Virus record (IMG/VR): IMGVR_UViG_3300030419_002143
Coordinates: 1-36,008 of that record
Reading direction: 5' to 3' (one strand)
DNA: 36,008 nucleotides
Source of the DNA: a virus
Under the pieces are notes generated by a model that saw only the letters and a program-made list of their open reading frames with translations, was not told where the DNA came from and searched no databases. Numbering within the stretch: the first letter of the stretch is position 1; each line of letters begins with the position of its first letter. Below, in pieces: positions 1-36,008 of the stretch. The translations under genes were made by a program, and so were the position numbers.

Positions 1-34
1 TCTCAAGAGAACCTGTAGTTGCTGTTTGTGCCAT
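1..34 (-). CDS. Probable major capsid protein, N-terminal 11 codons only (runs off left edge)
   Basis: An ATG on the minus strand at 32-34 follows a strong ribosome-binding site (AAAAGGAGG) and opens a frame reading MAQTATTGSLE up to the window edge. Too little is present to identify it by sequence. The call rests on position: it directly follows a scaffold-like gene, where tailed phages usually carry the major capsid gene, and the short polar Ala/Thr/Gly-rich start suits a capsid N terminus. A decoration protein or another head protein is possible. The rest of the gene lies outside the window, and if the molecule is circular it would lie before 35981. Confidence 0.5.
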   Translation of the reverse strand, partial: MAQTATTGSLE

Positions 35-64
35 TATAGCCTCCTTTTCAGCATTTTAAATAAA

Positions 65-829
65 CTACCCCTGTCCAGCCGCTCTCCGTGCTGCAGCTTG
101 GTGGGCTTCTGTTTTATAACCTGCTATATATTCCTGCAATAAACGATCTTGATTACTTGTAGGTTCCGCAGCTCCCTGACTATTGTCAAATGTTTGCGGT
201 TGTACTTGGTTTTGTTGCAATTCTGCAACTCTTTTTCTTAATTGCCGAGTTTCAGCCATTCTTATTGCTTCACGCTCCATGTCTTGCGGGCTGGTAAATT
301 GTGACAATGTTTTAAAATCTTCAATCATTTGTTTATCAACTAATCCTTGTTTTTCAAGAAAATGCAAAGTAGCATTGTTTCTACCTTCAATGTTTCGTAT
401 TAAATCATAACTTTGAACTTGCTGATCTCGTAATTGTTTTTTACCAGACCAGTGTTGTCTAGCCAATTCTGTTGCAGTTTCAGGATCTATCCCTCTTTGT
501 ACTGCGCTGTTTCTTACTTGTTGAGCTTCTTTAACAATTTGTTGCTCCCATTCTTTTTGAGCATTTTCTTGGCGTATTCTATGAAGCTCTTCTATCTGTG
601 CTTTTATATTAGGATCCTCTTGTACTGGTTGAACAGGCTGTTCTATAGGAGCAGGTTGCTCTTCTAATGGCAGTTGTCCCTGAGCGGGTTCTGCTTGTTG
701 CCCTTCCGTAGGAGCTACAGGTACTTCTGTTTCTTCTACAGGAGCATCCTGCGTAGGTTCCTCTGTCGGAGCCTCTGCTTGCACCTCTTGTACTGGCTCT
801 TCTATTTGTGATTCTGTTGGCATTACCAT
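65..829 (-). CDS. Putative capsid scaffolding protein
   Basis: A 254-residue, highly charged protein with no predicted membrane segment. Residues 1-75 are low-complexity Glu/Pro/Gln-rich. Residues 75-210 are mostly helix-forming and Gln/Glu/Arg/Ala-rich (coiled-coil character), and the end is basic and alanine-rich (HQAAARRAAGQG). An acidic disordered head, a helical middle and a short basic C-terminal helix is the usual plan of phage scaffolds, where the basic tail contacts the capsid protein. The gene sits just upstream of the probable capsid gene and downstream of the 1813-residue protein, which is the expected place. The ATG at 827-829 follows AGGAAA; a second ATG two codons later is possible. 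Known: scaffolds diverge quickly and are called by context. Inferred: the function. Confidence 0.62.
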   Translation of the reverse strand: MVMPTESQIEEPVQEVQAEAPTEEPTQDAPVEETEVPVAPTEGQQAEPAQGQLPLEEQPAPIEQPVQPVQEDPNIKAQIEELHRIRQENAQKEWEQQIVKEAQQVRNSAVQRGIDPETATELARQHWSGKKQLRDQQVQSYDLIRNIEGRNNATLHFLEKQGLVDKQMIEDFKTLSQFTSPQDMEREAIRMAETRQLRKRVAELQQNQVQPQTFDNSQGAAEPTSNQDRLLQEYIAGYKTEAHQAAARRAAGQG

Positions 830-858
830 AATATTTTCCTTTCTATATATTCCTTAAA

Positions 859-3800
859 TTAAGATTCATATAAAACACTATATAGTGTATCATATTGACT
901 TTTTTTATCAGATTCTGTATATTCGTCTGACAAAATTAAATCAAGAATTGTTAATAATTTTTCTTTATTTAGCACTTCTTTTCTTCTGTTTTCAGGAACT
1001 CGATTGTATCTTTCAAAAAAGTTTTTCATTAATCTTCCATGGTTACTTACAGGCCTTTTGACTCTGGTGCCTACAATCTGAAACATAACATCAATCTCTG
1101 GGTTATTAAGTAAATATTGCGACTCTAATCTTTTAGTTTCGTCTTGCCATCTTTCTATCCATCTAGGCGTATCTTCTTTATCTCTGTCTGCCTGGGTTTT
1201 ATTTTTCCATTCTTCTGCAGCGGCAGCTCTGTCTGGGCTTTCTGAAACGTATTTTTTTAACACGTCTTTTTCAAGGTTATAATATCCACTTTCGGATATT
1301 GCGTCTTGCATTGTTAATAAAAGGTTTCCAACATCTCCAGCTTGGTTCCTATCAGTTCTTTCGATCTCATATAAGTATGTTATGATTTCATTGTCTGTTA
1401 TAGAACCAAATTTATTTTTTAAATCCTCACTCCATTTTTCAATTAATTGTTCTTTTTTATCCCAATCTAAAGATAATGTTTTTGGGTTTGGGATTCCCCC
1501 TTCCCCCCAAAGTGTTTCATAATACGAGTTTCTTGCATAATCATACATATCAACATCTAAGCTAGAATCTATTTTTAAATTAGCATCTCTTAATTGATCA
1601 AATAATCTGGTTACTTTCGGGAACTTATCTGTTAAATTTCGATTATCTTCTGCAGCTTTTTTCATCAAGCTACGAATTCCTGGGGTGCTTACACTGTCGC
1701 TATAAAGAAAAGTAGATATGTTAGACATATTGCCTTCAAGAAATTTATCTTCTGTTTTTTGCATATCTTCTTCTAACAACAATGTTCGTTTTTGTTTTAA
1801 AACTTGAAGTTTATTAAATTCATCAGCGCTATCTTCTCTTAGTTCTTCTAGTCTTTTAAGTTGTTTTTCATATTCTTCTTGCGGAACTGTTTCTGGGAAC
1901 GCACCGCTTTCAGCTGCTTTTTTAATTTCTTTACGAATACTGTCCCTTAAATTACTAAAATTTGGTTCAGTTTCACCTAGCACAAGAGACCTAATTGCTC
2001 TTTGAAGATTTATATCTCCCTTGTTCCACAAACCTTTCCCTGCTTCTGCAAATATAATTTCTAATTCTTTTTTTGTAAGCCCGAGGTTTTCATTTAAAAT
2101 TCGCATCATCTCTTTATGATCAGGATGGTTTGGATCTGAAGTAATTAATTTTGAAAACATTTCATCTTGCATTTCTTTTGGAGTTTTGTATACTGATGTT
2201 TGACCTATTACCCCAAAACCAGTTTGGGCAGTAATGTTAGCAATCCCTCTTGCTGGGTTTGATAAAATTTGATCTTTTATGTCTGGATCCCCAGCTTCTG
2301 GGTAAAAATCTGAAGCATTAATAGGAATAAAGTTTTCCATTATTCTTATCCAAAAATCACTTATAGGTGCATTTATAATAGGAATGTCTGGGCCTGAACC
2401 ACCACCAAAGAAAACATTTTTAAATCCTTTTTTAACTTCAATAAATTCTCCTGTATTTACATCATACTCTACACCCATATATTCTTCTCTAGTTTTTCCA
2501 CCAATAGGGTCTTCTCCTCTTATTAAATCTACTGCAAGTGAAATTGCTGGAGCGCTTATTAGCTTGGTTAAATCTTTCATAACTTCAAGTGGATGTTCTT
2601 TAAAACCAGTATTTTTCCAGTTGTAAAAAGCTATAAGCGGTATAGTGTACCATTTATAGGTGTTAATATAATGACCAAATAAATTAGTTTGTTGATCAAG
2701 AAAGTTTGTTTTTAAAAAGTTAGGATTAGAAAACCATTTCCCTGTTCTGCTTTTTAGAAAAGGCATTACGTCTGTGTCTTTTCCTTGCGCTTCATTTATT
2801 GCAACTGTTGCTAAAAACATCGCACCAAAAACCTGTCCTATATGCCTTCTTGCATAAGCTTCTCCAGGTGTAGCATTTCTTCCTTTTGCAGTTCCTCTTA
2901 TAGTTTTAGCCCACATAGCTATTTTTGATTGATTATATTGCGGGGCAAAAAATACAAACTGTCCTACAGCTCCACCAAACCCACGTCTTCCAACACCAGT
3001 AGCTAAATTAATTGTGCCTGCTATTTCAGCTAAAGTCCCATCTGCCCTAAGTTCGTCTATTGATTTACCAGTCGCAACCACCATGTCTTCAATTTCATTA
3101 ATATATGAATCATAGCGCAATGTGTTGCCAAATTGTACAAACCCTCTTTCAAATGGCCTTAACATTTTTTGAATTCTTGTAGGCAATCCCGCCCCTTGAA
3201 AAAGCATATCTGGAGCATTTGGAAGCCACGCAACACCATCGTTAATAGCTTGCCTAGGCGTAGGAAGATTATTTTCCATAGCATATAAAGTTTTTCTTCG
3301 AATGTATTCTTGTAATGTGGAATCATCACCAGCAAACAAAGCTTTAAAGCTATCTTTTATAGAGGTAAAAGTGTTTCCATCCCTGTTAACTCCTGGAGTT
3401 TTCCCAGTTACAAAATCTTTTGTTAAACGAACAGTGTCGTTTATTAACATTCCCCATCCATGTATTCCTATCTGGCTAAAGTCCGCAGTAGCCATAAGAG
3501 TTCTCATAAAAGCTAATCTAAGCCATCCTATTTTAGGATCAAACCCTCCTACAATTTGGGCTCTTTCTTCTTCAAGTTCTACCATGGCGGCATTTAATTG
3601 TTTAGGAAACCCATAAGATTCTATTACTTTGTTATCGTAGTTAGGCAAATCGTCAAAAGCATTCTTTTTAATATCTTTATAAATTTTATTAAGATTTTTA
3701 ATTTCTGTTCTAAACACAACTCGATCTTGCGGAGTCCAGCCAATTTTTTTTCTTGTTAATTTTGTAATTTCATTATTTAAATAAGCAATTCTTTGCCCTA

Positions 3801-6300
3801 AATATTGCATCTCTTCTCTAACTAAATCTCCAAGGTTGTCAGAAATATCAGGTATTAATTTTGCTCTTAAAGTAAATGTGTAATCAATATCAGCAAGAAT
3901 TTCCTCAGCTAAATCTATAGACGCTTTGTCTTTATTCCCTCGCGTTTGAATAAAATTATTAAGTTTAATTTTAATTTTGTTTAAAGAATTTTCAAGTTTT
4001 CTATAATTATTTGCACCAACAATTTCTTCTAAGTTGCCATGCATTGTGCTTTTATAATTATTTAAAAGCATTAATTTCATGTCGTCTGTTGATTGTGCGG
4101 ATCTTACTTTTACAGTTTTCCTATGCATTTCATTAAGCGCATCTGCAGCACCCATGTACGCGTTTCCGTAAAATTTTGATTGAGCGTCAGACCCATAGTA
4201 TCTTGCTTTAAACAATGGTTTTCTGCCAGGAGTATAATCAAATGCATCTGAAGGTATTTTGTTAACATCTTTGCTAATCATAACAGAAGGTTGATAATGC
4301 CCAGTAGGGTCTTTCAAGGCTGCTGTTACTTTCAAGCTTGCCAACTCTTCTTCTAAACCACTTGCCATTATCATGTCTCCTAAAGGAGTGTCTTTGAATT
4401 TTTTTGGGTACACTATAGGCTCAATCATTTCTGCAACATTTATTTCGTCTCCTGTTTTTTTACCAAACAGTTTTAATAAAGGATTTTTTGCAATATCCTC
4501 ATCTGTAAGAACTTTTGATTTTGCTGCAAGCTTTGGGTATATTTGGTCATATGTTCTTAAAATAGTATTAATAGTTGCAGGCACTCTTTTATCTGTTGCT
4601 AAATTTCCATATTGATTTAATTTAATGGTTCCATTTTTAACATAAAATTCTAAAGCTTCCAGGCTTTCTCTGTCTATTAAAGCATCAATATTTATAGGCG
4701 CTGTGCCAAAAAGATCTTCGTCTCTGATTATATCATTTGCGTATGGGTTGCTTTTCATTATTTCTGAAAGCTTTAGCCCGCTTTCAAGTTCCAACCCAGC
4801 ATTGTCAAAATCTTTAGCGTCTCTAATAATTTTTGATGTAATTTCTTTTCCATCTATTCCTTGTCCGTAAGTAATATTTAAAAGTCTTAAATTACCTACA
4901 GTATCAAAAATATCTTTAAACATTTGATTGTCCAAAGTTTGATGTGAGTCTGCCTGGTTTAGTAAATCACTTAAACTTTCTTTAAATCCATTTGTATATG
5001 TTCTTCGCAGTTCATTAGCTAAATCAGAATTTTTTATTTTAGTTCCAAATTTTATTAACCCTTTTACGCCAGGGAAATTGCCTATAAAATTTCTGGTTAA
5101 TCTTGGAATGTGTCTGTAAGAACGCAGCACATCTTCTGACGACATATATTTATTTGGTTTAAATTCTGATTTAGTATATACCCGACTTTGCGGGGATGCC
5201 TTTATTGGAGCATCTAAATCTGAATTAAAAAGATCTGGATCATTAATAGTAGTTGTTTCTTGCGTGCTTTTACCTTTAACTCTTCCTGCTTTTATTTCTT
5301 GATTTACTCCATCAACAGCTTTGCGATTAGCTTCATTTAATGGCATCCCTTCTAGTATTGCGTCTTTACGAAACCTGTTTGTAAGATTTGATAAAGCTTG
5401 CATAGAATTAGAACCTATTTCTTTAGCTGCTCTAAATGGTAAAAATAAAAGTTTTCCAAAAGCGTCTTCTACTCTTCTAGCAGTTTTAAGACCTTCTGAA
5501 ACTCCTGTAACAATTGTTCTAGCAGTTTGTTTTTTTAGTCTATCTGCTGTTGTAACGGTAGGCATTTTTGTAATTAATTTTCTTCCTGAAACACCTAAAG
5601 TTGTTCCAAGTTTAGCCAACCCCCCTGTTGCAATTGATTCTGCAACAACAGACGCACCCAATGCATAGCCTTCATGTAAAGCCCTGTTATCAAATTCTAC
5701 CCCAAACACTTCGTTTTTTTCTGTAAGCCATGGTTTATACTTATCTTGCACAGGTTTTATAATTTCATATTTTTCCATTCTTGTAGGCTCTCTGCCTAAA
5801 CTTTTTTTAAGATTATCTATTGCTTGTGCTGACTCTATTCCAGCCGCAGTTTCTTTAGATGGATCTAATGCTTCTCCTATTTCTTTAGGAATTAACCCGC
5901 GAGTTAAACCAGAAGTTATATCAGCACTACGACTTAAGCCTTCTCTTCCTAAAAATTCCATGTCTTGTAAGGTTTTTGATACACCAGCTTCGCGTGAAGG
6001 ATCTCTTTTTATAATATCTCTAGAAGGATATCCAAAAGAAATATCTTCTGGCACGTCTCCAAATTGCAATTTTTCTATAAGTGACGCAATTGGGGATGAA
6101 TATTGATCTTTTTCTATATCTAATTGAATAAATGGTTGTGACATTCCTGTTTTGTGAACGTTTTCATACCAACTTAAAGCATCTTCTACGGGCTGACCAA
6201 GATTAAACCCAGGAGGGCCTGGTTGCTCTCTTTGGGTTCTCATGTTTCTTTTTGACGCTGCTATTTCACGCAGCCTTTTTATTTGTTCTTCGGTAGGCAT
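859..6300 (-). CDS. Giant 1813-residue virion protein, possible injected 'polyvalent-like' protein
   Basis: This is the largest gene in the window and lies inside the head operon. Its start overlaps the previous stop (TAATG). The N terminus is basic and proline-containing. Residues about 200-240 form a Gly/Ala-rich hydrophobic stretch, and residues 700-920 are helical and charged. Around residues 930-1070 a segment reads LMATADFSQIGIHGWG, and further on FERGFVQFGNTLR. Its order and spacing recall the large polyvalent protein-associated domain (LPD38 type) of very large phage proteins thought to enter the host with DNA. Residues about 1130-1210 contain hydrophobic stretches (FGAMFLATVAI, WYTIPLIAF) that could insert into membrane. 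The last 500 residues are charged and helical. No peptidase, lysozyme or nuclease motif was recognised. With no tape-measure gene seen, an internal DNA-ejection protein is the favoured role (inference). Confidence 0.6.
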   Translation of the reverse strand: MPTEEQIKRLREIAASKRNMRTQREQPGPPGFNLGQPVEDALSWYENVHKTGMSQPFIQLDIEKDQYSSPIASLIEKLQFGDVPEDISFGYPSRDIIKRDPSREAGVSKTLQDMEFLGREGLSRSADITSGLTRGLIPKEIGEALDPSKETAAGIESAQAIDNLKKSLGREPTRMEKYEIIKPVQDKYKPWLTEKNEVFGVEFDNRALHEGYALGASVVAESIATGGLAKLGTTLGVSGRKLITKMPTVTTADRLKKQTARTIVTGVSEGLKTARRVEDAFGKLLFLPFRAAKEIGSNSMQALSNLTNRFRKDAILEGMPLNEANRKAVDGVNQEIKAGRVKGKSTQETTTINDPDLFNSDLDAPIKASPQSRVYTKSEFKPNKYMSSEDVLRSYRHIPRLTRNFIGNFPGVKGLIKFGTKIKNSDLANELRRTYTNGFKESLSDLLNQADSHQTLDNQMFKDIFDTVGNLRLLNITYGQGIDGKEITSKIIRDAKDFDNAGLELESGLKLSEIMKSNPYANDIIRDEDLFGTAPINIDALIDRESLEALEFYVKNGTIKLNQYGNLATDKRVPATINTILRTYDQIYPKLAAKSKVLTDEDIAKNPLLKLFGKKTGDEINVAEMIEPIVYPKKFKDTPLGDMIMASGLEEELASLKVTAALKDPTGHYQPSVMISKDVNKIPSDAFDYTPGRKPLFKARYYGSDAQSKFYGNAYMGAADALNEMHRKTVKVRSAQSTDDMKLMLLNNYKSTMHGNLEEIVGANNYRKLENSLNKIKIKLNNFIQTRGNKDKASIDLAEEILADIDYTFTLRAKLIPDISDNLGDLVREEMQYLGQRIAYLNNEITKLTRKKIGWTPQDRVVFRTEIKNLNKIYKDIKKNAFDDLPNYDNKVIESYGFPKQLNAAMVELEEERAQIVGGFDPKIGWLRLAFMRTLMATADFSQIGIHGWGMLINDTVRLTKDFVTGKTPGVNRDGNTFTSIKDSFKALFAGDDSTLQEYIRRKTLYAMENNLPTPRQAINDGVAWLPNAPDMLFQGAGLPTRIQKMLRPFERGFVQFGNTLRYDSYINEIEDMVVATGKSIDELRADGTLAEIAGTINLATGVGRRGFGGAVGQFVFFAPQYNQSKIAMWAKTIRGTAKGRNATPGEAYARRHIGQVFGAMFLATVAINEAQGKDTDVMPFLKSRTGKWFSNPNFLKTNFLDQQTNLFGHYINTYKWYTIPLIAFYNWKNTGFKEHPLEVMKDLTKLISAPAISLAVDLIRGEDPIGGKTREEYMGVEYDVNTGEFIEVKKGFKNVFFGGGSGPDIPIINAPISDFWIRIMENFIPINASDFYPEAGDPDIKDQILSNPARGIANITAQTGFGVIGQTSVYKTPKEMQDEMFSKLITSDPNHPDHKEMMRILNENLGLTKKELEIIFAEAGKGLWNKGDINLQRAIRSLVLGETEPNFSNLRDSIRKEIKKAAESGAFPETVPQEEYEKQLKRLEELREDSADEFNKLQVLKQKRTLLLEEDMQKTEDKFLEGNMSNISTFLYSDSVSTPGIRSLMKKAAEDNRNLTDKFPKVTRLFDQLRDANLKIDSSLDVDMYDYARNSYYETLWGEGGIPNPKTLSLDWDKKEQLIEKWSEDLKNKFGSITDNEIITYLYEIERTDRNQAGDVGNLLLTMQDAISESGYYNLEKDVLKKYVSESPDRAAAAEEWKNKTQADRDKEDTPRWIERWQDETKRLESQYLLNNPEIDVMFQIVGTRVKRPVSNHGRLMKNFFERYNRVPENRRKEVLNKEKLLTILDLILSDEYTESDKKSQYDTLYSVLYES

Positions 6301-6689
6301 TAATAAAAAATAAACCTCGTTCTTGGATTAGTAGCTGTTTGTGTTACTCCACGTTCATATTGTGGTAGTTGGCTATACCTTTGAGTCCATGGATCTGTTT
6401 CTAAAAAATCCATAAATGTAGTAGGAGCTTGTCCTTGACGAAAAGCTCTACCAATTTCCCCAAGATATTGATTATATACATCACCATAAGCCCTTTGCAT
6501 ATATCGACTTCTTCTCGGGCTTCCTGCCCTTCCTGTCGCTGGGTCTGCCCCTGTAAAGCTCATTCCTGTAGGTGAACTAAAATAAGCAGCTTGTGGCAAT
6601 TGTGCTAAAACCATTTGCCCTACTGCTGGTGATAATGAACCCCACCCACTACCTGAAAGATAATCTGTAAACACGTCTCCATTTGCCAT
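6300..6689 (-). CDS. Small virion-associated protein with an FxDFL motif
   Basis: A 129-residue protein with no recognised family. The ATG follows AGGAGA at good spacing, and the stop overlaps the start of the 1813-residue gene, so the two are probably translationally coupled. It is Gly/Ser/Tyr/Gln-rich. Residues 68-80 read YGDVYNQYLGEIG and residues 91-96 TFMDFL. The same pair of elements recurs in the neighbouring 270-residue protein, and a related TREDFLNRF ends the 654-residue protein, suggesting a shared interaction module. Position between the portal and scaffold genes argues for a head or internal virion component. The function is unknown. Confidence 0.7.
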   Translation of the reverse strand: MANGDVFTDYLSGSGWGSLSPAVGQMVLAQLPQAAYFSSPTGMSFTGADPATGRAGSPRRSRYMQRAYGDVYNQYLGEIGRAFRQGQAPTTFMDFLETDPWTQRYSQLPQYERGVTQTATNPRTRFIFY

Positions 6690-6698
6690 AACTATCTC

Positions 6699-7511
6699 CT
6701 ATACTGGTGCGTCCATTGGTTGAAACAGTTGTGCTAAACCTTGGGCATCACTATCTGGCCTAGTCCTGTCTAAGAAATAACTTAAAAAGTTTCCTGCAGG
6801 GTTTCTTGAAGTATATGCATCATATAGTTCATTTAAAACTCCAGTAAGCGCTTGCCCTACAACACCACCATATATTCCGCCACCTGGTCTTTGCAAAGCA
6901 ATAAGATTGGCAAGTTCTCTTCTATTGGCGGCTGCATTTTCTGCTTCGCCATACAAATTTCTATACAAAGCAGCTTCATCTGCGGTAATAGTTCTACCCT
7001 GTTGAGTTCCTGCCATCTGTAAAGCTGCTTCAGGAGTTACTCTAGGCCCAGCTAAATAGTCAAGAAAACTACCTGGCCCTTGGCCTGCTGGCATAGCACT
7101 AATATTTGCTATTTCTCCAGCCAATGATCTTAATTGACTAGGAGTTGTTCCAACCCCCATTCCTGTATATCCTCGCATAAAATCTTCAAAGCTTCCCCCT
7201 AATCTAGATTGTGTTCCAAACCTAGGGGAACCTCCTAGCCCTCCTAAATAATATTGTTGCAATAATGGAGAAGACACTCCATATAAAGCGTCTCTCATTG
7301 CAGATCCTGGTGCAGTGGTTCTTTGAGCAAATTGCCTAAACCTTTGTGCAGGAGTAAAGGCTGATTCGCCTAACCAGTCTCCTTCAAGTCCGCCAATATT
7401 TTGAAACAAAGATGGATCAATATCAGCAGGGTATGTTGTAAAATCTCCAAACGCGTTATTATTCATTAAACCTGACGCAGCTTGCGCTGCTGAAGTTGTA
7501 CCATTGCTCAT
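6699..7511 (-). CDS. Virion-associated protein with three FxDFL-type motifs
   Basis: A 270-residue protein rich in Gly, Ala, Leu, Gln and Arg, preceded by TTAGGAGGATAAA. No family was recognised. It carries SFEDFM (residues 107-112), SFLDYL (148-153) and NFLSYF (241-246), each preceded by a Gly- or Pro-containing turn. The first also follows a YG...YYLGG element (77-94) resembling one in the 129-residue neighbour. This suggests internal duplication of a short module and common ancestry with that neighbour. Its location in the head operon supports a structural or ejected-protein role. The function is unknown. Confidence 0.7.
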   Translation of the reverse strand: MSNGTTSAAQAASGLMNNNAFGDFTTYPADIDPSLFQNIGGLEGDWLGESAFTPAQRFRQFAQRTTAPGSAMRDALYGVSSPLLQQYYLGGLGGSPRFGTQSRLGGSFEDFMRGYTGMGVGTTPSQLRSLAGEIANISAMPAGQGPGSFLDYLAGPRVTPEAALQMAGTQQGRTITADEAALYRNLYGEAENAAANRRELANLIALQRPGGGIYGGVVGQALTGVLNELYDAYTSRNPAGNFLSYFLDRTRPDSDAQGLAQLFQPMDAPV

Positions 7512-7520
7512 TTTATCCTC

Positions 7521-9485
7521 CTAATAAGGCCTTTCTTGTACAAATCTATTTAAAAAGTCTTCCCTTGTTTTCCCCCCTGCTTCCCAGTTTCTTAACAATC
7601 TAGTGTAATATTTTAGTTGTTGATTCTTAAACCAGGGTTCTGCATCTGGAGGAGCGTTATATGCAGAAACCGCTCTTACTACTCTATTAAAAGCCTTATC
7701 ACTTTCTGGATCCATAAACATTAATTGTTGATAAGCCAGATCTCTATTTATGTCTTCACCTAAATCTTTTTCACTCAAACTTGCAAGCCTTGACATATTA
7801 TCTCTTAAATCTTCAACAGAGCTATAAAAGTTTTCTCCCCTTCTTTCATTAGGGTTGTCAAAAAATTTATTTGTCCATTCGCTAAAATGATCTGCTTCTA
7901 TTATTCTATCTTCTGCGCTTAACCCTATGTTTTTGTCACTAAAATTAGGATCAACAAAACTTAAGGGATCTTCGTTAATAAATTTTTTACTACGATTTTC
8001 CCAAGGCTCTTGCAAATAATATAACATTTCTGCTTCATTAAACAATTCTGGAAGTCTGGCTTGGTAATCAAATCTTCCCGAACCTGGTCTTTTATTAAAC
8101 TCATTTAAAAATCTTGTAAAATACTGTGGCAACCCTCGGGGTAAATCTTGTGTGTTTATTGTTTGAAGATTAAGAGGGTCAGTATCTTCTCCAGTAATCA
8201 TTGTACTTCCAGCGCCTCCGCCTCTTGTTGTACCGTCACCAGTATCGCCTTCAAGCCCATCGCCCGTACCGTCACCAAGTCCGTCACCCGTACCGTCACC
8301 ACTCATAGTTGCCATTATGCTTCCAGCGCCTCCGCCTCTTGTTATCCCGCTTCCTGTTGTATCTTCAAATGGAGAAGTTCCCATTGGTGCAGGTTGTCCT
8401 TCATCAAAGCTTTCATCATCATACATTGTTTGTTGTTCTGGGGTTAAGGGTTGAATGTCTGGCATACCTGAATATGTTGTATCTACTCCAGACATTGAAT
8501 CTATTATAGAATTTTCTACTGCAGTAACAGCGTCTTGTATTGAACCAAATTCATTTCGGTTTAACTCAGCTAATCCTAGTGGGTCTCTTGAAAGCCATTC
8601 TTGAACAACTGCCATATCTAAATATCCATTTTCTCCATAATTAGCTTCATTACCAAAAATGTTTAGCAATCCTGGGAACCCTTCTGCGTTATATATTTCA
8701 GCCATTTCACTAGCAAAATTTAAATCTAAACCATCTAATCTTTCGTCTTCTAATTTGTTTATTTGATTCATTAGGTCAGGATCAACTCCTTCGCCAAAAA
8801 GTTGTTGTTGGCCTGCTACACCATAAAGACTATTTAATGCATTTTGTGTTCCTATATTTTCTAACACAGGAGTAACTTGTTCTGAAATGTTACTAGCAAT
8901 ATTTTCTATTTGCGCACCAATGTTAGCGCCAAAATCGGTCAACCCTTGTGCTTCAAGGGGAGACGTTCCGATTAACGCATTCCCTGCGTTTTCTCCTATC
9001 CTGCTAAATATATCGCTGATAGAATCTAAAAGACCTTTTTCTTCAGCTTGTTTTTCAACTCTTTCTGAAGCTTCAATAAAACTTTTTGTTGAATACAAAG
9101 CATCTGCATCTTCAAGGGTTTCTAAATCAAAATTTATATTAAACCCTGCTTCAATTCCAGGATATTCATTAATAACTTGCTGTAATTCTATGTCTGAAAG
9201 AGGCATACCCCAGGGAGTTTCTCCTACAGGGGTATCGTATTGCATTTGATATGCTGCTTTTTCTAAAGCAAATTCATCTAAATTATAAAAAGAAATATCT
9301 TCTGGTGTTAAATATTGATCCGATGCAAATTTAGTATAATCACTCATAGCTTCATCAAAACTTTTATTTTCATACGCTTGTGAATAAAGCACTTTATCTG
9401 GGGGATTAGTAAAAAGATTTTCAAACATTTGTGGAATGTTGCCAAAATTTAATTTTAAACCACCTAGTGGCCCAAAGTTTGCCAT
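7521..9485 (-). CDS. Virion-associated acidic protein with a Gly/Asp repeat linker
   Basis: A 654-residue acidic protein immediately downstream of the portal gene; its ATG directly follows the portal stop and uses the GGAGGAATTTAA context. Residues 1-350 are acidic, Asn/Phe/Leu-rich and partly helical. Residues about 380-427 form a low-complexity Gly/Asp/Thr linker made of DGTGDGL-like units between two copies of TRGGGAGS. The C-terminal 220 residues are compact and charged and end in TREDFLNRFVQERPY, which resembles the FxDFL motifs of the next two proteins. No enzyme motif is visible. A head-interior or ejection-complex protein is plausible from position alone. Confidence 0.68.
   Translation of the reverse strand: MANFGPLGGLKLNFGNIPQMFENLFTNPPDKVLYSQAYENKSFDEAMSDYTKFASDQYLTPEDISFYNLDEFALEKAAYQMQYDTPVGETPWGMPLSDIELQQVINEYPGIEAGFNINFDLETLEDADALYSTKSFIEASERVEKQAEEKGLLDSISDIFSRIGENAGNALIGTSPLEAQGLTDFGANIGAQIENIASNISEQVTPVLENIGTQNALNSLYGVAGQQQLFGEGVDPDLMNQINKLEDERLDGLDLNFASEMAEIYNAEGFPGLLNIFGNEANYGENGYLDMAVVQEWLSRDPLGLAELNRNEFGSIQDAVTAVENSIIDSMSGVDTTYSGMPDIQPLTPEQQTMYDDESFDEGQPAPMGTSPFEDTTGSGITRGGGAGSIMATMSGDGTGDGLGDGTGDGLEGDTGDGTTRGGGAGSTMITGEDTDPLNLQTINTQDLPRGLPQYFTRFLNEFNKRPGSGRFDYQARLPELFNEAEMLYYLQEPWENRSKKFINEDPLSFVDPNFSDKNIGLSAEDRIIEADHFSEWTNKFFDNPNERRGENFYSSVEDLRDNMSRLASLSEKDLGEDINRDLAYQQLMFMDPESDKAFNRVVRAVSAYNAPPDAEPWFKNQQLKYYTRLLRNWEAGGKTREDFLNRFVQERPY
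8206..8343 (-). repeat. Direct repeat flanking a Gly/Asp-coding tandem repeat tract
   Basis: Two identical 24-bp copies (8206-8229 and 8320-8343, beginning cttccagcgcctccgcctc) encode TRGGGAGS. Between them lies a degenerate tandem array of ccgtcaccagt/ccgtcacccgta-type units encoding DGTGDGL heptads. The tract is clearly more GC-rich than the gene around it. Such in-frame arrays can change length by slippage or by recombination between the 24-bp copies without breaking the frame. Confidence 0.85.
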
Positions 9486-11291
9486 TTAAATTCCTCCTTG
9501 TGCGCCAGGTCTTGGTGTCCCTGGAGGAACATTTGGGCCTGCTTGAGGTGTAGGGGCGGGTGGTGGAACACCCATCATGGCATTAGGCATAACTCTTGGG
9601 TCAGTTGTTGGAGGGCCACCTTGTTGTGGAGGTGGCGGAGGAGCTTGTTGTGCAGCCATTTCTTGTTGCATTGCTTGTGTAGCTTGTCGTTTTTGTAACA
9701 TAAGACTCATCAATTCCCCTGTGTAAAAACTAACTAAATCTTCTCGACCTTGTCGTTCTGACGATTGAAGCAATGTCCATAGGGCTGCTTCAGGCAGCAT
9801 TCTTTCTGCCATCTGTTCCTTGATGGAGTCATCCATCTGATCTGCATCCTGTATGGCTAAGATTCTATCGCGAATTGCTCGATCTGACAAGAGTGGGGTT
9901 GCTCCTTCCCTTGCAATCTGTGCCATTGAGTACCTTGTCATGTCATCTTGTGGGAGTTGTCCGACAAGATTTACGACTGGAGAGCCAGTGCCTTTAAGCA
10001 TTTCTGGTTCTATAGTTTCTGTAAAATACATTCTGTTTCTATCCATACCTGACAGCTCTAATGATTGGAAAGATCCTGATGCATACTGGTCTGATATTAA
10101 ATTAAATATCATCTCATATGCTCTCTCTACACCTCTCAAGTATTTGCTGACTACTGTTTCGACACCTTGTCGTAAGGTATTGATAGCAAATCCTGATAGC
10201 TGAAATGGTACATCTCCATATACGGAATATGGGATTGCACCACGTTGCATTTCTCCAGAAACCAAAGACATAAAAGCTCCAGTTTCCTTTGCAACCTCTA
10301 ATAATCCTAATGGTTCAACATTTTCATTTTGCGATAATGCAATCTCTGAACCTTCCAAGTATGGGTCTTCATCAAGAGTTTTAGAACCATCACGAGACCT
10401 GACAATTAATCCTTGTCGTCTAGATCTTGCTGTTAGTTCTAACATTGTTGACATCATAAGATTATGTTTGTCATACAAATCTCTTGTAGAGCCAAACACT
10501 GCTTCTCCAACATCGGCTATCGTGTCATCCATGTTGGTGTTGGTCAAAGCTACGATGTAGGGATTAGAACCGATTGGCCCTAAAAACACTGGAACCTGAT
10601 TTGCTCCATGTTTTGTTTGTTTTTTTATTACTTGTATTGTGGGATTATTTTCATCTCCAGAATGAATAATAATAGTATTCATTTCTTTGTCGTAAAAATC
10701 ATATACATCAATTCCGTCAGCGGTATACTGAGTATCCCAATCTATCTCTACACCGTACTGTGAAAGTATCTGGTCTCTGGTTTTTGGTACTTTATGACAA
10801 GCCCATTCCAAACCATCTGATCCAACACTCCAGTATGTGTGCATTGGATCCCATGGCGTTATGTCTATATAAGTGCTTTTATCTTTATTTTTTGCAAGAA
10901 TTGCTCGTCCAGCATACCATCCCCTAAGTGTGGTATACCAGGCTAGTTGGTCTCGAATAGTAGGCATCATCATTCTGCATAATCTTTCATCAGCAGACTG
11001 AGTAATACCAATTAAAAAGCGTTCTTTTAAATCATTTTTTTCTCGTAATTCTGGGTCGGCATGATCGTGAGGAATACGCACTGTCATTTCTGCACCAGCT
11101 ATCCAGCCGATGACTTTTTGTGCATAGTTGTGTGGTTCATTAGATGTATATGACTGGTATCCTTCACCAGCATCATATGGGTCTAATCTGTATAAAGAAT
11201 GGTCATCTTGCATTCTTTGCCTTAGTGGTTCTGTTGCTGTATAATGCGCGTTTACTATTTTTATAATATCTTCTGGTTTTCTTCGTACCAT
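9486..11291 (-). CDS. Portal protein
   Basis: A 601-residue protein directly downstream of the large terminase gene (contiguous stop and start), the standard place for the portal. The dodecameric portal forms the DNA channel at one capsid vertex and docks the terminase. The N-terminal half has the alpha/beta wing character of phage portals (for example ITPWDPMHTYWSVGSDG near residue 150). The middle has the long helical stem/crown-like region with SGFAINTLRQGVETVVSKYLRGVERAYEMI, split here as SGFAINTLRQ and YLRGVERAYEMI near residues 365-395. The last 70 residues are Gln/Pro/Gly-rich and disordered (PPPPPQQGG). The length is in the normal range. The fold is assigned by pattern and context, without a profile search. 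Confidence 0.85.
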   Translation of the reverse strand: MVRRKPEDIIKIVNAHYTATEPLRQRMQDDHSLYRLDPYDAGEGYQSYTSNEPHNYAQKVIGWIAGAEMTVRIPHDHADPELREKNDLKERFLIGITQSADERLCRMMMPTIRDQLAWYTTLRGWYAGRAILAKNKDKSTYIDITPWDPMHTYWSVGSDGLEWACHKVPKTRDQILSQYGVEIDWDTQYTADGIDVYDFYDKEMNTIIIHSGDENNPTIQVIKKQTKHGANQVPVFLGPIGSNPYIVALTNTNMDDTIADVGEAVFGSTRDLYDKHNLMMSTMLELTARSRRQGLIVRSRDGSKTLDEDPYLEGSEIALSQNENVEPLGLLEVAKETGAFMSLVSGEMQRGAIPYSVYGDVPFQLSGFAINTLRQGVETVVSKYLRGVERAYEMIFNLISDQYASGSFQSLELSGMDRNRMYFTETIEPEMLKGTGSPVVNLVGQLPQDDMTRYSMAQIAREGATPLLSDRAIRDRILAIQDADQMDDSIKEQMAERMLPEAALWTLLQSSERQGREDLVSFYTGELMSLMLQKRQATQAMQQEMAAQQAPPPPPQQGGPPTTDPRVMPNAMMGVPPPAPTPQAGPNVPPGTPRPGAQGGI

Positions 11292-12656
11292 TTATGCCCA
11301 CCTTTTTACACGAATTGTGTTTTGGTTTTGAACATATCCATAGCCAAACCTATCAATAAGTCCATAAATTAATGCTTTAACACTATGATTATATTTATCT
11401 TCGGGTACTTCTCCTACAATATTTCCTTCTCTGTCGGTTTTCCACCTGTATGCTTTAGTCTGTCCGTCAAATGGATTAGGGGAAGCTCCGAACTCTGACA
11501 ATATTCCTTGGCATTTAGGGTTAATTATTACCCGTGGTTCGTGAGTAGCAGGGTCAATTTTAAGCCACGACTTCAATCGTTCAGTGCCTTCGTTAATTTT
11601 TATTTTTTGACTGGATAAATATAGTCCAGCTTTATCTAACCACAGCTCTGCAGGTGCAGCCATAGCCTGGTGTTGGTTACCTGCAACGTCAATTACGCCG
11701 AATTGTACATCACCCCACCATGGTTTTGCGGTAGCAATATCAATGATTTCGTCAGTAATTAACGCTTGTTCGTAGATTTCGTCAATAATTCGTACCTGTT
11801 CGCCATGAAATTGCACTGCAATAAGTCCGTATGCCCCTGCATAACCTGGATCCATCCAGATATGTACTGGTTCACCTTTTTCATATTCTACATTTCCGAC
11901 ATGAATGTCGGGTCTAAACTCTGGAAATACCAACCCTCTGGGAGGACTTGGCTTACCTGCAATACGTTCCATAAAAAAATCATCACTGGATAATGCTTCC
12001 AGTCGTTTTATTTCTGGGTCATCTCTACCTTCTGGGTATAAATTAATATTAGTCCAGCTCGGTAAGCTCCATGATCTTGCTTCTTTATCTGCACCACTAG
12101 CCCAAGCAGTAAACATTTGTGGATACCAACCAAGAGATCCTTCAAATGTCCCCGAAAGAAATAACCATCCCTTCTTCGGCGCACACCTTCCCATCAATCT
12201 GTTAAAAGTGTCAAGATCTAACTGTGATGCTTCGCAGCCTAAAATACCATTCGGTGCTTTCATCGCTAGGGTTCTATGGTCTTTGGCAGACTTAGTTTCT
12301 ATCCTCGTACCATCTTTCATTAAAATATATCCAGGGTCTACCCTTTTAGAACATTCAGATAACAATCCGAGTTCCGTAAAGTTGTCCCTTAAATATTCGA
12401 ATTCTGCCCTTGTACGCTCATAATCTGCTGCTACTAGCCAATATAATCCAGGGCCATAAGTTTTTGAATCATGTAAAAAATACTGGTACAACAGGTATTT
12501 ACTAGCAATCATACTCTTACCAGCCTGCTCACCACCAGCTACAAGGTTAAACCTGTAAGGAGAATTAACAATACTTTCTTGTTCTTTGGTAGGGTAAAAA
12601 TTTATTTTACCAAAAACAACTTTTTTAATATCTGTATTTTTTGTAGCTAAAGTCAT
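11292..12656 (-). CDS. terL: Terminase large subunit (packaging ATPase and nuclease)
   Basis: A 454-residue motor protein that translocates and cuts phage DNA. The ATPase domain shows Walker A GGEQAGKS (residues 41-48), a Walker-B-like ILGCEA (138-143) with catalytic Glu142, and a coupling motif LFLSGTFEG (165-173). The RNase-H-like nuclease domain has WMDPG (Asp269), GVIDVAGNQ (Asp323) and a C-terminal DKYNHSVKAL segment supplying the third acidic/His cluster. The usual Asp before the catalytic Glu in Walker B is Cys here. The start overlaps the TerS stop (TAATG), and the portal follows without a gap. All core motifs are present, so the protein should be active. Confidence 0.95.
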   Translation of the reverse strand: MTLATKNTDIKKVVFGKINFYPTKEQESIVNSPYRFNLVAGGEQAGKSMIASKYLLYQYFLHDSKTYGPGLYWLVAADYERTRAEFEYLRDNFTELGLLSECSKRVDPGYILMKDGTRIETKSAKDHRTLAMKAPNGILGCEASQLDLDTFNRLMGRCAPKKGWLFLSGTFEGSLGWYPQMFTAWASGADKEARSWSLPSWTNINLYPEGRDDPEIKRLEALSSDDFFMERIAGKPSPPRGLVFPEFRPDIHVGNVEYEKGEPVHIWMDPGYAGAYGLIAVQFHGEQVRIIDEIYEQALITDEIIDIATAKPWWGDVQFGVIDVAGNQHQAMAAPAELWLDKAGLYLSSQKIKINEGTERLKSWLKIDPATHEPRVIINPKCQGILSEFGASPNPFDGQTKAYRWKTDREGNIVGEVPEDKYNHSVKALIYGLIDRFGYGYVQNQNTIRVKRWA

Positions 12657-13111
12657 TATTGTTTCTTTTCTAAAATATCCGTCAAAGTGTCTTCAATCTG
12701 CTCTGGCAAATCATTGTTTCTTCGCTGCTTTTCATTTTCTCTAGCTATTTCCCGCATTTCACTAATCAAATCTTTTGCTGCCTCATCACTAACCGCAGCG
12801 ATTGGCTTGAACCGTTCTGGCAAGAACCCATTCATCAAATACATTGCAAGAGTGTCATGCTTACTACTTCCGTTTATAAGAGCTTCCTTAACCGCATTTG
12901 TCGATATTACCACAAGGCTTTCACCATACGATGTCTCAGCACCCTTGACCAGGTCAACATACCCTGGCTCTTCTTTCTTCCAACGCTCAAACGTCCTGCG
13001 AGATATCCCAACATCCTTCAAAGCCTCGCCAACAACACCATGCTCCTCGATGGCCTTAACCATCAACTTCATGTTTGCTTCTTTCTTCTGCCTACCTGCA
13101 TCATTTGCCAT
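12656..13111 (-). CDS. terS: Terminase small subunit
   Basis: A 151-residue DNA-recognition subunit of the packaging enzyme. A helix-turn-helix lies near residues 24-46 (GEALKDVGISRRTFERWKKE), followed by a helical oligomerisation region and a charged C-terminal tail that probably contacts TerL. The ATG at 13109-13111 is preferred because AGAAAGG lies about 10 bases upstream; a TTG two codons earlier is also open. It is the first gene of the leftward head operon, so the strongly repeated region just upstream could hold the operon promoter and perhaps a pac/cos-like or origin signal. Confidence 0.85.
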   Translation of the reverse strand: MANDAGRQKKEANMKLMVKAIEEHGVVGEALKDVGISRRTFERWKKEEPGYVDLVKGAETSYGESLVVISTNAVKEALINGSSKHDTLAMYLMNGFLPERFKPIAAVSDEAAKDLISEMREIARENEKQRRNNDLPEQIEDTLTDILEKKQ

Positions 13112-13154
13112 AAACAAGAAGCCTTTCTTTCTTTTATATATTTTCTTTCTTTGT

Positions 13155-13160
13155 ATTATA
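13155..13160 (-). promoter_or_regulatory. Possible -10 box of the leftward head operon
   Basis: The minus strand reads TATAAT here, about 44 bases before the TerS ATG. The place for a -35 box is pure A/T with no TTGACA-like match, and it merges into the arms of the palindrome at 13181-13230. A promoter that lacks a -35 box and overlaps a palindrome would fit activator-dependent late transcription. In such AT-rich DNA the match could also be chance. Confidence 0.35.
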
Positions 13161-13180
13161 TTAATATATAATAATAATAT

Positions 13181-13230
13181 ATAATTACAAATTACAAATA
13201 CCTTAAGGTAAATTTGTAATTTGTAATTAT
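13181..13230. repeat. Large inverted repeat centred on CCTTAAGG
   Basis: The arms 13181-13204 and 13205-13230 are exact reverse complements apart from a 2-base AA insertion in the right arm. Each arm carries two overlapping copies of the AATTACAA word. Looser A/T symmetry continues out to about 13155 and 13255. There is no loop at the centre, so as DNA it is a cruciform or protein-binding palindrome rather than a terminator, and no T tract follows on either strand. Confidence 0.85.
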
Positions 13231-13401
13231 TATTATATATATTATTAATTACAACAAAATTACAAACTTTTACAACGTAATTACGTTTGTAATTTACCTC
13301 AATCGTTTTTCATTTTATACGCTGGATTTCTTAAATGTCAACAAAAATAACAAATTACAAACAAATTACATTGTAATTACATTGTAATTAGGGCTGTAAT
13401 T
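13183..13401. repeat. Cluster of AATTACAA/TTGTAATT words (candidate origin or operator array)
   Basis: Ten perfect copies of the 8-bp word occur in about 207 bp, in both orientations: 13183, 13190, 13214, 13221, 13247, 13258, 13287, 13353, 13371 and 13382. Near copies lie at 13364 and 13394. Pairs are often joined as inverted repeats (AAATTACAAAC at 13257-13267 with GTTTGTAATTT at 13285-13295), and a 14-bp palindrome AACGTAATTACGTT lies at 13274-13287. The density is far above the surrounding AT-rich DNA. It could be a replication-initiator array, a late-operon operator or a packaging recognition region. Confidence 0.8.
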
Positions 13402-13881
13402 ATAATAATTATACCTAAATTAGCGTTACGAAAGATTGTTTTGCGTGTTTTGTTAGTTTGTCAACGATACTTTATTTGCAAAATAAATCGTCATGGGTAT
13501 CTTATTTACCGTGGAAATTTCTCTAAGCCCTACCCCTATGTCATACCTAATCATTGTCTACTGTTTGTTACTTAACTTCTAGCTTCTAATGCTATAAGAT
13601 CTAATGTTAACTGTTTCATATTAACTACTTACTACTAATCACTTATCACTAATTACCTGTACATGACTAAATAGTTATAGGGTTATAGTTGTTATTGGTA
13701 AGTTATAGGGTAAGTTGTAGGGTTTAGTGTAAGTTCTTACGCGTACGCGCGTGTGTGTGCGTTTTTTTATATTTGCCAACATACGACATAATACATTTAA
13801 TGTCATATATTTATTAGCGCGTTTTTTTTCACGGGTTCGCCGTTTTTAATTGCGCCGATTTTCAAAATGTAAATTCTATTT
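13402..13881. other. Non-coding AT-rich stretch with small tandem repeats
   Basis: No convincing gene on either strand. It holds a run of related TACTTACTACTAATCACTTA-like words at about 13620-13665, and a tandem 12-bp unit (GGTAAGTTATAG then GGTAAGTTGTAG, 13697-13720) embedded in TAGGG-containing sequence. Next come a GC-rich alternating tract at 13739-13761 and an A/T-rich tail with poly-T runs. No standard terminator is seen for the leftward gene ending at 13882. Together with the AATTACAA cluster this is the longest non-coding region in the window. Confidence 0.7.
13739..13761. other. Alternating purine-pyrimidine GC-rich tract
   Basis: Twenty-three bases alternate strictly between purine and pyrimidine: ACGCGTACGCGCG (13739-13751) followed by TGTGTGTGCG (13752-13761). 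It includes the palindrome CGCGTACGCG at 13740-13749. It is isolated in very AT-rich DNA and is the classic composition for Z-DNA formation. No function can be read from the sequence. Confidence 0.8.
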
Positions 13882-14211
13882 TTATTGGCAATATTTATTT
13901 TCTAAGTATTCCAATAAAAGTTGATAATTATTCCAAAAAATAGTATCATCGCTCAAATCGTCAATATCCCAACTATTGTAGTCAACACCAAGTCTTTGGT
14001 GCATCGCAAAAATATATTTTCTTACTTGATTATCCTCTAAGATTTCGGACTCTTCCATTGGGAAGAATTCGCCTGTAGTTTTTTGCCAGTCAGAATCTAT
14101 ATATTCCATTAAATCAATTCCCAACTGATCCCGAAAATCTGAAAGTTTATCTTCATATTTAACTATCATTTTTTCATGTTTGGACAATTCTCTATAGGGT
14201 TTAATATACAT
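13882..14211 (-). CDS. Small acidic protein, divergent early gene, unknown function
   Basis: A 109-residue, strongly acidic, Tyr/Trp-containing protein with no recognised domain, cysteine motif or membrane segment. The ATG follows AAGGAGCG, the same unusual ribosome-binding site used by the rightward early genes, and a sigma-70-like promoter lies 35-60 bases upstream (14245-14273). It is the only gene between the control repeats and the non-coding region, and it is transcribed divergently from the early operon. That position is typical for a regulator, but no helix-turn-helix is visible. An anti-repressor or host-takeover protein is equally possible. Confidence 0.72.
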   Translation of the reverse strand: MYIKPYRELSKHEKMIVKYEDKLSDFRDQLGIDLMEYIDSDWQKTTGEFFPMEESEILEDNQVRKYIFAMHQRLGVDYNSWDIDDLSDDTIFWNNYQLLLEYLENKYCQ

Positions 14212-14225
14212 TTTTTCTACGCTCC

Positions 14226-14251
14226 TTAAAATAAAGTATACTTTATTTTAA
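14226..14251. repeat. Perfect 26-bp palindrome over the leftward promoter
   Basis: A perfect inverted repeat without a loop, centred on GTATAC between 14238 and 14239, with arms AAAATAAAG and CTTTATTTT. It overlaps the -10 box of the leftward promoter and ends next to the AGGAGCG site of the 109-residue gene. A dimeric repressor site is the simplest reading. Sixteen bases of it (GTATACTTTATTTTAA) recur at 25700-25715 next to another promoter. Confidence 0.8.
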
Positions 14252-14273
14252 TATATTTTTGTCAATGTGTCAA
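14245..14273 (-). promoter_or_regulatory. Leftward sigma-70-type promoter
   Basis: On the minus strand TTGACA (14268-14273) and TAAAAT (14245-14250) are separated by 17 bases. A second TTGACA at 14260-14265 sits 19 bases from TATACT in the palindrome. The expected transcript begins near 14238 and reads the 109-residue gene. Confidence 0.7.
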
Positions 14274-14296
14274 ATTTTTTTGTACTCCTATTTTTA

Positions 14297-14395
14297 CAGA
14301 TATTTTACTGTTTTTTTGCCAGATATTTTACTACGTTTTTCAGATATTTTACTGTCATTTTTAGATATATTACTGCTTGATTTAGTAATATATCT
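14297..14395. repeat. Four helically phased repeats (CAGATATTTTACTG) plus one inverted copy
   Basis: Copies start at 14297, 14320, 14341 and 14362 (the last reads AGATATATTACTG), so spacing is 23, 21 and 21 bases, about two helical turns; a bound protein would sit on one face of the DNA. An inverted copy AGTAATATATCT (14384-14395) forms a perfect 12-bp dyad with 14363-14374. The array lies between the divergent promoters. A 13-bp inverted repeat (TACTCCTATTTTT at 14283-14295 and its complement at 14455-14467) brackets it. This is most likely an operator for a cooperative regulator; an origin iteron array is the alternative. Confidence 0.85.
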
Positions 14396-14443
14396 ATCAC
14401 TATATTTATTAAAAAATTGATCAAGTTTATTTGTAACAAATAG

Positions 14444-14471
14444 TTGACAATTAGAAAAATAGGAGTATAAT
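14444..14471 (+). promoter_or_regulatory. Rightward early promoter
   Basis: TTGACA (14444-14449) and TATAAT (14466-14471), both perfect consensus, are 16 bases apart and lie about 58 bases before the first rightward gene. The right half of the bracketing inverted repeat (14455-14467) lies in the spacer, so a protein bound there would block the promoter. This is the strongest promoter match in the window. Confidence 0.85.
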
Positions 14472-14528
14472 TGATATAAAGGTATAAAAGTAAATGTTGA
14501 TTACATATAGAGGAAGGAGGAAATCAAA

Positions 14529-14729
14529 TTGAATAGCAACGCGGAGCGATTATATTCGTTGTCAGTTAAAACCGATCAGGTAGTTAAACTGTATCCGAAT
14601 ATGGAAATTATTCCGTTCAAACGTTGGCAAGTTATCGCTACCAAACTGACAAAGTTTGAAGCAAAAAACGAACGTAAACGATTGATGGAATTTGGCTTTA
14701 ATGTAGTCAAACAATTACCGCATTTATAA
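14529..14729 (+). CDS. First early gene, small protein of unknown function (TTG start)
   Basis: A 66-residue basic protein with no recognised family (ends FGFNVVKQLPHL). The only in-frame start near the ribosome-binding site is TTG, with AAGGAGGAAA correctly spaced upstream, and the promoter at 14444-14471 drives it. This ribosome-binding site is a plain consensus, unlike the AGGAGCG of the next genes. As the first early product it is a candidate host-takeover or regulatory peptide. Confidence 0.7.
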   Translation: MNSNAERLYSLSVKTDQVVKLYPNMEIIPFKRWQVIATKLTKFEAKNERKRLMEFGFNVVKQLPHL

Positions 14730-14747
14730 AAAGTTAGGAGCGTTTAA

Positions 14748-15218
14748 ATGTCTAATCTTTTTACTGATAAAAATGATTTAATCGATCATGCATTTATTGA
14801 TGAATCCCGCATATTGGAATACATTGACGAAGTCGTAACTACTCTTTGGGTTGATGACCCGTACGATTTAAAACGTACAGGCTGGAGTCGTAAGAATTCC
14901 ATAACTTATATAGTTATTGAAGAGTTAGCGACCGAGTTCGAGAATTTAGCCGAGCTAAGCAGCCCGTATGAATCCGAGAATTACGACTTTAAGAGTATAG
15001 CTAGAGGGTGGGAGTCAGATATAAAAAAGTCTATAGGTAGATACTATGGTAAAAATAAAATCTTTGGGAAGCCCTATACTTATGTTAGGAAAGCCGATAG
15101 AAAAAACCATACCATAGAAACCCCCCTGGACAAACCATTGGAACCAATAAAACAATATGTTAATTCCGATGGTCATTGGGTAAGTGAATATAAATTATCA
15201 TTTACTAAAGACAATTAA
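14748..15218 (+). CDS. Early protein of unknown function
   Basis: A 156-residue, mainly charged soluble protein. The N-terminal half is acidic and helical (about residues 20-75), the C-terminal half basic (KNKIFGKPYTYVRKADRKNH). No motif was recognised. The ATG follows AGGAGCG (14736-14742). A perfect hairpin at 15231-15259 follows the stop. Confidence 0.75.
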   Translation: MSNLFTDKNDLIDHAFIDESRILEYIDEVVTTLWVDDPYDLKRTGWSRKNSITYIVIEELATEFENLAELSSPYESENYDFKSIARGWESDIKKSIGRYYGKNKIFGKPYTYVRKADRKNHTIETPLDKPLEPIKQYVNSDGHWVSEYKLSFTKDN

Positions 15219-15230
15219 AGCATGATTAAT

Positions 15231-15259
15231 TACTACTGCGGGAACTACCCGCAGTAGTA
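15231..15259 (+). other. Intercistronic RNA hairpin
   Basis: A perfect 12-bp stem (TACTACTGCGGG with CCCGCAGTAGTA) encloses a 5-base loop. What follows is A-rich (AAAACAAAAG), so this is not a classical terminator. It lies 14 bases before the next AGGAGCG site. It may mark an RNA-processing or stabilising site, or adjust how much transcript continues. Confidence 0.75.
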
Positions 15260-15284
15260 CAAAACAAAAGATAGGAGCGAAGCA

Positions 15285-15593
15285 ATGCAAAAAACCTATA
15301 CCAAATTACCAAAAGTAATTGAAGATATTCATATAGGTAAAGAATCCGAAATTGTAAAGAATCCGTGGAGCGGTGCGGAAGTAGAACTTCCACCGATAGC
15401 GGTCGCGGTTTATGACTTGATACAAGGAGCGCTATATTCAATCCAGATTCTAGAACAAACCGCCCTTAGCGGGTTTGATCCTAACAGGCAGGGAAACCCT
15501 AAAAAACTAAAACATTGGGTTAATGTATTTGATAAAGCCCGTTATTGGTTTATGAAGAATTTCCCTAATGAATATATGATTTTACTAGATTAG
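15285..15593 (+). CDS. Conserved-looking small phage protein, unknown function
   Basis: A 102-residue protein with a compact, globular look: an NPWSG turn, LPPIAVAVYDLIQGA, then FDKARYWFMKNFPNEYMILLD at the end (quoted in parts). The pattern resembles uncharacterised small proteins seen in other aquatic phages, from memory only. The ATG follows AGGAGCG (15273-15279), and a terminator-like hairpin follows the stop. No active-site motif is visible. Confidence 0.75.
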   Translation: MQKTYTKLPKVIEDIHIGKESEIVKNPWSGAEVELPPIAVAVYDLIQGALYSIQILEQTALSGFDPNRQGNPKKLKHWVNVFDKARYWFMKNFPNEYMILLD

Positions 15594-15606
15594 TTTTATT
15601 TATTGG

Positions 15607-15639
15607 TAACCCGAGTTTGACCGCTCGGGTTATCATTTT
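15607..15639 (+). terminator. Rho-independent terminator (possibly leaky)
   Basis: The stem TAACCCGAG / CTCGGGTTA (15607-15615 and 15624-15632) extends by two weaker pairs and has an 8-base loop; ATTTTATTTT follows. The next gene begins 27 bases later with no obvious new promoter, so read-through is probably needed and the element may set relative expression. Confidence 0.75.
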
Positions 15640-15665
15640 ATTTTAAGGTAATAGGAGCGTGAACA

Positions 15666-16073
15666 ATGCAACCAATGAGAATCAGTAGTCAAGAGTGTAT
15701 GGAAGCAATAATGTTTAATGACTTAACTAGGTTTATATACGCGGGAGCAATGGTCGGAGTATTGGAAATTATAAAGGATCAATGTCCGGAGGATGTCTTT
15801 AAAAAAGAAATAGGTTACAAAGTCTACAAGGCATCACACGACTTATTTAAAACTGGTAAACATTTTTTGAAATATGAAAATGATATCCAACTAGCCAAAG
15901 AATGCACTATTGAATTGTTTGATTTAGGTTATCCATATTGTGATGAATCTGTTGTGATAGAACTGTTGAAAAAATATGTTGACTTATCACACTATGAACC
16001 CAAATTGATTATTAATCCAATACCTGAAGCATTTGAAAAAGCATTTGATAAGGAGCAACCCAATGATAATTAA
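15666..16073 (+). CDS. Early protein of unknown function
   Basis: A 135-residue, mostly helical protein. The segment from FIYAGAMVGVLEII (about residues 23-36) is mildly hydrophobic but short of a clear membrane span. Four cysteines are scattered without a CxxC pair. The ATG follows AGGAGCG (15653-15659). The last 11 bases overlap the next gene. No family was recognised. Confidence 0.72.
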   Translation: MQPMRISSQECMEAIMFNDLTRFIYAGAMVGVLEIIKDQCPEDVFKKEIGYKVYKASHDLFKTGKHFLKYENDIQLAKECTIELFDLGYPYCDESVVIELLKKYVDLSHYEPKLIINPIPEAFEKAFDKEQPNDN

Positions 16074-16278
16074 CCCTAAAGATTTTAAGATCGCGAAGGT
16101 TACCATGATTATTTCAGTACCTAACTATGGTAAAGGTAGTATTGATGCTATCGATTATGTAGCCAATGCGGGTTTTGATAGTGAAATGAACTTATTAGAG
16201 ATTGATAGCGTAGAATTGAAACTGTATGACCCCCGATGCTATGCTGATATGACCAAGGGTAGGTTAGTAGACAAGTAA
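16063..16278 (+). CDS. Small early protein, unknown function
   Basis: A 71-residue protein. The frame is open from 16033, but the ATG at 16063 is chosen because AAGGAGC (16050-16056) is correctly placed before it. It overlaps the previous gene by 11 bases, implying coupling. The sequence alternates short beta-like strands (KVTMIISVPNYGKG, VELKLYDP) with no known motif. Two hairpins follow the stop. Confidence 0.68.
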   Translation: MIINPKDFKIAKVTMIISVPNYGKGSIDAIDYVANAGFDSEMNLLEIDSVELKLYDPRCYADMTKGRLVDK

Positions 16279-16285
16279 AGTATTA

Positions 16286-16340
16286 GCTAGAGTTATCTCT
16301 AGCGTGTAAGAGTGATAGATTCTATCACTCTTACATTTTA
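16286..16340 (+). terminator. Double hairpin terminator
   Basis: First hairpin: GCTAGAG / CTCTAGC around TTAT (16286-16303). Second: a near-perfect palindrome with arms TGTAAGAGTGATAGA (16305-16319) and its complement (16321-16335), followed by TTTTA. The second is a strong intrinsic terminator candidate. The GP88-like gene begins 33 bases later, so either read-through or an unseen promoter supplies it. Confidence 0.8.
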
Positions 16341-16372
16341 GGGATAAACAACAAAAGATAAGGAGCGATATT

Positions 16373-17077
16373 ATGTTATTAAAGTTTAGCCCCCCGAATA
16401 AGAAACTCAAAAAAATACCGACTAATAAACGTGTATATAGTATGAGTATTCCGAGCGGTTACAGTTGCCCCCAAGCATTCGACTGCTTGAGTAAAGCCGA
16501 CCCGCTAACGGGTAAAGTAACGGACGGAAAGCATATGTTACACCGATGTTATAGTGCTAGCAATGAGTCGAGCTATCCCGCTGTAAGAAAACAAAGACAT
16601 TATAATTTCGAATTGTTAAGACAAGAAAAAGAATTTGAAACCATGTATTCTTTAATCAATGAATCATTGCCAAAAAAAGCCGAGTTAGTCCGAATTCATG
16701 TTGGTGGTGATTTCTACAATCAAATGTATTTTGATTCATGGTTACATGTTGCGAGAACAAATCCAGGGGTATTGTTTTATGCTTATACTAAGAGTATTCC
16801 GTTTTGGATAACCGCCCTAAATTATAATAATATTCCCGACAACATGAGATTAACCGCATCCCGTGGTGGTAGATCCGATTATTTAATTGACCTTTACGGA
16901 TTGAAAACCGCGGAAGTTGTTTATACTGAAGCCGAAGCCCGTGAAAAGAATCTAGAAATAGATACTGACGAAAGCCATGCTATATGGGGTAATAAAAGTT
17001 TCGCCTTGTTGATACATGGTACACAACCTAAAGGATTTTATAAGAAAATAAAAGAACTGGAGTTAGTCAATGTCTAA
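16373..17077 (+). CDS. GP88-family phage protein
   Basis: A 234-residue protein matching, by remembered pattern, the phage GP88 family: a CPxAxxC-type start (GYSCPQAFDC, Cys32 and Cys38) with a third cysteine at HRCYSAS (Cys59), then IHVGGDFYNQMYFDSW (residues 108-123), FYAYTKSIPFW, and NMRLTASRGGRSD. The three ordered cysteines suggest metal or iron-sulphur binding (inference). Known: the family is widespread in phages and its biochemical role is undetermined. The ATG follows AGGAGCG (16361-16367). The stop overlaps the next gene by 8 bases. Confidence 0.8.
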   Translation: MLLKFSPPNKKLKKIPTNKRVYSMSIPSGYSCPQAFDCLSKADPLTGKVTDGKHMLHRCYSASNESSYPAVRKQRHYNFELLRQEKEFETMYSLINESLPKKAELVRIHVGGDFYNQMYFDSWLHVARTNPGVLFYAYTKSIPFWITALNYNNIPDNMRLTASRGGRSDYLIDLYGLKTAEVVYTEAEAREKNLEIDTDESHAIWGNKSFALLIHGTQPKGFYKKIKELELVNV

Positions 17078-17252
17078 TCAATGCAAATGCGGAGCGGGAT
17101 TATTTCCCGAATATAATATATGTTTATCTTGTGGCTATCCTATCAACAGAACTGACCCGTTTGGATTTAATAAAGCCATCAATACAAAAGTACTGGATAA
17201 GCTACCGCCTAAACAACTAAAGAAAATTTATAAAGCATTAAAGAATATTTAA
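17070..17252 (+). CDS. Mini zinc-ribbon protein
   Basis: A 60-residue protein. Residues 5-22 hold CKCG and CLSCGYP, a treble-clef/zinc-ribbon pair (Cys5, Cys7, Cys18, Cys21). The rest is basic and helical (LPPKQLKKIYKALKNI). The start lies inside the end of the GP88-like gene, so translation is probably coupled. The likely role is nucleic-acid or protein binding; the partner is unknown. Confidence 0.75.
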   Translation: MSNQCKCGAGLFPEYNICLSCGYPINRTDPFGFNKAINTKVLDKLPPKQLKKIYKALKNI

Positions 17253-17263
17253 GGAGCGAACAA

Positions 17264-17467
17264 ATGAAACAAACAGAAACAATGACACCACATAGAGCTG
17301 TGGGTATAGCTGAGGGTTTTATAGAAGTTGATACAGAACAGGAAGTATTGGAAGCATGGCAATATCTAGTCGATACCGACATGGCTTGGACACTTCAGGG
17401 TTCATTCGGTAGAATGGCTCAACACTTAATAAATGAGGGATTAATAACTTACAAAGGAGCGAATTAA
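17264..17467 (+). CDS. Small conserved-looking phage protein
   Basis: A 67-residue acidic protein. The segment EAWQYLVDTDMAWTLQGSFG, followed by RMAQHLINEGLI, has the look of a recurring small phage protein with an 'AWQYL..T.mAW.LQG.FGR' core; this is recognition by pattern only and no function is known. The ATG follows AAGGAGCG (17251-17258). The stop overlaps the next start (TAATG). Confidence 0.75.
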   Translation: MKQTETMTPHRAVGIAEGFIEVDTEQEVLEAWQYLVDTDMAWTLQGSFGRMAQHLINEGLITYKGAN

Positions 17468-17625
17468 TGAAACTAGAATTTCAAATAATAAAAGACAATA
17501 AGATTGTAGATAGTTTTAATAGTATGACATACAAAAAAGCTATTAAAAAAATAGGTAACCAATATAAAGGTAGCGTATTAAAATACACGAACAAAAAAGG
17601 AACCAATATATCAATAACTATTTAA
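17467..17625 (+). CDS. Very small basic protein, unknown function
   Basis: A 52-residue protein (starts MKLEFQIIKDNKIVD, ends GTNISITI). The ATG is coupled to the previous stop (TAATG) and has its own AGGAGCG (17455-17461). Lysine-rich, with alternating strand-helix-strand character. Accepted despite its length because of the ribosome-binding site and coupling. Confidence 0.65.
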   Translation: MKLEFQIIKDNKIVDSFNSMTYKKAIKKIGNQYKGSVLKYTNKKGTNISITI

Positions 17626-17653
17626 ACGCATAGTAAGACTGTGCGTTGATGCA

Positions 17654-17705
17654 AACAGCTATGATGGGAAGATTATTTTTCGCTCCTTAATCTTCCCTAG
17701 CTGTT
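17654..17705 (+). ncRNA. RNA hairpin with anti-ribosome-binding-site loop
   Basis: Arms AACAGCT (17654-17660) and GGGAAGATTA (17666-17675) pair with TAATCTTCCC (17688-17697) and AGCTGTT (17699-17705), giving a 7+10 bp stem with an asymmetric bulge. The 12-base loop is UUUUUCGCUCCU. The loop is the exact complement of AGGAGCG, the ribosome-binding site repeated through the preceding genes, and with the next stem bases it reads CUCCUUA, like the 3' end of 16S rRNA. No T tract follows, so it is not a terminator. It lies at the boundary between the AGGAGCG block and the zinc-ribbon block. The regulatory role is inferred. Confidence 0.6.
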
Positions 17706-17734
17706 AATAAACGGAGCGAGTAAGGAGCAAACGA

Positions 17735-18121
17735 ATGAGTAATACGAAGAGGATGAAGACCAAGTTTATATGTAACGAATGCGGTTCTGACGATCTGTAT
17801 TTTGATGCTGATCTTCAATGGGATTCCGATGCAGATGATTTTTATTATTTCGCAGAACGACCTGATGACTTTGGGTATGTCGGGAAATGTCATGGAGAAA
17901 ACCATCAAGGAGATACAAAAATTTGGGGTGAATATACAGCGGTAGAGTTTGAAGATAAAGAGTTTAGATGTAAAGAATGTATAGATAATGGTCAAGACGG
18001 AGATCGATTAATGTACGAGGTTTGGTATGACTACAACACAAAACAATATATTTGTGATACCGATTTTGGCACATGGTGTGCTGACTGTGACGACTATATA
18101 AGTGAAATAATAGAGGTGTAA
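17735..18121 (+). CDS. Multi-CxxC zinc-binding protein
   Basis: A 128-residue, very acidic protein. FICNECGSDDLYFDA near residues 11-25 starts a zinc ribbon, and CKECID (about 78-83) and WCADCDD (about 114-120) add CxxC pairs, so one or two metal sites are likely. The opening motif matches the 64- and 70-residue proteins at 18717 and 18908. AAGGAGC lies before the ATG, with a second GGAGCG slightly upstream. The function is unknown; nucleic-acid mimicry or protein binding would suit the charge. Confidence 0.75.
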   Translation: MSNTKRMKTKFICNECGSDDLYFDADLQWDSDADDFYYFAERPDDFGYVGKCHGENHQGDTKIWGEYTAVEFEDKEFRCKECIDNGQDGDRLMYEVWYDYNTKQYICDTDFGTWCADCDDYISEIIEV

Positions 18122-18123
18122 AT

Positions 18124-18300
18124 ATGATTAGATGTCCATTTAATATAGGCAAGGATCAGAAGCAATGCGATGCGTTTGTACTACCTGAAGATATAACAGA
18201 TGAAGATAGTATAGATTTTTATTGTGGTAATACTCTCATAGTAGACAGCAAAGGATACTGTGAAATAAATCATATACCAATTATAGTTAACTTAAATTAA
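18124..18300 (+). CDS. Small cysteine-containing protein
   Basis: A 58-residue acidic protein with Cys at 4, 15, 34 and 46 (RCPFN, QCDAF, FYCGN, GYCEI), which could form one metal site. The ATG lies two bases after the previous stop and uses GAGGTG from the end of that gene. No family was recognised. Confidence 0.65.
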   Translation: MIRCPFNIGKDQKQCDAFVLPEDITDEDSIDFYCGNTLIVDSKGYCEINHIPIIVNLN

Positions 18301-18312
18301 AGAGGAATAAAT

Positions 18313-18528
18313 ATGTTTAGAACAATGGAAAGACTAGACTATAAAAGTCATAGGTATTCAGATTGCAAACTATTAGATACAGATTGTGATGAATGTGATC
18401 GATACTATTGGGAAGAAATCCATGCTGACCTTTGTAATGAAAGCTGTACCCAAAGATGGGAAGATGCTCCCTATAAATGTGAAGGTTGCACTTGTTCTCA
18501 TTGCAATACAAAGTCTAATTTAAATTAA
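18313..18528 (+). CDS. Cysteine-rich mini protein
   Basis: A 71-residue protein with about ten cysteines, including CDEC, CNESC, and CEGCTCSHC near the C terminus. The density suggests two small zinc knuckles. AGAGGAATAAAT precedes the ATG. It is part of a run of consecutive tiny genes with short gaps. The function is unknown. Confidence 0.65.
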   Translation: MFRTMERLDYKSHRYSDCKLLDTDCDECDRYYWEEIHADLCNESCTQRWEDAPYKCEGCTCSHCNTKSNLN

Positions 18529-18543
18529 AAGAGAGGATTAGAT

Positions 18544-18714
18544 ATGAAAACTAAAGACTTAATAAAAGAATTAAAAAAGTATGATTCGGAAAGCAACGTC
18601 AGGTTCTATTATTTAAAAGACTATGAGTTAACAGCTTGTAAGTTAGAAACAATATTAATGCCTAGCGATTACGATGAACAAACTATTGAAATCACTATAG
18701 AGAACGAGGAGTAG
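18544..18714 (+). CDS. Very small protein, unknown function
   Basis: A 56-residue protein (MKTKDLIKELKKYDS..., ending ITIENEE). The start 'DLIKELKKYDSESNVRFY' resembles small phage proteins that begin with a short helix followed by a beta-rich segment; no function is known. AGAGAGGATTAG precedes the ATG. Confidence 0.62.
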   Translation: MKTKDLIKELKKYDSESNVRFYYLKDYELTACKLETILMPSDYDEQTIEITIENEE

Positions 18715-18716
18715 GT

Positions 18717-18911
18717 ATGAGTAATGAAACAATTTGGGTATGTAGTAACTGTGGTAGCGATACCATCAGGGAAGCTATTTGGGTATCGTACAACACGAAA
18801 ATGCCAATCGAAATAGAAACATACGCTTCCCCAGAATATAATACATCTGTCTTTAACCAAGTCTGGTGCGATGATTGTGATTGTGATGTAGAAATCGAGG
18901 TAAAGATATGA
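18717..18911 (+). CDS. Zinc-ribbon mini protein (paralogue 1)
   Basis: A 64-residue acidic protein with CSNCGSDTIREAIWV (residues 9-23) and WCDDCDCD (50-57), a complete CxxC...CxxC zinc ribbon. It clearly resembles the next gene, including the MSN start, aromatic-V-C entry and AIWV/PAWV segment, which implies tandem duplication. Its TGA overlaps the next ATG (ATGA). Confidence 0.78.
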   Translation: MSNETIWVCSNCGSDTIREAIWVSYNTKMPIEIETYASPEYNTSVFNQVWCDDCDCDVEIEVKI

Positions 18912-19120
18912 GTAATAAATATGACGAACCAATATATGTTTGTGAGGAATGTGGATCGAGTAATGTTATGGAACCGGCATGGGTATACGCTAACCGAGTA
19001 GACTTCTTGCCAATCGTAGGAGATAGGATTGATGGTGTAGACTTTGATTTATGTGATGACTGCGATGCACAAATGGAAATCATTTCTAAAGAACAATATG
19101 ACAAAAACCAGGAGGCATAA
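18908..19120 (+). CDS. Zinc-ribbon mini protein (paralogue 2)
   Basis: A 70-residue acidic protein with CEECGSSNVMEPAWV (residues 12-26) and LCDDCDA (48-54). It shares its layout with the 64-residue neighbour. It overlaps both neighbours by 1-4 bases (ATGA at its start, TAATG at its end), so the three genes are coupled. Confidence 0.78.
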   Translation: MSNKYDEPIYVCEECGSSNVMEPAWVYANRVDFLPIVGDRIDGVDFDLCDDCDAQMEIISKEQYDKNQEA

Positions 19121-19299
19121 TGAAAACCTATATACCCTTACGCAAAGACTCTGATAAAGAACGCGAACAGAAAACAAGGAATAACAAACTACCGAGTAAT
19201 CATTACGAGGTACATCGTTATGATAAGAACACTAAGATCACAGAAGTGGAGTTTAAAATAGCCCCGCCAGTGTTAGATGAGGTATACGACAATGAGTAA
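19120..19299 (+). CDS. Small basic protein, unknown function
   Basis: A 59-residue protein, basic in its first half (RKDSDKEREQKTRNNK) and acidic at the end. The ATG is coupled to the preceding stop (TAATG) and preceded by CAGGAGGC. The last 8 bases overlap the next gene. No motif was recognised. Confidence 0.65.
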   Translation: MKTYIPLRKDSDKEREQKTRNNKLPSNHYEVHRYDKNTKITEVEFKIAPPVLDEVYDNE

Positions 19300-19576
19300 C
19301 GAAGAAACATTACAAGATCTACTTAATTTTTTAGTAGAAAAAGTTAGCAATATAGAAACACAAATGCCAGAACTTAAATCTCAATTACAGTTATTAATAG
19401 ATAAAAACAATCATGTGATTGACCGAAATACCGAAGCTAACCACCTCGATGGAACGTTAATTAAATGCAAGTTTTGTGGCAACGAACAAACTGTGTTCCA
19501 CTTCCAAAGACAGACTGAGTTTTGTAAGGGATGTGGAATACATAGAGAGATGTTTGAAGAATGGGAGTTAGTGTAA
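19292..19576 (+). CDS. Coiled-coil plus zinc-ribbon protein
   Basis: A 94-residue protein from the ATG at 19292, chosen over an upstream ATG at 19277 because it overlaps the previous stop and gives the MSN start shared by several neighbours. Residues 1-50 are heptad-like (LLNFLVEKVSNIETQ). Residues about 59-80 carry CKFCG and CKGCG, a zinc ribbon. A dimeric nucleic-acid-binding adaptor is plausible (inference). Confidence 0.7.
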   Translation: MSNEETLQDLLNFLVEKVSNIETQMPELKSQLQLLIDKNNHVIDRNTEANHLDGTLIKCKFCGNEQTVFHFQRQTEFCKGCGIHREMFEEWELV

Positions 19577-19890
19577 TGCCTAAAGTAATAGACCAAAAAA
19601 TACAAGAACTTATGCACGAATCTTATGCAGATTGTTGTAGAAAATATGGAGATAATTTTTCATGCTCAGTTATGATAGAAGAAACTGCAATTAAATATTA
19701 TCAATATTTGTTAAACAAAAGCCTTGATGAAGAATTTCGTAGCAGAATCCCAGTTAAATTTTTCAGATTAAGAGATGTTATGGAAATGTTACCAAGCCTA
19801 CCTTATTTTATGAAATATTTAAATAATGCTAATGAAGAAAAAAAATCTGACGCTTGTAAATATTGGGATTATGTAATTATCGAGGATTAA
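19576..19890 (+). CDS. Small helical protein, unknown function
   Basis: A 104-residue protein. The ATG overlaps the preceding stop (TAATG, 19574-19578) and GGGAG lies before it; an ATG 15 bases upstream is the alternative. Mostly helical, with Cys-Cys near residue 20 and a second half rich in Phe/Leu/Met (LRDVMEMLPSLPYFMKYL). No family was recognised. It is the last gene before a regulatory gap. Confidence 0.68.
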   Translation: MPKVIDQKIQELMHESYADCCRKYGDNFSCSVMIEETAIKYYQYLLNKSLDEEFRSRIPVKFFRLRDVMEMLPSLPYFMKYLNNANEEKKSDACKYWDYVIIED

Positions 19891-19902
19891 AAATTGGTAT
19901 AG

Positions 19903-19972
19903 CAGTGGGTTGGTTTTTATTTATTTATTTAAAATTTGAAAAAAGAATAGACGCTACATATACAACCCACTG
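19903..19972. repeat. Inverted repeat in the gap before the regulator promoter
   Basis: CAGTGGGTTG (19903-19912) and CAACCCACTG (19963-19972) are exact complements separated by 50 A/T-rich bases. The arms are more GC-rich than their surroundings. It could be a long-loop terminator of the zinc-ribbon block, though no T tract follows, or a pair of operator sites just upstream of the promoter at 19985-20013. Confidence 0.75.
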
Positions 19973-19984
19973 TTATGTAAAAGG

Positions 19985-20013
19985 TTTACAATTGTATATA
20001 AATACCATATAAT
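19985..20013 (+). promoter_or_regulatory. Middle promoter of the replication/recombination block
   Basis: TTTACA (19985-19990) and TATAAT (20008-20013) have a 17-base spacer and lie just before AAAGGAG and the HTH gene at 20036. This is a near-consensus sigma-70 promoter, separating the replication block from the zinc-ribbon block. Confidence 0.78.
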
Positions 20014-20035
20014 GATATGAGAAAGGAGAATGTCT

Positions 20036-20293
20036 ATGGTAACGATAAGAACTGAAGGGGAAAAGGAAGTAAAATTGTTTAGCACATTCCAAGCTTCTGT
20101 TTATTTGGGATGCTCACCTCTTACTCTAAATAACTGGAGAAGACTTGGGTTTTTTAATCCCTATAGAATTGGTAACGGGTATTATTTCATGCAAAAAGAT
20201 TTAGATCTTGGAGTAAAACTGCTAAATAATAAGAATATTTTAGTGAATAAGTTAAATGAAGACAGGGAAAATATAAACGTAAGATATGTTTAG
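20036..20293 (+). CDS. HTH DNA-binding protein (MerR/excisionase-like)
   Basis: An 85-residue protein. Residues about 15-55 (FSTFQASVYLGCSPLTLNNW then RRLGFFNPYRIGNGYYF) have the winged-helix plan of the MerR/Xis/HTH_17 group: helix, turn, recognition helix with a Trp-Arg-Arg end, and a wing ending in a Tyr pair. The tail is helical and charged. The ATG at 20036 is preferred to 20030 because the latter leaves only one base after AGGAG. It is first in the transcript of its own promoter, so it may autoregulate and control the replication block. With no integrase seen, a transcriptional role is likelier than excision. Confidence 0.72.
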   Translation: MVTIRTEGEKEVKLFSTFQASVYLGCSPLTLNNWRRLGFFNPYRIGNGYYFMQKDLDLGVKLLNNKNILVNKLNEDRENINVRYV

Positions 20294-20308
20294 GAAAGGA
20301 TACATATT

Positions 20309-20917
20309 ATGACACAAGAAATGATTAGAGGAACTGTAGAACAGGCGTATTTGCCTAGCAAAACTACGGATGGGAAACAAAGACCAGGCACATTGGTATT
20401 AACTACTAATATTAAACTTGCTTGGTGGCCAAAAGATGAGGAATACCCATCATGGATACACGATGTAATAAACCATTTTGGTGACTACCGAGAAATAATT
20501 GGTGCAAATATTGTGGCTATGGGCATTAAGAAAGATTTTCGTGATGGTTATCAGCAGTACAACATCTACAACCTTACGTTAATTGACGCTGAAACACGAC
20601 CCACTAATGTTAGCACAAATATTGCTGACAAAAGTATTGAGGGCATAGTGTTGGGCAATGGCAAAAGTGTTGGTGCTATCCTCAGTGAACCTTATCTTGA
20701 ATATTGGTTAGCCAATCAACCAAAAGGACACATAGTTAGCGAGGAAGAACACGCCGCTAAAGCCTTGGAGATTATGAATTTAATAGTTCCAGGAATCTGT
20801 GCTATGGATGGTAGTCGAGTAACAGATGTAGAGGAATTTGAAAACATACAAACAGAAGAGATAGTACCTAATGAAGACAGCGATATGCCTGACGACACTG
20901 GTGCTATCGAATTATAA
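20309..20917 (+). CDS. Possible single-stranded-DNA-binding protein
   Basis: A 202-residue protein. The N-terminal 95 residues alternate beta strands with aromatic residues (LTTNIKLAWWPKDEEYPSWI, YQQYNIYNLTLI), compatible with an OB fold. The C terminus is acidic and flexible (PNEDSDMPDDTGAIEL), as in phage and bacterial SSBs, whose acidic tails recruit partners. It sits just ahead of the nuclease and helicase genes. No SSB profile was tested; an unrelated accessory protein is possible. Confidence 0.5.
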   Translation: MTQEMIRGTVEQAYLPSKTTDGKQRPGTLVLTTNIKLAWWPKDEEYPSWIHDVINHFGDYREIIGANIVAMGIKKDFRDGYQQYNIYNLTLIDAETRPTNVSTNIADKSIEGIVLGNGKSVGAILSEPYLEYWLANQPKGHIVSEEEHAAKALEIMNLIVPGICAMDGSRVTDVEEFENIQTEEIVPNEDSDMPDDTGAIEL

Positions 20918-20930
20918 AGAGAGGATTTAT

Positions 20931-21161
20931 ATGAGTAATGGAATAACAGATGCAGTACAAAGTATTCAATGTGATGCTGAAGATTTACTACAACTAATCA
21001 CTTTGAATATTGGGGATAGCCTAGATTTATCTGAAGCAATAGACTGTAGTCAGTGTGGAGAAAATCACAGTTCCAAGCAAATGCTTGTTGAGGTTTTGGA
21101 AAATATTAAAGAGGAAGCACAAGGGTTAGAAAACTCAGAATATAAAGAGAGGGTTAAGTAA
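20931..21161 (+). CDS. Small acidic protein, unknown function
   Basis: A 76-residue acidic, helical protein starting MSNGITDAV, with one CSQC pair near residues 39-42. The ATG follows AGAGAGGA; an upstream in-frame ATG at 20871 lies inside the preceding gene and has no ribosome-binding site. The stop overlaps the nuclease start (TAATG). It could be a cofactor of either neighbour. Confidence 0.68.
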   Translation: MSNGITDAVQSIQCDAEDLLQLITLNIGDSLDLSEAIDCSQCGENHSSKQMLVEVLENIKEEAQGLENSEYKERVK

Positions 21162-21949
21162 TGGAAGATATACAAGAACATATTATAAAAGATGGCAAAG
21201 GTAAAACCAAGCCTGTGTTTATCAGCAGGAATGGTAAGCACCAGTACAAGATTAAGTATTCTAAAGATGGAGATTGGGTTAAGCCTTACTATGGTAATGC
21301 TGTACCTAGTGCTACATCAATCATTAAGCATCTTGAAGGAGACACCTTTGGTATTGGCATGGCATGGGCTATGAAACTAGCTAAAGAAAGTGGAGATCCT
21401 TATCAAGCAAGGATAGAATCCAATAAAGCTGTGGAGTCTGGGAATGAACTGCATGACTGCATTGATAGATTTATTAAAAGCAATGGTTCAGACATAGCAG
21501 AAGATAACAAAATGTTCAACATCTGGTACAGAGATGTAGGTAGCTTACCTGAAAATAAATTCTTAAAGGGAGAACTGTTTGTCTATGCACCATATGCAGA
21601 ATTTGGCGGCACTATCGATGGCGTGTCTATGAACCCTGACACAGGAGAGATAACTATCTGGGATTGGAAGACTAAGGAACGAGGTTCCTTTGAGAAGTAT
21701 GGTAGCCCTATCAAAGACCATGTACAGTTAGCAGGATATTTCCTAGCACTGCGTGAGATGGGAAGTATCTATGCTCCAGTCAAAGCTAATATAGTGTACC
21801 TTATGAGGGATGGTTCATCTTCTAAGATTGTACCTGTTGACCTAGAATTCAATGAAGGATTATTCGCACAGTCATTTGATTTATATAAGACATTGCGAGT
21901 AGCTAAGAATCGTAACAGTAATCTAAATTCTTCATTGGTAGGTGCTTGA
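21161..21949 (+). CDS. Cas4/RecB-like PD-(D/E)XK nuclease
   Basis: A 262-residue exonuclease candidate. The RecB-family order is complete: His98 in GNELHDCID, Glu138 in GELF, GGTIDG with Asp153, Asp168 and Lys170 in IWDWKTK, and QLAGY (Gln189, Tyr193). No four-cysteine cluster is present, so unlike typical Cas4 it probably lacks an iron-sulphur cluster. It should process DNA ends for recombination-dependent replication or degrade host DNA. It is coupled to both neighbours (TAATG before, TGATG after). Confidence 0.85.
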   Translation: MEDIQEHIIKDGKGKTKPVFISRNGKHQYKIKYSKDGDWVKPYYGNAVPSATSIIKHLEGDTFGIGMAWAMKLAKESGDPYQARIESNKAVESGNELHDCIDRFIKSNGSDIAEDNKMFNIWYRDVGSLPENKFLKGELFVYAPYAEFGGTIDGVSMNPDTGEITIWDWKTKERGSFEKYGSPIKDHVQLAGYFLALREMGSIYAPVKANIVYLMRDGSSSKIVPVDLEFNEGLFAQSFDLYKTLRVAKNRNSNLNSSLVGA

Positions 21950-22215
21950 TGCAGTGTGAACTAGATTATAGACACGCACCTATCTGGTGTCCTGCCTGTA
22001 GTGGAGAAGAACTGCAAAGGGATATGTTAAGAGAGAGGCGAAGAACAAACAGATTAAAGGAAGAAGAAATACGACTGACAAACTTGGGGGAACTAGAGAA
22101 ACAAATCTACATTCCCCCTCAACCGAAACAGCTACCCTTTAAGCCTATAGAAAAACCAGTAGAAAAACCAAAAGGGAGTGGTGCAAATGTTAGACCCAAA
22201 CGAATTGATGAATGA
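21949..22215 (+). CDS. Small basic helical protein, unknown function
   Basis: An 88-residue protein. A CPAC pair lies near residues 14-17 (IWCPACSGEE), then a charged coiled-coil-like helix (RDMLRERRRTNRLKEEE), then a Pro/Lys-rich tail (KPIEKPVEKPKGS). The ATG overlaps the nuclease stop, and the last 29 bases overlap the ATPase gene. The coupling suggests an accessory factor between nuclease and helicase, perhaps a loader (inference). Confidence 0.65.
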   Translation: MQCELDYRHAPIWCPACSGEELQRDMLRERRRTNRLKEEEIRLTNLGELEKQIYIPPQPKQLPFKPIEKPVEKPKGSGANVRPKRIDE

Positions 22216-23518
22216 AGAAGAACAACCTAATAGAACAGCAAACTTTGAGTTACAAGGCATACGAGGTGCTGGTAATTACACGCTGAGATGGTTGGACTTG
22301 AACATAGAAGCTAAAGTTAGATACTTTAGGACTGGTTCTGATAAGTCTGTCAAGGCAGAGGTTAAGTTTACTTCTAATCGTGTTACTACTGAAGGACACT
22401 TACGAAGTGGGCAGATACCTCTGACCAGTCCTACCAGCAGAAGTACGTTTGCTAAACTACTTCACCAGTCTGACCCAAGCATAGAGATTAACGAATGGTC
22501 TGATATCATGGAACAGCTTTGCGAATCTGTGCTATCAGACTTTCGCACAGGTTCCCCAGAGATGTTGTTGACTGGGGAAGTGGAAGATCTAGAAGAACAA
22601 GAGTGGTTAATCTACCCTATTGTTGAGAAGGACAACCCGACATTAATATTTGGTGTTGGTAGTGCTGGTAAATCTATTTTTGCACAGCTTTGTGCTGTTT
22701 TGGTAGACGCAGGACATAACTTTGGCGGTTTAGAAGTAAAGAAAGGCAATGTTCTATACCTAGACTGGGAAACAACCCATAGAGATCTACTTGCAAGGGT
22801 TACCTCGATAAGAAATGTGTTAAAACTAGAGGGTAAATCCCATATTTGGTACAAACGTATGTCTACAGGCATAGAAGATGGCATAGAAGAGATAAAAGAA
22901 GTAGTAGCTACCCACGATATAGATTTTATTGTCATTGACTCAATGGGTGCGGCACTTGGTAACGATGCCAGCGAACAGAAGGTAGTGACTGGTGCTTTTT
23001 CAGCTATCAGGTCGCTTAATGTGACAGCACTAGTCATAGACCACCCTAACAAGGGAGAAACTGGACTGAAGGCATTGTTTGGTTCTACCTACAAGTCATT
23101 GCTATCTCGCCATGTATGGGAAGTATTAAAAGACCAACAGGTTGGGGATAACTTGACCAAGTTTGCACTGTTCCACAGGAAAGCTAACAACACAGGATTG
23201 TTTAAAGAGATGGGCTGGCAGTTTACCTTTGAGAACAATCGGCTTAGTGAAATAGAACGCATTAGTTCTAAGGATATATCTAAAACCACTATGAGAGATG
23301 GCCAAACTCAATACGATCAGGTCATAAATCTCTTAGCCACTGGCCCAAAAACTTTACCAGAAATTAATTCGTACATGGATGGTAAAAATATGTCTACCAG
23401 GGTGTCAGAATGGAAGGGTAAGGGGTACATAATAGGGGTAGGAGATAAATTTGCATTACCTATGATAGAAGACAATCCAAAACCAGAGAAAACGAGTGAT
23501 GGGAAATGGAATATTTAG
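22187..23518 (+). CDS. RepA-like AAA/RecA-fold ATPase, probable replicative helicase
   Basis: A 443-residue protein. Walker A GVGSAGKS (residues 156-163), LDWET (192-196), Walker B IVIDS (248-252) and VIDHPNKG (283-290) follow the order of the AAA_25/RSF1010 RepA-type hexameric helicases. The N-terminal 110 residues are a separate domain with no primase motif. The last 80 residues look like a winged helix (LLATGPKTLPEINSYM). The ATG at 22187 is chosen because AGGGAG lies 8 bases upstream. No DNA polymerase is in the window, so the phage probably relies on the host enzyme or on genes outside it. Confidence 0.82.
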   Translation: MLDPNELMNEEEQPNRTANFELQGIRGAGNYTLRWLDLNIEAKVRYFRTGSDKSVKAEVKFTSNRVTTEGHLRSGQIPLTSPTSRSTFAKLLHQSDPSIEINEWSDIMEQLCESVLSDFRTGSPEMLLTGEVEDLEEQEWLIYPIVEKDNPTLIFGVGSAGKSIFAQLCAVLVDAGHNFGGLEVKKGNVLYLDWETTHRDLLARVTSIRNVLKLEGKSHIWYKRMSTGIEDGIEEIKEVVATHDIDFIVIDSMGAALGNDASEQKVVTGAFSAIRSLNVTALVIDHPNKGETGLKALFGSTYKSLLSRHVWEVLKDQQVGDNLTKFALFHRKANNTGLFKEMGWQFTFENNRLSEIERISSKDISKTTMRDGQTQYDQVINLLATGPKTLPEINSYMDGKNMSTRVSEWKGKGYIIGVGDKFALPMIEDNPKPEKTSDGKWNI

Positions 23519-23922
23519 AAGATCTTAGAAAAATAGAAACAATTATACAGTTGTATGAATACATACAAGGCAACGGGTTTGGATTAACAGTCAATGGTGA
23601 CAAGTTAAAACTTGATCCGCCTGAAAATGTAGATGAGAAGTTGGCAGAAGAAATTATAACCATAGTTACAAACAACAAGTCTAATTTTATGAACTTGATT
23701 GCTGACCCAGGGTCAGTAAAAGCAAACTTGGCAACAGTTCAAAGAAGAACTGTGCATGGGAATAGATATGTTATGTCTAACATGGATTTATGGGATAGGT
23801 TAGAAAAGATCTATAGAAAAATTGCACCTGAAGATACCGAATGTATTAATGGTTCAGGGTGTGATGAAGAAGTTTTAGTTAATTGCAAAGCGTGTGAGGT
23901 GAAACATGAAAAGACCGCGTAA
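23506..23922 (+). CDS. Unknown protein with C-terminal cysteine cluster
   Basis: A 138-residue protein overlapping the ATPase gene by 13 bases. Residues 8-65 (GFGLTVNGDKLKLDPPENVD) resemble in layout the small TubC-like docking domain, a weak match. Residues about 95-105 are helical, and the end carries ECINGSGCDE and NCKAC, a possible zinc site. It overlaps the next gene by 17 bases. An adaptor role is conceivable; nothing more can be said. Confidence 0.62.
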   Translation: MEYLEDLRKIETIIQLYEYIQGNGFGLTVNGDKLKLDPPENVDEKLAEEIITIVTNNKSNFMNLIADPGSVKANLATVQRRTVHGNRYVMSNMDLWDRLEKIYRKIAPEDTECINGSGCDEEVLVNCKACEVKHEKTA

Positions 23923-24457
23923 GTTTTATTTTGGGGATAGAGTTGCCATTGTAGATGAGCAGTATAAAAACCACATTGATCATCAGGGAGACATTATTGA
24001 AACAATTATCCATGAGCATTCTACATATCAAGGCACAACCTATGCTATGGAGTGTGAATGTGGGGCTGTTCTTCATCCTAAACCATCCCATTTAGTGTTA
24101 GTCAAAGCAAGGTATTTAACAGAAGTAATGCCTCCAATAGATAGAAATAAGCAACACTTTCTACGTCTTTTAGGTATTGCTAAAGACTATAACTCTAAGG
24201 ATTTTAATAAATGTTTTTCTCAAATTATTGACGAGGTGTCTAATAAGTACCACAAAGAAATTCTTATTAAAAGATTTGGTCTAGATCTTAAACATTCTAC
24301 TCCCAGAACTTATGAATCTATTGGTGATGAACTAGAAGTAACGCGACAAGAAATCCACAGAGCTATTTCTTTAGCCATGAAAAAATTAAAAGAATCAAGC
24401 ATAACAAAAGGATACCAGGATGAAGGAATCAGCAATACACAAACAGAACAGGAATAA
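23906..24457 (+). CDS. Sigma-70 region-4-like regulator with N-terminal KOW/SH3-like domain
   Basis: A 183-residue protein. Residues 114-163 have the sigma region 4 pattern: HKEILIKRFGLD, then TYESIGDELEVTRQEIHRAI and AMKKLKE, with the helix-turn-helix at about 137-158. This part binds -35 DNA and the RNA polymerase flap in true sigma factors. No region 2 is present, so it cannot open promoters alone. Residues 1-66 form a small beta-rich domain (FYFGDRVAIVD, ending SHLVLVKAR) like KOW/SH3 modules, with a CEC pair. A late-transcription activator is the favoured role, as phage region-4 mimics often act that way. Confidence 0.75.
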   Translation: MKRPRKFYFGDRVAIVDEQYKNHIDHQGDIIETIIHEHSTYQGTTYAMECECGAVLHPKPSHLVLVKARYLTEVMPPIDRNKQHFLRLLGIAKDYNSKDFNKCFSQIIDEVSNKYHKEILIKRFGLDLKHSTPRTYESIGDELEVTRQEIHRAISLAMKKLKESSITKGYQDEGISNTQTEQE

Positions 24458-24743
24458 CAGAGAACGTGGCAAATATTACGAACGTAAAATAGCCAAAGCA
24501 ATAAATGGTGTTAGAAATTTAGATAAAAGATACCAACACTTAGATGTATATAACAAGACTCACTGCTATGAGGTTAAGAGTTCTCAGTCCTCAGTACCAC
24601 AGTGGATACTATCAGCCACAAAGCAGAATGAACTAGCTAGTAAAGAGTCTGGCTACGAGCAGGGCGGAATCATTAAGGTCTGGACTAAGGGCACAGCAAA
24701 AGCATATTTAATAAAAGAAATTAATATAAAGGATACGGAATAA
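24420..24743 (+). CDS. Holliday-junction-resolvase-like nuclease
   Basis: A 107-residue basic protein with a minimal PD-(D/E)XK core: RERGKYYERKIAKAI (Glu21), LDVY (Asp42), YEVKSSQ (Glu51, Lys53) and a following tryptophan/helix region. The size and E-D-ExK spacing fit archaeal-type Hjc and phage resolvases, which cut branched replication and recombination intermediates before packaging. It overlaps the sigma-like gene by 38 bases. A structure-specific nuclease of another subfamily cannot be excluded. Confidence 0.78.
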   Translation: MKESAIHKQNRNNRERGKYYERKIAKAINGVRNLDKRYQHLDVYNKTHCYEVKSSQSSVPQWILSATKQNELASKESGYEQGGIIKVWTKGTAKAYLIKEINIKDTE

Positions 24744-25228
24744 TGACTTACGAAACTTATGAACATAGATTAGAAAGCCAAGGATATAAAGTTGAATATG
24801 GTTGGGGTTCTTTTATTAATATAAGTGATGAAACAGACCCTTGTGGGTACGAACAAGCAAGAAGAAAATTGCCAATGGGAGATCGCTATACCCATACAAA
24901 CCTACACAGTTTTGCTTGGGAAGAAAAAGATTCAGATAATGATGAATTAAAATATATTAGAGATAATTGTACTTGTAGCGTACCAGAATCTTCAAAACGT
25001 ATAGAAGATAAGCCTGATTGGATAGACCACGCTTATGTTTTAAAAAAAGGCAATAAGTTAATTTACCATTGCGAACCATACCCAGACCTTTGTAGTGATA
25101 GCTTTTGGACTGACATGGTAAATTTACAAACTGATGGCTGGGAAGTTGAAATTAAAACGAAAGACTATGCCATATGGAACCCGGGCGAAACTGTAGTTAT
25201 TTGGATTTATAAAAAGGAGACGGAATAA
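24743..25228 (+). CDS. Unknown acidic protein, Trp/Tyr-rich
   Basis: A 161-residue protein with no recognised family. It is rich in Trp, Tyr, Asp and Glu, with two cysteines at NCTCS and others in HCEPYPDLCSD. The last third looks beta-rich (GWEVEIKTKDYAIW, TVVIWIYKK). It is coupled to both neighbours by TAATG overlaps. Confidence 0.7.
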   Translation: MTYETYEHRLESQGYKVEYGWGSFINISDETDPCGYEQARRKLPMGDRYTHTNLHSFAWEEKDSDNDELKYIRDNCTCSVPESSKRIEDKPDWIDHAYVLKKGNKLIYHCEPYPDLCSDSFWTDMVNLQTDGWEVEIKTKDYAIWNPGETVVIWIYKKETE

Positions 25229-25362
25229 TGCACGACTTAGTAAGTCTTGATGAAACCCTAGATCGATTAGAAGAATTCATAAAAGAATTATTGAAACATA
25301 TGAAACCAGAACATATCGAAGAAGAGGTTTCAAAGCTAATTACCCGAGTGCTAGAGGACTAA
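25228..25362 (+). CDS. Very small coiled-coil-like protein
   Basis: A 44-residue acidic helix (LDETLDRLEEFIKELLKHMK, then EEEVSKLITRVLED), amphipathic along its length. The ATG overlaps the preceding stop (TAATG) and AAGGAGACGG lies upstream. It is the last gene of the replication block before a 369-base gap. Its size would suit an inhibitor or adaptor peptide. Confidence 0.65.
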   Translation: MHDLVSLDETLDRLEEFIKELLKHMKPEHIEEEVSKLITRVLED

Positions 25363-25419
25363 TGGCTCAATAAAAATCGTTTCTCGTTGATCCTCGTGCA
25401 TCAAAAATAAAGATTTCTC

Positions 25420-25448
25420 TTGATTTTTAGTATATTTACCTATATTAT
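25420..25448 (+). promoter_or_regulatory. Possible promoter of a non-coding RNA
   Basis: TTGATT (25420-25425), a 17-base spacer and TATTAT (25443-25448). The match is moderate and the DNA AT-rich, so chance is possible; it is noted because a gene-free stretch with a terminator follows. Confidence 0.4.
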
Positions 25449-25454
25449 ATGCAA

Positions 25455-25697
25455 AACTAAATATTTCGAGTAATCTTCATGCGGCTGTAGATTTCATATT
25501 TCCAACCCAAGCCTTAGATACAGTACAGACTCAATATGCTTTCCTTTCCAATGGGCATATAAAAAATATAAAATTCTCTTTGTTATTTTAGTTTAGACAA
25601 AAAAATTAAAGCACTAGTCTACAGACTTGATTACTCGTTACAGACCTAGACCCTGCACCTGTTTACTTCTCTTTTCAGGTGTGGGGTCTTTAGTTTA
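25455..25697 (+). ncRNA. Candidate small non-coding RNA
   Basis: The stretch 25363-25731 contains no credible gene. A promoter-like element ends at 25448 and a strong terminator lies at 25648-25697, which would give an RNA of about 240 bases. Inside are three TACAGAC copies (25524, 25620, 25639) and a 7-bp long-range pair CTGTAGA / TCTACAG (about 25484-25490 and 25618-25624). No known RNA family was recognised, and there is no tRNA or tmRNA pattern. It may simply be a long untranslated gap. Confidence 0.35.
25648..25697 (+). terminator. Rho-independent terminator
   Basis: AGACCCTGCACCTG (25648-25661) pairs with CAGGTGTGGGGTCT (25676-25689) along 14 bp, with two G-U pairs and a 14-base pyrimidine-rich loop; TTTAGTTTA follows. 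It ends transcription from the replication block or the candidate small RNA. Confidence 0.82.
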
Positions 25698-25706
25698 TGG
25701 TATACT
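25698..25706 (+). promoter_or_regulatory. Extended -10 promoter with shared operator half-site
   Basis: TGGTATACT (25698-25706) is an extended -10 element without a good -35 box. It continues into GTATACTTTATTTTAA (25700-25715), identical to 16 bases of the 26-bp palindrome at the leftward promoter. It would start the transcript of the gene at 25732. Confidence 0.6.
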
Positions 25707-25731
25707 TTATTTTAAAGAAATGGAGATAGAT

Positions 25732-25995
25732 ATGGATAGGAAAATAATAGAAGAACATATAGTAAAGATTAATCCTGACGCATTGTTTGCAGACGGATAT
25801 GATAGATCTATAAAAGGAATAGGCTTTCGAGATAACATCCCTGTAGTTCTTTATTCAAGCCCTTTATGTATTCAACAACTTATGGAAGATAACGACTGGT
25901 CTGAAGAAGATGCTGTTGATTGGTTTAATTTTAACACCCTGGGGGCATACGCTGGAGAGAATACTCCAATGTTTGAATGGGAATGTAATTGCTAA
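25732..25995 (+). CDS. Conserved-looking small phage protein, unknown function
   Basis: An 87-residue acidic protein with the pattern NPDALFADGYDRSIKGIGF, CIQQLMEDNDWSEEDAVDWF and GAYAGENTPMF. It recalls a frequent uncharacterised family in phages and plasmids ('DALxADGFxxAIxG ... CIxxLM ... EEAxEyFexNvxGaxvGexTP'), recognised by pattern only. The ATG at 25732 is chosen because GGAG lies 6 bases upstream and the frame's earlier ATG starts lie upstream of any usable ribosome-binding site. It has its own promoter after a terminator. Confidence 0.78.
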   Translation: MDRKIIEEHIVKINPDALFADGYDRSIKGIGFRDNIPVVLYSSPLCIQQLMEDNDWSEEDAVDWFNFNTLGAYAGENTPMFEWECNC

Positions 25996-26007
25996 AATAG
26001 GATAGCC

Positions 26008-26199
26008 ATGGCTAACATAGAACGTATATATATGGGCAATGAAAAAGAGCCTATACGTTCGAGAGAGGTGAAAATATACTCGACATATAAGCTCTTTCTT
26101 TTAAAGTTAAAGGAAGACAATCCTAACCTTGACCACACTATGCTTATGAGCATAGCTTCAAAGCTGACTGCCGCTACCTACAGCAACCCTAACTATTGA
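26008..26199 (+). CDS. Small basic protein, last rightward gene
   Basis: A 63-residue protein with no recognised family (MANIERIYMGNEKEP..., ending TAATYSNPNY). AGGATAGCC precedes the ATG. Its stop overlaps the stop of the leftward membrane-protein gene by 7 bases, marking the head-on meeting of the two transcription units with no terminator between them. Confidence 0.65.
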   Translation: MANIERIYMGNEKEPIRSREVKIYSTYKLFLLKLKEDNPNLDHTMLMSIASKLTAATYSNPNY

Positions 26200-27566
26200 G
26201 TTGCTGGTTCTGATATTGAAACTTCTACGTTATCAGTAATGGAAAGATTAGCACCAGTCACAGTTGTCGCTATCGTGAAATCTTTAGTGGCAAATCCATC
26301 ACCATTACCAATCTCATTTAATTTAACAGTTAACGTACCAATATCCATCTTGGATAATACACAGTCGCCACCTTTAGTAAACAGGTTACTAAGTTTTAAG
26401 GTTCCTACTTTTCCATTAACTCCTGATGATGGAGCCTGAATCCATATTCGGTCATAGGTACCACCAGATGTTATCATAGCTTCTGCCTGATGATGACCAC
26501 CCCCTATAGCTCTCATCCTAGCTGTTCCAGGACTTGGTGCTATGGATTGTCCATCACTGGCATTACCTTCAACCAGTATTGTGTGTGCATTAATATCTGA
26601 AAGCGTCAGTTTCTTACACCGATTCTTTTCAAAGATTAATTCACCAATCTCTAATCTTGTTGGAGTAAAGTTTTCTGCATTTGGATTTCCTGAGATTTGA
26701 ACAACATTAGTTTCACCCTGTGGAAGTGTTGAGTTAGTGTAAGCAGTACCCACTGTAACATTCTCTATAGTGATTTCACGCACAGGAGTGGCCCCTAAGT
26801 CGATTCTAAGAGTGTTTTCCTTCTCGGAGTACGAGGTTGGTATATCAAGTGGTGCCTCGTTGCCGATAACACTAGCGGCATAAACACCAGAATCTCCACG
26901 ACTAAAGCTACGTTCGGCTAAGATAGTCTCATTAACCACGACACCAGTGGTAGCTGTACCTGAAACGGTTAGCAATGCTACTGCCATCTGTGGACTAAAT
27001 CCTAATCCTCGTAACAAGCTATATGGTGAACGTAGAATGGAGAACATTCTGTGCCACTTGGCTGATTCTTCATTCAGCCTGTTACAAGTTTCTAGTAACC
27101 AGTCCCTAAAGACTACTAGCTTCCTGTACATTCTTTTAGGGAATTTTATTACTGCTCTTGGGAAGGCTCTAATGTTTCTTTTCCAAGCCTTAAAGTTATT
27201 AACGTGTAAGAGTAATCCAAATGAAATCAATCCTATGGATACCCAGACTGCTGTCTGAATGTTCGCATACAGTAGAGCCACGTTATCATTCACAAATGGT
27301 GTGGTTGTATAGTATTTATTAATTAATGGGAGTGGATTGACGTACGATATTAGCAATCCTACAGATCCTGAAGTGATTACTGTAGCAGATATGATATCCC
27401 TAAATATTGTAGTTGCCTTTTTAAAGCCACGCTTATACTTACTGCGTATCTGTATCTGTGGTATGGGTATGTTTACCTTGGGGAGTTTAACTTTCGGCAA
27501 AGGGATAGAGGTTATATACCGAAAACCTTTTCGTATATATTTTTTAAATTTTTTTATGAGTTTCAT
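26193..27566 (-). CDS. Membrane-anchored protein with beta-rich C-terminal domain
   Basis: A 457-residue protein. Residues 1-50 are strongly basic with a repeated Pro-Lys-Val/Ile pattern (PLPKVKLPKVNIPIPQIQI). Likely membrane spans lie at about 53-79, 97-121 and 190-211, with basic stretches between them. Residues 215-457 are Gly/Thr/Ser-rich and beta-like, with no enzyme signature. The ATG follows TTAGGAGGTATT. As the last gene of the leftward late unit, next to a holin-like gene, it could act in lysis or superinfection control or form part of the entry apparatus. No known family was recognised. Confidence 0.65.
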   Translation of the reverse strand: MKLIKKFKKYIRKGFRYITSIPLPKVKLPKVNIPIPQIQIRSKYKRGFKKATTIFRDIISATVITSGSVGLLISYVNPLPLINKYYTTTPFVNDNVALLYANIQTAVWVSIGLISFGLLLHVNNFKAWKRNIRAFPRAVIKFPKRMYRKLVVFRDWLLETCNRLNEESAKWHRMFSILRSPYSLLRGLGFSPQMAVALLTVSGTATTGVVVNETILAERSFSRGDSGVYAASVIGNEAPLDIPTSYSEKENTLRIDLGATPVREITIENVTVGTAYTNSTLPQGETNVVQISGNPNAENFTPTRLEIGELIFEKNRCKKLTLSDINAHTILVEGNASDGQSIAPSPGTARMRAIGGGHHQAEAMITSGGTYDRIWIQAPSSGVNGKVGTLKLSNLFTKGGDCVLSKMDIGTLTVKLNEIGNGDGFATKDFTIATTVTGANLSITDNVEVSISEPATQ

Positions 27567-27613
27567 AATACCTCCTAATTAAAAGAAGTACCCTGTATTC
27601 CCATTCCTTTTTC

Positions 27614-28117
27614 TTACTTCTTCTTTCCCTTGGGTTTTTCTTCAGGAATCGTTATAGATTCCAGTGTTTTAATAGCCGCATTAGAAAACTGTCGTATCTC
27701 ATTTACAATGACAGCTTTCTCTTTAGCAGTAATCTTATTATCCTTTAGTGATTTACCAAGAGCAGATATCACATCGATACCTTCCTTGATGACCACCTTG
27801 CCTGAAGCTGGTAAGCCTCTATTTAAATTCCACAAATTCATTATCGTTCCTATAACATTCATCTTAACCTCCTGAGTTAATATCTTAGCTTCCGAATCCT
27901 TTAATATCTTATACAATCTATATGTCTTTCCTTCATACTCAGCGTGTGCTCTGGCTGCTGGTCGACCATTTGGTAATCTCACTAACGTGATATTTTGCGT
28001 ATTTACCAATATAGGTTTTTTTAACTTTAAGCTATAAAAACTTATTGCCTGCATCATATTCCCCTTCCTACTTTCTTTATGCTCATGGGTGTACAAAATG
28101 TATTCCCAGAATTTCAT
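27614..28117 (-). CDS. Unknown late protein next to holin-like gene
   Basis: A 167-residue basic protein if translation starts at the ATG overlapping the previous stop (TAATG at 28115-28119). A second start at 28057 with AGGAAGGGG upstream would give 147 residues. The C-terminal half is helical (SALGKSLKDNKITAKEKAVI) and ends in a Lys-rich tail (KPKGKKK). No catalytic motif is visible. Its place between holin-like and membrane-protein genes suggests a lysis-linked or membrane-associated role, unproven. Confidence 0.65.
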   Translation of the reverse strand: MKFWEYILYTHEHKESRKGNMMQAISFYSLKLKKPILVNTQNITLVRLPNGRPAARAHAEYEGKTYRLYKILKDSEAKILTQEVKMNVIGTIMNLWNLNRGLPASGKVVIKEGIDVISALGKSLKDNKITAKEKAVIVNEIRQFSNAAIKTLESITIPEEKPKGKKK

Positions 28118-28272
28118 TATTCATTTTCCAGTAATTTAAATCCTAAACCTGTGATTCCGCCGACACAACCAGTGGCTATTTCATTGAAGCCTTGGAATAT
28201 TCCTATGCAGGAAAGTATTCCTAAGACTATAATACTAGCCATAATCTGTGGTCTAAGTGTTCCCCATTTCAT
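28117..28272 (-). CDS. Holin-like single-span membrane peptide
   Basis: A 51-residue protein (starts MKWGTLRPQI). One hydrophobic segment lies at about residues 10-27 (IMASIIVLGILSCIGIF) and a second, weaker Gly-rich one at 33-46 (ATGCVGGITGLGF), with a charged tail. Small size, one to two spans and late-operon position match phage holins or small lysis proteins; no endolysin was identified beside it. GGAGATTGAT precedes the ATG, and the stop overlaps the next start. Confidence 0.6.
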   Translation of the reverse strand: MKWGTLRPQIMASIIVLGILSCIGIFQGFNEIATGCVGGITGLGFKLLENE

Positions 28273-28291
28273 ATCAATCTCCTATGTATAT

Positions 28292-28573
28292 TTAACTCGG
28301 CTTAGTAGGGTATGTAACGCTGTTAGGAAAACCAGACTGTGCTGGTATGTCTCGTAAGTTCTGCCTGTACGTTTTCCAAGCATCAGACATTGTAACATCA
28401 CTGAGAGCCAGATAGTCTGTCTCTGCCAATAACCTATTTCGTTCTTCACGAACACGAGCTGCTGCACGATTGTCTGCATCGGCTGCAACCGCAGCTTCTT
28501 CAGCATCTCTGGCAGTTTCTTCTTCTGCTGTAAACTGTACTCTAGTCCCCCCTCTATTATGATATCTTGGCAT
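28292..28573 (-). CDS. Tail-fibre assembly chaperone
   Basis: A 93-residue protein. Residues about 43-92 (RNRLLAETDYLALSD, WKTYRQNLRDIP, GFPNSVTYPTKP) give the signature of the phage tail assembly chaperone family (Phage_tail_APC), whose members end in a FP...WP/YPTKP motif. The N-terminal 40 residues are an Ala/Glu/Arg-rich helix. It lies directly after the fibre gene, the usual place, and should help fold or attach that fibre. CGGAGG precedes the ATG. Confidence 0.85.
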   Translation of the reverse strand: MPRYHNRGGTRVQFTAEEETARDAEEAAVAADADNRAAARVREERNRLLAETDYLALSDVTMSDAWKTYRQNLRDIPAQSGFPNSVTYPTKPS

Positions 28574-28589
28574 TGTTAACCTCCGTTAT

Positions 28590-31500
28590 TTAGGCTTTCT
28601 TTAACCCATACATTCTAACTAATCCTGATTTAATAGTGCCAGAAGAAAAATAAAATTTAATTCCATCTACGTCTGCAGCACTTTCGTGAACAACTGCTGT
28701 TTGTCCTTGTCCATGGTATGGTCCTCCAGCAAAATAAACATATCCATTGTAATTTCTGTTTACACCCTGAGACCTCATGTGTGTATATGTAGTTTGGTGT
28801 GGTGCGTACAACCAAAATTCTCCATAGAACTGTTCGTTAGTTGCAGTACCTGTACCAAGTGCAACAATAGCGTAGGCATTAGCACTATTTGCCTGATGGT
28901 AGTTACTGCCAGTATCATAGCTACTGCCACCATCTGTACTTACTTGTGCTACAAAATGTTTGTCATCTGTATTGCCCACTACGTTTTGCATAAAAAATAC
29001 ATAATGGTCGTAAGTACTAGCGTCAAAATGAGAGCTAGTAAATTGAATATCGTCATCTCCATCTGAAGCAGTAACTGAATGTACGAGTGCCCATGCTCCA
29101 CCACCACCTGCAGTTTCCCAATTAGGTGCGGTTGCTCCATCGTTCATGGTCAGTACTTGGTCAGCAGTACCTTTAGCTAATCTAACGTAGCTTGTACCGT
29201 TGTGGTATAGTATATCTCCAGCGGCATCAGAACCTACTTCAAAGCCTGCGGCAAAGGTTACTTTACCACCATCAGCTATAGTCATAGAGTTATCACCATC
29301 GGTGTAGCCTATGTTAGCAACCTGAACTTCACCACCTACTTTTAAATCTCCTGAAACATCTACTCTGGTACTAGCATTAAGGTCAATTATTGCTTCACCA
29401 TCTATTCGTAATGTTCCGTCTGATGATTGCTGTATAAATGAAGCCGCATCGCCGAAGGTTAGTTTGTTAGTTGAGTTTAAAGTTAAACCTGTTCCGTCTG
29501 TATGAGTAAGTGTGGTATCAAGGTCTGCACCAAACTCAAGCACAGCAGAATCAGATTTTAGTTGAACATCATTTACAAAGATTGCATTACCTTCATCGCT
29601 ACCATCAAAGGTTACTGCTGTAACCGCTGACCCATTGTCATCAACTTTGATAATCACGTCAGCATCGTTTGCCTGTGCATCGATAGTAATGTTTCCACTT
29701 GTTGTGACTAAGTTGACAGCTCCATCGCCTGTTGAAATGTCATCTGCCGCAGTAGCAGTAGTAGCATAAGTTTTAATATCACTAGCTGGTATTTGTTTAG
29801 TAGTTGTACCATCAATAACTACAAAAGCGTCTGAATCTGCAATCGTTATTGATGAAGTAGATTTAGCAGAACCATCAAGTAAATTTAATTCTTCTGGTGT
29901 GGAACTAATTTGAGTAGTTGAGGCTGTATCAAGAACAGGGAGTGTACCACTTACGTTAGGTAAACTAATAGTCCTGTCTGCTGTAGCATTTACTGAAGTA
30001 AGTGTTGTTTCGTGAGCATCTGCTGAAGAACCTTCAAAGATCACAGCATTGTTTGCATCCATTGTCACACTGTTCACTGTTGAAAAAGTTCCAGATACTG
30101 AAATATTAGGAACGGTTAAAGTGCTTGTGCTTGGATTGTAATAAAGATCGCCATCAGATTCCAACCCTATATTACCACCATCTAAATCTCCACCTGAAGT
30201 AAAGATTAAAGCGTTGTTTTCGTTAGTGCTTTCATTGTCAGTAATAGTGACTGTTGTAGCAACAGCCGCTGTGCCTGAATATCCTGATGAAGTTATAGTT
30301 CCAAGACTAGAACCACCATCCGAAAATGTAATGGTTCCGTTATCAGCATCTAAGGTTATACCTCCTGCTGAGTCTAGTGTTACAGTAGTACCTGCAAGTT
30401 CTGCAGTACCATCGGCTGTGATCTGAATGTTAGCTGCAGCTGCTGCTGCATCTGTAGTTTCTATCGTAAGAGTTCCATTTGTACCAGCAGTAAAGACAGC
30501 AGTATCACTACTGCTGCCAGTCATGGTAATGACTTTGCCATCAACAGCAACATCGTCAACCGTTAGTGCGGTCAGTGTGCCAAGCGATGTTACGTTAGCT
30601 TGGGCCGCAGTTGCTAATGTTCCTGCTATAGTACCGCCAGAAACATTAATACCTGCACTAAATACTGGTATCTGATTCATGGTAACAACACCTGCAGATG
30701 AAATAGCTATTGCATCTGTATCGCTTGCAGAGCCTATGTTCCCTGCATTTGGTATAACTATACTTCCGCCAGTAGTCATCAAACCACCGCCAGTATATGT
30801 CCCAGAAACATCTAAATTACCGTTAAGATCAACAGTTGATGCTGCGATCTGTACTTCAGTGTCAGCAACAATGTCTAACTGTCCGTCTGTAGAAGAATAT
30901 ATATATAATCCAGTGTCATAAAATTGTATTTTTTCTGTGCTGTTCATAAGAATGTCATCAGAAAACTTAAAGTAATCTTCATCTTCCATCCATGTAATAA
31001 CACCATCAGCACTATTAGCATCAAATGTTAAAGATACGTCAGTGTCAGCCCCAGACCCTATGGTCAAGGCATCGACATTCATATCAAATCCCACACTGCC
31101 TGATGCACTAGAATCTAGTGTCCATACAGTAGTCAGTGTTCCAGCTTTCATAATACTAAATCGTATCTCACCATCTTCGCTACCATTGGAAACATCATTA
31201 GCTTCGGCAGTTATACGAGCAAATTCTGTTAACTCTGCATTGTCATTTACCAAGGTAAAGGAAAGGTATATTTCGTCTCCATCTGCCCTAGTAGTGTTGA
31301 GATTTCGGAAGTTTGCTACCTGATTGCTAGCACTATTTGTAGTGTTAGTAAATGTAGCTGCTGGTGTTCCAGCGGCACTATCGTTTCTTACGTCTATCTC
31401 TTTAAGACTAATTTGATCGTCCCACTGGATCCAACGAATCGAGCTACCTCGTGTAATTTTTATATCGTAGTTATCTTCATCTGATTCAGAAAAGCTCCAC

Positions 31501-31625
31501 AACCCATTAGAGTCAGTCGTGGTTGACGCTTCTTGCGTACCATCCTGTTCTAACAACTGGACCGTGGCCCCTTGTATTGCGTTACCTGAATCATCAAACA
31601 AGTAACCTCTAAAATTAATCGCCAT
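28590..31625 (-). CDS. Tail fibre protein
   Basis: A 1011-residue, Thr/Ser/Asp/Gly-rich, beta-repetitive protein. Residues 1-60 look like an Ig-like carboxypeptidase-regulatory-type domain (GYLFDDSGNAIQGATV...TDSNGLWSF). The long shaft contains SADAHETTL followed by RTISLPNVSGTLPVL (about 525-560) and ELNLLDG (about 580), typical of marine phage fibres. The C-terminal 170 residues, from GGGGAWALVHS, form a separate domain ending SGLVRMYGLKKA, probably the receptor-binding tip. No endosialidase or peptidase site was recognised. The chaperone gene follows. GGAGGCTAAA precedes the ATG. Confidence 0.9.
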   Translation of the reverse strand: MAINFRGYLFDDSGNAIQGATVQLLEQDGTQEASTTTDSNGLWSFSESDEDNYDIKITRGSSIRWIQWDDQISLKEIDVRNDSAAGTPAATFTNTTNSASNQVANFRNLNTTRADGDEIYLSFTLVNDNAELTEFARITAEANDVSNGSEDGEIRFSIMKAGTLTTVWTLDSSASGSVGFDMNVDALTIGSGADTDVSLTFDANSADGVITWMEDEDYFKFSDDILMNSTEKIQFYDTGLYIYSSTDGQLDIVADTEVQIAASTVDLNGNLDVSGTYTGGGLMTTGGSIVIPNAGNIGSASDTDAIAISSAGVVTMNQIPVFSAGINVSGGTIAGTLATAAQANVTSLGTLTALTVDDVAVDGKVITMTGSSSDTAVFTAGTNGTLTIETTDAAAAAANIQITADGTAELAGTTVTLDSAGGITLDADNGTITFSDGGSSLGTITSSGYSGTAAVATTVTITDNESTNENNALIFTSGGDLDGGNIGLESDGDLYYNPSTSTLTVPNISVSGTFSTVNSVTMDANNAVIFEGSSADAHETTLTSVNATADRTISLPNVSGTLPVLDTASTTQISSTPEELNLLDGSAKSTSSITIADSDAFVVIDGTTTKQIPASDIKTYATTATAADDISTGDGAVNLVTTSGNITIDAQANDADVIIKVDDNGSAVTAVTFDGSDEGNAIFVNDVQLKSDSAVLEFGADLDTTLTHTDGTGLTLNSTNKLTFGDAASFIQQSSDGTLRIDGEAIIDLNASTRVDVSGDLKVGGEVQVANIGYTDGDNSMTIADGGKVTFAAGFEVGSDAAGDILYHNGTSYVRLAKGTADQVLTMNDGATAPNWETAGGGGAWALVHSVTASDGDDDIQFTSSHFDASTYDHYVFFMQNVVGNTDDKHFVAQVSTDGGSSYDTGSNYHQANSANAYAIVALGTGTATNEQFYGEFWLYAPHQTTYTHMRSQGVNRNYNGYVYFAGGPYHGQGQTAVVHESAADVDGIKFYFSSGTIKSGLVRMYGLKKA

Positions 31626-31626
31626 T

Positions 31627-32022
31627 TTAGCCTCCTGCCATTCGGCTGTGGTCTTTATATCGTAATGCTTCCCTGCAATAATACTCTGGATCTTTTTCTA
31701 TGTCATCTTCATCAATAAATATTAATGTTAGGCCTGAACCTAAAGATGCTTGTCTGGCCATAACGTCTCGACCTCGTGTTTCTATCCCAAATTCATAGTG
31801 ATAGTAAACACCTTGAATATTGACTGCTAGATCTGGAGGATTTAAAAACACAAAATCTAAGACCAGTCCACCTTTTTCTATCCGACCACCCATCAAAGGT
31901 GATTGATACATAAAGTCCACTCCTGGTTCTAAACCAAAAGATTGGAATGTAACGTACGCTATGTATTCTGGTAGCGAACCTTCCCATCCTTGTGGCACTT
32001 GTGTTATGTTTTGTGTTGTCAT
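31627..32022 (-). CDS. Restriction-endonuclease-fold-like protein in the tail operon, probably degenerate
   Basis: A 131-residue protein. LPEYIAYVTFQSFGLEPG (Glu19), then QSPLMGGRIEKGGLVLDFVF (Asp56), VNIQGVYYHYE and LTLIFIDEDD follow the layout of VSR/DUF559-like PD-(D/E)XK folds. The residue where the catalytic (D/E)xK lysine should be is Gln70 (NIQG), so cleavage activity is doubtful. It resembles proteins I have seen in other phage structural clusters, from memory. The contiguous position before the fibre gene suggests a structural or virion role. Confidence 0.6.
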   Translation of the reverse strand: MTTQNITQVPQGWEGSLPEYIAYVTFQSFGLEPGVDFMYQSPLMGGRIEKGGLVLDFVFLNPPDLAVNIQGVYYHYEFGIETRGRDVMARQASLGSGLTLIFIDEDDIEKDPEYYCREALRYKDHSRMAGG

Positions 32023-32023
32023 C

Positions 32024-32320
32024 TTATCCCTCTAAGACCATAGTCCAACAAACTTTATCGTTGTTCGATGCACTGTCTGCATAGAATACGTTAGCTGGAA
32101 CTGATCCTCCAAATTCTCCAAAGTTTAATTCTAATTCATTTGTCGCTGATAACTCATAAGAGTTAGCTGTAGCAGAAACATCACTTGCTCCCACATACGC
32201 TATCCCTGAATTACCTGCTAATGCTTTAACCTTTATGTACTTTACTCTGTTAGTTGCATTGTTAAGCTGCACTGCTGTGCCAGCAGAACTAACATTCGTT
32301 ACACCAAATACTGTTCTCAT
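32024..32320 (-). CDS. Small beta-sandwich virion protein
   Basis: A 98-residue Ala/Asn/Ser-rich protein (VKYIKVKALAGNSGIAYVGA, then a strand-rich end) with the look of small phage accessory proteins that pack beta sandwiches onto tail or head. The pattern 'IKVKALAGNxGxxYVGxSDV' recurs in phage structural operons, from memory. ATAGGAGATATAT precedes the ATG. Confidence 0.65.
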   Translation of the reverse strand: MRTVFGVTNVSSAGTAVQLNNATNRVKYIKVKALAGNSGIAYVGASDVSATANSYELSATNELELNFGEFGGSVPANVFYADSASNNDKVCWTMVLEG

Positions 32321-32329
32321 ATATATCTC

Positions 32330-34273
32330 CTATGGTTCCACCACGCTTATCATCGTGGTTCCTCGTTCGTCTCGTCCTGTAAATTCTAATCCTTGTGCAG
32401 AAGTAACGTCCACATAGTAGTTTCGTGTACCTCCGCTGTCATCTCTAAAGGTAAATTCTACCAGTGTTGTTGACTCTATCGCTGAAATAAGGTTAGATCT
32501 TAATGCTTTAGGATCATTGCCTTTATATTTATTGTTTAAATCCACTTCAACGGTATGTCCCCATTTAGCTGGTAATTTCTTTCTCCACTCCAAGGTTAAA
32601 CTAACCACGTCTGGAGTATTAAATTTTTCTAATCCTGTAGTTGTAGCAGTAGATCTGCTTAATGTTAATTTAAACTTTATAGATCTGTAAGATACTCCTG
32701 CATTAGAACCAAACGTATATGTGTAGGTTCCTGCAGATGCACCCATTGTTGTAGAGTTAAGCGTAACGGCCGTAGTGTAGCTTTCGCTGTAGTCTGTAGC
32801 GTACTGCACCAAGACTGTTTCATTAGCTGAAAGATCCTGACATTCTATTTTTAGATTTAAAGCTAGCTTGTCTACTTCACTCTGGCCTGCATTAAACCAC
32901 GGTGTCTCATGAACACCAGAAGTAGCATAAGGAAAGTCATCTACTTCACTCGGATTAATAATATCTTTTGGCAGGTCCATAAAATATACAACACCGTTAG
33001 CTCCCCACCATAACCTGTATTTATTATAAGCGGTGCTAACGTGCATATGGTCAAAGGTTGTGCCAGTATCATCAGCAATCCATTTAACTTCCCACCCCAG
33101 CTCGTTATATCCCAGAATGGTGCTAGATCCTGTATCAGCGGCCATGACTGGACTACCAAAGTGGCTAAACCATTGTCTTGAAATAGCATCTGTTGCAACT
33201 GGATCTGCACTAACTTGTGCATCTATACCTATTAATAATTCGTTGTGGCTTCCAGCTATGTTACGGATAGATCCTCGTTTGTCTGAAGGAAGTCCGTCAT
33301 CTCGATCTGGGCCAACAATGCTTACGACAGCACTGTTGCTACCATTAATATATTTATACATACCGTTACCACTTGGTATATATACTGAGTCTCTCCATCG
33401 TGTAGTACCTTTACCATTATCAGGATGGATTGGTAATTCTAATTCTGTAGCATCCCACCTAGCATTGTCCGCATCATGTGCAAACAATCCTTGGGTAGTC
33501 ATAGCATATAAAATAGCTACACCCATAGCATTACGAGCTACAAATAATGATGTTACACTACCATCTGGAGTAGGTAATTTTGCATCATCGTGCTGTTCTG
33601 CTATTACTGTAGCGTGCCATAACTGGCCTTCATTAGATATTCCCCACAATCGGTCATCCCAAATAGCTAAGAATTTTGTGTTTCTATTAGCATCAGTGGT
33701 CCATGAAGTACCGTTTGTAGAATATGAATACCCAGATCCATTAGAGTCGTAATGTGCAAAAACTAAATATGAATCTACGGAATTAGTAAAAACTATTGAG
33801 TCTGTTACTTCATCTGTTACACCAGATGTAGTTATCTGAGATCCCCAGCTATCACTACCGTTAGCATATTTGTATAGCTTTGGTGTAGCCCCAGAGCCAC
33901 CATTCCAAAAAGCATATACTTCATTTTCAAATGTTTCGATTGCACCTATCGTAGCTTGTCCCAGACTATGTGAGGGAGTTGTTGTTGTTGTTGCGAGAGA
34001 CGGCAGGACCAAATGGTTTTTATATCTAAGTTGGCAGGTGCTAAACCATGCTCGGTTTACATCTCCAGCCCCTTCCATTCGATTAATGCCTATACCTCCA
34101 CGCCAATCACTCCAAGCAACAATAGAAGATCTTAAATTAGAATCTTTGTCAGTATCACCAATGACAATCTTTGCTGGATAAATAGATGCTAGCGTAGATC
34201 TTACAGGCCTAGAAATAGGGTAGTAGGTTCCATTAAGATATATTTCATTTTCTTCTATGACTTTAGATGTCAT
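32330..34273 (-). CDS. Tail protein, possibly beta-propeller-like
   Basis: A 647-residue Trp/Tyr/Gly/Thr-rich protein. Spaced segments such as AWSDWRGGIGINR, VYAFWNGG, LAIWDDRLWGI and LYAMTTQGLFAHD recur about every 60-80 residues through the first 400, which suggests propeller blades or a beta-helix. The last 200 residues are beta-rich and Thr/Ser-rich. No sugar-cleaving site was recognised. The start overlaps the previous stop (TAATG). Given its place after the connector-like gene, a tail nozzle or tail needle role is plausible (inference). Confidence 0.6.
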   Translation of the reverse strand: MTSKVIEENEIYLNGTYYPISRPVRSTLASIYPAKIVIGDTDKDSNLRSSIVAWSDWRGGIGINRMEGAGDVNRAWFSTCQLRYKNHLVLPSLATTTTTPSHSLGQATIGAIETFENEVYAFWNGGSGATPKLYKYANGSDSWGSQITTSGVTDEVTDSIVFTNSVDSYLVFAHYDSNGSGYSYSTNGTSWTTDANRNTKFLAIWDDRLWGISNEGQLWHATVIAEQHDDAKLPTPDGSVTSLFVARNAMGVAILYAMTTQGLFAHDADNARWDATELELPIHPDNGKGTTRWRDSVYIPSGNGMYKYINGSNSAVVSIVGPDRDDGLPSDKRGSIRNIAGSHNELLIGIDAQVSADPVATDAISRQWFSHFGSPVMAADTGSSTILGYNELGWEVKWIADDTGTTFDHMHVSTAYNKYRLWWGANGVVYFMDLPKDIINPSEVDDFPYATSGVHETPWFNAGQSEVDKLALNLKIECQDLSANETVLVQYATDYSESYTTAVTLNSTTMGASAGTYTYTFGSNAGVSYRSIKFKLTLSRSTATTTGLEKFNTPDVVSLTLEWRKKLPAKWGHTVEVDLNNKYKGNDPKALRSNLISAIESTTLVEFTFRDDSGGTRNYYVDVTSAQGLEFTGRDERGTTMISVVEP

Positions 34274-35544
34274 TAATCTACCGTCCTTACATTAGTTAGC
34301 ATGGGGAAACTACCTTCAGCTTTGTTGGTTTCTCTATCCCAGTATGCAGCTAGTTGTCTCCTGGAGTCAGGATCTGTTGATGCCCCACCAGAATTGGCAA
34401 GCAATGCTCGTGCTGTGGCAAAAGCTATAATATATGCTTCAGGTATTTCTGTTGTATCTGTTTCTGCACTTAACAATGCAGGTTTATCTCCACCTACAAT
34501 CTTAATAAGTGCATACCCTATAGCATCTTGTCCATCTCTAAGCAAGATTAAATCTCTTGCTTCTTTGTCTATCTTCCACAGTCTTCTGTCTAGCGTAGCC
34601 CACTCTGCTGTGTCATTTTTGACTGCAGTAATGTCATCTATCCACACAGTACAGGCTCCAAGGTCAGAGTCATACTCTAAACCTACGGATATAATTGCTG
34701 TATCTAATTCTGGAGTAGACAGTTGCATCCTGACAAAGGTCCAGGTATCTGCTGTAAGTGCAGGTATGCTTAGAGTTTCCAGCGGACTAGCACATGAAGC
34801 TGAGTCATCTAGTAATAGTTTTAAATTACCAGCACTCGTAGCTACGGTACTCTTAACCCACATCTCTATGTAATCATACCCACTAATATTTTTAGAGGTT
34901 ATTGAATCTGTGACGAAATCGCCTGCTGAAGCTCCAGAAGCGATTACCATTTTCAAGGCTTGTGTTCCTTGCTTCTTATCTTTAGTGTCCAAAGACTGAG
35001 TAAAATCACTATCAGTCTTCTCATCAAACGTTGTGCCGCAATCATGTAGTCTGGTATAGCTTATCTTGTTACGATACTCTATCTTGGATATTTGCGATAT
35101 TCCTGACGGTATATCATATCGAGTTTGCCTACCATCACCATGAAGCGATATATTTTCTATCGGATCGTATACTTTCCCTGTATTGATAGCATTAACAATA
35201 GCCTGGTTAATAAATTCATTTATATTCTCAGGTTTGTATGGCTCATCCCATACCTCGTAGCTATCACCAGCAGCTGTAGCAAAAGACAACTGTTGTTGCA
35301 AGGTTGCCCTGTAAGCAGATGCTGTGTAGTCACTGATAATTCTAAATTCTGTACTATCAGAATTACTAGCGTCTGCAACAGCAATCCACTTTCCATTATA
35401 GCTATCATCTCCACCAACAAATGTTAGTGATATCAATGTAGTATTTGAGCCTGCATCATAAGCAGTCCCTGTGTGTAAAGCTCCTAAGTTAAAGCCTACT
35501 GCCTGCCGAAGTTGTTTTAATGTTCTTCCTTGTATAGCTGGCAT
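34273..35544 (-). CDS. Head-tail adaptor-like protein with carbohydrate-binding-like insert
   Basis: A 423-residue protein. Residues 1-115 and 310-423 are mixed helix/strand, with a helical C-terminal region (AYIIAFATARALLAN, PDSRRQLAAYWDRETN) like phage head-tail adaptors. Residues about 165-300 look like a jelly-roll carbohydrate-binding module (GTQALKMVIASG, YDYIEMWVKS, TWTFVRMQLS, CTVWIDDI) inserted in the middle. Position, after the small basic proteins and before the tail proteins, supports a connector. AAGGACAAACT precedes the ATG. Confidence 0.6.
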   Translation of the reverse strand: MPAIQGRTLKQLRQAVGFNLGALHTGTAYDAGSNTTLISLTFVGGDDSYNGKWIAVADASNSDSTEFRIISDYTASAYRATLQQQLSFATAAGDSYEVWDEPYKPENINEFINQAIVNAINTGKVYDPIENISLHGDGRQTRYDIPSGISQISKIEYRNKISYTRLHDCGTTFDEKTDSDFTQSLDTKDKKQGTQALKMVIASGASAGDFVTDSITSKNISGYDYIEMWVKSTVATSAGNLKLLLDDSASCASPLETLSIPALTADTWTFVRMQLSTPELDTAIISVGLEYDSDLGACTVWIDDITAVKNDTAEWATLDRRLWKIDKEARDLILLRDGQDAIGYALIKIVGGDKPALLSAETDTTEIPEAYIIAFATARALLANSGGASTDPDSRRQLAAYWDRETNKAEGSFPMLTNVRTVD

Positions 35545-35553
35545 AGTTTGTCC

Positions 35554-35670
35554 TTATCGTCTTGTTCGTTTTTTGTTATTTTTAACAGCTTTTATAGCCA
35601 TAAGGTAAGCAGGATCTTTTAATTTTTTCTTATGTTCTTCTGTTAATTTTTTATTTGTTCTTTCTGCCAT
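35554..35670 (-). CDS. Very small Lys/Arg-rich protein
   Basis: A 38-residue highly basic peptide (MAERTNKKLTEEHKKKLKDP..., ending NNKKRTRR). GAGG lies about 8-11 bases before the ATG. It probably binds DNA or RNA through charge and may be a minor virion component. Adjacent to a second basic peptide gene. Confidence 0.6.
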   Translation of the reverse strand: MAERTNKKLTEEHKKKLKDPAYLMAIKAVKNNKKRTRR

Positions 35671-35671
35671 T

Positions 35672-35779
35672 CTAGTACCTCTTTCTGGTCATCTTTTTAC
35701 CAGTTTTTTTAGATGCCTTCTTAGCAGCAGCCATACCTTTAGGAGTATACGGATATTTCTTTTTACCTACTTTAGGCAT
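35672..35779 (-). CDS. Very small Lys-rich protein (MPKVGKKKYPYT type)
   Basis: A 35-residue basic peptide (MPKVGKKKYPYTPKGMAAAK, continuing with KTGKKMTRKRY). Its opening matches, by pattern, tiny basic proteins frequent next to capsid genes in phages; the role is unknown. AAAGGAG precedes the ATG with suitable spacing, and the stop lies one base before the next ATG. Confidence 0.65.
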   Translation of the reverse strand: MPKVGKKKYPYTPKGMAAAKKASKKTGKKMTRKRY

Positions 35780-35780
35780 A

Positions 35781-35981
35781 TCATTTCTCCTTTGCTTTTT
35801 TACCATCCCCTTCTTCAAGTTCAGCAATTCTTGCTTTAAGTTTTGCAATTTCTTCTTGCAAACCTAGCGATACTCGGTTCAGAGCTTTGTTCTGAATTCT
35901 CAGTGCCACGTTTGGGTCGTCTTGCATAACTCCTTGAATGTCGGATGTAGTTATTTGAATGTCTATATTTTCCTGTACCAT
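35781..35981 (-). CDS. Small coiled-coil protein downstream of the capsid gene position
   Basis: A 66-residue protein. Residues 1-30 are polar and strand-like (MVQENIDIQITTSDI), residues 30-58 form a heptad coiled coil (LGLQEEIAKLKARIAELEE), and the tail is Lys-rich. AGGAGGAATAAGAA precedes the ATG. If the molecule is circular it directly follows the capsid gene cut by the left edge, where small head or vertex proteins usually lie. Confidence 0.7.
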   Translation of the reverse strand: MVQENIDIQITTSDIQGVMQDDPNVALRIQNKALNRVSLGLQEEIAKLKARIAELEEGDGKKAKEK

Positions 35982-36008
35982 TTCTTATTCCTCCTAGAAA
36001 TATAATTT

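Follow-up and report, generated by a model that had tools for sequence, protein, structure and literature searches.

H-type pseudoknot riboswitches are built around a short stem 1. In the preQ1-I, SAM-II, SAM-V and SAM/SAH classes, the loop pairs with the downstream Shine–Dalgarno sequence (SD), or with purines close to it, in the 5' leader (PMC11625349, PMC6061858, PMC7367207). The element described here, a hairpin in the gap between two phage genes, resembles these RNAs in that its loop can pair with an SD-proximal GGAG segment in a leader. It differs in the length of its first stem (S1), which comprises 13–18 bp; moreover, the riboswitches retain a conserved ligand core in a gene-specific context, whereas here no aptamer-like core is visible and the neighbouring genes are swapped.

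A phage precedent is provided by gene 32 of T4 and RB69: a pseudoknot of about 28 nt is followed by >40 nt of less structured sequence containing the ribosome-binding site (RBS), and it nucleates the binding of gp32 at this one gene (PMC535899). The shared feature would be a pseudoknot lying 5' of the SD in a phage mRNA leader; however, the 3' strand of our putative pseudoknot is a GGAG segment near the SD, and the gene downstream of it varies. Hammerhead ribozymes often contain a loop-to-tail pseudoknot (PMC3088659), and the RAGATH-1-hammerhead (RF03152) and the hammerheads of phage gene gaps are, like the element, intergenic RNAs ahead of an SD. Phage-derived small RNAs, as outlined in PMC12197685, are likewise phage-encoded and could pair with mRNA; relative to that outline, the element differs in that its strongest predicted partner lies in cis. 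Rfam covariance models identified no family above the gathering threshold in the window (the whole 36,008-nt stretch of DNA that was analysed), where only chance-level matches arose up to an E-value of 10, and none in its relatives.

The hairpin and its setting

The window, a virus record of 36 kb, carries the terminase and structural side on the minus strand and, on the plus strand, a run of small accessory genes, then a nuclease, and then a helicase/primase-like gene. The element lies in a 109-nt gap between two plus-strand genes (Table 1). The preliminary description had placed it at the 3' end of the block of genes that use the RBS AGGAGCG; it does follow this block, but it is also the leader of the gene starting at 17735, in which two SD-like segments stand in tandem (GGAGCGA, then the SD UAAGGAGC).

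Table 1. Coordinates of the element and its flanking genes in the window
Feature	Position	Strand	Details
Upstream gene	17467..17625	+	52 aa; RBS AAAGGAGCGAAUUAAUG
Short 5' hairpin	17626..17646	+	ACGCAUAGU-AAG-ACUGUGCGU; predicted fold
Shared leader	17646..17654	+	UUGAUGCAA; adjoins the stem
S1, 5' arm	17654..17675	+	AACAGCUA, bulge UGAU, GGGAAGAUUA; from the fold; inner 10 pairs covary
Loop	17676..17687	+	UUUUUCGCUCCU; S2a is UCGCUCC at 17680–17686
S1, 3' arm	17688..17705	+	UAAUCUUCCCUAGCUGUU; from the fold
Linker	17706..17712	+	AAUAAAC, A-rich, 7 nt; pseudoknot scan
S2b	17713..17719	+	GGAGCGA; 7 bp with the loop; isolated duplex −11.4 kcal/mol
True SD of gene 17735	17722..17729	+	UAAGGAGC; ahead of the AUG at 17735
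Downstream gene	17735..18121	+	128-aa cysteine-containing protein; no Pfam or PHROG match

The hairpin proposed at 17654–17705 was recovered as both the minimum free energy and the centroid fold; the segment 17640–17720 folds with −25.9 kcal/mol (z about −3.5), and 1 of 200 shuffled sequences did equally well. S1 consists of eight pairs (AACAGCUA/UAGCUGUU), the 4-nt bulge UGAU and a further ten pairs (GGGAAGAUUA/UAAUCUUCCC), giving 18 pairs in place of the 17 bp originally counted, and it closes a loop of 12 nt. A shorter hairpin precedes the element in the folds of the window and of the L084-type relatives; by eye, L083 has a UAGGGU-AUA-ACCCUA hairpin in the matching place. Immediately 5' of the stem, all versions carry YUGAUGYAA, in the form CUGAUGUAA in L082, L084 and L085, and UUGAUGCAA in L083.

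The segment before and within the stem also contains a 13-codon frame at 17649 (AUGCAAACAGC..., encoding MQTAMMGRLFFAP), which ends within the stem and is matched in position by a 26-codon frame in L083, as might be expected for a leader peptide attenuator. However, no SD lies ahead of it, the matching start in L084 reads AUG UAA and thus specifies a single codon, and the peptides are unrelated, making this explanation extremely unlikely. Equally improbable is an intrinsic terminator or attenuator, despite the occurrence of a strong hairpin after a gene: neither strand has a U tract, the plus strand presenting the A-rich linker and the minus strand UUUGCAUCAACGC near the stem, and the element was not called by a terminator scan that does call the site at 15604. 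The latter, a stem-loop at 15604–15635 within the AGGAGCG block, resembles an intrinsic terminator.

Several hammerhead candidates were encountered in the related phages. That on the minus strand of L092 (5974–6031) is of type I, lies in a gene gap and has a complete core (CUGACGA, GAAA and UA) together with a loop II-to-downstream pairing, UGGCUC/GAGCCA; its best Rfam match, at 24.3 bits, is to RAGATH-1-hammerhead and falls under the gathering score. Three further type I candidates occupy intergenic positions, each 5' of an SD, on the minus strand of L142 (∼2630–2575 and ∼2100–2045) and in L035 (4687–4749). These complete cores suggest that structured RNAs do occur in the gene-gap niche of related phages. 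Given that the element belongs to the same position class, with a putative pseudoknot and the shared YUGAUGYAA, it could conceivably be a self-cleaving or otherwise catalytic RNA of an undescribed kind. It has, however, neither the CUGANGA nor the GAAA core motif, nor a cleavage-site strand, and few of its unpaired bases are conserved; a hammerhead pattern scan that finds the L092, L035 and L142 candidates did not match it, and no Rfam ribozyme did so even at an E-value of 10. We regard catalysis as very unlikely.

Predicted local pairing of the loop and its covariation

In the window, the loop finds its best match in the local GGAGCGA at 17713–17719 (S2b), 7 nt past the stem and just 5' of the true SD; a pseudoknot scan pairs the two over 7 bp, and an inverted-repeat search paired the loop with the same SD region in a neighbouring register. 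No start codon lies at SD distance from S2b, which is, therefore, not itself an RBS. The true SD, UAAGGAGC, could alternatively pair with GCUCCUUA, which corresponds to part of the loop plus the first stem bases.

Relatives were gathered with DUF7417/phrog_3908, exonuclease and terminase queries, yielding a small set of contigs from the same genus, with identities to the window of 96–97% for the nuclease and about 90% for the terminase. Elsewhere in these genomes, the segment matching 13107–13410 of the window, upstream of the terminase genes and apparently mostly non-coding, is ∼90–91% identical at the DNA level, against ∼83–87% for the terminase region itself. The element takes the form GACUGAGAUAGGAG-UUUGCUCC-CUCCUAUCUUGGUC, with CAUAACAGGAGCAAUAAAGAGAGG or a closely similar sequence after it, in L082, L084 (also L003) and L085 (also L004), and AUUGAUAGGGGGG-GUACUCCA-CCCCCCUAUUAAU, followed by AAAAACUUUCGGAGUAC, in L083 and L088. 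Searches beyond this group added nothing: neither an exact search of viral contigs with the window hairpin nor a DNA search of phages with the element region gave a match, and the element was not found in bacterial genomes that carry the exonuclease. A gapped pattern (leader, loop and GGAGC) hit 47 stretches in viral contigs, but the structure fits in the known related contigs only, and the remainder look like chance matches; a candidate at 505–541 in L231 was rejected because it sits within a coding frame.

The pairing of loop (S2a) and S2b is UCGCUCC/GGAGCGA in the window, UUGCUCC/GGAGCAA in L084 and L082, and GUACUCC/GGAGUAC in L083 and L088, 7 bp in each case; in L085, it extends over 6 bp. 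Three of the seven pairs show double compensatory changes (U-A to G-C, C-G to U-A and G-C to A-U). Covariation of the stem in related phages, which had been put forward as a check, is also seen across the three versions: most of the inner 10 pairs of S1 are changed on both sides with pairing retained. Pairs were counted by structure, as a MAFFT alignment misaligned the stems, and the covariation is confined to three independent versions, all from one phage genus. The linker is rich in A, and stem and S2b are separated by a nearly constant distance (6, 7, 7 and 10 nt). No two distinct contigs have the same gene downstream, and the gene upstream changes from version to version; with its flanking genes thus exchanged around it, the element behaves as an independent unit.

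This exchange of neighbours could also befit a plain intergenic stem-loop, serving as an mRNA stabilizer, a processing site or a cassette boundary, for which the match to S2b would mostly be a by-product of CUCC lying near GGAG. Strong hairpins without loop pairing do occupy other gaps of the operon (15231–15259, 15604–15635 and 16293–16347), and a large part of any one pairing is easily had, as it consists of CUCC against GGAG: with SD-like tetramers held fixed and the rest shuffled, the probabilities of the observed 7 bp are 0.05, 0.08 and 0.04, that is, a 4–8% chance for a single match. However, the match occurs jointly in three versions, with double changes that affect both strands, the product of the three probabilities being ∼2 × 10−4 if the versions are independent, and its placement is near-invariant. 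On balance, we consider a plain stem-loop doubtful.

These genomes contain 334 distinct strong hairpins, of which six have a loop complementarity of at least 7 within 16 nt; wherever the match includes at least three G/C, the hairpin is the present element. When 1.76 Mb were scanned under strict criteria on both strands, 34 matches were returned, and the combination of leader motif, SD and start occurred only in the three versions of the element. Hairpins in the terminase leaders of related phages, which served as an unplanned control, rarely have long G+C loop matches, and these are not conserved; the loop-to-SD matches in the terminase leaders of L115, L117 and L128 are probably accidental, as most such hairpins are without them. 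Such cases do illustrate that a C-rich loop can match a G-rich SD region by accident.

Further structures were noted in passing. In L086–L165, a long hairpin, rich in AT and ending in a C-run/G-run (e.g. ATATTACTACCCCCC-loop-GGGGGGTAGTAATAT), lies ∼550–1000 nt upstream of the large terminase gene, and it recurs in many diverged contigs with changing sequence. The accessory regions of L002, L003 and L004 carry GTTTAAAC palindromes across gene gaps, where they often cap perfect inverted repeats that precede an RBS; these were not noted in the window gaps that were read. In L219, a distant relative, two similar TAATCC-...-hairpin-...-GGATTA motifs precede SDs (5650–5694 and 6153–6180), and represent a possible further structured RNA.

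The loop and the AGGAGCG ribosome-binding sites

AGGAGCG is strongly over-represented in the window, with 10 copies where 1.2 would be expected, and the majority of these are RBSs: six copies precede predicted plus-strand start codons (14748, 15285, 15666, 16373, 17264 and 17467), and one precedes the minus-strand ORF 13882–14211. The loop is complementary to it, as first described, and the longer matches given then are correct (AGGAGCGAA at 15273, 17252 and 17455, and AGGAGCGA at 16361); the loop:RBS duplexes at the AGGAGCG sites have predicted energies of −12 to −15.4 kcal/mol. The anti-SD-like nature of the loop is upheld. It had also been suggested that the loop mimics the 3' tail of 16S rRNA through CUCCUUA: this heptamer is present at 17683–17689, but its last two bases fall within the stem, and the loops of the relatives lack it, such that an intended mimic finds no support.

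The RBS extension follows the loop in two of the three versions. GGAGCG is used by 6 of 28 window genes and by none of 72 in three relatives (Fisher p = 3 × 10−4), whose loops differ too; the window genes concerned are 6 of the 9 upstream of the element and none of the 19 downstream. L084, with the loop UUUGCUCC, has GGAGCA in 5 of 26 genes, compared with 2 of 52 in the window plus L083 (p = 0.04), again confined to the upstream side (5 of 8 genes, against 0 of 18 downstream). In L083, by contrast, the corresponding extension GGAGUA is not enriched (2 of 24, p = 1.0), and the predicted co-change of loop and RBS in relatives thus holds for the window and L084 but fails for L083. This tracking is the strongest point in favour of the idea that loop and RBS belong together, although the same pattern would be expected if S2b and the RBSs of the block share an origin.

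These data bear on the proposal that the loop, carried either on the polycistronic mRNA or on a processed small RNA, pairs with the upstream AGGAGCG sites in trans or over long range, and so dampens or couples their translation. The favourable duplex energies and the confinement of the matching RBSs to genes upstream of the element would be in keeping with it. However, the partner of the loop that is best conserved lies nearby and does not serve as an RBS, and the common extensions may stem from a shared gene-cassette origin. Moreover, a consensus scan found no promoter or terminator convincingly framing the element as a discrete small RNA, the matches being at the chance level of the consensus, so that release as a small RNA is conceivable rather than indicated. 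The silencing or coupling of the upstream block, as originally envisaged, is accordingly weakened: loop and RBS motif do change together, but the conserved pairing lies elsewhere, and we judge regulation in trans or at long range to be unlikely. A combined scheme, in which a single structured RNA with an anti-SD loop co-evolving with the genome-specific RBS extension would set the translation of the whole cistron block, the adjacent GGAG copy acting as a resting lock, seems distinctly unlikely.

A putative pseudoknot in the leader of the downstream gene

In all three versions, the local GGAGNNN stands at a near-fixed distance and changes in step with the loop, which argues for a pseudoknot formed in cis within the next gene's leader. 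It is probable that the element is a genuine folded control element in the mRNA of that gene; more specifically, there is about an even chance that it acts in cis as an H-type pseudoknot leader, lies as such between two operon genes of the phage and tunes ribosome access downstream. The initial observation is confirmed, and its interpretation, supported in part, is re-centred on a local pseudoknot.

We infer the following course of events. S1 would present the pyrimidine-containing S2a in its loop, which would fold back onto the GGAGNNN of S2b, 6–10 nt past the stem. As S2b lies directly 5' of the true SD, the folded form would hinder loading of the 30S subunit on the next gene, lowering its translation and separating it from that of the upstream gene; opening by some signal, or mere competition with ribosomes, would then permit initiation. 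The upstream stop codon precedes the stem by ∼20–38 nt; a ribosome that terminates there should, therefore, leave the stem closed, and insulation would fit better than coupling.

The isolated S2 duplexes have predicted energies of −8.7 to −11.4 kcal/mol, whereas the predicted pairing of the true SDs with the anti-SD is weaker, at −7.8 to −8.4 kcal/mol; both are values for bare duplexes that leave out loop entropy. The main physical doubt about the pseudoknot is the short linker over a long stem (7 nt for 18 bp in the window, 6–7 nt for 15 bp in L084 and L085, and 10 nt for 13 bp in the remaining version): spanning S1 would presumably be feasible only if the linker is nearly extended or the outer stem is frayed, and the full S1 and S2 may, therefore, not coexist without fraying.

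Judged by its sequence, the element is a credible candidate for a new RNA element with few homologues. If the pseudoknot forms, the element would represent a leader RNA that has not been described before, from a little-known phage group; it is kept as a unit amid gene exchange, and its SD-like strand co-evolves with its loop. The tracking of loop and RBS also offers a simple test of whether genome-specific RBS extensions serve as an address for RNA control. If true, the proposed mechanism would reveal a way in which genes that a phage has newly acquired are insulated or tuned within its long operons.
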